Origin: Candidatus Poribacteria bacterium
Lineage (GTDB): Bacteria; Poribacteria; WGA-4E; WGA-3G
Assembly (NCBI GenBank): GCA_009839745.1
Contig: VXPE01000027.1
Coordinates: forward strand, 1-53,348
Reading direction: 5' to 3'
Length of the DNA: 53,348 bases
The notes beneath the pieces were generated by a model. It searched no databases. It was not told the origin of the DNA and saw nothing but the letters and a program-made list of their open reading frames with translations. The position numbers were made by a program, and so were the translations under genes. This document shows positions 1-53,348 of this stretch, in pieces (position 1 is the first letter of the stretch; every line of letters starts with the position of its first letter).

Positions 1-2
1 TT

Positions 3-572
3 GTCAACCCAATTTATCAGTATCGCATCATGAAAGCGTTCCAACCCCTGATAAATGGACTGGAGCACGAATACTTTCCAGAAGACGCAGAAACCGATTT
101 CTTAGATTATCTCGCACCTGATGGACAGATTCGACTACAGGCCTTACTTGATAACTTTCAGAACTTTATCGCCCGGGCAGGCTATCGAATCCTGCAGGTA
201 CCGGAGACCCCGAAAGAGTTTGTTGGGCAGTACCTTCTGTTTGCCTATCTTGATCAGTTTGTGCGGTTGGTCCAGGGGCGAATGTACCTGGAAGTCCATA
301 CAGGACGTGGTAGAATGGATCTGCTAATTCTTCACAATTCGCAAAAGTATATCGTTGAAACCAAGATTTGGGAGGGCGAGCGTTCATACGCCGCAGGCAA
401 AAAACAACTCGCAGCGTATATGCAGTTGGAGGAAGCAACCGAGGGATACTATGTTGTATTTGATCATCGGAAAAATCCAGTTTCTCGGACAGAAACAGAA
501 ATACTCGCGGATCTTACAATTCGGAGTTACGTTATTCCTGTGATCCAAGAACCACCTTTTCAGCAAACATAA
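3..572 (+). CDS. C-terminal part of an AAA-ATPase-like / PD-(D/E)XK nuclease (DUF1703-type) protein, 5' end outside window
   Basis: The frame is open to the left edge. An ATG at 30 exists, but the codons before it (NPIYQYRIM) look like the end of an ATPase-like domain that usually precedes this nuclease domain, so I read this as a gene continuing from upstream. The visible part contains a PD-(D/E)XK-like core: GRGRMDLLI supplies the Asp, and YIVETKIWEG supplies the E-x-K, followed by a helix with the GKKQLAAYM pattern typical of the family. Proteins with AAA_34-like ATPase plus PDDEXK_9/DUF1703 domains are common in Bacteroidetes and other uncultured lineages; their role is uncertain, with mobile element or defence association often suspected. 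The stop is followed by hairpin repeats. Confidence is good for the fold and low for the role. Confidence 0.7.
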   Translation, partial: VNPIYQYRIMKAFQPLINGLEHEYFPEDAETDFLDYLAPDGQIRLQALLDNFQNFIARAGYRILQVPETPKEFVGQYLLFAYLDQFVRLVQGRMYLEVHTGRGRMDLLILHNSQKYIVETKIWEGERSYAAGKKQLAAYMQLEEATEGYYVVFDHRKNPVSRTETEILADLTIRSYVIPVIQEPPFQQT

Positions 573-590
573 TAGTGTTCTGCCCATATT

Positions 591-706
591 CAACTGATAG
601 ATAGAATTGTTCGTAGGGGCGGGGTTTCCCCGCCCGACATACCTTAGGACTTCATCAACTTTGAACTGATAGGTAGGCTCGGCGTAGAGGCGAGGTTTCC
701 TCGCCT
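591..706. repeat. Two tandem related units, each ending in a GTAGG/GTAGA-prefixed hairpin
   Basis: Unit 1 spans 591-634 and unit 2 spans 663-706; both are 44 nt and start with AACTGATAG. Unit 1 ends in the perfect 8-bp stem GGGCGGGG/CCCCGCCC with loop TTT (616-634). Unit 2 ends in AGGCGAGG/CCTCGCCT with the same loop (688-706). Base changes in one arm are matched in the other, so the stem rather than the sequence is kept. The region carries no gene. Confidence 0.85.
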
Positions 707-765
707 TCACAGACTTGAAAGCACATAAATTTACATAACGCTGCAAGCAATGGAGGGAAAATGTT

Positions 766-2175
766 ATGACTAAAATTACACGAGAAGATATTCAATGCAT
801 TGGTGATGAAGATACATTATTGCACTTTTTAGAAGAAAAACTGAACTTACCTATTCCAGAGGGGTATTCGCTTAAGGATATTACCATAAACTATGCTAAT
901 TTTGCCCTGGGACTCAGTGGGACAGTTGCCAATCAAGTTTTAGATTGCCAAGAATTCAGTGTTTCACCCGGAGAATCTTCAGGAATTATTCTCATTCGAT
1001 TCAACAATGAATCGGGCTATGCTGAAGCCTTGCGTGCTATTGCTAAAGGTTTGGATGGACAAAAACGCAGGGTCGCCGAATTGCGTTTTATCTGTATGAA
1101 TGAATACTTTCAACCTTTCGCAATTGCTTATTTCAAAAACTGGCCGACAGCTGTCTTAAACATTTTGGCTTGGACGCAAGAGAATACGCATATCCACACA
1201 AGTTCTGAACATGAGATCCCAACTGCTCTTTTTTCAAAAGATGAGGGCAGAGACGTTCCCTATGGAGAGAAAGATGAACCCCCTTCTGATGAACAGAAGG
1301 AAACCAAAGAAACATCAGCTTCTGAAGGCTACGGTGCTACTCAGCAGAGGCACAGATCCAAGCCAACCTCACCTGAGACTTTGCTTGCCAAACTGAGAAA
1401 AACTGGAGGACCGTTGAGTCGATACGGTAACCTCCATATCGGTATTGTGCCAGGACACACCGCGTTCCTCATAGATGAATGTACCCGTGATCAATTTGTC
1501 AATGAAGATCCTGATAGCATCGAGCTGATAAAACCTTTACTTAAACCGAGGAAATGGAAAGGAGAATTAGGATGTCTCATCTGCATTCCGAGGCACTGGA
1601 CCGGAAAAGATGAATCGACAGCGGAGCAAATTTTTGCAGAAACCTATCCAGAAATTAGCAAACACATGAGCTCCCACATAGATAAACTAAAAGAACGATC
1701 TGCCTATAAGAGCCGTTATGCTACTGCTGAGTTTTATTGGGACTTGCCTGCGTATAATTTTTATGCTGATCTAAAACGTCCGAAAATCTTTTGGCCACCT
1801 ACAACATCTTCTATGAGCGCTGCCTATGATGATTCTGGGAAACTCCTGACATCCGCTGCATTTTTCTCAACAGAAGACCTCTCTCTATTGGCAATTTTAA
1901 ACAGCAACCTTTTTGCTTGGTATGCTCATCGGAAGTACTGGAACGAAGCTCTCAAAAGGTTGAAGCTCAACATAGGAAACATGCAGAAGGCTCCAATAGC
2001 CGATCGGAGGGAAGAACAAAAAGCAGAACTCACGGAGTTAGTCCAGCGGATACTGAATGACCCTGACAGTTTTGAGGTCGCGGACACTAAATGGAAAATA
2101 GACCAATTGATATACGAACTGTATGAATTAACTCCCATGGAGATAAATTTGATAGAGGAGGAATCCAGCCAATGA
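766..2175 (+). CDS. Orphan target-recognition-domain protein (TaqI/Eco57I-type specificity domain) with unknown N-terminal domain
   Basis: This is a 469-residue protein. From about residue 220 it shows the order typical of the TaqI/Eco57I-type C-terminal specificity domain: GIVPGHTAFLIDE, then SIELIKPLLKPRKWKGE, YPEISKHMSSHIDKLKER, FYADLKRPKIFWPP, and the LAILNSNLFAWY block near the end. In type IIG enzymes this part reads the DNA target. The methyltransferase motifs (FxGxG, NPPY) and nuclease that normally precede it are absent. Residues 1-165 form an unrecognised domain, joined by a charged linker at about 165-205. An ATG at 761 is out of frame; the ATG at 766 sits after GGAGGG. The stop overlaps the next ATG as ATGA. 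It may be a decayed RM enzyme or a repurposed DNA-binding protein. Confidence 0.6.
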   Translation: MTKITREDIQCIGDEDTLLHFLEEKLNLPIPEGYSLKDITINYANFALGLSGTVANQVLDCQEFSVSPGESSGIILIRFNNESGYAEALRAIAKGLDGQKRRVAELRFICMNEYFQPFAIAYFKNWPTAVLNILAWTQENTHIHTSSEHEIPTALFSKDEGRDVPYGEKDEPPSDEQKETKETSASEGYGATQQRHRSKPTSPETLLAKLRKTGGPLSRYGNLHIGIVPGHTAFLIDECTRDQFVNEDPDSIELIKPLLKPRKWKGELGCLICIPRHWTGKDESTAEQIFAETYPEISKHMSSHIDKLKERSAYKSRYATAEFYWDLPAYNFYADLKRPKIFWPPTTSSMSAAYDDSGKLLTSAAFFSTEDLSLLAILNSNLFAWYAHRKYWNEALKRLKLNIGNMQKAPIADRREEQKAELTELVQRILNDPDSFEVADTKWKIDQLIYELYELTPMEINLIEEESSQ

Positions 2176-3164
2176 AAGTTTTAGTTATCGGAGGCACGGG
2201 CAACATCAGTCGTGGGATTGTTGCCGCGCTGCAAAACCGAAACCATGAAGTCGTCCTGTTCAATCGCGGACAACACGCCGATCCACCGCCGCCAGGTGTT
2301 CGCGTAATTCATGGTGACCGAAAAAATCGTGAGGATTTTGAAGCGAAAGTCGGCGCGGAGGAATGGGATGCAGTCATTGATATGATTAGCTTCAACGCCG
2401 AAGATGCCGCTTCCGCACTTCGCGCATGTCAGGGACGCGTCGGACACTTCGTTCACTGTTCAACGGTGATGACCTACGGACCCCCATTCAGCGGGATTAA
2501 CCTCCCAGAGACGGCACCGTTGCAAGGCACATCCGGCTATGGACTTGGGAAAGTCGAAGCGGATAACCTCCTCTTAGAAGCTCACGCACGCGATGGGTTC
2601 CCTGTAACCATTTTCAAGCCGTCCTATACACACGGACCCGGCATGAACCTCCATCGGCAGGTGGGTGGAGACGGCAGTTGGATAGACAGGTTGCGGAAGG
2701 GGAAACCGATCCTCTCCGCAGGCGACGGATTGAACTATTTTCAATTCCTGTCATCTCGCGACGCTGGAATTGCGTTTACAGATATATTAGGCAAATCCGA
2801 TGGCTTCGGCGAAATATACAATATCGTCCATCCACAGGCGCGAACGTGGGACGAATGGCACCGTGCCGCGGCGGAGGCACTCGGTGTTGACATAGAGATT
2901 GTGCATGTATCCCTAGAGACACTCATCGCGATGGCACCGGAGCGGTTCAGCGGTTTGCGGGGCAACTTCGGGCACACTCAAATCTTCAGCCACGAGAAGT
3001 TGGCAGCAGTATTACCTGAATTTACGCCACAAGTTCCGGTTACAGAGGGTGTAGCAGAAAACATCGCGTGGATGGACAAACACAATCTGGTTCCAGATAG
3101 CGATGCCGACGATCTGGAGGATCGGATTATTGAGACGGTTCGCAATCTACCGCGTATCCGGTAG
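2172..3164 (+). CDS. NAD(P)-dependent epimerase/dehydratase family protein
   Basis: 330-residue extended short-chain dehydrogenase. The N-terminus MKVLVIGGTGNISRGI is the Rossmann dinucleotide site (GGTGNIS), and SGYGLGKVEAD near residues 117-127 gives the catalytic YxxxK. The protein lacks membrane segments and should be cytosolic. The substrate is not readable; related genes in marine lineages act on nucleotide sugars or sugar acids. It starts at an ATG overlapping the preceding stop by 4 nt, with GAGGAGG upstream, so it is translationally coupled to the orphan specificity protein although the functions look unrelated. A PhyH-type gene follows after 15 bp. Confidence 0.85.
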   Translation: MKVLVIGGTGNISRGIVAALQNRNHEVVLFNRGQHADPPPPGVRVIHGDRKNREDFEAKVGAEEWDAVIDMISFNAEDAASALRACQGRVGHFVHCSTVMTYGPPFSGINLPETAPLQGTSGYGLGKVEADNLLLEAHARDGFPVTIFKPSYTHGPGMNLHRQVGGDGSWIDRLRKGKPILSAGDGLNYFQFLSSRDAGIAFTDILGKSDGFGEIYNIVHPQARTWDEWHRAAAEALGVDIEIVHVSLETLIAMAPERFSGLRGNFGHTQIFSHEKLAAVLPEFTPQVPVTEGVAENIAWMDKHNLVPDSDADDLEDRIIETVRNLPRIR

Positions 3165-3179
3165 TGCAAAGGTGCAAAT

Positions 3180-4007
3180 ATGCTACAAATACAGGGCAAT
3201 AAAATTGGGGCAGCATTAGGTTCAGAGAGACTTGACCGTGTTGAACATGACCTGCGCGAAGTCGGCTTCCATATCATCGAAAATGTGATTACCGACGAAG
3301 AGGCAGACGCAGCGCGCGAGGCAGTCTGGAACATGGTGGAAGAGGATATCGCCAACGGACATGATCACAGTTATGGGGATGGTAAAATTCGACGCGTCTG
3401 GGCAATCGTCGGGAAATCGCCAATCTTCCGCTATTTCATCCAGCACCCAACTGTGGTTGCAGTGTGGAAACGGATGCTCGGCGAAGATGTTATCGCTTCC
3501 ACGTTTACTGCGAACATCGTTGGACCCGGCGCACCGGCAGGCGGTTGGCATATCGACTATCCCTATTGGGCGATGCAATCCCCGTTCCCGTCCGGTTCAT
3601 TGACGGGACAGACGGTCTGGATGTTAGATGACTTTACTGAAGAGAACGGGGCAACGGCGTGTATTCCAGAGTCACACAAAACGCTCCGCCGCCCGGAGTT
3701 AGGAGAGGCAGAAGGGCTTGAGATGCGCATCGCTGTCGCACCGAAAGGCTCTATCATGTTCACGAACGGTGCAATCTGGCATCAGTCTCGGGCGAACCTG
3801 ACGGATACATCCCGCGTCGGATTACTCGGTATGTATAACCGTTCGGTTATCTATCCACAGGAGGATATGCCGCGTCAGCTGACAGATGACGAGTTGGCAG
3901 GCGAAAGCGATGTGCTAAAACAGTTGTTAGGTAGGCATATACCGTTCCGTGATCCTAATCACGGACAGAATTGGCATCGCACGGATGACGGGTTTCGTCA
4001 GGTATAG
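3180..4007 (+). CDS. Phytanoyl-CoA dioxygenase (PhyH) family protein
   Basis: 275-residue Fe(II)/2-oxoglutarate-dependent oxygenase. The iron-binding H-x-D is seen in GWHIDYPYW at about residues 121-129; the distal His and the 2-oxoglutarate-binding Arg are in WHQSRANLTDTSRVG at about 199-213. The family hydroxylates diverse small molecules and the substrate cannot be told from sequence. It probably shares an operon with the epimerase upstream (15-bp gap). The following Ldh_2-type gene is 64 bp away and has its own strong ribosome site. PhyH paralogues are unusually abundant in Poribacteria-like genomes; a second, divergent one lies at 43751. Confidence 0.85.
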   Translation: MLQIQGNKIGAALGSERLDRVEHDLREVGFHIIENVITDEEADAAREAVWNMVEEDIANGHDHSYGDGKIRRVWAIVGKSPIFRYFIQHPTVVAVWKRMLGEDVIASTFTANIVGPGAPAGGWHIDYPYWAMQSPFPSGSLTGQTVWMLDDFTEENGATACIPESHKTLRRPELGEAEGLEMRIAVAPKGSIMFTNGAIWHQSRANLTDTSRVGLLGMYNRSVIYPQEDMPRQLTDDELAGESDVLKQLLGRHIPFRDPNHGQNWHRTDDGFRQV

Positions 4008-4071
4008 CAAGAGTGTGGAATTCTGAATTGTTTCATTTTGCTGACTGTTTTAAATTTCAGGGAGGGCATTT

Positions 4072-5115
4072 ATGCCGATTGTAACTCATGATGTTTTGAG
4101 AAAGTTTGTGTATGACATATACCGCGGGGCGGGTGGCACAGAGGAGGACGCACGTATCGTCAGTGACCACGTCGTCGATTCTAACCTCGTCGGACACGAT
4201 TCACACGGTGTTATCAACGCCCCGAACTATATCGGCGGCATGGAAGGGGGTCCCGCCGTAGATAAAATGGAGATTGTCAGAGAGAGCGGTGCAGCGACCG
4301 TTATCAATGCCAACGGTGCGCTCGGTATGGTTGCCGCTCGTAAGGCGATGGAGATGGCTATCGAAAAGGCAGAAAGCTGCACGATCGGTGCGGTTGGGTT
4401 GCATCGGTGTGGGCACGCAGGACGGATGGGTGAATATCCACCGATTGCGGCACGTGCTGGTATGATCGGGATCGTTCTGCTCAACGGCGGTGGACGTTTC
4501 ATGCATCCGCACGGTGGGACTTCTCGCAGACTGCCACCGAATCCGATTGCGATCTCAGTGCCGCGTCAGGGCGGGGAACCTCTTCTCCTTGATATGACGC
4601 TCAGTGTCGTCGCAGGCGGGAAATTGCTCGTTCAGACGGCGCGTGGTGAATCTATACCGGAAGGCTGGATGATAGATGCCGAAGGTGAACCGCTCACCGA
4701 CCCGAATGCGTTTCGTGAACGTCCACAGGACACAGCCGTTATGCCACTCGGTGGTTTCCAGTTCGGACACAAAGGGTTTGGTCTCGGTGTGATGATAGAT
4801 GCCATCGCGGGTGGGTTGTCTTGGGCAGGATGTAGCCGTGAAGAACCGACCCGCGGCGCGAGTGGTATTGTGATGTTTGCGATTAAAATTGAAGATTTCA
4901 TCGATTTAGCGGATTATGAACAAGAGATCGCGTATCTTGTAGAGTGGGTGAAGTCTTCCGCGCGGTTGCCCGGTGTTGACGAAATCTATGCCCCTGGAGA
5001 ATTTGAGGAACGGAACCGCCAGAAACGCCTGCGTGAAGGTATACCCATAGAAGAGCCGACTTGGAATCGCCTCGTTGAAGCCGCAGAACGCTTTGATGTT
5101 CCGGTTCCCGTATAG
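4072..5115 (+). CDS. Malate/L-lactate/ureidoglycolate dehydrogenase family (Ldh_2) oxidoreductase
   Basis: 347 residues, close to the usual 330-360 for this NAD(P)-dependent family, which is unrelated to classic LDH/MDH. The diagnostic N-terminal block GHDSHGV near residues 42-48 is present, as is the GLHRCGHAGRMGEYPPIAA segment near 113-131, where His and neighbouring residues shape the active site. The FGHKGFGLGVMID segment near 225-237 is also characteristic. The start codon follows CAGGGAGGG by a suitable gap. Likely reaction: reversible oxidation of a 2-hydroxy acid to a 2-oxo acid. With the neighbouring PhyH and epimerase genes it may belong to a small organic-acid or sugar-acid catabolic group. 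Confidence 0.85.
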   Translation: MPIVTHDVLRKFVYDIYRGAGGTEEDARIVSDHVVDSNLVGHDSHGVINAPNYIGGMEGGPAVDKMEIVRESGAATVINANGALGMVAARKAMEMAIEKAESCTIGAVGLHRCGHAGRMGEYPPIAARAGMIGIVLLNGGGRFMHPHGGTSRRLPPNPIAISVPRQGGEPLLLDMTLSVVAGGKLLVQTARGESIPEGWMIDAEGEPLTDPNAFRERPQDTAVMPLGGFQFGHKGFGLGVMIDAIAGGLSWAGCSREEPTRGASGIVMFAIKIEDFIDLADYEQEIAYLVEWVKSSARLPGVDEIYAPGEFEERNRQKRLREGIPIEEPTWNRLVEAAERFDVPVPV

Positions 5116-5117
5116 TG

Positions 5118-5137
5118 GTAGGCACACGCCGTGTGCC
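5118..5137. repeat. GTAGG-prefixed hairpin between the Ldh_2 gene and the first lipoprotein
   Basis: GTAGG at 5118-5122 leads into a perfect 7-bp stem, GGCACAC/GTGTGCC with loop GCC (5121-5137). It lies just after the Ldh_2-type stop and 24 bp before the lipoprotein start. The layout matches the hairpins at 612-634 and 36983-37005 with a different stem sequence. Confidence 0.7.
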
Positions 5138-5161
5138 GTAAACATGCAACAGGAGGAGAAA

Positions 5162-5761
5162 ATGAAAGTCTACGGCTTGTTTGTTTTGCTTATCGGTATT
5201 GCGGGGTGTGCTGCCCTGAATCAGCCCATTGGTGAGATGACGGCGTCACGCCTCACCTGTGAATCTAACCCAGAGTTTGTAGATGGTAATCTGGAGACGG
5301 AGAGCGCATTCGCAGTGAGGGGATTTGTCCGAAAAGCGTATATCCTTCACGAAGGGCAGGGGCGCGGGCTTGCCTATGCACAACGGCGTTACATAACACA
5401 GGTTGAAGGGCAACGCCGGACAGAGGCGATTATCAAACTGGATGCTCCGACCTATGTTTCCCATGTAGAGGTCTATCCGGCATCGCGACTGATTCCGAAT
5501 TTCGCGATGATGACAACGACCGATGACCCCCCGCGCTTTGATATCGCCTTTGAACGGGTGTCCGACAAGCAGCATCAGGACATAGAAGGGCTGAACCCAG
5601 TGCGTTATCGTATCGGACGAGAGGTGCTTTATCTGCGAATGAGTGCAGATGGGATAGAGGACAGACAGAATTCCGAACGAACCGCGAACTCAGGCGTTGA
5701 GATTCCACTGAAAGGGGCTTCCATCCGGGAAGTCAAATTTTACATCCATCAGACCCCGTAA
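5162..5761 (+). CDS. Putative lipoprotein, paralogue 1 of a tandem triplet
   Basis: 199 residues from the ATG at 5162, chosen because AGGAGG lies 6-11 bp upstream and the signal sequence MKVYGLFVLLIGIAGC begins there; the longer frame from 5075 overlaps the preceding gene. IGIAGC is a lipobox, so the Cys should be lipidated and the protein anchored to a membrane. The mature part contains ASRLTCESNPEFVDGNLET, then TYVSHVEVYPASRLIPNFA, then a C-terminal GVEIPLKGASIREVKFYI. The same three blocks recur in the next two genes. The VDGxLxT plus PxYVxxVEVYPAS pattern recalls discoidin/F5-8C-like carbohydrate-binding folds, but this is weak. Function unknown; 18 bp separates it from paralogue 2. Confidence 0.75.
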   Translation: MKVYGLFVLLIGIAGCAALNQPIGEMTASRLTCESNPEFVDGNLETESAFAVRGFVRKAYILHEGQGRGLAYAQRRYITQVEGQRRTEAIIKLDAPTYVSHVEVYPASRLIPNFAMMTTTDDPPRFDIAFERVSDKQHQDIEGLNPVRYRIGREVLYLRMSADGIEDRQNSERTANSGVEIPLKGASIREVKFYIHQTP

Positions 5762-5779
5762 CGGGGAAGGAGCGAGAAA

Positions 5780-6472
5780 ATGAAGAAATGGGCGTTTAGC
5801 ATTTTATTGTTGCTGTCGTTCAGCATCGCTGGTTGTGCAGGACTTCAAGGGAAATCGGGAACGGAAATTCTACCGTCGCGTTTAACTTGGCTTCAGGACA
5901 CGCCTATTGAGGAAATCGCATCTTCTCGACTGACCTGCGACACCCATCCCGAAATAGTAGATGGTAACTTGGAAACAGTCGGGACTTTTGAAGTGCGAGG
6001 GGCTGTGGAAAAAAAATATGATATCGTGGAGGGCGAGTCGGGTTTCTACGGCAAAAACCAGTATGTAACAGAGCTTGACGGAACAATCCGATGTGAGATT
6101 TTGATTAAACTGGAAAAACCGATGTATGTGAGTTCTGTGGAAGTTTATCCGGCGTCGCCTATTCCCACTTTGGCACTCAGCACCGCCTTGGATGAATCGG
6201 AACGTCACTTCGGTGAATCCGGTACAGGTTTCAAGCCTGTGCATGACAAACAGTATGAAGATGTAGAAGGCACAAAACCGGTGAAATTCCAAGTGGAAAG
6301 GGAATTGCTTTACCTACGCGTGACGGCAGATGCAGTAGAGGATCGACAGGATGCCACGCGGTTTGATGACAGCGTAAGTAACGAAGGAATTGACATTCCA
6401 TTGAAAGGGGCTTCCATTCGCGAAATCAAACTCTACGGACAACAGCCGTTGTATAGTAAAACAGAAAAGTAA
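5780..6472 (+). CDS. Putative lipoprotein, paralogue 2 of a tandem triplet
   Basis: 230 residues. The N-terminus MKKWAFSILLLLSFSIAGC is a signal peptide ending in a lipobox (SIAGC). It carries the shared blocks ASRLTCDTHPEIVDGNLET, MYVSSVEVYPASPIPTLAL and GIDIPLKGASIREIKLYG. It is about 30 residues longer than its neighbours because of an extra N-terminal segment after the Cys that holds a near-duplicate PSRLTW/SSRLTC motif. The ribosome site GGAAGGAG is 6-13 bp upstream of the ATG. It arose with the flanking genes by tandem duplication and probably shares their transcript. Confidence 0.75.
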   Translation: MKKWAFSILLLLSFSIAGCAGLQGKSGTEILPSRLTWLQDTPIEEIASSRLTCDTHPEIVDGNLETVGTFEVRGAVEKKYDIVEGESGFYGKNQYVTELDGTIRCEILIKLEKPMYVSSVEVYPASPIPTLALSTALDESERHFGESGTGFKPVHDKQYEDVEGTKPVKFQVERELLYLRVTADAVEDRQDATRFDDSVSNEGIDIPLKGASIREIKLYGQQPLYSKTEK

Positions 6473-6615
6473 GTGGACATGCTGGGTGGATCATGGAAAC
6501 GCAAAAGCGTCATCTTCGCTGGCGGGGTATCCTAACCTCGCCAATTATCCGATGTCTACTGAATCGCTGACTTTGCCATAAGAAGAGTTTCCTATCTGAT
6601 GAAGAGGGCCGAGAA

Positions 6616-7203
6616 ATGAAATTGCGAATGTTCGGCGTTCTATTGTTGCTGGTGTTCGGTGTTATAGGCTGTGCCTTGTTGCAAGAAGCACCCCCTATCG
6701 CAATACCAGCTTCGCGGCTTTCTTGTACACAAAATCCTGAGATGGTGGATGGCGACCTGTCGACGGTAGGCACCTTTGCGGCAAAAGGGTCCATCAAAAA
6801 AGAGTTTGTGCGAAACTTGAGATACGCGTCACGCCAATATCAGCGTCGAGTGATAGGGAGTCTAAAAACCGAGACGTTGATTAAACTCGACGCGCCGACC
6901 TATATCAAGTATATCGAAGTCTACCCCGCATCGACCATTCCTAATTTCGCTTTGGATGCCACTGCTGAAGAGAAATCGCCGAAGTGGATGCTTTCGTTTA
7001 CGGCGGTAGAGGATAAACGCTCCCAGCGTGTAGAAGGCACACTCCCAGTGAAATTCCAAATTGAACGAATAGTGCTGTATTTGCGATTGACAGCGAATGC
7101 GTTGGAGGATTCAGATAATGTGTCCCACGGCAACGAAATAGGTGAATTGCGAATCCCGCTTAAAGGTGCCTCAATCCGAGAAGTTAAATTCTATGGCAGG
7201 TAA
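6616..7203 (+). CDS. Putative lipoprotein, paralogue 3 of a tandem triplet
   Basis: 195 residues. MKLRMFGVLLLLVFGVIGC is a lipoprotein signal with lipobox GVIGC. Shared blocks: ASRLSCTQNPEMVDGDLST, TYIKYIEVYPASTIPNFAL and ELRIPLKGASIREVKFYG. It is separated from paralogue 2 by 143 bp, more than the gap between paralogues 1 and 2, so it may have its own promoter, though none is clear. All three copies keep the paired features expected of functional lipoproteins, so none looks decayed. Confidence 0.75.
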   Translation: MKLRMFGVLLLLVFGVIGCALLQEAPPIAIPASRLSCTQNPEMVDGDLSTVGTFAAKGSIKKEFVRNLRYASRQYQRRVIGSLKTETLIKLDAPTYIKYIEVYPASTIPNFALDATAEEKSPKWMLSFTAVEDKRSQRVEGTLPVKFQIERIVLYLRLTANALEDSDNVSHGNEIGELRIPLKGASIREVKFYGR

Positions 7204-7213
7204 TAAAATCCAC

Positions 7214-7242
7214 TTGACTTTTGTTTAAAAATCTTGTAAAAT
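7214..7242 (+). promoter_or_regulatory. Sigma70-type promoter for the phoH-ybeY-corC operon
   Basis: TTGACT at 7214-7219 and TAAAAT at 7237-7242 with a 17-bp spacer, just after the lipoprotein genes and about 170 bp upstream of the phoH start. The long leader contains a variant of the leader repeat core (CCGCAAGGTAAATTAGAAAA, 7277-7296). Confidence 0.6.
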
Positions 7243-7412
7243 AAAAATGAATGACGAGGTTGTCTATCGTTGTTCCCCGCAAGGTAAATTAGAAAATTGT
7301 GTATAACTCCTGAAATTTGACATTTTTTAGCAGGTGTGCTAAGGTTTAGACAGAACACACGCGGCGAAACCTATAGGTTTCCCGTTCAAATAGCCGGAGG
7401 ATTAGAATTCGA

Positions 7413-8429
7413 TTGCAAAAACAAGAATCAAAGGGTGTTCCCATACAGAGCAATGCTGAAGTGCAAGCCCTCTTCGGACAAAGTGATGCCTTCTTGAAAA
7501 TCATCGAAGATGGGTTTGATGTGCGCGTTGTTTTGAAAAGCGACAGCGTCGCTGTCATTGGTGAAGATATTACAGAAGTTAACCGGGTGACAACAGTTCT
7601 CGAATCTCTACTTCACCGCATCCGGAAAGGAGAACGCATTCAGACAGCCGATGTCAACTATGTAATTCGAGCGTCGAGTGCGGGTGAACGCGATATTTTA
7701 GAGGAAACTGGAGCCGAGTCTATTCCAGTATTCTCGAAACGCGGTGTGATTCGTCCGAAAACTGCTGGGCAGAAACGATATGTTGAGGCAATTAAGCACA
7801 ACGATTTGGTCTTCGGCATCGGACCGGCGGGAACGGGAAAGACGTATCTCGCTATGGCGATGGCGGTTTCTGCACTCAAAAGCGGACAGGTGAGTCGTAT
7901 TATCTTGACGCGTCCCGCAGTTGAAGCCGGTGAACGTCTCGGTTTTCTACCGGGTGACATCGCAGACAAAGTCCATCCTTATCTACGCCCGTTATACGAT
8001 GCCCTCTACGATATGATGCCCGCAGATACACTCGACAAATACATTGAACGCAATGTGATTGAAGTCGCACCTATTGCGTTCATGCGAGGTAGGACCCTCA
8101 ATAACTCGTTTGTCGTCTTGGATGAAGCACAAAATGCTACTATTGAGCAAATGAAGATGTTTTTGACCCGACTCGGTTTCGATTCAAAAGCCGTAGTTAC
8201 GGGCGATATTACGCAGACCGATCTGCCGAACCATAAGGTCTCAGGACTCGCAGACGCACAAGAGGTGCTTTCGGATATCAAAGGTATCCAGTTCGTCTAT
8301 TTCTCTAAAGTTGATGTCGTCCGGCATGAATTGGTCCAACGGATTGTTGAGGCGTATGAGCAGGCATCGCCGCACAATACGAGACGCAACGGGGTGAATC
8401 CATCGGATGCCGCCAGTGAAGAAGGATAA
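7413..8429 (+). CDS. PhoH-like ATPase (PhoH/YbeZ family)
   Basis: 338-residue cytosolic P-loop protein. The N-terminal 100 residues match the small RNA-binding-like domain of the YbeZ branch; Walker A is GPAGTGKT at residues 137-144; Walker B is the FVVLDEAQN block near 230. It starts with TTG at 7413 after CCGGAGG; no in-frame ATG fits. It lies directly before ybeY, the conserved order in most bacteria, where the two work together in ribosome and rRNA quality control. A promoter at 7214-7242 serves the operon. The gene is complete and of normal length. Confidence 0.93.
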   Translation: MQKQESKGVPIQSNAEVQALFGQSDAFLKIIEDGFDVRVVLKSDSVAVIGEDITEVNRVTTVLESLLHRIRKGERIQTADVNYVIRASSAGERDILEETGAESIPVFSKRGVIRPKTAGQKRYVEAIKHNDLVFGIGPAGTGKTYLAMAMAVSALKSGQVSRIILTRPAVEAGERLGFLPGDIADKVHPYLRPLYDALYDMMPADTLDKYIERNVIEVAPIAFMRGRTLNNSFVVLDEAQNATIEQMKMFLTRLGFDSKAVVTGDITQTDLPNHKVSGLADAQEVLSDIKGIQFVYFSKVDVVRHELVQRIVEAYEQASPHNTRRNGVNPSDAASEEG

Positions 8430-8434
8430 CCGTT

Positions 8435-8887
8435 TTGATTCGGGTTACCAATACGAGTCGCGATACCACTTTTGATGTAGAAGTGGTTTACAACGCGGTG
8501 CGTGCAACGCTAAAGGCGCATGACGCAGAACCGTGTGAGGTCAGCGTCCTCTTGACAGATGATAGTGACATGAGACAACTCAACCGCGAGTATCGTGGTA
8601 CTGATGCACCGACAGATGTGTTAGCGTTTTCAATGCGTGAAGGTGAAGATGGTGATGTAAATCCAAGTTTGCTTGGGGATCTTGTTGTCTCCCTTGAAAC
8701 CGCTGCGCGGCAAGCATTGACGAGAGATGGACTGAGTGGAGATTGCGGTAATCTTGAAACCGAAACCGCGTTGCTCACCGTCCACGGCATGCTACATCTG
8801 CTCGGTTACGACCATCAAACGCAAGAAGAAGCCGAGATCATGTTTGAGAAACAGGAGAGTATCTTTCGGTTACTACAGGAAAGGTAA
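8435..8887 (+). CDS. ybeY: Endoribonuclease YbeY (rRNA maturation factor)
   Basis: 150 residues, normal for the family. The zinc-binding signature HGMLHLLGYDH near residues 118-128 has all three His residues in the HxxxHxxxxxH spacing. YbeY is a single-strand-specific endoribonuclease needed for 16S rRNA 3'-end maturation and 70S quality control. It starts with TTG at 8435, preceded by AAGGATAA at the end of phoH, so the two are translationally close (5-bp gap). A corC-type gene follows after 44 bp, giving the usual phoH-ybeY-corC order. Confidence 0.95.
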   Translation: MIRVTNTSRDTTFDVEVVYNAVRATLKAHDAEPCEVSVLLTDDSDMRQLNREYRGTDAPTDVLAFSMREGEDGDVNPSLLGDLVVSLETAARQALTRDGLSGDCGNLETETALLTVHGMLHLLGYDHQTQEEAEIMFEKQESIFRLLQER

Positions 8888-8931
8888 AATTAAAAATCTG
8901 ATCACCGCGAAATTGGTCCGTTATTAGGAGT

Positions 8932-10218
8932 GTGATTTTACGTTTGGACGACCTAGCCTTAGTCATCAAACTTGTTAGCTTAGGCATACTTTTAATTCTC
9001 AATGCGCTGTTTTCAGCTGCCGAAGCGTTACTTGCTCGGTTAACGCGAGATGATATTCTCAAGTTTGCCGAGGAGGGCGGCAAACGCTACGAACTACTAA
9101 CTTCCCTATTGCGCAACCCGCGCCACTACTCGTTGACCATTATCACCGCTAAAACGATTCTGATAGTGGTGAGCGTTATGGTATTTATGACGTTTTGGGA
9201 ATACCAATATCCAGTGGCGAATGCGGCTCTCGCAGTCGCCTGTTTCGTCGTCTTTACTGAATTGTTTCCGAAAAATTATGTGCAGGGTAGCACGGGGGAA
9301 GCCACGATTCGAGCACTCAGGGTGCTCCGTGCGCTCTATTGGGGCGGATTCGTGGTTTTAATCCCCTTGAATTTCCTCGCAAACCTTATCGTCCGCGTCT
9401 TTGGAGGTAAGGTGACCACAGCACAAGACAGCCTCGTATCTCCAGAGGTTTTGGAGACCCTCGATAACGTCGCCGATAGCCAAGAAATTTTAGAACCAGA
9501 CGACCGAGAAATGATCTCTCGGATTTTAGATTTGCCAGATAAAGTCGTTCGAGAAATCATGGTTGCACGGACCGACATGATCTGTCTTGAAGTTACCACC
9601 CCTGGGGACGAGGTTTTACAGACAACCATCGCCTGCCGACATACCCGTATTCCCATCTATGAGGAAACCATCGACCTAATTGTCGGCATTTTACACGTTA
9701 AAGATATGTTGGATTGCTGGGAGAAAGGCGAACCGATCAATTTGGGGGAACTGATCGTTGATCGGAGTCCTTTTTTCACACCAGAGAGTAAGAATATTTC
9801 AGAACTCTTCCGGGAACTTCGAGCGCATAAACAGCACATCGCAATCGTTGTGGATGAATACGGCGGCACTGCTGGGATTGTGACGTTAGAAAATATCATC
9901 GAAGAAATTGTCGGCGAAATCCACGATGAAGACGAAATCGATGAACAGGATGACTACGTCCAGATAGATGTCAACACCTATTCGGTGGATGCGAGGCTGA
10001 ATCTTATTGAGTTGAACGAAAAACTCGGGACAGAGCTTGAAGCGGAACACATTGATACAATCGGTGGCTTTGTCGTAGACCATCTCGGGCGCGTGCCTGC
10101 ACAGGGCGATCAATTTACCTACCGCGGAATCCGTTTTACCGTATTCGAGGCGGATGAACGTCGCGTCCATAGGATTCATCTTCGGGTGCCAGATATCGAC
10201 ACCGGTGATGCATCTTAA
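8932..10218 (+). CDS. HlyC/CorC family transporter (CNNM/DUF21 - CBS pair - CorC_HlyC)
   Basis: 428-residue integral membrane protein. An N-terminal DUF21/CNNM domain with about four hydrophobic segments (roughly residues 8-30, 65-85, 92-108, 120-148) is followed by a linker with VREIMVARTDMICLE, a CBS pair (about 200-320, including HIAIVVDEYGGTAGIVTLENIIEEIVGEI) and a C-terminal CorC_HlyC domain (about 335-420, ending in GDQFTYRGIRFTVFEAD). Family members handle Mg2+ or Co2+ efflux. The GTG start at 8932 has GGAG just upstream. All three genes of this operon use non-ATG starts (TTG, TTG, GTG). Confidence 0.92.
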   Translation: MILRLDDLALVIKLVSLGILLILNALFSAAEALLARLTRDDILKFAEEGGKRYELLTSLLRNPRHYSLTIITAKTILIVVSVMVFMTFWEYQYPVANAALAVACFVVFTELFPKNYVQGSTGEATIRALRVLRALYWGGFVVLIPLNFLANLIVRVFGGKVTTAQDSLVSPEVLETLDNVADSQEILEPDDREMISRILDLPDKVVREIMVARTDMICLEVTTPGDEVLQTTIACRHTRIPIYEETIDLIVGILHVKDMLDCWEKGEPINLGELIVDRSPFFTPESKNISELFRELRAHKQHIAIVVDEYGGTAGIVTLENIIEEIVGEIHDEDEIDEQDDYVQIDVNTYSVDARLNLIELNEKLGTELEAEHIDTIGGFVVDHLGRVPAQGDQFTYRGIRFTVFEADERRVHRIHLRVPDIDTGDAS

Positions 10219-10319
10219 AAGTAGGAATTGCTGACCTCCATTCCACGGGCGGACTTTTGAAGGGGACCCGTTTCCGAAGGGAATGGAATTTGTACGAACG
10301 TTGCAATTTTGAAATTAAT

Positions 10320-10348
10320 TTGACAATCCGCCGCAGAAGAGGTATAAT
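10320..10348 (+). promoter_or_regulatory. Consensus sigma70-type promoter upstream of tRNA-Pro
   Basis: TTGACA at 10320-10325 and TATAAT at 10343-10348 with exactly 17 bp between them, followed 12 bp later by the first base of tRNA-Pro. This is the strongest promoter match in the window and shows that the organism uses an E. coli-like housekeeping sigma consensus. Confidence 0.9.
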
Positions 10349-10360
10349 TAAACATAAGAA

Positions 10361-10439
<79 letters not shown>

Positions 10440-10477
10440 AGTCCTTCAGCGAAAGCGCATCTACCACACCCGAAACC

Positions 10478-11242
10478 ATGGCAGCTCAAAAAACCCAGGC
10501 GATTGTCATTCGCACCTTTCCCCTCCAAGAATTCCATAAAATCATTACCTTCTACACGCCTGATTTCGGGAAAGTTAAGGCAGTCGCTTACGGCGTAAAA
10601 AGTCCAAAAAGTCGCCTCAGTGGAAGCTTAGAACTCCTCAACCACGGAACCCTTCTCTTTCAGCATCGCGAAAATCGGGAATTGCAAAACATCACCGACT
10701 TCAATCTGATTGACGGGTTTGACGCGATTCGTTCCGATTTCACACGCATCACCTACGGATGTTATTTCGCTGAACTCGTAGACAGCATCGCATCAGAGGG
10801 GATCGCCAGCCCTGAGATTTTCAGTCTCCTCCATACCACCTACCACGCTTTAGTTCATGCGGATGATATTCCTTTGCTCGCCAGAGGGTTTGAGATTAAG
10901 TTTCTCGATTGTGCAGGGTATGGACCGGAACTTTCACGGTGTGTGCATTGCGGTTCATCTGTGAGAGAGGGAACGACAGACAGATTCGGCATCGCTTTCA
11001 GCGTCCGATACGGTGGTGTGCTTTGTGGTGAGTGCAAAAATCGAGACGGTGCTGCCTTGGCAATTGCACTCGGTAGTTGCGAATTGTTGAAAGTGCTTCG
11101 GAAATCTGAATGGGAGCGGTTTAACCGAATCCGCGCCTCTACCCGCAATCATCAGGAACTTAAGCGTCTGCTTGGCAATTTCATTGAATATCATACCGAA
11201 CGCACCTTAAAAAGCCTCAGATTTATTGAGAATGTTTTGTAG
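10478..11242 (+). CDS. recO: DNA repair protein RecO
   Basis: 254 residues, normal for RecO. The N-terminal OB-fold region begins with KTQAIVIRTFPLQEFHKIITFYTPDFGKVKAVAYGVK, including the basic GVKSPKSRLSGSLELL strand pattern. The zinc module has four cysteines as RCVHC and LCGEC (about residues 152-155 and 186-189). RecO helps RecR load RecA onto SSB-coated DNA. Neighbouring phoH-ybeY-corC-recO is a common conserved order, here with tRNA-Pro between corC and recO. No ribosome site is obvious next to the ATG, so processing or readthrough from the tRNA transcript may matter. Confidence 0.93.
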   Translation: MAAQKTQAIVIRTFPLQEFHKIITFYTPDFGKVKAVAYGVKSPKSRLSGSLELLNHGTLLFQHRENRELQNITDFNLIDGFDAIRSDFTRITYGCYFAELVDSIASEGIASPEIFSLLHTTYHALVHADDIPLLARGFEIKFLDCAGYGPELSRCVHCGSSVREGTTDRFGIAFSVRYGGVLCGECKNRDGAALAIALGSCELLKVLRKSEWERFNRIRASTRNHQELKRLLGNFIEYHTERTLKSLRFIENVL

Positions 11243-11330
11243 ACCCCAAACGATTTATACGCTGGGTTTCTCGATCAAAATTTTATATATTTAGTCTGGA
11301 AACATTCAGAACAGATAAGGAGTTATCAAA

Positions 11331-14300
11331 TTGAAGAAAAATAGTATCTTAAAAACTTTTAGCGGTGAGTTACGGAAACTTGCAAGTTTCACAGGTTTCA
11401 CTAAAGTGACGCTTTTCTTACTTGTTGCGGGATATATGGCAGTAGGAGTGAACTTTGATGCCTCTGCTGCGATCACTGGAAAAATTGCGGGTGTCATCAC
11501 CGCTGAAGCAACGAATGAACCGCTGGCAAACGTCACGGTGACGCTCGTCGGAACGAGCAGTACCACGACAACCAACACCGCTGGCTACTATGTTATGACG
11601 AACATCCCACCCGGAAGCTATGATGTGAGGGTTAACCTCACGGGGTATGCGGTAGAGACTGTAGCGGGGACAGGGGTAATCGCCGGTCTTACGACGACGT
11701 TAGACTTTACCCTAAAAAGTGCTGCGGTGCAACTTGAAGGGATAACGGTGACGGCTGTCAAGCCTCTCGTCAAGCGGGACGTTACGCAGACGACGAGGAT
11801 CATTGAATCGGACGATATTGAAGCGATGCCCCGCGATACCGTGAATGGGATTTTACAAACCCTTCCTGGGGTTGCGGTCCTGAACTCAACCGGTTCAACG
11901 CATGTTCGGGGCGGGAGGTCGATGGAGATTCGGTATCTCATTGACGGTATCCCAATTAATAATCCGATCAGCAGAAGTTTGGGTTTGAGTATCGGCACGA
12001 ATTCCCTTGAGCAGATGGAAGTCATCACGGGCGGATTCAATGCGGAACACGGGGACGCACAATCCGGTATTGTTAATCTCATCACGAAGGTCGGAACAAA
12101 TAAATTCTCTGGTAGAATCCGGTACCGGGTCGGACAGTGGGGGACCCATCACGGCGATCCGTTATACGGTCCATGGCTCGATCCAGACAACGGATTTCGA
12201 CCGGTTGCGATTGAACCCTTCAGAGGTATTTTCTTCGGGCAACCCTACGACTATCAAACGCCCTACCGTGGACAGGATGTCACCGTTGCGGAGTTAGCAG
12301 AACGGGAAGGCGATGAACAGGTCGTCTTTACGGAGATTTTCCCGGGCGTATATGCCGACAGGACCCAAAACCCGCTTCAACCGGTGATGGATCCCGAGAC
12401 AGGTGAACCCCAAGTTAACCCCGATACGGGTGAAACAATCATGACACGCCAACCTTACAAGGATGCCGATGGCACTGTTATCGACTATGAGAAGAGACAG
12501 GTTACTTTATTAGACGGTTACGTCGTCGATCTCGAACAGTATAGTGGGTTGTTCAATGACACGAAGAAGTATGATCTATCGCCGAGCCATATCGGTGAAT
12601 TTGCGCTCAGCGGACCAATATGGGGGAATCGTTTAACGTTTGCCGCCTCCAGCCAGCTATCACGAAATCACAGTTTTTTCCCGAATAGCAACGGGACATC
12701 CTATATCTTCCAAGGGAAACTGAAGTTTGAAGTGACACCGAGTATCAAACTCACCGCAAGTGGGCTTTTCAACCGCGGCGAGAGTCATTCCTATGGCGGT
12801 TCGCTCCGCTTTTGGCCCAATGCCGTTCCGGTATCAAATTCAAGCGCGCGGAATACGTCCGTGCGACTCTCACATAATATCAACTCTGGTACTTTCTATA
12901 CGCTGACACTTGGGCAATTTCATCGTTCTGGTGAGGCGCATCAACCCGGAAAGGTGTGGGATCCGTTGGAAAAGACGTTTGGTGAAAACGCATGGGATCC
13001 CGATAAATCCTTTGCACAGAATCAAGAAGAGGGCAGAATCAGAAACCCGCCCCAACAGGCTTACAACGATACAACCTATTTCGTCGCAGGTGACAGTAAT
13101 TCTTGGGGGTCCAGCAGGGCAACAACTTCAATAGCAAGAGCCGATTTTGCCAGCCAAGTTACAGCAAATCACCTGATCCAGACGGGTGTTGAGTTTTTGG
13201 GATACGATCTCTATAATCTCAGCACAACAAATTACGGAAGTTCCAACCTCTATATGGAGTACTATGATGTCCAGCCTCAATCCTTGAGTATGTATCTCCA
13301 AGACAAGATGGAGTATGAAGGCATGATCGTCAACGCTGGCTTACGATATGACCTGTATAATCCATCTGGAGTCTCACCCGCAGACCCGTTTGATCCGCTC
13401 GAACTGAACGACGATGGCACTATTAAATTGGATAAAAGCACCTATAAAGTTGGACTCCCGATCATTAAGAATCCTGTTGAGGCTTCCACCAAACACATGG
13501 TCGCACCGCGTCTGGGTATTTCCTTCCCGGTTACCGACCGATCGAAGTTGCACTTTACCTACGGGCATTACTATCAGATTCCGCGAGGTGATGATCTCTA
13601 CGAAAATCTCAATTTTGATATGCGGGGTGCAATCCGAAGAAGAGGGAACCCTGACTTAGATCCGGAGAGAACCATCGCTTATGAAGTCGGTATCATACGA
13701 CAATTCACCGATGACTTGACGATTGACATCACGGGGTTCACCAAGGATATTGATAAGCTTGTCAATAGCGTGCATGTTGACATCACCAACGATTACAGTT
13801 ACTTCCTCAACGGTGAATTCGAGGGTATGCTCCACGGCATCTATGGGCGAGTGCAGGGATTTGAACTCACGATTCGCAAGTGGCGCACAGGCGGAAGTCC
13901 GGTCTCTGGGATGCTCAGTTACACCTATTCCGTCGCGAAGGGAAAAGGCTCCAGTCGAAATCTGGGCTATCTCACCTACTATCGACAACAGCCTGACGTA
14001 ACGGAAAGCCATCCGTTGGCATGGGATCAACGTCACGTTTTTTCTGGACTGTTGGACATCCAATTGCCCCTTGATGCGGCTGTCAATTTAATTGGCAGAT
14101 ATGGCAGCGGTTTACCCTACACACCGAATCCGAGGGCACCCGTCAAACCCGATATCAACTCGAAGCGTTATCCCGCGACCTATAATGTGGACGCACTTAT
14201 CAGTAAACGGAGTCGCATTGGTGGGTTGACCTATACCTTCTTTGCGGACATTCGGAACATCTTCAACACGAAAAATCTGGACGATCTCTTAGACGCAGTA

Positions 14301-14405
14301 ACATATGACCGATACGGTATCCCGCTTGACAATCAGAAGCATTCGCATCCGTTGTCATGGAGTTCGCCGCGGTTGATTATGATGGGCGTGAGTTTGGATT
14401 TTTAG
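11331..14405 (+). CDS. TonB-dependent receptor with N-terminal carboxypeptidase-regulatory-like domain
   Basis: 1024-residue outer-membrane receptor. A hydrophobic export segment lies at about residues 21-47 (FTKVTLFLLVAGYMAVGV...DASA). A carboxypeptidase-regulatory-like beta domain follows at about 50-135 (GVITAEATNEPLANVTVTL), then the plug (about 145-260; RGGRSMEIRYLIDGIPINNP, and GGFNAEHGDAQSGIVNLIT) and a 22-strand-type barrel. The chain ends in WSSPRLIMMGVSLDF, an aromatic-ended strand expected for outer-membrane insertion. The TTG start at 11331 follows AAGGAG. Likely role: energised uptake of a large ligand, possibly oligosaccharide or siderophore. Copies of its last codons reappear downstream at 14463 and 15250. 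Confidence 0.9.
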   Translation: MKKNSILKTFSGELRKLASFTGFTKVTLFLLVAGYMAVGVNFDASAAITGKIAGVITAEATNEPLANVTVTLVGTSSTTTTNTAGYYVMTNIPPGSYDVRVNLTGYAVETVAGTGVIAGLTTTLDFTLKSAAVQLEGITVTAVKPLVKRDVTQTTRIIESDDIEAMPRDTVNGILQTLPGVAVLNSTGSTHVRGGRSMEIRYLIDGIPINNPISRSLGLSIGTNSLEQMEVITGGFNAEHGDAQSGIVNLITKVGTNKFSGRIRYRVGQWGTHHGDPLYGPWLDPDNGFRPVAIEPFRGIFFGQPYDYQTPYRGQDVTVAELAEREGDEQVVFTEIFPGVYADRTQNPLQPVMDPETGEPQVNPDTGETIMTRQPYKDADGTVIDYEKRQVTLLDGYVVDLEQYSGLFNDTKKYDLSPSHIGEFALSGPIWGNRLTFAASSQLSRNHSFFPNSNGTSYIFQGKLKFEVTPSIKLTASGLFNRGESHSYGGSLRFWPNAVPVSNSSARNTSVRLSHNINSGTFYTLTLGQFHRSGEAHQPGKVWDPLEKTFGENAWDPDKSFAQNQEEGRIRNPPQQAYNDTTYFVAGDSNSWGSSRATTSIARADFASQVTANHLIQTGVEFLGYDLYNLSTTNYGSSNLYMEYYDVQPQSLSMYLQDKMEYEGMIVNAGLRYDLYNPSGVSPADPFDPLELNDDGTIKLDKSTYKVGLPIIKNPVEASTKHMVAPRLGISFPVTDRSKLHFTYGHYYQIPRGDDLYENLNFDMRGAIRRRGNPDLDPERTIAYEVGIIRQFTDDLTIDITGFTKDIDKLVNSVHVDITNDYSYFLNGEFEGMLHGIYGRVQGFELTIRKWRTGGSPVSGMLSYTYSVAKGKGSSRNLGYLTYYRQQPDVTESHPLAWDQRHVFSGLLDIQLPLDAAVNLIGRYGSGLPYTPNPRAPVKPDINSKRYPATYNVDALISKRSRIGGLTYTFFADIRNIFNTKNLDDLLDAVTYDRYGIPLDNQKHSHPLSWSSPRLIMMGVSLDF

Positions 14406-14407
14406 TT

Positions 14408-14513
14408 GTAGCATAGGAGACCGTTAGCCTGTGCCTTGCGTTTTGGATCTTGTGTTCCACTATCATGGAGTTCCTCGCGCTTAGTGATGATGGGCATGAG
14501 TCTGAACTTTTAA
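14408..14513 (+). pseudogene. Duplicated 3'-terminal fragment of a TonB-dependent receptor and a hairpin repeat
   Basis: 14463-14513 encodes SWSSSRLVMMGMSLNF and a stop, almost the same as the end of the intact receptor (SWSSPRLIMMGVSLDF). Only these terminal codons survive. Between the two copies, 14410-14434 holds an AGCATAGG..CCTGTGCC-type hairpin related to the one at 16178-16200. Confidence 0.7.
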
Positions 14514-14540
14514 TTGAATAGGATAATAAGGAGGCGAACG

Positions 14541-14783
14541 ATGCGAATACCGGAAATCGCAGAAGCCATAAAAACGTTAAGTTCGACTGATCGGTCCCAC
14601 TTACGGAAACTCTTGAAAGCGCAAGACGAAGCCGATAAACTGGAAGTATTTCATCAAGTCCTACTGTCGAAAGGCTTAGTTAAAGAAGTGAAGAACCCTT
14701 CTGTCGCTGACACTATTGAACGGCAACTCATTGAGGTCAAGGGGAAACCTGTCTCACAAACAATTATTGAGGAGCGAAAATAG
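14541..14783 (+). CDS. Putative antitoxin of a VapBC-like pair
   Basis: 80 residues from the ATG at 14541, which sits 7 bp after AAGGAGG; the longer frame from 14514 would begin inside the receptor-tail relic. The protein is small and charged, with helical segments (IAEAIKTLSSTDRSHLRKLLKAQ...DTIERQLIEVKGKPVSQTI). I do not see a standard AbrB or ribbon-helix-helix motif, so the antitoxin call rests mainly on its position 3 bp before a PIN-domain gene. This size and order are typical of PIN-toxin partners. Confidence 0.55.
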   Translation: MRIPEIAEAIKTLSSTDRSHLRKLLKAQDEADKLEVFHQVLLSKGLVKEVKNPSVADTIERQLIEVKGKPVSQTIIEERK

Positions 14784-14786
14784 GCG

Positions 14787-15248
14787 GTGATCTACTATAT
14801 GGATAGTAGTTGTCTTGTTAAACGTTACGTCAATGAAATTGGTTCACAATGGGTTCTCAGCATCACTGACCCTGCTGCAGGAAACGAGATTTACACTGTC
14901 CGTATTACAGGGGTTGAGGTTATTTCTGCTGTCTCGCGTCGGAAACGGGAGGGCACAATTGTCTCGGCTGATGCTGCGATGGTAATTGCCACCTTGAAAA
15001 ATGACTTACTGAACGAGTATCAGATCATTGAAGTGACCGAGCAGTTAGTGAATCGGGCGATGATCTTAGCTGAAATTTATGGTTTACGCGGCTTTGATGC
15101 GGTACAACTCGCAGCGGCCTGCGAAGTTCAGGCACTTTGTATCGCAAGTGGAATTCCACCGCTCTCTTTTCTCTCTGCAGATAGGGGACTCAATGCCGCA
15201 GCTGCAGCTGGAGGACTGTCAGTAGATGATCCAAATGACCACCCTTAA
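14787..15248 (+). CDS. PIN-domain ribonuclease, VapC-like toxin
   Basis: 153 residues. The PIN fold acidic residues are visible: Asp6 in YYMDSSCLVKRY, Glu44 in TGVEVISA, Asp105 in LRGFDAVQLAAA and Asp134 in FLSADRGLNAAA. VapC-type toxins cleave tRNA or rRNA. The GTG start at 14787 lies 3 bp after the antitoxin stop, so the two are co-translated. Downstream of its stop the codons NMMGVSLDF-stop (15250-15276) are a third copy of the TonB receptor end, showing the cassette lies inside receptor-derived DNA. Confidence 0.8.
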   Translation: MIYYMDSSCLVKRYVNEIGSQWVLSITDPAAGNEIYTVRITGVEVISAVSRRKREGTIVSADAAMVIATLKNDLLNEYQIIEVTEQLVNRAMILAEIYGLRGFDAVQLAAACEVQALCIASGIPPLSFLSADRGLNAAAAAGGLSVDDPNDHP

Positions 15249-15249
15249 A

Positions 15250-15276
15250 TATGATGGGTGTGAGTCTTGACTTTTA
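15250..15276 (+). pseudogene. Third copy of the TonB-receptor terminal codons
   Basis: The frame ATGATGGGTGTGAGTCTTG reads NMMGVSLDF and stops at TAG, matching the last residues of the receptor ending at 14405. It is a fragment with no upstream homology that I can see. Confidence 0.6.
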
Positions 15277-15295
15277 GGAGAGATAGCGAACTCAA

Positions 15296-16126
15296 ATGAA
15301 ACGTCAAAAAACAGTATCCTTATCAAAGATTTACAACCAAGAAGAAGACTTTTCGGCTGATCTTGCTGATAATCTTGATGTGCTCAGAATTGGTAGTTTT
15401 GAGGACGCTGAAACGGAATCCAACGTAGGCACGCGCAGAGCAGACATTGTCGCTGTCGGTGAAAATGGTACACTCGTTGTCGAAAACCAATTCGGCAAGG
15501 CAAATTGGGATCACTGGGGCAGACTTGAGTCTTACGCGCGCTTGAAGGAAGCCGATGTGGCAGCGTTAGTAGCCGAAAGTTTTGAAGAACTGATGATTGT
15601 TACGTGCAATCTGCGAAATGAAGACAGTAGCATTGATTGGTATCTCATTCAAGCACAGGCAAATACGCATGAGGAACTATACTTTCATCATGTTGCTCGA
15701 CCTGCAATAGATATTCAAACCGAGAGACAACTGGACATTGAATATGATGAATTCTGGGCACCGATTCGCAGGGGTGAACTCGGAAAACTATTTATGGGAC
15801 CGCCTATGTCTCATCACAATAACGGCTGGATGGGTAATAAAACTATCCCTGGTGTAGAAGTGTGGCTTAGACTTACTAACCAGAAATGCTATATTCGATT
15901 GTACTTTCTGAAACCAAACCACTTTGAGCGTCGAGACAAGATTATGCCATTATTTCCGAAATCGGAATACGATTACGAATACAAGGATACACCCACCCGT
16001 ACAACGGTGATTTTTCCTGTCATTAACAAAGGCAAAAACGACCGCGATGATTGGGATGAAATTCGCGAGAAATTAGTTGCCAAGGGCACTGACATCTACA
16101 ATAGAATCAAGGATTCTGATCTATAA
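15296..16126 (+). CDS. PD-(D/E)XK nuclease-like protein with DUF4268-type C-terminus
   Basis: 276 residues. RRADIVAVGENGTLVVENQFGKANWDHWGRLESYA (about residues 48-82) is the core: Asp in ADIV, Glu in VVENQ, with Gln in the usual Lys place, followed by the DHxGRLxxYA helix common in this group. The C-terminal half (about 170-276, VEVWLRLTNQKCYIRLYF...DYEYKDTPTRTTVIF) resembles DUF4268. Such proteins occur as solitary genes next to toxin-antitoxin and RM genes; a DNA-cleaving role is likely but unproven. It follows the VapBC-like pair, 19 bp after the receptor-tail relic's stop. Confidence 0.7.
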   Translation: MKRQKTVSLSKIYNQEEDFSADLADNLDVLRIGSFEDAETESNVGTRRADIVAVGENGTLVVENQFGKANWDHWGRLESYARLKEADVAALVAESFEELMIVTCNLRNEDSSIDWYLIQAQANTHEELYFHHVARPAIDIQTERQLDIEYDEFWAPIRRGELGKLFMGPPMSHHNNGWMGNKTIPGVEVWLRLTNQKCYIRLYFLKPNHFERRDKIMPLFPKSEYDYEYKDTPTRTTVIFPVINKGKNDRDDWDEIREKLVAKGTDIYNRIKDSDL

Positions 16127-16177
16127 CGCGGGTTGCCATCTTTGTAGCAGAATCCGTTAAATGGGGACAGGTATTGT

Positions 16178-16200
16178 AGCATAGACTGTTAGTCTGTGCT
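16178..16200. repeat. AGCATAGACT hairpin repeat
   Basis: AGCATAGACT (16178-16187) and AGTCTGTGCT (16191-16200) form a 10-bp stem with one T-G wobble and loop GTT. The same type of repeat (AGCATAGG...CCTGTGCC) sits at 14410-14434, so the two bracket the VapBC/nuclease cassette. Confidence 0.65.
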
Positions 16201-16239
16201 TGAATGCCGCAAATTGATAGTTTAAGGGAAGGATCGAAA

Positions 16240-16413
16240 ATGAAAACACAAACTTTTACGGCGAGTGTCTGGAAAGAAGATAACTGGTTTATTGCCCAAT
16301 GTTTAGAGGTCGATATTGCAAGTCAAGGTGAAAGTGAAGAAGGGGCTTTAGACAATCTGGCAGAAGCGTTGGAACTGTACTTCGAGTCCTCAACCGAGTT
16401 TGACAGACTTTAA
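16240..16413 (+). CDS. HicB-like antitoxin without a HicA neighbour
   Basis: 57 residues from the ATG at 16240, preceded by GGAAGGATCG; the in-frame ATG at 16204 falls in the tail of the hairpin repeat. The sequence MKTQTFTASVWKEDNWFIAQCLEVDIASQGESEEGALDNLAEALELYFE matches the HicB_N partial RNase-H-like fold, with the ASQGES turn and the DNLAEALELYFE helix. It lacks a C-terminal DNA-binding domain. HicA, the usual small dsRBD-like toxin, is absent on both sides. The next gene, a 2H phosphoesterase fusion, begins 11 bp later and is the only candidate partner. Confidence 0.75.
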   Translation: MKTQTFTASVWKEDNWFIAQCLEVDIASQGESEEGALDNLAEALELYFESSTEFDRL

Positions 16414-16424
16414 AGAGGTTATGT

Positions 16425-17177
16425 ATGCCATTTGTTGCTGAACTGTATTTTGATCCCTCAACCGAAGAACACCTTCGCGGCGCGTGGCACGCCCTTGATG
16501 AAGCAGGAATTAGTGATTCTATGCCCAAAGGTGGTTATCGTCCACATATATCACTTGGGATTTGCGAGCACCTTGAACTTAATGCGTTTGCGAAGGAGCT
16601 TTCAACGTTTGCGGCGAGCCTTGCGCCATTCCGATTGTCGTTCCCAAACATAAGCATCTTTTCTACATCGGAAGGGTTTGTTTACTGGGGCGCAACAGCC
16701 ACTTCGCAATTGCTGAATCTACACGCGGCATTTCATGAAATCTTCAAAAAATACGCAAAAGAACAAAGGGAATATTACACCGTTGGGCAGTGGGTACCGC
16801 ACTGCACGCTCGCTTTTGGGCTGTCAGAGGACCAGATTACTAAAGCAGTAAACGTTTGTCGGCAAATGGATTTGCCGGTTTCCACGGAAGTCAAAGAGAT
16901 TGGATTGATGGAGGTTTCCCCTACGGGTTGTCAAACACTATTTTTGTTCAGTTTCAAAACGACTGATACCACCGAACTGAATGACGAATTGCGTCCCGAA
17001 TACGACGAAACGATGCTAAAAGATGGCGTTCGTGGGAAATACGCGAAGCAATACGCTGCTGGGACAAACATTGTCCGCCTTGAACCAGATGTTGCTGCTG
17101 CTTTTCCAAGCGAACAAGCCGTTAATGAGGCATTACGATTCGCTTTGAAAGTAATAGAAGGAGCCAAGAATCTATAA
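16425..17177 (+). CDS. 2H phosphoesterase (2'-5' RNA ligase-like) fused to a small antitoxin-like C-terminal domain
   Basis: 250 residues. Residues 1-175 form a 2H phosphoesterase fold with both signature motifs, RPHISLGI (about 39-46) and VPHCTLAF (about 124-131). Such enzymes act on 2',3'-cyclic phosphates or 2'-5' linkages in RNA or nucleotides. Residues about 187-245 (ELRPEYDETMLKDGVRGKYAKQYAAGT, then NIVRLEPDVAAAFPSEQAVNEAL) match a free-standing small protein I recognise from cyanobacterial and uncultured genomes, where it often sits beside toxin genes. The fusion is unusual. It follows the HicB-like gene by 11 bp and precedes a glycosyltransferase by 6 bp. Confidence 0.7.
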   Translation: MPFVAELYFDPSTEEHLRGAWHALDEAGISDSMPKGGYRPHISLGICEHLELNAFAKELSTFAASLAPFRLSFPNISIFSTSEGFVYWGATATSQLLNLHAAFHEIFKKYAKEQREYYTVGQWVPHCTLAFGLSEDQITKAVNVCRQMDLPVSTEVKEIGLMEVSPTGCQTLFLFSFKTTDTTELNDELRPEYDETMLKDGVRGKYAKQYAAGTNIVRLEPDVAAAFPSEQAVNEALRFALKVIEGAKNL

Positions 17178-17183
17178 CTGCAG

Positions 17184-18992
17184 ATGAATTTTGGGAGAGC
17201 ACGCTTAAAAAGCGAATTTACACTCGTAAAAATTGTCCTTCTCTGCATTCTGATTGCTTCAGGAGTTCTGGTGCTGCGGAACCTCGGGCACAGTGGCATT
17301 ACGTATTGGGACGAAGGGTTCCACGCCGTCGTTGCACGGAATTTGACGAAACATCCACTCAAATTCACGCTCTACGATCAACCGTGGCTCCCTTACGACT
17401 ACAAAGGCTGGGGTGAAAACCACATCTGGCTACACAAACCACCGGTAGCGATGTGGACGATCTGGATTTCGCACCTGATTTTCGGTATCAATACGTTCGC
17501 ACTCCGATTGCCATCGGCAATCAGTTTAGTTGTGACGACATGGTTGACGTTCCGAATCGCTTCGGATCTCTTTGACAAACGGGCGGGACTCATAGCGGCG
17601 TTTCTTCAAGCGTTTAACCCGTTTCTCTTTGAGTCGGTTCACGGCTATCGTTATTCGGATCACATTGACATCGCTTTGTTACTCTGGGTACAAGTCTCGT
17701 GTTGGTTCCTGCTCCGAGCGATTCGAACAGGAAAACGGCGGAATTACATCTTATCCGGCGTTGCGATGGGTGTCGCGTATCTGTCGAAAAGTTACCTCGC
17801 GCTCATCACCTTTGGTATCGCGCTTGTCTTTTGGTGTGTTGCACGAGGCAAACAAATCTATCACGAGAAACGCAGATCAGATCATCGCTCGCAAAACGAG
17901 GCGCAAGAGGCAAAGATTCGCCTCAGAGACATTGGATTACAACTTTTAGCGGCAATTGCGACAGTCGCACCGTGGGTCATCTATTGTCTGATTTACTATC
18001 GCAAGGAATTCCTTTGGGAACATAAACGCGTGTTGGATCATCTGAACACAGATGTTGAAAGTTGGGGCGCAAGTTGGGATCGACCGCTGTTTGATTACAT
18101 GCCGCTGTTTTATCCGGTATTCTATGCCGCACTCATTGCAGCCGTATTATGTTTGATAGTGGTCCTATTCAAGCGTTGGGGGTTGGCGGAACTTTTTGTG
18201 TTAGCATGGGGGATCGGTGTGATCGTTCCGCACACGCTTGCACAGACGAAAACACCATCGGCGACGATGATTGCCGTGCCACCGCTACTGATGTGTCTCG
18301 CAGCAGTTATCAGCCGAGCATGGCAACGACGAGACTGGATTTATACATCTATTTGGATGGCAGGGATGCTCGCGATTACTGTTATCACTGGCGGGTGGAC
18401 GCTCGTCAAAAGCAGAGATCAGTTCGATGGACTCAAGAAAGTCGCGCCTTTTATCCAGACGAATTTCTGGATTGTTGAGCAACTGATCGGGTTCGGGGTG
18501 TTGCTCGCAATTTTCGTGGGTGTTTATATGCTGATTCGTCACCGCAACCTGCAGAGATGGATATGGCTGGGGCTCCGGACGACCGCACTGATAATCGCGT
18601 TGTTCTATGCAGGACGGTATGTGCATGCCGCTTACAGGGTTACGGAGCGGAACAGTCAGGTTCCTCTATACGAAGTGAGCGGGCAACGTCTCCAACGTGA
18701 AATGCCAGAGAACGCCTGCTTCTTTCTTGACGATGAACGCGTCGGCGCGCATTTCGATCTGATGTATTATGCCGACAGGTCAACGTATCAGATTTACAAT
18801 AAGCATAGAAAAGAAGGGCCTCGCGATTTCAAGAGTCAAGCAGAGATAGCACGCGAAGCGGGTGCGATCCCGTATCTTTTCTCTGTCAAAGAAACGGTTT
18901 ACAATTATCCCTTGTTCATCGAAGGCGAAGTGGACATCGGAAACGGAAAAATGCAACAGTATCGGGTTTTTGAAATTGCAGAGACCCAGTGA
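17184..18992 (+). CDS. ArnT/PMT-like membrane glycosyltransferase (GT39/GT83-type GT-C)
   Basis: 602 residues, about 11 transmembrane segments. The first periplasmic loop contains YWDEGFHAVVARNL (about residues 38-51), the Asp-Glu pair that is the catalytic hallmark of GT-C lipid-phosphate-sugar transferases, then the WLHKPPVAMW and RLPSAISLVVTTWLTFRIASDLFDKRAGL blocks typical of ArnT-like enzymes. It transfers sugar from a polyprenyl phosphate donor to lipid A, protein or glycan in the periplasm; the acceptor is unknown. No clear ribosome site precedes the ATG at 17184; coupling with the gene 6 bp upstream is likely. Confidence 0.85.
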   Translation: MNFGRARLKSEFTLVKIVLLCILIASGVLVLRNLGHSGITYWDEGFHAVVARNLTKHPLKFTLYDQPWLPYDYKGWGENHIWLHKPPVAMWTIWISHLIFGINTFALRLPSAISLVVTTWLTFRIASDLFDKRAGLIAAFLQAFNPFLFESVHGYRYSDHIDIALLLWVQVSCWFLLRAIRTGKRRNYILSGVAMGVAYLSKSYLALITFGIALVFWCVARGKQIYHEKRRSDHRSQNEAQEAKIRLRDIGLQLLAAIATVAPWVIYCLIYYRKEFLWEHKRVLDHLNTDVESWGASWDRPLFDYMPLFYPVFYAALIAAVLCLIVVLFKRWGLAELFVLAWGIGVIVPHTLAQTKTPSATMIAVPPLLMCLAAVISRAWQRRDWIYTSIWMAGMLAITVITGGWTLVKSRDQFDGLKKVAPFIQTNFWIVEQLIGFGVLLAIFVGVYMLIRHRNLQRWIWLGLRTTALIIALFYAGRYVHAAYRVTERNSQVPLYEVSGQRLQREMPENACFFLDDERVGAHFDLMYYADRSTYQIYNKHRKEGPRDFKSQAEIAREAGAIPYLFSVKETVYNYPLFIEGEVDIGNGKMQQYRVFEIAETQ

Positions 18993-19033
18993 TTAGATGA
19001 ATTGCCAGTTGTAAATTATGGTTTAATACCTAT

Positions 19034-19327
19034 ATGAGAATTATATCACGCAGTGCTTTAAGAGACTTTTGGGCAAGACATCCCAATGCTGAGGGATCTC
19101 TGCAAGCGTGGTATGCTAATGTGAAACGGGCAAAATGGAGAACACCATCTGAGGTCAAAGCAATTTATCGAAATGCCAGTTTCATTGGAAACAACCGGGT
19201 AGTGTTTAATATTAAAGGCAACGCCTACCGTTTGGTAGCGGCAATTAATTATCAATACGGTATTGTTTACGTCCGATTTGTTGGGACACACCAAGCCTAT
19301 AATCGGATTAACGCCGCTACAATCTGA
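19034..19327 (+). CDS. HigB-type mRNA interferase toxin
   Basis: 97 residues. RIISRSALRDFWARHPNAEGSLQAWYANVKRAKWRTPSEVKAIYRNASFIGNNRVVFNIKGNAYRLVAAINYQYGIVYVRFVGTHQAYNRI follows the HigB family order closely, including the WARHP start, the NRVVFNIKGNAYRLV strand pair and the VRFVGTHQAYNRI end with the key His. RelE/HigB toxins cut mRNA on the ribosome. The toxin gene comes first and the antitoxin second, the arrangement typical of higBA. Confidence 0.85.
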   Translation: MRIISRSALRDFWARHPNAEGSLQAWYANVKRAKWRTPSEVKAIYRNASFIGNNRVVFNIKGNAYRLVAAINYQYGIVYVRFVGTHQAYNRINAATI

Positions 19328-19337
19328 GGTGATAACA

Positions 19338-19712
19338 ATGAAAATTAAACCAATTAAGACCGAAGCAGACTATGAAGCTGCGCTAAAGGAAATAGAACAA
19401 CTGTGGGGATCAAATTATGGTTCACCAGAAGGGGATAAACTTGATGTGCTCGTCACGTTGGTAGAAGTTTATGAAGATGAGCATTATCCCATTCCACCAC
19501 CAGATCCTATTGAGGCGATTCTTCACTACATGGAAAATCGAGGGTTATCTGAACGCGATCTTGAACCCTATCTCGGTTCGCATCCATGCGTGTCAGAAGT
19601 CTTGGCTCGTCAACGCAGTTTATCTCTGGACATGATTCGGAAATTGCACATGGAACTTGGAATACCAGCGGATATTTTGGTGCAGCCTTATGCATTACGA
19701 GCGGCTTTATAA
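19338..19712 (+). CDS. HigA-type HTH antitoxin
   Basis: 124 residues from the ATG at 19338, preceded by GAGGTGATAAC; the longer frame overlaps the toxin gene. The N-terminal segment MKIKPIKTEADYEAALKEIEQLWGSNYGSPEGDKLDVLVTLVEVYE is the HigA toxin-binding part. The C-terminal half (LHYMENRGLSERDLEPYLG, then SEVLARQRSLSLDMIRKLHMELGIPADIL) is a Cro/CI-type helix-turn-helix that binds its own promoter. It sits 10 bp after higB. Confidence 0.85.
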   Translation: MKIKPIKTEADYEAALKEIEQLWGSNYGSPEGDKLDVLVTLVEVYEDEHYPIPPPDPIEAILHYMENRGLSERDLEPYLGSHPCVSEVLARQRSLSLDMIRKLHMELGIPADILVQPYALRAAL

Positions 19713-19823
19713 ACATTTTTGATATTTACTGGAATCATTTCTTGCCTACATTTTCCATCAAGTTCCATCAAGAGCGATTTGTCATTGCAACATTCAATAA
19801 ATATATGAGGTGAAACGTAACCT

Positions 19824-22799
19824 ATGAGATTATTACGATTTATATGCTTATCTACAATTTTGATGCTCGTCGCGTTATGGGCGAGCGCAGACGTGGATTG
19901 GAAAGCGCTCGATGTCGGCAACCTATCGTCGGCTATCTATAATACAGCAGTTGTTGGGTTTCCAAGCAACCCTACAGCGAACCCTTCAGGATGGTGGCCC
20001 GCAGGCACAAACGATTCCTATATCTTCGAGGGAAATATCTGGATCGGTGCGAAAAAAGGCGGGGAGATTGGCGTTTCTGCGTCAGACGGCAGGCACAGCG
20101 AAATTTGGCCCACTGACGACGTGCCAGAGGTTATCTCAAACAAACCCGGTGTAACAACAAAAGAAACACCAACGAACCAAGCACTCATGTTCAAATGCTC
20201 TGACACAAACCCTGAGGCGAATAAGGATTTGATTTTGGGTTTAGAGCTCGTGGTCAACGGGTTTCAATGGAGCTACGCACCGCTCTACGATTTCTTTATT
20301 CTGGAGTATAACGTCAAAAATGTTGGGAGCGACACGCTCGAAGACGTATTTATGGCGTTCCGATACGACGTAGACATCTCCAGTAACGAGACAGGCACGG
20401 CGAGTTACTCCGCTGACGACTTCGTTGCCCTTGACCAGACACCAGATGCCCTCAACCCTGTAGATCATCCCAATCGTTACCTCTCTTACGGATTCTCAAA
20501 CGCCTCGGCACCCGGGTATATCGGCTTACGGGTATTGGATGCGTATACCGGGGAGAATGCTGAGGATCCGGCGGCAAAAATCCCTTTCACAGCACACAAA
20601 CGGATTACGATCTCCACCGACCCAACGACGGATGCGGAGATGTACGCGCTTATCAGCACGCCCGGTGTTGAGCCACTCCCCGCAAACTATGATGACCAAC
20701 GGTTCATCCAATCATACGGACCAGTTGAATCGCTTGCCCCTGGAGATTCCTTCAATATTATTATCGCGGTGGCAATCGGTGAAGGGCTTTCCGGTCTACA
20801 AGCCTCTGCAGACTGGGCACAGAAGTTATATGATGATGGCTACGTCGCACCAGCACCGCCGCCTTCACCCCTGGTAACCGCGTATCCCGCCGATAAACAG
20901 GTGACGCTCGTCTGGGAAAGCGAGGGACGTTGGGTTGATGCTGGTGTCAACAAGAGCATCGAAGAATATATTGATGTAACCGATCCAGAGAAAATTTTTG
21001 AGGGGTATCGGGTTTATAGGCGTGGTGTTTCTTATGATGAATCCACGGGCAATCCGGTCGAAGATTGGACGATGCTCATGGAGTTCGATAAACCGAGTGC
21101 TACCGGCAATTTCTTTACTGTGTCGCATGTGGGTAAGCAGTCAGATGCGATCATTGAGGGCATGGGCGATGAGCCTTTCTTCGCGGATTTCTTCAAAAAC
21201 GCCGTCTACGTCATCAAATTCAACTCCAGCACAGATTTTGAAGTGATCAATACGACGCTGTGGGAAGTTATGGCGTATAACCCCGCCTTCCCTGGGAATG
21301 GCGGCGGATATGTCGTCATCAAAGACCCAAATACAGGTGAACCGCATCCCGACGGGACGTATCGTTCCGGGGCTCGAATCTATTTTGGTGGACTCTACGT
21401 GCAAATTAGCGACGGTCCCTCAGGTCCCCCTGTCGCTGGCGACGTTTTCCAAATCGTCTCGACCCCTTCACAAGCACTCGGTGGGGACGCAGGCATCAAG
21501 AATTTTTACACCGATGAAGGCTTAACCAATGGACTTGAATACACGTATGCCGTGACCTCCTATGATACAGGCAACCCAAAAACGGGGTTAATCGCGATGG
21601 AGAGTAGCCAGATTGAGACGATGGTTCACGTTGTTCCACGCGCCCAACCCTCGGGATACCGAGAGCCTACTGCTGATATAGAACAGCACGGACAGGGAAC
21701 CGTTACTGTTGAACCGATGGTGCTTGCGCCTAACAAGGTAACAGGACATCAATACAAGATAGTCTGGTATGGTGCCAAGCAAACGGGGCCCGCGGCATAT
21801 ATCACCGGTCCCGGATATCAACCCCCCGCCTACGAGATCGTCAATATGACGACCGACGAAACTGTTGTTGAGCTACAATCCTTTGATTGGTTCGATCCGC
21901 TCCATCAAGAGGCCGTTGAAGTCCTTTCACCAATGTTCGATGGCATCGTTTTGAAGATAACTGGGGCTAACGTATCCTACGGAACTCCGATGGAAAATCC
22001 GATTAACGACGTTAAACTGACAGCGGGCACAGTGACAGGGTGGGAGGTGAACATCCAATCCCCCGGTTTCGGTGAGAATACCTGGCCGAATATTTTCTGG
22101 GCAACCTACTATCGTCCACACACGTACTCAATTACGTTTGTTGATGATACCCACGTCAAGGTGGTAGATGAAAATACGGGTGAAGAAATTCAATTCAACG
22201 ACCAACGCGCCGCTGGATACGCTATTCTCACAGGCACGGGCTGGAGGGATACATATAACCCAGCAGAAACACCCGGTTTCTTCCGAATCTACATTCGTGG
22301 CGGATATGTCTTTATAAAAGATCCGAACGCTGAAATCTCCGCTGGCGATGTTTTTACTGTTGAAATGGGAGGTATTAGCGCACCACAGGATGAGGATCAG
22401 TTCCTGCTCAATACAAAAGGGGAGACCCTCTCTCCTGAAGACATTGCAGCCGATCTCGGGAAAGTTCGGGTCGTTCCAAACCCCTATTTCGTTACGAACA
22501 GAGCGGTCCTGTCCGAAGGAACAGACAAGATTTTCTTCACGCACCTCCCACCGCAGTGTACGATACGGATTTACACATTAGCGGGTGAATTAGTCCGAAC
22601 CCTTGAACACGAGAGCACTGCCCTTTATAACCCGGGTGAACGGGCACAGGGTGACAAGGGCGGGACAGCGTCATTTGAACTCCTCAATCGCTATAATCAG
22701 GCACTCGCGAGTGGTGTTTATATCTATCATGTTGAAGCCAGAGACGAAAGTGGTGAAGTCGTCGGTAACAAGATCGGCAGATTTGCGATCATTCGATAG
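19824..22799 (+). CDS. Large secreted protein with T9SS-like C-terminal sorting domain
   Basis: 991 residues. MRLLRFICLSTILMLVALWASAD is a Sec signal peptide. The mature chain has no catalytic motif I know; it includes fibronectin-like strands near residues 345-420 (TAYPADKQVTLVWESEG) and long beta-rich segments. The end resembles type A sorting or FlgD-Ig-like domains: VRVVPNPYFV, TIRIYTLAGELVRTL, ALASGVYIYHVEA and GNKIGRFAIIR. Such domains guide export through a type IX-like route in Bacteroidetes and relatives. The next gene encodes a PorV-like shuttle protein, which supports that reading. No other T9SS component is visible here. Confidence 0.7.
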   Translation: MRLLRFICLSTILMLVALWASADVDWKALDVGNLSSAIYNTAVVGFPSNPTANPSGWWPAGTNDSYIFEGNIWIGAKKGGEIGVSASDGRHSEIWPTDDVPEVISNKPGVTTKETPTNQALMFKCSDTNPEANKDLILGLELVVNGFQWSYAPLYDFFILEYNVKNVGSDTLEDVFMAFRYDVDISSNETGTASYSADDFVALDQTPDALNPVDHPNRYLSYGFSNASAPGYIGLRVLDAYTGENAEDPAAKIPFTAHKRITISTDPTTDAEMYALISTPGVEPLPANYDDQRFIQSYGPVESLAPGDSFNIIIAVAIGEGLSGLQASADWAQKLYDDGYVAPAPPPSPLVTAYPADKQVTLVWESEGRWVDAGVNKSIEEYIDVTDPEKIFEGYRVYRRGVSYDESTGNPVEDWTMLMEFDKPSATGNFFTVSHVGKQSDAIIEGMGDEPFFADFFKNAVYVIKFNSSTDFEVINTTLWEVMAYNPAFPGNGGGYVVIKDPNTGEPHPDGTYRSGARIYFGGLYVQISDGPSGPPVAGDVFQIVSTPSQALGGDAGIKNFYTDEGLTNGLEYTYAVTSYDTGNPKTGLIAMESSQIETMVHVVPRAQPSGYREPTADIEQHGQGTVTVEPMVLAPNKVTGHQYKIVWYGAKQTGPAAYITGPGYQPPAYEIVNMTTDETVVELQSFDWFDPLHQEAVEVLSPMFDGIVLKITGANVSYGTPMENPINDVKLTAGTVTGWEVNIQSPGFGENTWPNIFWATYYRPHTYSITFVDDTHVKVVDENTGEEIQFNDQRAAGYAILTGTGWRDTYNPAETPGFFRIYIRGGYVFIKDPNAEISAGDVFTVEMGGISAPQDEDQFLLNTKGETLSPEDIAADLGKVRVVPNPYFVTNRAVLSEGTDKIFFTHLPPQCTIRIYTLAGELVRTLEHESTALYNPGERAQGDKGGTASFELLNRYNQALASGVYIYHVEARDESGEVVGNKIGRFAIIR

Positions 22800-22847
22800 C
22801 TCGTTCCTTTTTAATAATCAACTGAGGATTTTGGTTCTACAGAACGC

Positions 22848-22936
22848 GCAGCCCGTAATGTAATGGAGGGCGGATGTACGGCGGAGAACGTGAAAACTAT
22901 AACTCACTTGACCGAACCGCAAGGAAAATTAAAAAA
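22848..22936 (+). repeat. Composite leader repeat, copy A, ending at the start codon of the PorV-like gene
   Basis: Two blocks recur elsewhere: GCAGCCCGTAATGTAATGGA (from 22848) and ACCGAACCGCAAGGAAAATT (22911-22930, followed by A-rich sequence to the ATG at 22937). AAGGA in the second block acts as the Shine-Dalgarno. The same pair of blocks precedes the sulfatase at 51919. Confidence 0.7.
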
Positions 22937-24001
22937 ATGCGACATGTGATTTACAAGTTATTGTTCATACTTCTTTTAATCTGGGGGTTTCCCGCGCACG
23001 CCACAACCAATGTCGGCACGGCGGGTGCCCAGTTTCTGAAAATCGGTCCCGGTGCGCGGGTAGACAGTCTTGGGGGAGCGTTTGGCGCGCTTGCCAACGA
23101 CGTAACAAGCATCTACTGGAACCCCGCAGGAATAAGCCAACTCGAAAAAACCAGTTTTTCAGACACACATACCGTCTGGCTTGCCGATGTCCGGTATAAC
23201 TATCTGGCGTTCGCAACGCCGATAAAAAACATCGGCACTTTAGGCGCGAGCGTCACATTTCTCAACGTCCCTGATACGGAGATTACCACGCTCGCAAAGC
23301 CCGATGGCACAGGGCTCTGGTATTCCGCTTATGATACTGCTGTTTCGTTGGCGTATGCCCGACAACTTTATGAACAGGAATCTGGGGTTAAGTTGTCTGT
23401 CGGTATTAACGCCAAATACATCCATCAGCAGATCCACCGCGAAAGTGCCAAAGGGGTCGCTATTGATGTCGGGACCTTGTACCATACCGGTTGGCGAAGT
23501 TTACGGATCGGGATGTGTTTCTCGAACTTTGGACCGGAGATGCGCTTCGGCGGCCCCGATTTGACAAGCGGGTCAGAAGTGGCAGGGGACCCACGAATAG
23601 CAAGTTACCGTCCATTTCCAGACACCACGAATCCGGAACGCAAAGCAGAATTAGAGACGATTGAATTCCCGCTGCCCTCCAATTTCCGGCTCGGGCTCGC
23701 CTACGATATTATTGATTCCGGTAGCAATCTTCTCACCCTCGCACTCGATGCCAACCATCCCAACGACAACAGTGAACGATTGAACATCGGTATGGAGTAC
23801 TGGTACAGAAAAATGGCAGCAATTCGTGGCGGTTACAAGTTCCGCTTGGGTGAAGACCGCGCCGACGATGAAGAGGGACTTACGCTCGGCTTGGGTATCC
23901 ATCTGAACCTTGGCAGACGGATGCTTTCTCTCGATTATGCTTATGCTGACTTCGGACGTTTACAACAGGTACACCGAGTGAGTGTGGGGCTCCAATTTTA
24001 A
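22937..24001 (+). CDS. PorV/PorQ-like outer-membrane beta-barrel protein (UPF0164 type)
   Basis: 354 residues from the ATG at 22937. I chose this start because a signal peptide (MRHVIYKLLFILLLIWGFPAHA) begins there and AAGGA lies 12 bp upstream within a conserved leader; the frame is open back to 22874 but adds only non-signal residues. The mature N-terminus TTNVGTAGAQFLKIGPGARVDSLGGAFGALANDVTSIYWNPAGIS is the hallmark of the PorV/UPF0164 family. The chain ends with an amphipathic strand (VHRVSVGLQF). PorV shuttles cargo in type IX secretion; here it follows the gene for a large protein with a sorting-type C-terminus. Confidence 0.85.
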   Translation: MRHVIYKLLFILLLIWGFPAHATTNVGTAGAQFLKIGPGARVDSLGGAFGALANDVTSIYWNPAGISQLEKTSFSDTHTVWLADVRYNYLAFATPIKNIGTLGASVTFLNVPDTEITTLAKPDGTGLWYSAYDTAVSLAYARQLYEQESGVKLSVGINAKYIHQQIHRESAKGVAIDVGTLYHTGWRSLRIGMCFSNFGPEMRFGGPDLTSGSEVAGDPRIASYRPFPDTTNPERKAELETIEFPLPSNFRLGLAYDIIDSGSNLLTLALDANHPNDNSERLNIGMEYWYRKMAAIRGGYKFRLGEDRADDEEGLTLGLGIHLNLGRRMLSLDYAYADFGRLQQVHRVSVGLQF

Positions 24002-24012
24002 GGATACCGAAT

Positions 24013-25416
24013 ATGACAAACACACCGAATATTGTCTATCTTCTCGCAGATCAGATTCGTGCATGCTCATTGCCGGTATATGGCGATACGCAGATCGAGA
24101 CACCACACATCGACCGACTTGCACAGGAAGGCACCGTTTTTTCAAACGCAATCGCTACTGCGCCTGTCTGCACCCCTTACCGTTCCATGATGCTCACCGG
24201 ACGGCACCCACAAACAACCGGTCATCTCATTAATTTCGTCAGAACCCGGCACGATGAAATCGGGCTCGGAGACGTTTTCAGCAGAAACGGGTACCGGACA
24301 GCGTGGGTCGGAAAATGGCATCTCCACACCGGTTCATTCCCGGAGATCGGGGGACGCGACTACGTCCCTGAAGGGCGTGACCGTCTCGGATTCCAACACT
24401 GGCGCGGCTATAACTTCCATACCGACTATTTCAACGGGACAGTGAACCTTGACGATTGGCGGAACGAAACGTGGGAAGGCTACGAAACTGATGCCCTGAA
24501 CCGATACGCTTTCCAGTTCATGGATGATGTGGATGACGATACCCCGTTCTGTCTGTTTATCTCCCCCCACCAAGCGCACTCCACGCCTTATGAATTCGCA
24601 CCACCGGAATACTATGACCGGCTACCCACCGAACTCCAACTGCCAGAAAATGTTCCAGATTCGGTCAAAGAACAATCCTTAGAAATTTACCGCCACTATC
24701 TCGCCATGACGCTAACGGTGGACGATATGCTCGGTGAACTGATGGCGTATCTCGAAAGAACGGGACGTGTCGAGAATACACTGCTCGTCTTTGGCTCTGA
24801 CCACGGCACACAAGGCGGCGGACAAGGCATCAATTTCTGGGCGAAGCGGGAGCCTTACGAGGAATCCATCAAAGTGCCCCTGATTATGCGGCTGCCCGGC
24901 GTTTTCGAGGGGAATCGCACCTGTGATACACTCACCTCCCCCGTAGACCTGTTCCCATCGCTTTGCGGTTTATGTAGCATTCAACCCCCCCGAACCGTCG
25001 AAGGCTACGATCTATCAGCGTCTTGGCGCGGTAATGCTAATGCTTTTGAACAGGATGCCGTTTTGACGATGAACTTCGGATCGACCTACGATTACCTGAT
25101 TGATGGTAACGAGTGGCGTGGTGTCCGCACTAAAACGCATAGTTACGCCCGTTGGTTCGATGGTAAACGGATGCTGTATGACGTGGCGGCGGATCCGCTA
25201 CAGATGAACAATCTGATTGACGCACCCGAAGCAGAATCGTTAGCCGACGAAATGGAGAACACCCTCACAAACCTGATGGATGCTCGCAACGACGAACTCC
25301 AGCCTGCGACAAGTTATACGGATTGGTATGACGCACAACGTCGCATCGTCCGCAACGCCCACGGTCCCCTCGGCGACCCAGAGGACGAACCCGATTGGTC
25401 ATTATTGAAGCCTTAA
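24013..25416 (+). CDS. Arylsulfatase-type hydrolase (sulfatase family)
   Basis: 467 residues, no signal peptide, so probably cytosolic. The formylglycine site is CTPYR (Cys53-Arg57) followed by SMMLTGRHPQTTGH, matching CxPxR. The metal site has Asp13 in LLADQIRA, where many sulfatases have two Asp, and the pair Asp-His in FGSDHGTQGGGQG (about residues 256-268). The KREPYEESIKVPLIMRLPG segment is typical of the family. Likely substrate: a sulfated sugar or alcohol ester. It starts 11 bp after the PorV-like gene. Confidence 0.88.
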   Translation: MTNTPNIVYLLADQIRACSLPVYGDTQIETPHIDRLAQEGTVFSNAIATAPVCTPYRSMMLTGRHPQTTGHLINFVRTRHDEIGLGDVFSRNGYRTAWVGKWHLHTGSFPEIGGRDYVPEGRDRLGFQHWRGYNFHTDYFNGTVNLDDWRNETWEGYETDALNRYAFQFMDDVDDDTPFCLFISPHQAHSTPYEFAPPEYYDRLPTELQLPENVPDSVKEQSLEIYRHYLAMTLTVDDMLGELMAYLERTGRVENTLLVFGSDHGTQGGGQGINFWAKREPYEESIKVPLIMRLPGVFEGNRTCDTLTSPVDLFPSLCGLCSIQPPRTVEGYDLSASWRGNANAFEQDAVLTMNFGSTYDYLIDGNEWRGVRTKTHSYARWFDGKRMLYDVAADPLQMNNLIDAPEAESLADEMENTLTNLMDARNDELQPATSYTDWYDAQRRIVRNAHGPLGDPEDEPDWSLLKP

Positions 25417-26016
25417 GTTAAGACATTCCGTAGGTGTTTTTGCTTGGGTGTTTCCCCCAGGTTGAACGTAGTGAAACCCAACTTCAGCACGTTCATCCTC
25501 TTTCTGTAAGAAGAGTTTCTAACCCGACTTTCTCGGTAGACCTATGTCCCGTCGCTGGCGAGATTTCCTCCCAACCTCGCTTGACCCTACAAACGGTAGG
25601 TGCGGAATGTAATACATTGTCCCGCAAGTCCACACGTTGTCCTCGGATGCCACACGCGCATCCGTTCTGGCGCTACGGATTTAGTTTATTCCCGGACTAA
25701 ATCCCCTAACCGCACCGGAATCCCAAAACATTGCTCTTTAGTCCTGTCCGGTTGATTGTTTGTGTCTTTTTCAATATGTTGATGAAACACGTGTGTCACG
25801 AAACACAAAACCCCATCGGTGCGACATACGTGTAGCAGCATGTTTCTCCCTGCGTTAGCCCCGTTGGTGCGATATGTCTACAGCACTTTCTTGGGGTTTT
25901 GCTTGGGGGTTTCTCGATTTCTTCAAATTTCCCAATTTGCGATACCTCGGTGAAGATGTCCGAAAAAAACAAAAATTGAATGGGGCTGACAACATGCGTG
26001 AAAACATTGGCAATTT
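25417..26016. repeat. 600-bp intergenic region made of repeat fragments
   Basis: No convincing gene is present. I see two copies of a TTTTTGCTTGGGTGTTTC block (25437-25454; variant at 25897-25913), which also occurs at 51833-51850; a GGTAGGTGCGGAATGTAATA segment related to the GTAGG hairpins (from about 25594); and two copies of a CCCC-RT-YGGTGCGAYAT unit about 50 bp apart (near 25810 and 25859). Composition resembles decayed dispersed repeats. Confidence 0.6.
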
Positions 26017-26025
26017 TGGTATAAT
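26017..26025 (+). promoter_or_regulatory. Extended -10 promoter element upstream of the DUF6978/DUF1828 pair
   Basis: TGGTATAAT (TG-n-TATAAT) at 26017-26025 with no good -35 box, about 100 bp upstream of the first gene of the defence-like island. Confidence 0.4.
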
Positions 26026-26127
26026 GTGATATACTTTATTATATGATTTAAGCGTTGGTAAGAAGGACATCTGTCCATCTGTACCGATGAATCTACCGTA
26101 GTAAAAGTTTGTCAGTGGACAGCATTA

Positions 26128-26583
26128 ATGGATATAAAATATACCGATCAACAAATAGCAGAACTAATTAATGAGCGTAAGGTTTTGCCGGATGACTGGC
26201 GTACTCAACTGGATAAAAGCGATAGTTTATATATCATTGGGGAAAGCGAAAGCCGTTTTCGCCTCATAACCAATGTAAATAAAAAATATCCATCAGATTT
26301 CTCGGTAATTTTAGCGGTTATAAACCCTAAAAAGGGAGCAGACTTTCGGATCCGCCGCTATAATGGTATGCATAAACGTCCACACATAAACAAAATTGAA
26401 AAACAGAAAATTTTCGGTTATCACATACATTTTGCTACAGAGCGATATCAGGAGAGAGGTTATGATGAGGAAGCTTATGCAGAAGAAACAGACCGCTATG
26501 ATAACCTTAAAGGGGCACTACATTGTCTGATACAGGATGCCAATTTTGAATTACCAGCACAGCTGGAGTTAAAACTTTTTTAG
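26128..26583 (+). CDS. DUF6978-like protein of unknown function
   Basis: 151 residues, soluble, rich in charged residues. The order RFRLITNVNKKYPSDFSVILAVINPKKGADFRIRRYNGMHKRPHIN, then a FGYHIHFATERYQERG block and an EETDRYDNLKGALHCLIQDANFELP end, matches what I recall of DUF6978. No catalytic motif is evident; the conserved HxxN and HIHxAT residues might form a site. The next gene (DUF1828/1829) starts 12 bp after the stop, so the two are an operon. Gene pairs of this sort occur near RM and toxin-antitoxin genes; a defence or TA role is inference. No strong Shine-Dalgarno precedes the ATG. Confidence 0.55.
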   Translation: MDIKYTDQQIAELINERKVLPDDWRTQLDKSDSLYIIGESESRFRLITNVNKKYPSDFSVILAVINPKKGADFRIRRYNGMHKRPHINKIEKQKIFGYHIHFATERYQERGYDEEAYAEETDRYDNLKGALHCLIQDANFELPAQLELKLF

Positions 26584-26595
26584 GAGGTGAGATCA

Positions 26596-27378
26596 ATGTC
26601 AATCAAAACAATAGAAAAAGACTTTATTAATAAAGTCTCTGCAGAAATACAACTTTTAGCAGATGGCAAAGATCGTTTCCTCGTCTCAACTCCCTTCCAT
26701 TTCAATGATGGAGATCAGTTAGTTATTGTCCTAAAAAAGATGGGGGATAGGTGGATCCTTTCAGATGAAGCACATACCTATATGCACCTTTCGTACTATA
26801 TGGACGAACAGAGACTTCATAGTGGGAATCGCCAGAAGTTAATTCTAAAGGCTTTGTCCATGTTTCAAGTTAAGGATTATGATGGCGAATTAATTATTGA
26901 TGTATCCGATGAGTGTTATGGAGAGGCTCTTTATGACTTTGTCCAGGCTCTACTCAAAATAATCGACGTTACGTACCTGTCAAGAGAAACGGTTAGATCG
27001 ACATTTATTGACGATTTCCAAGCCTTCTTGTATCAAAAGGTAGAATCAAACCGTATGACATTTAACTGGCAACATCCGACGAATGATCCCGATGGGATTT
27101 ACAAAGTAGACTGTAGGATAAACGGGAAGGTTCCACCCCTATTTGTGTTTGCACTTAATAGTGATACTAAAACCCAAGCAGCAGCACTTACATTACACCA
27201 ATTCAAGGCGTGGGGTATTGACTATCGACCTCTGGGTATCTTTGAAAAAAAGAATACGACCACTCGCGATGTGTTTTTGCGTTTCAACGATGTTTGTGAA
27301 ACACATTTCACTGACATAATCCAAAGTAGCGAAGAAATTGGGCAATATTTGAAAAATTATATATCAGATGAAACATAA
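26596..27378 (+). CDS. DUF1828/DUF1829 domain protein
   Basis: 260 residues from the ATG at 26596, preceded by TAGGAGGTGAG; a GTG at 26587 in the same frame lies inside the ribosome site. The N-terminal about 90 residues (LVSTPFHFNDGDQLVIVLKKMGDRWILSDEAHTYMHLSY) resemble DUF1828, with the conserved DxWxLSDxGxT-like turn, and the C-terminal half (TFIDDFQAFLYQKVE, then ALTLHQFKAWGIDYRPLGIFE) resembles DUF1829. Function is unknown; the family is scattered on mobile and defence islands. Its location just before a restriction-modification system supports a role in phage or plasmid conflict, unproven. Confidence 0.6.
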   Translation: MSIKTIEKDFINKVSAEIQLLADGKDRFLVSTPFHFNDGDQLVIVLKKMGDRWILSDEAHTYMHLSYYMDEQRLHSGNRQKLILKALSMFQVKDYDGELIIDVSDECYGEALYDFVQALLKIIDVTYLSRETVRSTFIDDFQAFLYQKVESNRMTFNWQHPTNDPDGIYKVDCRINGKVPPLFVFALNSDTKTQAAALTLHQFKAWGIDYRPLGIFEKKNTTTRDVFLRFNDVCETHFTDIIQSSEEIGQYLKNYISDET

Positions 27379-27434
27379 CAATTATTGTCATAATAGGGAC
27401 TTGCAAACTCTACTTCGGCGATATAGGAAAATCC

Positions 27435-29537
27435 ATGACCCAACCCGACATCATCCAAACTATCCTCAAAGACAGCAATTACCACCTGGATCTCTTCACA
27501 GACCCTGAAGTTCAAACGTTGCGCCAAAAAGTTTTCATCAAGACAGCGAGAGGCAAAGAGACACCACACATTAAATGCATAATTCGCAATAGTGAAATCC
27601 AACTAAAACCTGAAGAACTGATCCGCCAACTCTACGCGGCACGGCTCCTGAATCGGTATCATTATTCCCCAGATCGTGTGAGATTTGAACACCTCGTAAA
27701 TTTCGGTAGAGAAAGAAAACGCGCCGACATCGTTATCCTTGACAAGGACAGACCAGACACCCCTTATATTATTATTGAGGTAAAGAAACCGAAACTTCAA
27801 GATGGTAAGGAGCAACTCCGTTCCTATTGCAATGCGACTGGCGCGCCCATTGCCGTATGGACAAATGGACAACAGATTTCACACTACCACCGGAGAGATC
27901 CAAACTACTTTGAAGACATTACTGATATCCCTGATGCCGAGCAGACTTTGGCGGATATCCTTAAAGAACACTTTACCCTTAAAGATCTCATTCTTAAGGA
28001 CAAACTCACTACGGAGCACAAGTCCTTAAAAGAGGTCATCTTAGAATTAGAGGATGAAGTGCTTGCCAACGCGGGGGTGGATGTTTTTGAAGAGGTTTTT
28101 AAGCTCATCTTTACTAAGCTTTATGATGAATCGCTGAGTTACAAAGACAAAGGCGTTATTGACTACTTTGTCCGTCAACAGCAGAGCGGTGCTCCGCAAC
28201 AAGAAGGTGGAATAACTTATGACATGAATTATGAGGTTATTAGGCTGGCAGCAGCGTCGATTTCGGACGATGGATTTCGAGCTATGGAGTTTAGGAACAC
28301 AGGTCAAACTGGTAGTGAACTCAAAACCAAGATTCAAAGGCTTTTTGACGAGGCAAAGAATCAGTGGAAAGGCGTTTTTCCCGAACATTCAACGTTTGAA
28401 CTCTCTGATAGTCACCTATCCGTCTGCGTGTCCAGTTTGCAAGATGTTAAGTTGTTCAATTCCAACCTACAAGTCGTGGACGAGGCGTTTGAGTATCTCG
28501 TGAGTAAATCCGCCAAAGGCGAGAAGGGACAATACTTCACCCCGCGGCACGTCATTGATATGTGCGTGAAAATGCTTAACCCGCAGTCCGGCGAGTATAT
28601 GATCGACACTGCCTCCGGCAGTTGCGGGTTTCCGGTACACACAATTTTCAAACTGACTGGAACACTTTTCACCAATTCGGAGATTCTGGATACCGACAGA
28701 GGACACATCCTCAAGGTGTTTGGCATTGACTTTGATGAAAGGACAGTCAGGGTTGCCAGAACCCTCAATCTGATTGCAGGAGACGGTGAAACAAATGTTT
28801 TGCACCTCAACACATTGGATTATGACCGCTGGAGTGACAGTACAGAGGAGAACAGTAGGTGGGTTCGTACCTATGGAGACGGTTTCGATCGGCTTAAAGC
28901 ATTAAGAACCGAACCAGGGAGAGACAAACTTTTTAGCTTCGACATCCTAATGGCGAATCCACCTTTTGCTGGGGACATCAAGGAGAGCCGCATCCTCCAC
29001 CAATACACCCTCGGCTTTAAAGGAAACGGTAAACCACAAACCAAGGTGGGACGCGACATTCTATTTATTGAGCGTAACTTGGATTTCCTCAAACCCGGTG
29101 GACGCATGGCAATTGTGCTTCCGCAAGGCAGATTCAACAACGCATCCGACAAGTATATCCGCGATTTTATCGCGGAACATGCCCGTATTTTGGCTGTAGT
29201 CGGGCTGGATACCAATACTTTCAAACCTCACACCGGCACTAACACGAGTGTTCTATTTGTGCAAAAGTGGAACGATGATCCGTCCAAAGGTGCCCTTTGT
29301 CCTGAAGTTGAGGACTACCCTATCTTTTTCGCTGTCTCCAAGAAAAGTGGAAAGGATAATTCCGGCGATTACGTTTTTCTCGAAAATGGCGCTGGGCAAT
29401 ACAAATTAGACAAAAACGGACATCTGATTGTTGAACACGACCTACACAATCACAATGGGGAACTCTCTGACGGGATTGCGGAAGCCTTTATTGAATGGGC
29501 AAAGAGCGAAAATTTGAGTTTTTGGTCTGGAGAATAA
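27435..29537 (+). CDS. BcgI-like fused restriction-modification subunit (HsdR_N-type nuclease + N6-adenine methyltransferase)
   Basis: 700 residues. N-terminal nuclease domain, about 1-190: RKRADIVILDKDRPDTPYIIIEVKKPK contains the Asp and E-V-K of a PD-(D/E)XK site as in the HsdR N-terminal domain. A methyltransferase follows, about 290-640: SAKGEKGQYFTPRHVIDMCV, the SAM-binding region MIDTASGSCGFPVHTIF, and catalytic NPPF in MANPPFAGDIKES. There is no helicase/translocase domain. Restriction and modification in one chain, paired with a separate specificity subunit, is the architecture of BcgI-type (IIB) enzymes, which cut on both sides of a bipartite site. ATG at 27435 follows TAGGAAA. hsdS follows after 4 bp. 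Confidence 0.8.
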   Translation: MTQPDIIQTILKDSNYHLDLFTDPEVQTLRQKVFIKTARGKETPHIKCIIRNSEIQLKPEELIRQLYAARLLNRYHYSPDRVRFEHLVNFGRERKRADIVILDKDRPDTPYIIIEVKKPKLQDGKEQLRSYCNATGAPIAVWTNGQQISHYHRRDPNYFEDITDIPDAEQTLADILKEHFTLKDLILKDKLTTEHKSLKEVILELEDEVLANAGVDVFEEVFKLIFTKLYDESLSYKDKGVIDYFVRQQQSGAPQQEGGITYDMNYEVIRLAAASISDDGFRAMEFRNTGQTGSELKTKIQRLFDEAKNQWKGVFPEHSTFELSDSHLSVCVSSLQDVKLFNSNLQVVDEAFEYLVSKSAKGEKGQYFTPRHVIDMCVKMLNPQSGEYMIDTASGSCGFPVHTIFKLTGTLFTNSEILDTDRGHILKVFGIDFDERTVRVARTLNLIAGDGETNVLHLNTLDYDRWSDSTEENSRWVRTYGDGFDRLKALRTEPGRDKLFSFDILMANPPFAGDIKESRILHQYTLGFKGNGKPQTKVGRDILFIERNLDFLKPGGRMAIVLPQGRFNNASDKYIRDFIAEHARILAVVGLDTNTFKPHTGTNTSVLFVQKWNDDPSKGALCPEVEDYPIFFAVSKKSGKDNSGDYVFLENGAGQYKLDKNGHLIVEHDLHNHNGELSDGIAEAFIEWAKSENLSFWSGE

Positions 29538-29541
29538 AAAT

Positions 29542-30933
29542 TTGCAGTTCAAAATCAGAAAACTATCTCACCTATCCTTGCATCCTGACTTTCGTTGGGA
29601 TAGTCAATACCTAAGTTGCGAACCTTACAAAAATGAAAAACTCCAGTACACTCCTATAGGAAATACGCTTATTTCAAGTCAATATGGCGTTTCAATTGAA
29701 ATGAATGAAGACAATATAGGAACAAAAATTTACAGGATGAACGAAATTAGCAACATGCTGTGTGACCCGAGCATATTAAAGCACGCAGAATTAAGTGATA
29801 GTCAAATCGCGTCATACAAGCTGGAAGATAGAGATGTTCTGTTTAATAGGACAAACTCGAAAGAATTTGTAGGAAGAACGGGTATATTCAAGAAATTCTC
29901 GGATGAAAATATTGTCTTTGCATCCTACCTTGTCCGCATAAATCCCGATCCAGAAATCGTTACGCCTGAATATTTGACAGCGTTTTTGAATACCAAATAC
30001 GGTATAATTGACATCAAGCGGCGAGCAAGACATTCAGTTAATCAATCAAATGTTAACTTAGAGGAAGTAAAAAGGATAGAAATACCACTTTTAGGCAATC
30101 AGCTTCAAAAGGAAATAACATCATCGTTTGATAAAGCTTTTCATCTAATCCAATCGTCAGAGAAGGTATACCACCAAGCACAAACCTTACTTTTTACCGA
30201 ACTCGGTCTCGCAGACTGGCAACCGGAGCAGCAGCGAACCTTCGTCAAAAATTTTTCGGACACCGAGCGCGCTGGACGCATTGACGCGGATTACTTTCAA
30301 CCGAAATATGATGAAATAGAAAAGGGAATAGAAAACTACTCCAATAGATCTAACAAAATTAAAAATGAATTCAAACAGAACAAAAGTACTTTTGAAGTAG
30401 ACCCAGAAAAATTATATCGCTATGTGGAGATAGGAAGCGTCAATGTTTCCACTGGAGAGATAGTACCGGAGGAAGTCTTGGGTAAAGATTTGCCTGCAAA
30501 TGCGAAACGCGTTTTGAAAAAGGGCGATGTTATTATCTCTAAAGTTAGAACCTACAGAGGCGCGATTACTATCGTTCGAGAAGATGGGTATGTTGGAAGC
30601 GGGGCATTCTGTGTGTTGAGTGAAAATGGTCAAGTTAATAAAGAAACTTTATTGGCGTGTTTACGTTCCAAACTTTTTCTAACGTGGTCCTGGAAGCCCA
30701 ACACTGGAACGTCTTATCCCACATTGAACGACGATGACATTTTAGATTTTCCTATTCCTATTCTTCCCAAAGAGAAACAGGTTGAAATGCAACAGAAAGT
30801 CGATGAATCTTTTAGTTTACACAAGCACGCCAAAGACCTTCTGGAATATGCCAAACGCGCTGTGGAAATCGCGATTGAGCAGGACGAGCAGACTGCTATC
30901 AACTGGTTGAAATCCGTTTCGCAATTGCCTTGA
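29542..30933 (+). CDS. Type I/IIB specificity subunit (HsdS-like)
   Basis: 463 residues with two target-recognition domains. The first half ends in EIPLLGNQLQKEITSSFDKAFHLIQSSEKVYHQAQTLLFTELGL, the second in FPIPILPKEKQVEMQQKVDESFSLHKHAKDLLEYAKRAVEIAIEQ; both are the coiled-coil separators that follow TRDs in HsdS. The second TRD (about 270-420) contains YVEIGSVNVSTGEIV and GDVIISKVRTYRGA. The TTG start at 29542 is 4 bp after the preceding stop. The TRD pair implies a bipartite asymmetric DNA target. A fragment matching its last 35 codons lies at 33091-33198, beyond the convergent ATPase gene. Confidence 0.85.
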   Translation: MQFKIRKLSHLSLHPDFRWDSQYLSCEPYKNEKLQYTPIGNTLISSQYGVSIEMNEDNIGTKIYRMNEISNMLCDPSILKHAELSDSQIASYKLEDRDVLFNRTNSKEFVGRTGIFKKFSDENIVFASYLVRINPDPEIVTPEYLTAFLNTKYGIIDIKRRARHSVNQSNVNLEEVKRIEIPLLGNQLQKEITSSFDKAFHLIQSSEKVYHQAQTLLFTELGLADWQPEQQRTFVKNFSDTERAGRIDADYFQPKYDEIEKGIENYSNRSNKIKNEFKQNKSTFEVDPEKLYRYVEIGSVNVSTGEIVPEEVLGKDLPANAKRVLKKGDVIISKVRTYRGAITIVREDGYVGSGAFCVLSENGQVNKETLLACLRSKLFLTWSWKPNTGTSYPTLNDDDILDFPIPILPKEKQVEMQQKVDESFSLHKHAKDLLEYAKRAVEIAIEQDEQTAINWLKSVSQLP

Positions 30934-30958
30934 AAAATGCTTGTTATCCGGGTAGCGG

Positions 30959-32815
30959 TTACTGGATTGTGGGTAACTGATGGGCTTCAATAAATGCCTT
31001 AAGAATACCTACTACTTCTTTAAACTTCTCAAAGTCATTAGGATTCCTTCGCTCCTCACAAATCCAAGTGCAAAATTCCTGCTTCTTGAAATCATGAATT
31101 ACATTAGATTTGCCGTGGATTCCTTTTTTCGGTTTCTCTTCATAGAAACAGTCTGTGAAAAGGTGTGAAGGAAAGAGGTTTTCAATTCCTCTCTTTTCTT
31201 CGGTATCTTCAACATTCTTTGGAATTGATCTTATCCAAAGTTTCTCAATTTGATCGTCAGGCTTATTTGCATCCCAATCATAAAGGAGCAATATGGCATG
31301 GTTGAAAGACAACGGGTGAGCCGCGTAAATTTTGTGGAAGTTATTTAATCCTGTTTGTCCTCCACCGGCGTTCCCCTCGTCGCCTTCTTTACCAACAGGT
31401 CTGATATCCAAAGAGTTTAGGAGTTCTTCTTCACTGAGCAGCTCTAATGCTGTTTGAATATAACACGCATCTGTCTTTCCTTCCGTCAACACAACAGGTT
31501 TTGTGGCATTGGCGATAAGTTGTTTTGTATTTTCTTCAAAACGTTCTGTAGTTTTATAGTATTCAAATGCCTTTCCGAATTCAGAATACTTTTCACTATT
31601 AATTCTATCTCCATCTGGCATTTCAAGAATTGTAACCCTGTCTACACCAAATCTTTTTTCCATACCGAGCAGAAACAGCGGAGAATGAGACGATACGATA
31701 AACTGGACCTTCGGGAACAGACTTATAAGTTCGGGCAGGACATCGTGCTGGAGCGTTGGATGTAAATGAGCAGCAATTTCATCTATGACAACAAGACCTG
31801 TAATCTGAGAAAGATCTACGCTTCTGTTGAGATCAGTCCGTTCACCATACCTAATAACTGTCGCAAATAGGTGGAACAATTGAGATTGCCCCTCTGATAG
31901 TGACTGTAGTGTAGGGATAATTCGTCCATCGCTCATCTTGATACTAATTCTTGAAGGTCCAATGTTACGAAAGTTTAGCATTAACTCTGCAGTTCCGTCT
32001 TGAAGTATTGCCTGCAATATGCGTTCAACATTCTTACGGGCTTGCCTAAACGTGTGTCTATTCACCATATTGTTCACTATAGGTGATAATTCCAGCGGCA
32101 TTGTAATTTGTTGTCCTTGTAGAGCGTTTACAAAATTGTTAAGTTTCTGTTGTTCATCAGGATCAATCAAAGAATCAAGAAATACATCTAACACCCAAGA
32201 AATATTTTCCTCAGCACAAGTTTCTATCCAGAGAGGTTTATCAAGTCGTCGACTAAAACGTGACGAGGAAGAGGTCGGATGTGTTTTTAAACTCTTCGGA
32301 TTTAACCAATCGGGATCTTCACGACGACTTGCGGGAAAAAAAGCGTATGCCCCGCTTTTCATTTGAGTCCCAACAATCTTTTCGTTGGCCGATACATTTT
32401 TATGGTTTCCATCTGTTGGCCAGTTCCAGACTGGAGTAAATACAGATTTCACGCTCGGTGAATAAGACACTGCATCAAGGACTCCAGATTTTTCACAGTA
32501 GTGTAAGTTGTCATTATTCGCTTTGAAATGAAGGAGGCTTAGACTAAACCGTTGTCCACTTCTAATTGCCCTTGGATGAATAACTCGGAAATATGGTATG
32601 CGACCTGAACTATCGGGAAGGACTATGTCTTGGAAGGCTTGTTTCGCGAATTCAGTAAGTGCATCAACGATGTAGGAAAGAAAAATAGTTTTGCCAGATC
32701 CGTTGGGACCCACAATCACTATAGGGAGGGGGTTTCCAGCGTCATCAAATGGTGGCTTTACATGGCATTCTGAAATAGGGCCGGTATTTTGTAAAAAGAT
32801 TTCATGAAAATACAT
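30959..32815 (-). CDS. OLD-family-like ATPase with C-terminal TOPRIM-like domain
   Basis: 618 residues. Walker A GPNGSGKT at residues 36-43; ABC-type signature SLSEGQSQLFHLF near residue 310; Walker B GLVVIDEIAAHLHP near 345; switch His in FIVSSHSPLFLLG. The C-terminal third holds VLTEGKTDACYIQTAL and LLYDWDANKPDDQ, which fit the Glu and Asp-x-Asp of a TOPRIM nuclease as in OLD proteins and several anti-phage systems. The gene points toward the hsdS gene with 25 bp between stops. The start follows AAGAGG. Role as a defence effector is inferred from fold and location; PARIS- or Gabija-like partners were not seen next to it. Confidence 0.7.
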   Translation of the reverse strand: MYFHEIFLQNTGPISECHVKPPFDDAGNPLPIVIVGPNGSGKTIFLSYIVDALTEFAKQAFQDIVLPDSSGRIPYFRVIHPRAIRSGQRFSLSLLHFKANNDNLHYCEKSGVLDAVSYSPSVKSVFTPVWNWPTDGNHKNVSANEKIVGTQMKSGAYAFFPASRREDPDWLNPKSLKTHPTSSSSRFSRRLDKPLWIETCAEENISWVLDVFLDSLIDPDEQQKLNNFVNALQGQQITMPLELSPIVNNMVNRHTFRQARKNVERILQAILQDGTAELMLNFRNIGPSRISIKMSDGRIIPTLQSLSEGQSQLFHLFATVIRYGERTDLNRSVDLSQITGLVVIDEIAAHLHPTLQHDVLPELISLFPKVQFIVSSHSPLFLLGMEKRFGVDRVTILEMPDGDRINSEKYSEFGKAFEYYKTTERFEENTKQLIANATKPVVLTEGKTDACYIQTALELLSEEELLNSLDIRPVGKEGDEGNAGGGQTGLNNFHKIYAAHPLSFNHAILLLYDWDANKPDDQIEKLWIRSIPKNVEDTEEKRGIENLFPSHLFTDCFYEEKPKKGIHGKSNVIHDFKKQEFCTWICEERRNPNDFEKFKEVVGILKAFIEAHQLPTIQ

Positions 32816-33090
32816 AGAGCCTCTTTTAGAAATTGGTAATCTTGGTTTTAATAGAACTTAGGCAAGTGCAATGAATTGCGCTACTACGAACAGCACTGGT
32901 TTTGAGAAAAACGGATATTTTCAAGAGGTTGTGTTTATAGTAAGGAAGACCTTTATGAACTGTTTGCGTGAGTCCTGTTTAATATCAGTTTTGTTTAATT
33001 TTTAATTGTAACATGTTAAATTGCCTCGTGGCAAATTAAAATGGGATATAGAAAAGCGTTGTAATTTACCCTTTTTCTCGTAACTTACGC
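32816..33090. other. Intergenic segment between the OLD-like gene and the hsdS relic
   Basis: AT-rich; I see no gene. It holds the 5' leader of the leftward ATPase gene and the imperfect inverted repeat ATTGCC..GGCAAAT near 33014-33032. Confidence 0.4.
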
Positions 33091-33198
33091 GATCACGCTA
33101 AGGATCTCCTGGAATGCATCAAAAGTGCTGTGGAAATCACAATTGAGCAGGATGAACAGGCTACTATCGACAGGCTGAAATCTGTTGCTTTCACTTGA
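33091..33198 (+). pseudogene. Relic of an HsdS 3' end
   Basis: 35 codons from GAT at 33091 to TGA at 33196-33198 read DHAKDLLECIKSAVEITIEQ and then DEQATIDRLKSVAFT. This parallels the end of the intact HsdS (KHAKDLLEYAKRAVEIAIEQ, then DEQTAINWLKSVSQLP). The two differ at many positions, so this is an old duplicate or the remnant of a second specificity gene, not a recent copy. It has no upstream TRD. Confidence 0.75.
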
Positions 33199-33333
33199 TT
33201 TTCTTTCAGCGGCATGTTATTTTTTATATAGGGACGACCAAAACATAGAAAAGCGACAAAGGACGTGCTGTGAAAGGCAAAGACGGACAATCATTGATGC
33301 TCACTGTCCGAAATGCCGAAAACGGAGGGAACA

Positions 33334-33717
33334 ATGAAAGTTAATTTTGAGCAGAAATTTAAAGAAATTTTAAAAGAAGAGTCAAAAGGCTTTGGTATAG
33401 ATTGGAAATTAGTAGAAATCAAATCTACATCCTATCAACTGACTGATCTTCCCGCGACTCTCGATGAATACACTGCGAAAATGAGAGTGATAGAAGATGA
33501 AATTCCTGATAAGGATATAGATAACTGGTTCAGATCTCATAAGTTCATCTATGCCATGATGTCAAAACATGTTAAGACTGAATTTGATGATATTGATATG
33601 CTGACATTTGATGTCGGAACTATTGAATCTATTGCCATCAATTTCTTCGGGCAGGGGACTCCATGCTTTAGCGTGGAGGGGAATGCCCGCTCTTTTTTTC
33701 TTGACAAAAACTGCTAA
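33334..33717 (+). pseudogene. Small gene of unknown function truncated by the TnpB element
   Basis: The frame opens at ATG 33334 after GGAGGG (an in-frame ATG at 33313 is less likely). It reads MKVNFEQKFKEILKEESKGF and continues to IESIAINFF at 33648, after which the codons belong to the left end of the IS element and stop at 33717. Beyond the right end, 35043-35087 reads LTKTRDAFKDFQEK and a stop. Joining 33645 to 35043 keeps the frame, giving a protein of about 118 residues. Function unknown; acidic, predicted soluble. Confidence 0.6.
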
Positions 33718-33730
33718 GAAATGTTATACT
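33701..33730 (+). promoter_or_regulatory. Promoter inside the left end of the TnpB element
   Basis: TTGACA at 33701-33706 and TATACT at 33725-33730 with an 18-bp spacer, about 100 bp before tnpB. Confidence 0.6.
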
Positions 33731-33830
33731 ATTCTTACCAGTTGGAAACCGACATTCTCAGCATTACCGCTTGGTAATGTGTCTGCCAACCCACTGAGAA
33801 GGGGTTAAAGAACTGGTAGCTGGTAACACT

Positions 33831-34973
33831 GTGAGAACTTACAAATATCAGATACGCGAGCATCCGCAGAATATGCGCTTGGGCAATATGCTCGATGAAC
33901 TTTGCGACGTGCATAATCACTTCCTTGCTTTGGAAAATCGATATTACCGCATCTATGGGAAATATGCCGGCAGGTATCGCCTGCAACCGCACTTGACGAA
34001 GTTGCTCAACCGCACCAAGCGACAGTGGGCATGGATACCCCGTGACACGCTTGACGCTGTTATTATTCGCTTGCACCTTGCGTGGGAAAAGTTTTTTGAT
34101 TTTCTCAAAAAGGGAAAGCGAGGCAGACGCGTCGGTCCCCCGAAGTTCAAAAAGCGTGATAAATATCGATCTGCGAAGTTCCCGTATGCCTATAAACTTC
34201 AAGAGGGGCGTGTCCGTATCTCTTTTAGAGTGTGGAATCCTATTTCTGAAAAGTTCAACAAGTATCAGAAAATCTACTTCTCTTTCCATCAGCATCGTCA
34301 GTGGCATGGCGATGTCCGTTATGTCCAAATCGGTCGGGACGCTGCCGGCACGTATTGGCTCTATGTTGTGACAGATAACACCTCCCCAAAAGTGCTGTCC
34401 GCTACAGGTGAAAGCGTAGGGATAGACTTTGGCATGGAAACCTATCTGACACTGAGCACCGGTGAGAAGATTCAGCATCCACAACCCCTGAAACAGTCCT
34501 TGAACGAACTCCGAAAACTCAATAAAGCCGTGAGTCGCAAGCAAAAAGGGTCTGGCAATTGGTGGCGTGCTATCCGTCAACTCGCACGGCTTCACGTGAA
34601 AATCACGAATCAACGCAGAGATTGGCACTACAAACGCGCCACTGACCTGTGTCGTCAGTTTGACAACATTGTCACCGAGACACTGAACCTTGAGGGAATG
34701 AAACGCCTCTGGGGACGTAAAGTCTCTGACCTTGCTTTTTACCAGTTTGTTGAGATATTGAAGTATAAGTGTATCAAACATAAGCGTGAGTTCTTTCAAG
34801 TTGGGCAATGGATTCCGACGACGAAACCTTGCTCGGAATGTGGGCATCACAACGAAAATCTTTCTCTTTCAGATAGGCAGTGGACGTGTCCCGAATGTGG
34901 TTCACACCACGATAGGGATGTCAACGCTGCGATCAACATTCTTCGGGGCTGCTTAGATCCCCTTGTGGAGTAG
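33831..34973 (+). CDS. tnpB: TnpB, RNA-guided nuclease of an IS200/IS605-type element
   Basis: 380 residues, full length. N-terminal helix-turn-helix-type region MRTYKYQIREHPQNMRLGNM, a wedge/REC-like middle, then the split RuvC domain. Catalytic acids are all present: Asp199 in VGIDFGMETYL, Glu288 in LNLEGMKRLW, Asp363 in HHDRDVNAAINIL. The zinc ribbon is CSEC (334-337) and CPEC (353-356). TnpB is a guide-RNA-directed DNA endonuclease, ancestor of Cas12. GTG start at 33831 without a clear Shine-Dalgarno. Intact motifs suggest recent activity. Confidence 0.95.
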   Translation: MRTYKYQIREHPQNMRLGNMLDELCDVHNHFLALENRYYRIYGKYAGRYRLQPHLTKLLNRTKRQWAWIPRDTLDAVIIRLHLAWEKFFDFLKKGKRGRRVGPPKFKKRDKYRSAKFPYAYKLQEGRVRISFRVWNPISEKFNKYQKIYFSFHQHRQWHGDVRYVQIGRDAAGTYWLYVVTDNTSPKVLSATGESVGIDFGMETYLTLSTGEKIQHPQPLKQSLNELRKLNKAVSRKQKGSGNWWRAIRQLARLHVKITNQRRDWHYKRATDLCRQFDNIVTETLNLEGMKRLWGRKVSDLAFYQFVEILKYKCIKHKREFFQVGQWIPTTKPCSECGHHNENLSLSDRQWTCPECGSHHDRDVNAAINILRGCLDPLVE

Positions 34974-35062
34974 ATGTAAGTCCTTCTTCGGAAGGCGAAC
35001 TACGATGAAGCACAAGCCCCACGCTTTAGCGTGTGGGTGCTATTGACGAAAACTCGTGATGC
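34870..35062 (+). ncRNA. Candidate TnpB guide RNA (reRNA/omegaRNA) with guide reading into flanking DNA
   Basis: In this family the guide RNA spans the 3' end of tnpB and the right end, and its guide is the flanking host sequence. The terminal hairpin is seen at 35009-35041. The first 20 nt after it, from 35043, would be the current guide. The 5' boundary is not visible from sequence. Confidence 0.4.
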
Positions 35063-35087
35063 CTTTAAAGACTTTCAGGAAAAGTGA
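35043..35087 (+). pseudogene. 3' remnant of the gene interrupted by the TnpB element
   Basis: Reads LTKTRDAFKDFQEK followed by TGA, in frame with the truncated gene at 33334 when the element is removed. Confidence 0.5.
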
Positions 35088-35220
35088 AGGATAAGTTATG
35101 ATTAAAGAACTGAGATAGGTTGCAGGAACCCTTGAATCGATAGTTGAGCGGTGTGGATTCCAATTTCCTGTCAACCGATCGAAACTTTTAGATCCCCCCC
35201 CCGCTTGAAAAGGCACGCAT

Positions 35221-35586
35221 TCACAACCCAAGTGTTGGTAATATGAAGTATCTTACTAAAATAGTTGTTGCTAAACCTACTCCCGCACCTACCAGCGTCA
35301 TTGTTGTTCGCTCGCTTTTCGCAGCCTGCTTGTAGACAACCGTATAGGTCTCAACATAGTCAGGTGATTTGCCAATCAACCTTTCAACAGGTATCGTTGG
35401 TTCGGAAAGGTAAGCAAAACCTATAGCAAATAAATTACACGCATAGCCACCGAGTAACCATGTGATCCCGGACGTATCCACTTTAGCATCCCGCCTCGCA
35501 TCCGTTGCGGCTTGTGGATTCAACTGTGCCTGTAGGGGCGCAACGCATACGAATACACATAGAAATATAGATAGCGTATATCTCAT
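35221..35586 (-). CDS. Small exported or membrane protein of unknown function
   Basis: 121 residues from the ATG whose complement is at 35586, chosen because MRYTLSIFLCVFVCVAPLQAQ is a clear signal peptide and GGGAGAGA lies just upstream; the frame extends nine codons further without a better start. The mature part has two hydrophobic stretches (ITWLLGGYACNLFAIGFAYL and TLVGAGVGLATTILVRYFIL), so it may sit in the inner membrane. No family recognised. It is transcribed opposite to its neighbours. The 5' part overlaps a GTAGGGGCG-like repeat word (35533-35541), so part of it may derive from a repeat. Confidence 0.5.
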   Translation of the reverse strand: MRYTLSIFLCVFVCVAPLQAQLNPQAATDARRDAKVDTSGITWLLGGYACNLFAIGFAYLSEPTIPVERLIGKSPDYVETYTVVYKQAAKSERTTMTLVGAGVGLATTILVRYFILPTLGL

Positions 35587-35940
35587 GACCGATCTCTCCC
35601 TATATTCACACAAACTTGATTCTGTAACGATTTTAGCATTTTTTGTATGTATGTGTCCAGTTAAAAAGATGTGAAACCCAGAGGCATTCAGTCAATTCCA
35701 CTCTGAAATCCAACTCTTATTTTCAGAGTAGCATTTTCCTCTGAAATGCCATAAAAGCACGGATCACCTTGGTTCGTGGCTGTTTTTCCTATCTCAATTT
35801 TTCCCATTTTACTCTGAATACTCTGAAATCCGAGCACTTTTCCATAGTTTCACTGCCCATAGAATCCGAGAAATCCGTATCATCCGCCAAAATCCGCTAT
35901 TCAGACAAACATCCGCCAACTGCGTACTCCTGAAAATCCG
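35587..35940. repeat. Intergenic region with ACTCTGAAATCC repeats and an ATCCG-rich tract
   Basis: ACTCTGAAATCC occurs at 35700-35711 and 35820-35831. The first copy forms a perfect 9-bp stem with TTTCAGAGT (35721-35729). From about 35873 to 35942 the word ATCCG recurs six times at irregular spacing. No gene seen. Confidence 0.55.
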
Positions 35941-35970
35941 TTGAATTAAAAATATCTATTGTGATACAAT
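35941..35970 (+). promoter_or_regulatory. Promoter of the glycyl-tRNA synthetase gene
   Basis: TTGAAT at 35941-35946 and TACAAT at 35965-35970, 18-bp spacer, about 30 bp before the GTG start. Confidence 0.55.
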
Positions 35971-36001
35971 AACTACTTGACTTAATCAATCCAAATGGAG
36001 C

Positions 36002-39000
36002 GTGGAAAGAAAAACAGATATGACTCTTCAAGAAATAATTTTAGCGTTAGAGAAATTTTGGGCAGACCACGGGTGCATCATCCAGCAACCGTGCGATATA
36101 GAAGTCGGGGCAGGCACATTTAACCCCGCAACATTTTTGCGATGCCTCGGCCCAGAACCGTGGCGCGTGGCGTATGTGGAGCCTGTGCGCCGTCCAACCG
36201 ACGGCAGATATGCCGAAAATCCTTTCCGTGTTGGGGCATATTATCAATATCAGGTGATACTCAAACCAGCACCTGAAAATGTGCTTCCGCTCTACCTTGA
36301 GAGCCTTTATAGTCTCGGCATTTCACCCCGCAAGAACGACATCCGATTTGTAGAAGACGACTGGGAATCACCGACGCTCGGTGCCTCTGGACTCGGCTGG
36401 GAGGTCTGGTGGAACGGCGCGGAAGTCACACAATTTACCTACTTCCAACAGATGGGGAGCATTGACCTGGATCCGATATGTGCTGAGATTACTTACGGAC
36501 TTGAGCGCATCGCTCTCTACTTACAGGATGTCGATGACTTTTTTGACATCCGCTGGAACGAACACGTCAATTACGGTGATGTCCACCGGCAGAGCGAAGT
36601 GGAGTACTCGACTTACAACTTTGAGCGTGCGGATGTAGACATGCTTTTTGAGTTGTTCAGCACGTATGAGAAGGAGACCCACGCGTGTTTAGATGCGGGG
36701 TTAGTGCTACCTGCAACCGATCATGTCTTGAAATGTTCACATACCTTCAACATGTTGGACGCACGCGGGGTCATCAGTGTCACGGAGCGGGTGAGTTACA
36801 TTGAACGTGTCCGACGGCTTGCACAGCGGATCGCACGCGCGTATGTCAAACAGCGTGAAGAGATGGAACACCCCCTCATGGGACGTTTTCACATAGAGAG
36901 ACACCCCACTGCGGTAGGTGCGGTTTCTAACCAGGGTTCCCACCCGTTACTGGGAAGGGACACTGAATCAGCCCCCACCGCGGTAGGTGCGGTTTCTAAC
37001 CGCACTGAAACCGCTGACCTCCTCTTTGAAATCGGCACGGAAGAGATACCTGCGAGTTATGTCCCGCCTGTCCTTGAACAACTACGCGAGATCGCGACTG
37101 AATCCCTCACAAATCACAGAATCCCATTTGGCGAAGTTCAAACACTCGGCACACCGCGTCGTATCACGCTCAGTATCAAGGACGTAAGAACGCTGCAGGA
37201 GAGCCAAGAGACAGAGGTCGTGGGACCCCCGAAACGTATCGCCTACGATGAAAACGGCGAGCCGACAAAAGCCGCAATCGGTTTCGCAAAAACACAGGGT
37301 GTTGACTTGACAGCACTCCGTATTGTTGAAACGGAACGCGGTGAATATGTCGCTGCCTCCAAACTCGAAACGGGTGGCCCAACACGAGACATCTTGAAAA
37401 CGCTGTTAACGGAATGGATTGAAGCCCTCCGTTTTCCCAAAACCATGCGTTGGGAGACCGACGCCGAAGAACCGCGGGCATTCGCTCGCTTTGCGCGTCC
37501 CATCCGATGGCTCGTGGCGTTACTCGGAGATGCTGTTATCGACTGCCCCTACGGTGCCGCACACGCAGGACGGTTAACCTATGGGCATCGCTCCTTACAT
37601 CCTGAACCGATAACTTTAACTTCTGCCGACTTAGACACGTATATTGAAAAACTGCGTGCTGTTGATGTCATCGCCTGTCCAAAAGAGCGCAGGGACACAA
37701 TCGAGAAACAGGTCAGAGACGTTTTTGAGGGCGAAGGATGCCTTCCAAAACTGGATGAAGAATTGCTGGATACAGTGAACTATCTTGTAGAGAACCCACA
37801 ACCGATCGTGGGCAATTTTAGTGAGTCGCATTTGGAAATACCGTCTGAGGTGTTGATTACCGCAATGAAGACCCATCAACGCTATTTTCCGATGTGGAGA
37901 AGTGAATCTGTCCTCGCCCCGAAATTCGTCACGATTTCCAACGGGACGGACGGGAATATTGACGGGGTTCGGCACGGGAATGAACGCGTCCTCCACGCCA
38001 GACTCAACGATGCAGAGTTCTTCTACAACGAAGACCAGAAAACCAGTCTCGCTGATAAGGTTGAACGTTTAGATGCCGTTGTCTTCCACGCCAAGCTCGG
38101 TTCACTCTGGGATAAAGCCGATCGGCTTAAAGCGTTAGTTCAGTTCATCGGAGCAGAATTGCAAGTCCCGGAAACAACCGTCGGTCATGCAGAACGCGCA
38201 GCATGGCTCTGTAAAGCGGATTTGACGACGCAAATGGTGATCGAATTTCCATCATTGCAGGGAATTACGGGGAGATATTACGCAGAGAACGGTGGAGAAG
38301 CGGAACCTGTTACGACGGCTATTGCTGAGCATTACCAACCGCTCGGTGCTGATACGCCGCTACCTGAAACTGAAGTCGGCGCGCTCGTCGCAATCGCCGA
38401 TAAGCTTGACACGATTGTCGGGTATTTCGGTATAGACGAACGCCCCACGGGTTCACAAGACCCATACTCCTTAAGACGACATGCCCTTGGCACAATCCGA
38501 ATCCTCCGAGACCGGAAACTACTGCTGTCTTTAGATACCGTTGTCGAAAAGGCGATCTCCCTCTATACCGTCGAATTAGCCGAAGATACACGAACGAGTG
38601 TTCTTAACTTCATTAAAGAACGCCTACGCGTTATTTTGCTGGAGACGCATCGATATGCGCCAGATCTCGCCGATGCTGTCTTGGCGATTGGGACCGTTGA
38701 CATCATTGATATTCTCGAACGCGCCAGTGCACTTGCCGAATTTCGCTTGACACCAAATTTTGAGGAAGTGTATAATGCACTCAATCGAGTATTGAGAATT
38801 TTACCGCCGGACGCGCCAGAAACTGTAGACGCTGCACTCCTGCAGGACGCTGCTGAGAAGCAGTTGTATGCCTGTATCACCGACGCAGAACTCTTTTTGG
38901 CGCAGTTCACAAGCCAAAACTTGCAAGACAGAAGTCAGCAAAGCATTCGGGAACGCGACTACGCGAAACTACTGACGCAACTCGCTGCTTTACAACCCGC

Positions 39001-39142
39001 GATAGATACATTCTTTGATGATGTGTTGGTTATGGCGGAGGATCCATCGCTGCGCGCGAACAGATTGGCGGTATTGAACCGAATCGGACGGAATATCTAC
39101 GCTGTCGCAGACCTGACAAAACTCGTGATCGCTGGAATTTAA
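36002..39142 (+). CDS. glyQS: Glycyl-tRNA synthetase, fused alpha and beta subunits, with repeat-derived linker
   Basis: 1046 residues. The alpha (GlyQ) part, about 1-295, begins [20 protein letters not shown] and carries [40 protein letters not shown] and [12 protein letters not shown], the class II active site. The beta (GlyS) part, from about residue 338, starts with [20 protein letters not shown] and includes an HD-like segment and a C-terminal anticodon-binding helix bundle. Fused GlyQS is known, for example in chlamydiae. The linker is unusual: TAVGAVSN occurs twice (about residues 303-310 and 326-333), encoded by two near-identical 29-bp DNA copies. The GTG at 36002 has GGAG upstream; the ATG at 36020 is an alternative start. 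Confidence 0.93.
36904..37005. repeat. Two copies of a dispersed GTAGG repeat inside the GlyQ-GlyS linker
   Basis: Copy 1 at 36904-36932 and copy 2 at 36973-37001 differ at one base and share the core CGGTAGGTGCGGTTTCTAAC. Copy 2 continues to a perfect stem, GTGCGGTT/AACCGCAC with loop TCT (36987-37005). Both are read in the same frame. The hairpin layout equals that of intergenic copies at 612-634 and 5118-5137. Confidence 0.8.
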
Positions 39143-39282
39143 TTTATTGCTCCTGGACCGCTCTCCAAATGTAAAGCAAAGACAAATTATGCCATTTAAG
39201 GAGGACATAATTTCATTACGAGCAGGTTTCCGATTAGTTTTACTGGGTTTGGGAATTTTTGACTTTAAGGAAAAATTAAAAA

Positions 39283-42200
39283 ATGAAGCAACACCTCTTA
39301 TGTAATATATTGAAGATTTGTATCCATTTCTCGCTCATCGTAACTACTGCCCTCGTGATAGGGTGTGGTGAGAAAGAGAACAGGGACATTATTGAAGCGC
39401 GAGCTGCTATCGTTCGCGGAGATTATGCTGCTGCACAAGCCGCGGTCCAGAAGACAGATGCTGCAAATCAGGAGGCGCGACACCTCAAGGCTTTCCTGCA
39501 AAACCGCACGCGCACTGAGACGGAAGGGTGGCACCAAGCGATTGCGCAATCGAACGCTTATCTTGAAACGCTCGCGGCAGACATCCTCGCTATCTCGTTG
39601 ATGGAAGATCCGGATTCTGACGACCTTGATCGACAAGAGAGACTTGTCCGTTCGCAGAACGCCATCTCTGGGCTCTTCGCTGTATCGCTCGTTGAAGCGG
39701 GCGGAAAACGTCCAGAATTGCTCTCTGAACTCGTATCGCATTCGGATGCGGCTGTCGTTATAGGGGTTTTAGCCGCAGAAAAATGCTATCAACCGCACGC
39801 GCTCGCAGCGGTCTCAGAACTCATGACAAAACTCGGAAATGGAGAAGCGGTTGTTGAACGCTTGCAGCAGGCGATGCATCATAAAGATACAGCCATACAA
39901 AAGGAGGCTGTCCGTTATCTTGGAGCGATGCGGAATCCTGAACTCATCCCAATTTTTGAAGGAGCCCTTGCCGAAACGAAAAATGACCCTGAAGTCGCCT
40001 ACAGAGCAATCGTCGCGCTTGAACAATCCATCGGTGTCGTAGAGGTTGGGTCACCCAACCCTTACGCAGCCATTGTGCCGGGACTCCAACTCGCCCTCAG
40101 ACACAACAGTGCACAGGTCCGAATGCACGCCGCGAAACTCCTCGGAAGGCTCCAAACAGAAACAGCTGTGCCTGACCTCGTCCGACTTCTCGCAGATCCG
40201 AACAGTTACGTCAAAGATACCGCCATAGACGCGCTGAATCGTATCGGGGAACCCGCCGTGGCACCACTCCTTGAGGTATTAGACACTGGCGCCCGAAACC
40301 TTATTCCCGATGAAGACCTCGGCTTTGCCACAGAGTATCGGTACATCGCGAGTGCTTATATTGATAGTTTATGGATGAAAAAATATAGGAGCGGAACCTT
40401 ATCAGCCGCGATCCAAGCACTCGGGTTGCTCAAAATGGGAGATGGCGTAAAGCCACTCATAGACGAATTAAAAAATGAAGATTTGCAAGATGAAGCGTTG
40501 GCAGCACTCATCGAAATGCGTGGCGTTGCCGTGCTACCGATGATCGACGCACTCAAAAACGGCACAGACGAAATCCGAGTGAAGGTCGCAGATGCGCTCG
40601 GACAAATCGGGGACCGGCGCGCAATTGTTCCGCTCACTGAAGCATTGGATAGCGATCCATACAAAGAGGTAAAAGCACTTGCAGCCGTCGGGCTTGGTAA
40701 TATGCGGGCACGCGGCGAGAATAACGGGGTAGTCGTCGCTCTTACGAACGCACTCTCCTATGACGATACTACTGCGACAAATGCAGCAGAGGCACTCGGA
40801 AAAATTGATGTATCCACAGAAGATACCGTTCAAAAATTGATTCTCATAGCGATGGAAAAAAATATGCGAGAGACCTTACGCATTGCCGCGCTTACGGCAC
40901 TCTGGCGGCTCAAGCCTCAAGAAGCAACGCAGCCGATGCTACTTCTGATGTTCAGTGACGAGACCAGTCCAGTCTTACGCGCGAATGCTGTCAAGGTATT
41001 GAGCCGAATTCAAGCCCCTGAAACGATTCCTGTCTTACTCTGGGTGCTTTCCACACAATTTGACGAAATTTCAGATTTTCAACGGCACATGAAACGGGAA
41101 TACAAAACGCTGGATACACTCCGAACACAGGTTGACACCTTCCAGATTCAATGGACGCCTGACTATCCACGCGCAAATTATCGGACATGGGGTGAACTTA
41201 AACCGATTCCAAGTCTTGTTCGAAGTGAGGTCGCTCGAGCACTCGGTATCATCAAAGGGGACACTGTCGTAGAGCCTCTGGCAAACGCACTTCGGGACGA
41301 TGGACGCGCAACCGTCCGACAAAGCGCAGCGTGGGCACTCGGTGAAGTTAAAGGGGATGATGCCATTCCACCGCTGGTTACTGCGTTGAGAAAGGATAAA
41401 CAGGGGGCTGTCCGACAGGAAGCAGCGATCGCACTCGGGAAAATAAAAGGACTGAAGGTTGTTGATCCGCTCGTAGATGTTCTGAAAAACGATAAGTATG
41501 AAACCACGCGCTTTCAAGCCGCAAAGGCACTCCTGGAGATTCAAGCCGGGGATAAAGGGCTTGTTGATATTATCAAGAAGGGCTTGGGGAGTTTTGATGA
41601 TGGATACGAGGTGCAATCTGTTCAAGACCAGGTTATTGCCTCATTAATCAAAGATAACAACATTCCAACAGCCGAATTCGCACTTGATGCTCTGAAATCT
41701 GCAGAGGATGAGTGGACGAGATGGGCACTCGTTCATGTGATCGGAGCGAGTGCGAAAAAGGTTGCCGTTGATGCAATGCTGGTGGAATTGAAAAATCCAA
41801 GTTATGTCGTTCGGAGACGCGCCGCCGAATCGTTGGGTGGGTTCAAAGAACGCCGGGTTGTTGAACCGTTAATTCCTGTTCTCGAAAACAGAGATGAGAT
41901 GAAATCCGTTCGCGCAGCAGCAGCCGTATCCCTTGGCGCTCTCAAAGATGAACGGGCCTCTACCGCGTTGCTAACTGCACTCTCCGATGAAAATGCCGAG
42001 ATCCGATTGCAAGCCGCTGTCGCCTTGGGAAAACTCAAGGATACCAAAGCGATTCCGAGACTGAGTGAGATCGTTGAGGATCCATTAGAACCGGATACTG
42101 TCCGTAACGCTGCTGTGGCAGCACTCGGCAATATTGGGAACATGGCAGCGGAAGCCGTCCTGATGCGTGCTTTGGATGTCCGGATCGGAGATATATCAAA

Positions 42201-43155
42201 GAATGCTGTTGTTGCTTTGGGGCAGCTCAAAAGTGAAGCAGCGGTTCCGGCGTTAATCGCTATTTTGGAAGACAAACGGGTCGTGTTGGATGCGAGTACC
42301 GATGCGTTGGCGAAGGCTTCTGCTCGGACAAAAGCCGCAACGGCACTTGGTGAAATTGGAGGCACCCGTGCCGCTGAAGCGGTTGGGAGACGGCTCGTTG
42401 ATGATGCGGAATATATCGTCGCATTGGAGGATGCCGCAAATAGGAAAGCCATCGGCGCAGACGACCTGAAACGGAATTGGAGTTGGGAAGTCTTCGTCAA
42501 CGCCGCTAAAAAACTGGATTTACCAGCGTTTGTCGCACCGAAAATGGCAGCCCGCGCTGAGGATGCGTGGGAAAATCACCAAGTCAGAAATGCGGCAATG
42601 GTTGTGCTCGGTCGGTGTAATACAGCGGATGTTGCCTTAGACCTTTCACAACTCAGACAGCGGTTAGTTGATCCAAATGTTGACATCCGGAAAGCCACTG
42701 CACTTGGCATTGGGCAAGCCGGAATCAGTGGACTCATACCGGAACTCGTGCAGATAATGAAAGGCGGAAGCGAACCCGAAAAAGATGTCCGCCGAGCAGC
42801 AACGCAGGGACTTGGTGAGTTGGCTGATGAAACAACAACCGACGCACTTATTGAAGTGATGAACAACGATGAAAACCACGTCGAAATTCGACGCGATGCA
42901 TCGCGGGCATTGGGTAAAATCGCGACGGACACGGCGGTGACAGCGTTGGTGGAAAAACTAACAGCACTCCATGAAGCTCAGATTACAAGAGGCTTCCGTC
43001 TTGATGCTATCAAGGCGCTCGGAGATGCTAAGAACTCGAAGGCAGTAACGCTGCTTGAATTGATTCTCCAAGATCAGGACGCTGAAATTCACTTCCAAGC
43101 GGCAGCAGCACTCTTTGAAATTACAGGTAAAGGCTACGGTTACAACCGATTGTAA
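39283..43155 (+). CDS. Giant HEAT-repeat (PBS-lyase type) lipoprotein
   Basis: 1290 residues. The N-terminus MKQHLLCNILKICIHFSLIV...LVIGC is a lipoprotein signal with lipobox VIGC. From about residue 170 to the end the chain is a solenoid of roughly 30-residue HEAT_2/PBS-lyase repeats, for example DALGQIGDRRAIVPLTEALD, ALGEVKGDDAIPPLVTALRK and ALGKIKGLKVVDPLVDVLKN. No enzyme domain is visible, so it is likely a membrane-anchored protein-protein scaffold facing the periplasm or surface. ATG at 39283 follows AAGGAAAAATTAAAAA, resembling the 3' end of the leader repeats. It is one of the longest genes in the window and sits alone between glyQS and a NIPSNAP gene. Confidence 0.88.
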   Translation: MKQHLLCNILKICIHFSLIVTTALVIGCGEKENRDIIEARAAIVRGDYAAAQAAVQKTDAANQEARHLKAFLQNRTRTETEGWHQAIAQSNAYLETLAADILAISLMEDPDSDDLDRQERLVRSQNAISGLFAVSLVEAGGKRPELLSELVSHSDAAVVIGVLAAEKCYQPHALAAVSELMTKLGNGEAVVERLQQAMHHKDTAIQKEAVRYLGAMRNPELIPIFEGALAETKNDPEVAYRAIVALEQSIGVVEVGSPNPYAAIVPGLQLALRHNSAQVRMHAAKLLGRLQTETAVPDLVRLLADPNSYVKDTAIDALNRIGEPAVAPLLEVLDTGARNLIPDEDLGFATEYRYIASAYIDSLWMKKYRSGTLSAAIQALGLLKMGDGVKPLIDELKNEDLQDEALAALIEMRGVAVLPMIDALKNGTDEIRVKVADALGQIGDRRAIVPLTEALDSDPYKEVKALAAVGLGNMRARGENNGVVVALTNALSYDDTTATNAAEALGKIDVSTEDTVQKLILIAMEKNMRETLRIAALTALWRLKPQEATQPMLLLMFSDETSPVLRANAVKVLSRIQAPETIPVLLWVLSTQFDEISDFQRHMKREYKTLDTLRTQVDTFQIQWTPDYPRANYRTWGELKPIPSLVRSEVARALGIIKGDTVVEPLANALRDDGRATVRQSAAWALGEVKGDDAIPPLVTALRKDKQGAVRQEAAIALGKIKGLKVVDPLVDVLKNDKYETTRFQAAKALLEIQAGDKGLVDIIKKGLGSFDDGYEVQSVQDQVIASLIKDNNIPTAEFALDALKSAEDEWTRWALVHVIGASAKKVAVDAMLVELKNPSYVVRRRAAESLGGFKERRVVEPLIPVLENRDEMKSVRAAAAVSLGALKDERASTALLTALSDENAEIRLQAAVALGKLKDTKAIPRLSEIVEDPLEPDTVRNAAVAALGNIGNMAAEAVLMRALDVRIGDISKNAVVALGQLKSEAAVPALIAILEDKRVVLDASTDALAKASARTKAATALGEIGGTRAAEAVGRRLVDDAEYIVALEDAANRKAIGADDLKRNWSWEVFVNAAKKLDLPAFVAPKMAARAEDAWENHQVRNAAMVVLGRCNTADVALDLSQLRQRLVDPNVDIRKATALGIGQAGISGLIPELVQIMKGGSEPEKDVRRAATQGLGELADETTTDALIEVMNNDENHVEIRRDASRALGKIATDTAVTALVEKLTALHEAQITRGFRLDAIKALGDAKNSKAVTLLELILQDQDAEIHFQAAAALFEITGKGYGYNRL

Positions 43156-43166
43156 GGATTTTTAAT

Positions 43167-43183
43167 AGAGCGATTTTCGCTCT
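43167..43183. repeat. Hairpin after the HEAT-repeat gene
   Basis: AGAGCGA/TCGCTCT with loop TTT, 12 bp after the stop codon. No T run follows, so a rho-independent terminator is doubtful. Confidence 0.4.
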
Positions 43184-43203
43184 GCCTTCCGCACCATAAA
43201 CCC

Positions 43204-43290
43204 GTAGCCCGTAACATAGTGGAGAACGGATTTAAGGAAAACACTTCAGACTCCTAACCTACGCCGTTTCTCCGCAAGGTATAATTAAAA
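43204..43290 (+). repeat. Composite leader repeat, copy B, upstream of the NIPSNAP gene
   Basis: GTAGCCCGTAACATAGTGGA (from 43204) and the variant core CCGCAAGGTATAATTAAAA (43272-43290). Here an additional GAGGAG at 43291-43296 serves as ribosome site, so the leader is displaced by 12 bp. Confidence 0.6.
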
Positions 43291-43302
43291 GAGGAGATTT
43301 TT

Positions 43303-43626
43303 ATGGCTTTTTTTGAACTACGACAGTATAGAACGAAACCCGGTCAACGTGAGAATTGGGTGAAATACATGGAAGAGACCGTCCTTCCGTTCCAAATTTC
43401 TAAAGGGATGGTTGTGATTGGCAGTTTCATCGGTGAAGAAGAGGACGATCTCTACGTCTGGATTCGGCGGTTTGAGAGCGAAGCGCAGCGAGAACAGCTC
43501 TATGCAGCGGTTTATGAAGACGACCGATGGCTAAATGAAATCTCTGCCCGCGTCGGCGAACTGATTGACAGAGAACAGATCCTTGTGACACGATTGGAAC
43601 CCACTTCACGCTCGGCACACCAATAA
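43303..43626 (+). CDS. NIPSNAP family protein
   Basis: 107 residues. MAFFELRQYRTKPGQRENWVKYMEETVLPFQISKGMVVIGSFIGEEEDDLYVWIRRFES has the ferredoxin-like layout of NIPSNAP: an E-x-R-x-Y strand, a helix ending in the LPFQ turn, and the YVWIRRFES strand. Family members are often found next to catabolic genes in Planctomycetes and Poribacteria-like genomes; their biochemical role is unsettled. GAGGAG precedes the ATG by 6 bp. A PhyH-like gene follows after 124 bp. Confidence 0.8.
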   Translation: MAFFELRQYRTKPGQRENWVKYMEETVLPFQISKGMVVIGSFIGEEEDDLYVWIRRFESEAQREQLYAAVYEDDRWLNEISARVGELIDREQILVTRLEPTSRSAHQ

Positions 43627-43634
43627 GGAAAATA

Positions 43635-43670
43635 GGGCTTACGTAATTTATTATAAAGCGAGCGTAAGCC
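43635..43670. repeat. GGGCTTACG inverted repeat
   Basis: GGGCTTACG near 43635 and CGTAAGCCC near 43662 form a 9-bp stem around an AT-rich loop; a second short stem (AACCA..TGGTT) follows. Its ends resemble the CTTACGCA-type termini of the element at 46425. Confidence 0.55.
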
Positions 43671-43725
43671 CAACCAACGGGCGGGCTGGTTTGACGGAAA
43701 GGCATATGAAGCCCCAATCCATCTA

Positions 43726-43750
43726 ACCGAACCGCAAGGAAAATTTAAAA
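43726..43750 (+). repeat. Leader repeat core, copy D, abutting the PhyH-like start codon
   Basis: ACCGAACCGCAAGGAAAATT (43726-43745) then TAAAA and ATG at 43751. The upstream GCCCGTAA block is missing here. Confidence 0.65.
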
Positions 43751-44497
43751 ATGAGCCCCGAAGATAAATATCTGTTCGACCTTTGGGGGTATGTGAACAT
43801 CGAAAACGTTTTAGGGACAGACGAGCTCGCAGAACTCAATGCCCTTATCGATGCACAAGATTACCCAGATCCGATGGATGAGGATGTCTATTCACAGAGG
43901 TTCGGAGGATTCTTGAACTGGGAGAACGCCGCGTTCCGCAAACTCCTGAATCATCCGCGTATTATGCCGTTCTTAGCAGAGATCGTGGGTCCAAAATTCC
44001 GATTGGATCATGTCTACGGCATCTTAATGATAGAGGGGAATCCGGGTGGAATGCTTCACGGGGGTGGAACACCATACGACCCAGCGCAGTATTACGTCTT
44101 CCGAAACGATCGGATGTATAACGGATTAACCGTTGTGTCATGGGCTTTAACGGATATGCTGCCCGGACATGGGGGTTTCTGTTGTATCCCCGGTAGCCAT
44201 AAGAGCAACTATCCGTGTCCCTCACAGTTCCGACCCGTGAAGGACAACCAGACCTGTATGGCACCTGTGCATCAGAAGGCAGGGGATGTTGTCATCTTCA
44301 CAGAGGCGTTGACGCACGGGACCCTTCCGTGGACCGCTTCGCACGAACGGCGCTCCATTCTGTTCAAGTACTCACCCGGGCATGCCTCGTGGGGACAAGG
44401 CAGATACGACGACGAACTCCGCAACCTCATGTCAGACGATGACCAGCGGTTGATGCTTGAACCGCCTTACGTTGCAAACCGGAAACCGGTGGTATAA
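43751..44497 (+). CDS. Phytanoyl-CoA dioxygenase-like protein with altered metal motif
   Basis: 248 residues of the PhyH superfamily. LFDLWGYVNIENVLGTDELAELNALID is the usual start and VVSWALTDMLPGHGGFCCIPGSHKSNYP the conserved core. The distal His is in EALTHGTLPWT and the 2-oxoglutarate Arg in HERRSILFKYSPG. The first metal motif reads LHGGGTPYD, so the expected H-x-D is H-G-G; the Asp, if any, is displaced. The protein could still bind iron with different ligands or be non-catalytic. The start codon abuts leader repeat copy D, with AAGGA as ribosome site. Confidence 0.75.
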   Translation: MSPEDKYLFDLWGYVNIENVLGTDELAELNALIDAQDYPDPMDEDVYSQRFGGFLNWENAAFRKLLNHPRIMPFLAEIVGPKFRLDHVYGILMIEGNPGGMLHGGGTPYDPAQYYVFRNDRMYNGLTVVSWALTDMLPGHGGFCCIPGSHKSNYPCPSQFRPVKDNQTCMAPVHQKAGDVVIFTEALTHGTLPWTASHERRSILFKYSPGHASWGQGRYDDELRNLMSDDDQRLMLEPPYVANRKPVV

Positions 44498-44738
44498 AGC
44501 ATAGGTTGCGTTGAAGAAGATGAGAAGAAAAAGTATCTTTTTATTCTATTCACACTACTCGTCCTTGCGGTGGTGGTTCAAAAATGAGAATAATACGATA
44601 GATTTACCGATTACGACGCGCACCTTAGCGGTCACAGATCAGGTAAAAAACGCGGATGTGGGCAGGTGGAAAAGTTCACAGATGCCGGCGCATTACGCGA
44701 AATCGGAGTTGGCGGGCGGGAGCAATCGCGAAGTATAA
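44498..44738 (+). pseudogene. Possible frameshifted small membrane protein
   Basis: In one frame 44516-44586 reads EDEKKKYLFILFTLLVLAVV and stops, a clear membrane helix with no start codon. In the next frame the text continues NENNTIDLPITTRTLAVTDQ and on to 44738. A single shift near 44580 would join a membrane anchor to this tail. The frame beginning at TTG 44511 is open but its N-terminus looks unnatural. Weak evidence. Confidence 0.3.
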
Positions 44739-44754
44739 GGAAGAAAGAAAATAA

Positions 44755-45279
44755 ATGGAAACTATTATCAGAACAAGCAGATTCCAATGTGGTTGTTATC
44801 GGATTATGAACTGTAATGTTGCCTTTGGGATTTCGTTTTTTGTTCTGATTATCTATATCTTTATCGGGTGTGGGGCGGATACAAACATAGGTGCTGTTGT
44901 GTTTGTGGAGGTAAAACCTCCGCGTGTCCAGGTCGGTTCCGATGTAAATACGTGGCAAGCAAAATTTGATGTTGTCTTTCAAGGGGTGCCTGTTGATCTA
45001 CAAGCAGAATTCGTGCAGGGGTTTCATCGCTTTAAAGATGCCGATTGGGAACAAACGGGTAATATTGTAACCCTTCACTTTGAGTTCAAGCTCGCGTCTA
45101 TTGAAGAAAGGACTGGACCCACAGAAGTCCCTGAAAGAACATTGATCTTCCCACGAGAACATCAAAAAAAATCTGTTGAGGTAACGATCACTTGGGCTGA
45201 TGGACGCAAAACTTTCACAGTTGAGGTGTTCCCTCCGGTAACTATGTTTGTTGGACGAACTGACATTTTCTCCATTTGA
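44755..45279 (+). CDS. Putative lipoprotein of unknown function
   Basis: 174 residues. A hydrophobic stretch ending in a lipobox, VAFGISFFVLIIYIFIGCGA (about residues 22-41), follows an unusually long N-region, so the true start may be the internal ATG at 44806. The mature part is beta-rich (VEVKPPRVQVGSDVNTWQAK, then KKSVEVTITWADGRKTFTVE) and might be an Ig-like fold. AAGGAAG lies upstream of 44755. No family recognised; membrane-anchored periplasmic or surface protein expected. Confidence 0.6.
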   Translation: METIIRTSRFQCGCYRIMNCNVAFGISFFVLIIYIFIGCGADTNIGAVVFVEVKPPRVQVGSDVNTWQAKFDVVFQGVPVDLQAEFVQGFHRFKDADWEQTGNIVTLHFEFKLASIEERTGPTEVPERTLIFPREHQKKSVEVTITWADGRKTFTVEVFPPVTMFVGRTDIFSI

Positions 45280-45379
45280 ATGGTGGAACGTGGGGCGATC
45301 GCGAAGTATAAAGAGAAACAACAATCTAAAGGATCATAAAATACAAGTTCATCTACAATCACCTATATAGGAATATGGT

Positions 45380-46048
45380 ATGAAGAATCATAGTTTGTGG
45401 CGTTTCGGTGAATCAGGCTATTCGGGAAGTAACTTGTCTAAATACAATATCATTTGTCCATTCTGTATGGAGAACGGTAATTTTGAAACTGTACATCATG
45501 AAGAGAAGACAAAACCGAATTCATCAAAGACACTAAATTTTGATACACTTAAGTGTGGGAACTGTGCTGGATATGTCTTAGTTTTTTGGTCTGCCAGTGA
45601 GCATGGGAACATCCACGACTCTCTGGTTATACCTCAGGCAAGACGGACGGAAAGTTATCCTGAACACTGGCCAGAAGAAGTTGGCATATATTGGGTTGAG
45701 TCGAGAAGGGTTGTTGAGGATGGTAATTGGTATACTGGGGCATCATCGGCGCGAAACGCACTGCAAGCAGCATTGAGATGTCACCCAGATTGGGATGGTA
45801 ATGCGAAAAGATCCTTGATACAGGAAATTGATGATTTTGCCTCAAAAGGGCATTTACCCCCGATCATGAAAGAATGGTCTAACGAGGTAAGACTGCTTGG
45901 TAATATCTCTTCGCATCCAATTCCTGGAAGAGACTCAATAGAACCTAAAGATGTATATGACATAATGGAATTCTTGGAGTTTTTATTAACTTATCTCTAT
46001 GATCTCCCTGAAAGGATCAATCAGTATAAAAATAGGAACAAGAAATAA
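45380..46048 (+). CDS. DUF4145 domain protein with N-terminal zinc-binding motif
   Basis: 222 residues. The N-terminus has CPFC (about residues 27-30) and CGNC (about 60-63), a zinc-ribbon-like pair. The C-terminal part, SSARNALQAALRCHPDWDGNAKRSLIQEIDDFASKGHLPPIMKEWSNEVRLLGN, then HP, matches DUF4145, an all-helical domain frequent in or beside restriction and other defence genes; its function is not established. AGGAATATGG precedes the ATG. It opens the second accessory region; 680 bp of noncoding DNA follow. Confidence 0.7.
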   Translation: MKNHSLWRFGESGYSGSNLSKYNIICPFCMENGNFETVHHEEKTKPNSSKTLNFDTLKCGNCAGYVLVFWSASEHGNIHDSLVIPQARRTESYPEHWPEEVGIYWVESRRVVEDGNWYTGASSARNALQAALRCHPDWDGNAKRSLIQEIDDFASKGHLPPIMKEWSNEVRLLGNISSHPIPGRDSIEPKDVYDIMEFLEFLLTYLYDLPERINQYKNRNKK

Positions 46049-46137
46049 AAATTGAGCAACAAAATTCTATTTGAATCTCTTTTCAAATAACATTAATAAA
46101 TAGAAATCGCTAAGACTGGACAACAAACATCTGGCTT

Positions 46138-46230
46138 GCTCGGCAAACGCACGGTGTGCGTGTTGTTTTTCGGTGCCTGCTGGTGCAAGGGTGCAATGCG
46201 TAGTATACAAGTCCGCAGCAAGTGCCGAGC
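46138..46230 (+). ncRNA. Candidate structured RNA element
   Basis: GCTCGGCA (46138-46145) pairs perfectly with TGCCGAGC (46223-46230), closing a 77-nt interior that itself holds ACGCAC/GTGCGT (46147-46152 with 46156-46161, loop GGT). CAGCA (46217-46221) can also pair with TGCTG (46234-46238) just outside. The segment is more GC-rich than its AT-rich surroundings. It does not look like SRP, RNase P, tmRNA or 6S RNA. Strand is a guess. Confidence 0.3.
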
Positions 46231-46424
46231 CTGTGCTGCTGTGGGTAACCTACTCTAATATAACTCAAGTTGCTACCTACAAGATAATTGACACAGAAAA
46301 CACCTTTCGCTCATGTCAAAAGTATGTGTGATGTGTGCTTGTTTTTTGTGGAAGCGGGCACCGCATGGATTTGACATCTTCGTTAGCACACAGTCTTACA
46401 TGAGCCAAAACTTCATAAGTAAAC

Positions 46425-46548
46425 AGGACTTACGCAATTTTGACTGGAGCCCGTTCTGTTAGATAAAAATTTTCGGAAAACATAGTGGTCTCCCGCCACA
46501 AACTGGGAAGTTTGTGCTACAAAAAAAAGAGCAGAATGCGTAAGTCCT
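46425..46548. mobile_element. MITE-like element with 12-bp perfect terminal inverted repeats
   Basis: AGGACTTACGCA at 46425-46436 and TGCGTAAGTCCT at 46537-46548 are perfect inverted repeats bounding 124 bp with no gene. A further palindrome, CACAAACT/AGTTTGTG, lies inside (about 46497-46516). Left flank AAGTAAAC and right flank AAGTAAC could be an imperfect target duplication. Confidence 0.7.
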
Positions 46549-46729
46549 AAGTAACGCCAGTTTGATTAATCATTTCGGATGTGTTGCCCATTCTATTTTC
46601 GCATCACAGAGGCGTGAAACGTACCATAAACTTCCAGTTTGTGCAGTATATCATGTTCATTAACAGTGGACGCTACATCAGTCCAATATTTATCAAACTC
46701 ACGTTAAGTAAATTGAAAGAAGGAACTAA
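46549..46729. other. Leader of the helicase gene
   Basis: AT-rich, no gene. It contains a CATAAACTTCCAGTTTGTG hairpin (about 46625-46643) related to the palindrome inside the MITE-like element. Confidence 0.45.
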
Positions 46730-48991
46730 ATGATTGATATTTCGCAATTCAAGGAACAACTGAAAGAATTTGATGCATTGCGTGACGATGATGAAATACA
46801 AACTGGAACTGTTGAGCACATGCAGCCTCAGCACGTAAAGGAGTGGCCCTCTGAATTACACTCATCCGTACGCAATGCTCTTATCCACGCCGGAATCACT
46901 ACTCCCTACAAACACCAAGCAGAGGCGATCAGTAGATCGCTGAATGGGACAGATATAGTTTTGGAATCTCCCACCGCCAGTGGTAAGACTTTGGCATTCT
47001 CGGCACCGATGCTTGACGCTTTGGTACGCAATCCGGGTTCTCATGCACTCATGATCTATCCAATGAAAGCCTTAGCCTTTGACCAGAGAGAACAGATTGA
47101 AAAACTTTGTGAGCCGCTTCGGATTGAATCATTTCCTTATGATGGGGACACAGACAAGGAACATAGAGATCTACTACGGAATTATCCGATACCAATTCTA
47201 TTGACCAATCCTGAATACTTGAACATGTCATTCTTAGCTTATAAGGAACAGTGGGAAGGGTTTTTGCGTAATTTACGGTATGTTATTATTGATGAGATGC
47301 ATGAATATCGCGGTTTTTTCGGTGCTAACATGGCACTTTTACTACGCCGCTTTTTTCTCCATCTGGATCGTATCGGAGCGAATCCACGTGTATTCCTATC
47401 AACTGCGACTTGTGCTAATCCTGCGGAGCATGCCGAAAATCTTATAGGGCGGAACATTGAGGTTATATCAGCAAGAGATATGTTCCGTCCGAAACGCCAC
47501 TTTGTCTTCGTGAATCCTGCTATTCCTGATTTCAGATATAGAGAAATTTTTAGGCTACGGATTGAGCAAGCTGCCTTAAGTATTCTTGCCAATCAGTTGC
47601 AAACCCTTGTGTTTTGTCCAACGAAACGATTCCTTGAAGATGCCCTTATCAATTGTAAGCGGAAGGCGGAAGAACAAGGACTCAACCCGGATGACATATC
47701 CCCGTTCTACGCTGATATGAAAAGTGATGATCGACGGGAAATACAACAAAAAATTAAAGATGGTGAAATTCGTATTGTATTCACGACCAATGCTTTAGAA
47801 TTGGGACTGGACATTGGTGGGTTGGATGGAGTCATACTTGCAGGATTCCCTTCCAATATTATGTCTGCTTGGCAACAGATTGGGCGCGCAGGACGCGGCT
47901 GGAACAAAGAGGCTTTTGTGCTGTTTTATGCTATGAATGACCCAATAGATCGTTTTTTCGTCGGAAACTTGGACACTTTCTTAAACAAACCGTTGGATGA
48001 ATTAGTTATTGATCCTTCTAATGAAGAACTCATTCGGAGGCACCTTCCATCTCTTACCTATGAAACAGATGGAGAGTTGTCTTCTGATGAGGAGCACATT
48101 CTCGGTAGCGCGTTTTATGATATATCTCAAATGAATACCGGAACAGTTCCAAAGGGCTTCAAACCGCATCAGAACTTGAACATCCGTGGGAGTATCGGCC
48201 AGTCTTTTGAATTGAAGCGAGGTAACGAGAAGCTCGGACAAATTTCGGAGATGCGGCGGTTTCGGGAAGCTTACATCGGTGCCACTTTCACTTTCTTTCG
48301 TCGAAAGTACTCTGTGCATGCCCATGAGGCAGATGCTGTTGTCTTGACTGATACTGAGCATAATCTCAGAACAGATCCGAGTTTTTTCACTGTGCTGATG
48401 CCAACAGCCGTTTTCAATGGAGTCGCTTATGGTGAAATTGAAGTATACTATGGTGTTCTGAATCTCACCATGAATTTCACCGGTTACAGAATAGTAGATG
48501 AACGCACAGGCGAGCCAAGGGAACTGCACCAAACAAATGATGCATACTATCAGAACAATCTACATGCCTTTTGGATAAATGTTCCACCAAGTGAACGTAC
48601 CACTGACGGAATCAGTGCGCTGGAGCACATTATCCGCGTCGGAGGAATGTTTGTCATTCCAGCGGACCGATTTGACACAAGTACCTACTCAAAGATTCGT
48701 GATGAAGCGACCGCTTTCTATTACGAAAACTACTCTGGTGGTATTGGTGTTGCAAAAAAACTTTTCAGCGTCTGGCAAGATGTACTGAAGAAAGGCATTG
48801 AAATCGCTGAAAGTTGTGAATGTCGGTCGGGGTGTCAGAATTGTATTGAGCCTGCAAAAAATTACAATACTGGAAACGCTGACGACAAAATAGATAAAAG
48901 AAGTGGTATTGCGTTGGCAACACATATTCTTGAGGAGGCAAAGCGAGGACCTGATAGGAGATTCCAAGACGGGATGATGATTTCAGTTTAA
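46730..48991 (+). CDS. MrfA/YprA-like SF2 helicase with C-terminal cysteine cluster
   Basis: 753 residues, near the usual MrfA/YprA length. Motif I is SPTASGKT (80-87), motif II is DEMH in VIIDEMHEYRG (about 184-187), motif III is STAT and motif VI is QQIGRAGRG (about 382-390). The C-terminal DUF1998-type region has CECRSGCQNC (about 705-714), the four-Cys site found in MrfA. MrfA is a 3'-5' DNA helicase acting in mitomycin-type damage repair; relatives occur in DISARM-like defence loci. AAGGA is 5 bp before the ATG. A methyltransferase gene follows after 142 bp, which suggests a defence context. Confidence 0.85.
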   Translation: MIDISQFKEQLKEFDALRDDDEIQTGTVEHMQPQHVKEWPSELHSSVRNALIHAGITTPYKHQAEAISRSLNGTDIVLESPTASGKTLAFSAPMLDALVRNPGSHALMIYPMKALAFDQREQIEKLCEPLRIESFPYDGDTDKEHRDLLRNYPIPILLTNPEYLNMSFLAYKEQWEGFLRNLRYVIIDEMHEYRGFFGANMALLLRRFFLHLDRIGANPRVFLSTATCANPAEHAENLIGRNIEVISARDMFRPKRHFVFVNPAIPDFRYREIFRLRIEQAALSILANQLQTLVFCPTKRFLEDALINCKRKAEEQGLNPDDISPFYADMKSDDRREIQQKIKDGEIRIVFTTNALELGLDIGGLDGVILAGFPSNIMSAWQQIGRAGRGWNKEAFVLFYAMNDPIDRFFVGNLDTFLNKPLDELVIDPSNEELIRRHLPSLTYETDGELSSDEEHILGSAFYDISQMNTGTVPKGFKPHQNLNIRGSIGQSFELKRGNEKLGQISEMRRFREAYIGATFTFFRRKYSVHAHEADAVVLTDTEHNLRTDPSFFTVLMPTAVFNGVAYGEIEVYYGVLNLTMNFTGYRIVDERTGEPRELHQTNDAYYQNNLHAFWINVPPSERTTDGISALEHIIRVGGMFVIPADRFDTSTYSKIRDEATAFYYENYSGGIGVAKKLFSVWQDVLKKGIEIAESCECRSGCQNCIEPAKNYNTGNADDKIDKRSGIALATHILEEAKRGPDRRFQDGMMISV

Positions 48992-49043
48992 CTGAAAATA
49001 TTCGAGAATACTGTCGAACTAACCCAAATTTTCTGTAGATATA

Positions 49044-49060
49044 GCACTTCGCTGGAGTGC
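49044..49060. repeat. GCACTTCGCTGGAGTGC hairpin
   Basis: GCACT (49044-49048) and AGTGC (49056-49060) form a stem; AACCCA (49021-49026) and TGGGTT (from 49062) could extend it. Possible terminator or repeat between the helicase and methyltransferase genes; no strong T run. Confidence 0.35.
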
Positions 49061-49133
49061 CTGGGTTTATGAACATTGTTTTCTATGCAAAACTGCTACA
49101 CAGACCAGCAGCATTACAACACCATTTAATATT

Positions 49134-49937
49134 ATGCTCAGACACAACACTATCTACTGTGGCGATACATTTCTTTTGCTCGAAGATATAGAAGATGACT
49201 CTGTCGATCTAATTGTGTGTGATGGACCTTATGGGGTGACAGACGAACCGTGGGACCAAATCACCTCAATTCAGGAATTTAATCTCGTGCTCATTGAAAG
49301 GTTCACGCAGAAGCTCAAGGCAGGAGGGGCACTTTATCTGTTTGGGAAACCTGACTGCATCGACTTTATAGACTACCGGAAATTTTTGAACCTTCGTTCA
49401 AAGATCGTGTGGTATCAACCGAGTCGACTCGCGCAAGGGCGTATTAATTACACCAATAACTATGATATTATCTGCTATTTCATTAAGGGAAAGAAACCGC
49501 GCTGTTATAACTTAGATGCTATTAGAGTCAAGCAACTTGTTGAATTAGAGCATCGGCTTCGGTGTGAGCGTGTGCCATCCGTAACGAAGGGTAAATTCGG
49601 AAAAACAAAGTTTAACGCAAAAGGGAAAAATCCTGGCAATGTCTGGGGCGACATAAAGCAATTGACTTATAAATCAAAAGAATTAGCCTGTCGAGAGGCA
49701 CTCAATACCATCCAGAAGCCCGAAAAGTTAATTGAGAGGCTTGTCTTAGCAAGCTCATCACCTGGAGATCTGGTTTTAGACCCCTTTGCAGGCGTAGGTA
49801 CCTGTCCAGTAGTCTGTAAACGACATGGGCGGGATTTCATCGCTTTTGAGATTAATCAAGATTTTGTTAGAATTGGTGAAGAAAGACTACGTGAACTGCA
49901 ATGTAATCAACAAATTTTGGAGTTTGCCCGTGAGTAA
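49134..49937 (+). CDS. Beta-class N4/N6 DNA methyltransferase
   Basis: 267 residues. The catalytic motif IV is near the N-terminus, IVCDGPYGVTDEPW (Asp30-Gly-Pro-Tyr33), and the SAM-binding motif I near the C-terminus, VLDPFAGVGTC (about 224-234), followed by FIAFEIN. That order defines the beta class. Motif IV is DGPY rather than DPPY. The stop codon overlaps the start of the next gene, so the two are translationally coupled; the pairing suggests a type II restriction-modification system. Confidence 0.9.
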   Translation: MLRHNTIYCGDTFLLLEDIEDDSVDLIVCDGPYGVTDEPWDQITSIQEFNLVLIERFTQKLKAGGALYLFGKPDCIDFIDYRKFLNLRSKIVWYQPSRLAQGRINYTNNYDIICYFIKGKKPRCYNLDAIRVKQLVELEHRLRCERVPSVTKGKFGKTKFNAKGKNPGNVWGDIKQLTYKSKELACREALNTIQKPEKLIERLVLASSSPGDLVLDPFAGVGTCPVVCKRHGRDFIAFEINQDFVRIGEERLRELQCNQQILEFARE

Positions 49938-50418
49938 CAAAATATATCGCGAAATAGTTGAACTTGTAGTGAAAGCATCAGAATTAGCCCGAACCGTTGG
50001 AATTGACAATCTTTTACAGCCTGGGCTTGTCAAAGAAATGATTATTGCTGATATCTTAGGTCATGAACTTATTATCTCAAAACGCAATGCGGATGCTCGT
50101 GATCCTCACGATTCCACGATTTTATATGAATATCTATCATGTAAGGAAGGAGGATCCGGGCAGCTTGATAGGATGTTTAGAGATCCTCCTGAAAAACGTC
50201 AGGAATCCCTGAATAGAATTTGGAGAAATAATAAAATCTATTTGGCCATATTCTATTCATCAAATCAAACGAAAGTAAAAGTAATTTTTGAACTCGAACC
50301 AGAAATCGTTGCCGCGAAAACTGAGCAACAGTTGGATCGTAGTCGAAATAACATTTCACACGTTGGATTTTCGGAGAAATGGGCAAGGGAAAACGGAAAA
50401 ATTGTTTACGAGGATTAG
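49930..50418 (+). CDS. Probable type II restriction endonuclease
   Basis: 162 residues from the GTG at 49930, which overlaps the methyltransferase stop by 8 bp; the frame extends upstream to 49825 but entirely inside the methyltransferase gene, so that part is not used. ISKRNADARDPHDSTILYEYLSCKEGGSGQLDRMF (about 47-81) contains Asp, Glu and a C-K-E segment that can serve as a PD-(D/E)XK site. Size and location fit a small homodimeric restriction enzyme. The recognition sequence is unknown. A DNA-binding or nicking accessory protein is the alternative. Confidence 0.6.
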   Translation: MSNKIYREIVELVVKASELARTVGIDNLLQPGLVKEMIIADILGHELIISKRNADARDPHDSTILYEYLSCKEGGSGQLDRMFRDPPEKRQESLNRIWRNNKIYLAIFYSSNQTKVKVIFELEPEIVAAKTEQQLDRSRNNISHVGFSEKWARENGKIVYED

Positions 50419-50517
50419 TGTAGATATAGATTGAATTAAGGGGATAACGCCAAAACTTCTGTTTTGAACATCTAATCCCCATGCCCAATCAATTTTATGT
50501 GAGTACTAACAACCAAT

Positions 50518-51663
50518 CTACCAATCCGCGACGCTGCCATCGGTGTCGTAATAAAATTCGCCACCGAGCTCCTCTGGATAGGTATCAAGTATCCGTTCCG
50601 CTTCCTTTTCATCGATCTCAAAACCGAGTCCCGGCTGTGTCGGCAACGCAATATGGCCATCTGTGACCTGCCACGCTTCAGTCAATAAACCTGCCCCCAG
50701 ACCGTCGTCGATCTGTTCCTGAATTAGGAAGTTCGGGACAACGGCATCAACGTGAAGGGAGGCAGAGAAAGCGACGGGTCCGATCGCACAATGCGGCGCG
50801 ATGTGCATGTAATAGACCTCTGCCATGTTCGCAATCTTTTTCAGTTCAGTGATGCCGCCAGCATGTGAAGTATCGGGTTGTAAGTAAGCGACCGCCTGTT
50901 TTTCAAATACCTCTCGAAACCCCCAGCGGGTGAGCAAACGTTCCCCAGTCGCGATTGGAAAGGGCACATGGTCGGACACCTGTTTAAGGGCGTCAACATT
51001 CTCTTGCGGGATGGGTTCCTCTACGAACATGGGGCGCATCCCTTTAAGTTCGTGACAAATCTCGATTGCAAGGGCGGGAGTCATCTTACCGTGAAAGTCG
51101 AAGGCGAGTTCGACATCGGGACCCACCCATTCACGCATAAGATAGGCACGCGCCACAAATTCATCAATCACTGCAGGAGGTTCATGCCCACGCCATTTAC
51201 CACCGGGACCACTTTTAAACGCGGTGTAGCCCCCTTTTTTCTGTAAGAATTCGAGGCGTTCTTTCGCGGATGCTTTTCCTTCATCTGTCAAGCTTCCGAT
51301 ACCCCAGTGTGCATAAACGCGGATACGATCGCGCACCGCACCACCTAAGAGTTGATAGGCAGGTAAGCCGTGGTATTTACCGGCGATGTCCCACAACGCC
51401 TGATCGATACCGGACAGGGCAGACATGAGAATATTTCCGCCTCGGAAAAAGGCAGAGCGGTAAACGTGTTGCCAATGGTGTTCAATACGGAGCGGATCTT
51501 TGCCGATAAAATAGTCGGAGAGTTCTTCGACAGCCGCCCACGTACTTTTGGGTTTACCTTCAAGTGTGGTTTCTCCCCATCCGACGATGCCGGTGTCCGT
51601 TGTAATTTTCACGAGACGCATCCGGCGACGTGGATAGAATTGTTCAATCTTAGCAATCTTCAT
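50518..51663 (-). CDS. D-galactonate dehydratase-like enzyme (enolase superfamily, mandelate racemase group)
   Basis: 381 residues, the length of E. coli DgoD (382). Parallel blocks include RLVKITTDTGIVGWGETTLEG, MSALSGIDQALWDIAGKYHG, the metal-binding Asp in LAFDFHGK, Glu in MFVEEPIPQEN and Glu in IATGERLLTRW, and the catalytic His in IAPHCAIGPVA. FHGK supplies the second catalytic His. DgoD dehydrates D-galactonate to 2-keto-3-deoxy-galactonate; the related sugar-acid specificity cannot be fixed from sequence. The gene is divergent from the sulfatase at 51919, which may release its sugar substrate from sulfated polysaccharides. Confidence 0.85.
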   Translation of the reverse strand: MKIAKIEQFYPRRRMRLVKITTDTGIVGWGETTLEGKPKSTWAAVEELSDYFIGKDPLRIEHHWQHVYRSAFFRGGNILMSALSGIDQALWDIAGKYHGLPAYQLLGGAVRDRIRVYAHWGIGSLTDEGKASAKERLEFLQKKGGYTAFKSGPGGKWRGHEPPAVIDEFVARAYLMREWVGPDVELAFDFHGKMTPALAIEICHELKGMRPMFVEEPIPQENVDALKQVSDHVPFPIATGERLLTRWGFREVFEKQAVAYLQPDTSHAGGITELKKIANMAEVYYMHIAPHCAIGPVAFSASLHVDAVVPNFLIQEQIDDGLGAGLLTEAWQVTDGHIALPTQPGLGFEIDEKEAERILDTYPEELGGEFYYDTDGSVADW

Positions 51664-51806
51664 TTTTTAATTTATGGCCTCCTGGGCACCGCGCCATTCC
51701 ATTACGCGGTGATTTCTGGTGAATTCAGTACTGACTTGAGTGCCTGTACGATTTTTTTCTTGCTTGCTTATCACAAAGGTGATGTCTTCTTCCCGTTTTG
51801 AAGAGC

Positions 51807-51918
51807 GCGTAGCCCGTAATGAAATGGAGGGGTTTTTGCTTGGGTGTTTCCTCTATATCTACGGGGATTGACATCAAATTCCAAACCAACCTGACCGAAC
51901 CGCAAGGAATAATTAAAT
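51807..51918 (+). repeat. Composite leader repeat, copy C, ending at the sulfatase start codon
   Basis: Block 1 GCGTAGCCCGTAATGAAATG (from 51807), block 2 TTTTTGCTTGGGTGTTTC (51833-51850) and block 3 ACCGAACCGCAAGGAATAAT (51894-51913) leading to ATG at 51919. This is the most complete copy. Confidence 0.75.
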
Positions 51919-53250
51919 ATGTCACGACCCAATGTTCTTTTCATGATTGCTGACGATCACCGGTGGGATGCTATCGGTGGCATGGGCGACCCAACGGTCC
52001 AAACACCAACAATGGACTCCCTCATGACACGCGGGACAACTTTCCGACAAACCCACATTATGGGATCGCTTGTCGGAGCCGTTTGTGTGCCAAGCCGCGC
52101 CGCCGTCCTCACGAGTGCTAACCTTTTCCGGAGTGGTGGCAACCAAATTAACCGAGATTTGGCAGTTTGGCCACAGGTCATGCGAGACGCAGGCTATCAC
52201 ACATTTTTTAGTGGCAAATGGCACAATGACCGACAAACATTTACCGACAGTTTCGATGCCGGCGCGAAGATTTTCTTTGGCGGAATGAGCGATCAATATA
52301 AAGTGCCAGTTTTCGATTTCGATCCAACGGGAAAATACCCGGAGGATGCCAAGTACATTGGAGAAAAGTTTTCTACGGAACTCTTCACAGATGCCTCCGT
52401 GGAATTCCTGCAAGCCTACGACGCAGAGAACCCTTTCTTTCTTTACCTTTCCTTTACTTCACCGCACGATCCGAGAACAGCACCCGGAGAATACGCAACG
52501 ATGTATTCACCCGAGGATATTCCTGTTCCCGAAAACTTCCTCCCCGAACATCCGTTCGACAACGGTGAAATGCGCATTCGGGACGAAGTGTTAGCACCCT
52601 TCCCTCGCACGCCCGAAATCGTTCAGCAACACATCGCCGACTATTACGGGATGATTACGCATCAGGATGCCGAAATGGGACGCGTGCTAAGCACATTGGA
52701 GGCAACCGGACACCTCGACAACACAATTATCATTTACACCGCCGACCATGGACTCGCTGTTGGGCAACACGGGCTGTTGGGCAAACAGAATCTCTATAAC
52801 CATAGCATCCACGTGCCTTCCATCTTTGCTGGACCGGGGATCCCTGAAGGGGAAACGGTTGATGCGCTAACCTATCTGTATGACGTGTTTCCCACTGTCT
52901 GCGATCTCACCGATGTTACCTGTCCAGATACGACTGAGGGGTGCAGTTTAGTGCCATTGATGAAGGGGCGTGTAGAACGGGTGCGCGCTACAGCCTTCGC
53001 GGCGTATAGAGACATTCACCGCACCATCACGGATGGACGTTGGAAATTGATTCGTTACTATGTCTCTGAAGAGACAGGTGCTGGCACGGATTGCATCCAA
53101 TTTTTCGATTTAGAGCAGGATCCTTGGGAGACGACAAACCTTGCCGAGCTACCTGAACATGCCGACCTTATCCGGTCGCTCGCGGCGGATATGCAAATGT
53201 GGCAAATCCAGACGAACGATTTCATGAAAGATGTACCCGTATTGCTGTAG
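51919..53250 (+). CDS. Arylsulfatase-type hydrolase (sulfatase family)
   Basis: 443 residues, no signal peptide. The formylglycine motif is CVPSR (Cys56-Arg60) followed by AAVLTSANLF. Metal ligands: Asp12 and Asp13 in FMIADDHRWD, and Asp-His in YTADHGLAVGQHG (about residues 272-284). FLYLSFTSPHDPRTAPGEYA is a typical central block. Unlike the sulfatase at 24013 it has the double Asp. The ribosome site AAGGA comes from leader repeat copy C. A strong terminator follows. Probably part of a polysaccharide or sulfated-sugar utilisation route with the DgoD-like enzyme. Confidence 0.92.
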   Translation: MSRPNVLFMIADDHRWDAIGGMGDPTVQTPTMDSLMTRGTTFRQTHIMGSLVGAVCVPSRAAVLTSANLFRSGGNQINRDLAVWPQVMRDAGYHTFFSGKWHNDRQTFTDSFDAGAKIFFGGMSDQYKVPVFDFDPTGKYPEDAKYIGEKFSTELFTDASVEFLQAYDAENPFFLYLSFTSPHDPRTAPGEYATMYSPEDIPVPENFLPEHPFDNGEMRIRDEVLAPFPRTPEIVQQHIADYYGMITHQDAEMGRVLSTLEATGHLDNTIIIYTADHGLAVGQHGLLGKQNLYNHSIHVPSIFAGPGIPEGETVDALTYLYDVFPTVCDLTDVTCPDTTEGCSLVPLMKGRVERVRATAFAAYRDIHRTITDGRWKLIRYYVSEETGAGTDCIQFFDLEQDPWETTNLAELPEHADLIRSLAADMQMWQIQTNDFMKDVPVLL

Positions 53251-53258
53251 CAGAAGTA

Positions 53259-53296
53259 GGGGACGGGGCATCGTACCCGTCCGTTCTTTTTTCTTA
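53259..53296 (+). terminator. Rho-independent terminator after the sulfatase gene
   Basis: GGACGGG (53261-53267) pairs with CCCGTCC (53276-53282) around an 8-nt loop, followed by GTTCTTTTTTCTT. Confidence 0.8.
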
Positions 53297-53304
53297 CCAG
53301 AAAC

Positions 53305-53348
53305 TCGGGCAGAAAGCCCAATGCTTTAGCTTTGGGATGAATGCCCGC
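53305..53348 (+). mobile_element. Left end of a second TnpB-type element, cut by the window edge
   Basis: Aligns without gaps to the left end at 33647-33690. Shared TCGGGCAG, ATGCTTTAGC and GAATGCCCGC; outer stem CGGGCA/TGCCCG kept; inner stem CCCAATGC/GCTTTGGG differs from the first element but stays paired. Confidence 0.75.

Follow-up and report, generated by a model that had tools for sequence, protein, structure and literature searches.

The window, that is, the whole stretch of 53,348 nucleotides that was analysed, is a draft MAG contig of Candidatus Poribacteria, a sponge-associated group, and its nearest contigs are likewise Candidatus Poribacteria MAGs. The locus under study extends from a gene for a TonB-dependent receptor to a conserved gene for a FlgD/T9SS-like protein, and comprises the following features:

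11331-14405, + strand, TonB-dependent receptor gene (CarboxypepD_reg, plug and beta-barrel; Pfam PF13620, PF07715, PF00593)
14348-14405, + strand, tail copy 1, the receptor's intact 3' end
14406-14436, + strand, dispersed REP-like hairpin immediately 3' of the receptor stop, which matches other places of the genome exactly over 31 nt
14456-14513, + strand, tail copy 2, a decayed receptor end (SWSSSRLVMMGMSLNF-stop)
14541-14783, + strand, vapB-like antitoxin gene, with no Pfam match, whose homologues come first after the receptor
14787-15248, + strand, vapC-like PIN-domain toxin gene (PIN E=1.8e-4, slightly below the Pfam gathering cut-off)
15249-15277, + strand, tail copy 3, a displaced receptor tail eroded to ~28 nt that abuts the vapC stop codon
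15296-16126, + strand, nuclease-like gene (PADLOC PDC-S11, E=1.6e-20)
16176-16199, + strand, second REP-like hairpin
16240-16413, + strand, small HicB-like gene (DUF7387; PF24113, E=3.8e-9)
16425-17177, + strand, 2'-5' RNA ligase-like gene (PF13563) fused to a C-terminal 70-aa domain
19034-19712, + strand, HigBA toxin-antitoxin pair (PD-Lambda-2 A/B by PADLOC; PF09907, E=4.9e-32)
19824-22799, + strand, conserved gene for a FlgD/T9SS-like protein, kept in nearly all complete loci and forming the distal core boundary of the hotspot described below

The last codons of the receptor gene are thus present three times. Copy 2 aligns with copy 1 at 77% identity over 61 nt (14456-14516 versus 14348-14408), copy 3 matches the receptor end at 82% identity over 33 nt (15245-15277), and a search for the tail pattern returns three matches in the window versus 0.00 expected from the shuffled window. 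These alignments and shuffles bear out the three receptor tails, and their positions, described in an earlier sequence-only reading of this DNA, as well as its placing of a VapB/VapC-like pair between copies 2 and 3. The two genes are assigned as a putative vapBC pair, in which a PIN-domain toxin gene lies beside a small antitoxin-like ORF without a Pfam match. The same reading had also included the nuclease in the bracket; this is wrong, because the nuclease-like gene (15296-16126) is downstream of copy 3 and is therefore not enclosed by tails. Moreover, the related hairpin repeat that it had reported at two places does exist at both (14406 and 16176), but it is not specific to the cassette: a pattern search with the hairpin core GTAGCATAG(G/A)CTGTTAG(C/T)CTGTGC gives 54 matches dispersed in the source genome. 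The hairpin was consequently rejected as a component of the cassette and treated merely as a neighbour.

The order of events in the window can in part be read from the junctions. The leader that comes after copy 2, TTGAATAGGATAATAAGGAGGC, resembles TTGAGTAAGATAATAAGGAGGC, which follows the receptor in the vapB-bearing relative G023. Since a vapB leader comes after copy 2, this copy is probably a former receptor end, in other words the old receptor/vapB junction. In the window, a new receptor end and the REP-like hairpin stand 5' of copy 2, an added step that is missing from the sister G023.

To place the window among its relatives, 64 distinct loci were gathered, each consisting of the receptor 3' end and the DNA downstream of it. 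Across these loci the interval from the receptor stop codon to the FlgD/T9SS-like gene is hypervariable, with both borders conserved and contents that vary. Specifically, vapBC, the nuclease-like gene (PADLOC PDC-S11), HigBA (PD-Lambda-2) and PemK/MazF-like genes are found in shifting order, together with CopG-type, HicB-like and 2'-5' ligase-like genes and families of unknown function, and the first slot after the receptor is occupied by differing genes in differing genomes. The vapB-like gene lies near the receptor in every locus that possesses it, and copies ~90% identical to the window vapC are found in 3 of 72 other genomes, at this site only. The presence of vapBC on the receptor tree needs at least 11 changes. 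In addition, the nuclease-like gene adjoins the receptor directly, with an identical leader type, in G005, G007, G011 and G017. The locus is accordingly a hotspot of predicted toxin-antitoxin and defence-type genes that come and go beside the receptor. The receptor itself is a core gene, whose 3' end serves as landing site; exactly one receptor was found in 68 of 83 genomes, and two receptors in none. A 38-nt tail pattern searched in 73 whole genomes has a single match per genome at the receptor, plus further ones at the same locus in seven of them (G000, G023, G004, G019, G009, G058, which holds locus L104, and G073, which holds L078), and the reversed control pattern has 0 matches in the same 73 genomes. 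Beyond the receptor loci a single unlinked tail copy was found, in G006.

A number of individual loci depart from the general arrangement. The unlinked tail of G006 (contig C72:105683-105736, L192; ~54 nt) lies ahead of a homologue of the gene adjacent to the receptor in G001, which suggests a rearrangement via the receptor tail; at the receptor of G001 itself, the FlgD-like gene is absent within 15 kb. In G010, G018, G062, G063, G066 and G002, the stop codon of vapB abuts or overlaps the start codon of the nuclease-like gene, and in G065 vapB joins the family c61 in the same way; vapC and tail are absent from all of these, and an exchange of partners by vapB is possible. In G010, L104 and G062, MITE-like gene-free elements with CCCAAGTTGC-type inverted ends are inserted in the vapB leader, between receptor and vapB. 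The receptor of G034 runs in frame into the next gene, which is c218-like (GIY-YIG-like by eye, with no Pfam match), and in G061 the receptor stop TAG reads TGG, so that the reading frame continues. The 70-aa domain fused to the window 2'-5' RNA ligase-like protein (16425-17177) is a separate gene in many relatives.

The sequence-only reading had proposed that the receptor 3' ends of relatives be searched for the same repeats, and tail repeats do lie beside accessory genes in 8 of the 64 receptor loci. In seven of these loci the displaced tails are found behind vapB or vapBC (G000, with two copies, G023, G004, G019, G009, L104 and L114) and in one, L078, behind HigBA, where the HigBA pair occupies the slot at the receptor end and the receptor tail then follows. 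Their lengths range from ~28 nt (copy 3 of G000, G023) through 58 (copy 2 of G000), 73 (G019) and 87 nt (L104) to 107 nt or slightly more (G004, G009) and 119-121 nt (L078), and the tail of L114 starts as those of G004 and G009 do and is truncated in its 3' part. The gene after the tail is the nuclease in G000, G023 and L078, c61 in G004, G009 and, judged by its leader, L104, and c1 in G019. For all three of these downstream genes, the junction between tail and gene is the same as the junction between receptor and gene in tail-less genomes, with matching leaders. The only receptor stretch found as a fragment in the hotspots is residues 986-1024, that is, the C-terminal 39 residues. The tail of G019 is identical to its own receptor end at 70/73 nt, and a local duplication would explain this case equally well.

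Among the gene ends compared, displaced tails appear to be peculiar to this gene. Among 1373 ORF ends of the collected loci, no duplication of a tail only was found elsewhere, the other matches being tandem or domain paralogues, and a general trait of Poribacteria gene ends was therefore rejected; in L078, a match at 2561 that was tail-like at first sight belongs to a tandem array of lipoprotein-like paralogues. The 19 regions of other TonB receptors that served as a control (a twentieth, L196, has no read-through to the receptor end) differ from it in their C-termini and lack tail copies over the ~5.7 kb downstream, and a generic feature of TonB receptors was rejected on this basis. Nine long-read chromosomes with the locus contain the hotspot and in none is a tail present, all tail-bearing loci being on draft MAG contigs; this absence is weak evidence, since a rate of 8/64 predicts only about one tail in nine loci.

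Several observations bear on the source of the displaced tails. The motif LDDKKH is common to the displaced tails of L078 and G009 and to the retained part of that of L104, with LDDKKY in G004, and it occurs in none of ~60 receptor ends; in addition, YDQY is common to L078 and G009, two of the three full-length tails. Since this signature is missing from every receptor checked, it would be the extra tail that is carried by the cassette. In a maximum-likelihood tree of the last 107 nt, four displaced tails fall on one side of a branch and 60 receptors on the other, with an SH-aLRT of 82.6, below the usual threshold. The displaced tails of L078, G004 and G009 have their nearest match neither in their own receptor nor in that of a sister. 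In particular, the receptor end of L078 is nearest to that of its sister G071 (0.95), whereas its displaced tail is nearest to other genomes (0.84) and reaches 0.81 with its own receptor, which indicates that the gene end is resident and that the extra tail arrived with the cassette. This does not support the earlier suggestion that the 3' end of the receptor is rebuilt at each insertion, since in L078, the clearest case, the gene's own end is vertically inherited and the displaced copy is foreign.

Two tails, from two species of genus g13, have a composite structure and change from cassette-type to resident sequence. At 15 diagnostic sites between -85 and -52 the tail of L104 is of g1/cassette type, and at -24, its single distal diagnostic site, it is of g13 type, the mosaic resting on that one site. 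The tail of L114 opens like that of G009 and is then identical to its own receptor for ~30 nt; G009 and L114 also have ~20 nt of pre-tail spacer in common, across genera, with differing vapC breakpoints. Moreover, the identity of vapB between genera is 88.8% versus 74.0% for the receptor (20 pairs), the corresponding values within genera being 88.6% and 81.2%, and the two identities are barely correlated (r = 0.23, 66 pairs). Taken together, the displaced tails, the contrast between vapB and receptor and the patchy distribution of vapBC show that the unit reaching from vapB to the tail has been transferred between species and genera, and they suggest that crossovers took place inside the tail. 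Carriage of vapC as phage or plasmid cargo was rejected: no relative was found in viral contigs, and plasmid PIN proteins (from Thermus, Calothrix and other plasmids) are distant, with 44% identity or less. Likewise, the vapC genes of G036 and G037 (47 and 41%) were rejected as the same system, their context being unrelated and the tail absent.

A probable explanation of these data is that the cassette brings its own copied right homology arm and is placed by homologous exchange at the 3' end of a core gene. The receptor 3' end would form the border of a recombination hotspot, and the toxin-antitoxin cassette (vapBC, or HigBA in one relative) would sit right behind the receptor stop and terminate in its own copy of the last ~120 bp of the receptor, with the receptor gene serving as homology arm on the left and the copied tail as that on the right. 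When DNA carrying receptor, cassette and tail enters a cell that holds the receptor followed by a gene Y, by whatever route, crossovers presumably of RecA type in receptor and tail would insert the cassette between the receptor and the resident Y; the receptor would stay whole, and Y would be preceded by a displaced tail that is often mosaic. Tails would erode afterwards. Because receptor and copied tail flank the cassette, two ordinary crossovers suffice and homology downstream is not needed. In the window, one such insertion would have yielded tail 3, and a later, similar event would have put the new receptor end and the REP-like hairpin before tail 2. The first tail copy is likely to have been made by homology-facilitated illegitimate recombination, a mechanism demonstrated in E. 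coli conjugation (PMC3240628) and put forward for the effector arrays of T6SS (PMC5361080). A cassette with its own arm would explain why the position stays constant, why the gene downstream varies, why tails are mosaic and why the distribution is patchy.

Homology-facilitated illegitimate recombination might also have acted repeatedly, each insertion being independent, with the receptor as anchor and a random joint in the resident tail, in which case every displaced tail would be a resident tail. The mechanism is known, as cited above, and both the variable tail lengths and the near-identity of the G019 tail with its own receptor end agree with it, but the tails of L078, G004 and G009, for which the nearest match is neither their own receptor nor a sister's, the common signature and the spacer that G009 and L114 have in common across genera all argue against such a series of events, which we regard as unlikely. 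A different origin, put forward in the sequence-only reading as its second alternative, is recombination between tandem receptor genes, the tails being deletion scars of a decayed, ancient second receptor that left its last codons. A relic paralogue could indeed have had a signature that is absent from living receptors; against this, a single receptor is present in all 68 genomes that gave a match, residues 986-1024 are the only receptor part in the hotspots, with no internal fragments, and one type of tail stands before various downstream genes with receptor-like junctions. Tandem scars were rejected on these grounds as very improbable. That the tails are a product of assembly or chance is hardly credible: every tail-bearing locus is on a draft MAG contig, but the tails are present in eight separate bins, the shuffle expectation is 0 and, because they diverge by 10-25% from the resident end (G019 excepted), most of them are not collapsed exact repeats.

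The first alternative of the same reading, in which the receptor 3' end is an integration site, is supported as regards the place, with varied genes after the stop and the tail behind both vapBC and HigBA, and is not supported as regards a phage-like mechanism. Site-specific integration would require an attB-like site at the receptor 3' end, cassettes with an attP-like tail and, supplied in trans, a recombinase of the tyrosine or serine family. In agreement with this, insertion is always at one base, directly past the stop codon, and the tails of two different cargos are alike in maximum length (~107-121 nt in L078, G004, G009 and L114) and in signature. However, neither the window ORFs nor the tested hotspot representatives include a recognisable recombinase family, the slot itself contains only vapBC or HigBA and no element-borne integrase, and tail length varies from 28 to 121 nt with no constant core, which erosion could explain in part. 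The differing switch points of L104 and L114 also count against a fixed core, because homologous crossovers predict them and a fixed core does not. Integration of this kind is thus decidedly unlikely. The more specific idea of an integron-like system, in which the receptor tail is the dedicated recombination site of tiny toxin-antitoxin cassettes served by a recombinase in trans, is still less probable.

Returning to the cassette with its own homology arm, the copied receptor tail (the last ~30-120 bases) probably lets homologous recombination place genes at the same spot across species and even genera. If true, toxin-antitoxin and defence-type genes would be mobile without mobile-element machinery, using the copied end of a core gene as homology arm, and would be able to land beside that core gene in any relative, whatever its downstream neighbour. 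Moreover, as displaced tails mark insertion events, the order of insertions, the switch points and the donor genera become directly readable in a hotspot that lacks an integrase, where such direct reading is usually impossible. The search signature suggested for other genomes is a duplication of a 3' end only that flanks small genes.

Gene 3' ends are known targets of integration: phage 21 and e14 at icd, as well as elements that integrate at tRNA ends, target the 3' end of a gene and preserve it by a copy borne on the element. The receptor tails resemble these systems in both respects and differ from them in that no integrase is recognised, tail lengths are variable and the cargo is shorter than 1 kb. 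In integrons, gene cassettes enter at the first position and build arrays of small genes, often toxin-antitoxin. Entry at the first position and an array of this kind are found here as well, but the site is the tail of a protein gene and no IntI is recognised locally.

A likeness in structure is also offered by the mORF elements of fungal mitochondria at atp6, atp9, cox2 and nad3 (Beaudet 2013, PMC3630166; Allomyces atp6), in which an ORF comes with a duplicated C-terminus, the gene is functional and the displaced tail lies downstream. These elements bring a foreign gene end and displace the native one, their mobility being driven by a homing endonuclease (PMC3630166). In L078, by contrast, the gene end is native (G071, 0.95) and the displaced tail is foreign (0.84), and no homing endonuclease was found in the slot, the insert being a PIN-type vapC with vapB, or HigBA. 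The arrays of displaced C-termini of Rhs/CDI and T6SS effectors (Jackson 2009, PMC2935791; Kirchberger 2017, PMC5361080) have in common with this locus the addition of a module at the 3' side, the pushing of old sequence downstream, sequential insertion and one-sided homology. Unlike in those arrays, no new function is acquired by the receptor C-terminus, the displaced sequence simply duplicates the same tail, and toxin-antitoxin and defence-type genes take the place of effector-immunity pairs as cargo.

Finally, earlier work has described hotspots that lack an integrase and owe their activity to recombination at the adjoining core genes (Oliveira et al. 2017, PMC5635113), and the receptor locus is one of this kind: genes turn over fast between two core genes with no recognisable mobile element, no recombinase was recognised among the window ORFs and hotspot representatives, and homologous recombination has left its signs at the border, here in the mosaic tails of L104 and L114 and the transfer of vapB. 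The difference from the hotspots described so far (PMC5635113) is that individual cassettes carry a right arm copied from the 3' end of the left core gene, and for this reason insertion is possible without homology to the downstream neighbour. It is this copied right homology arm, borne by the cassette, that would be new relative to known integrase-less hotspots.
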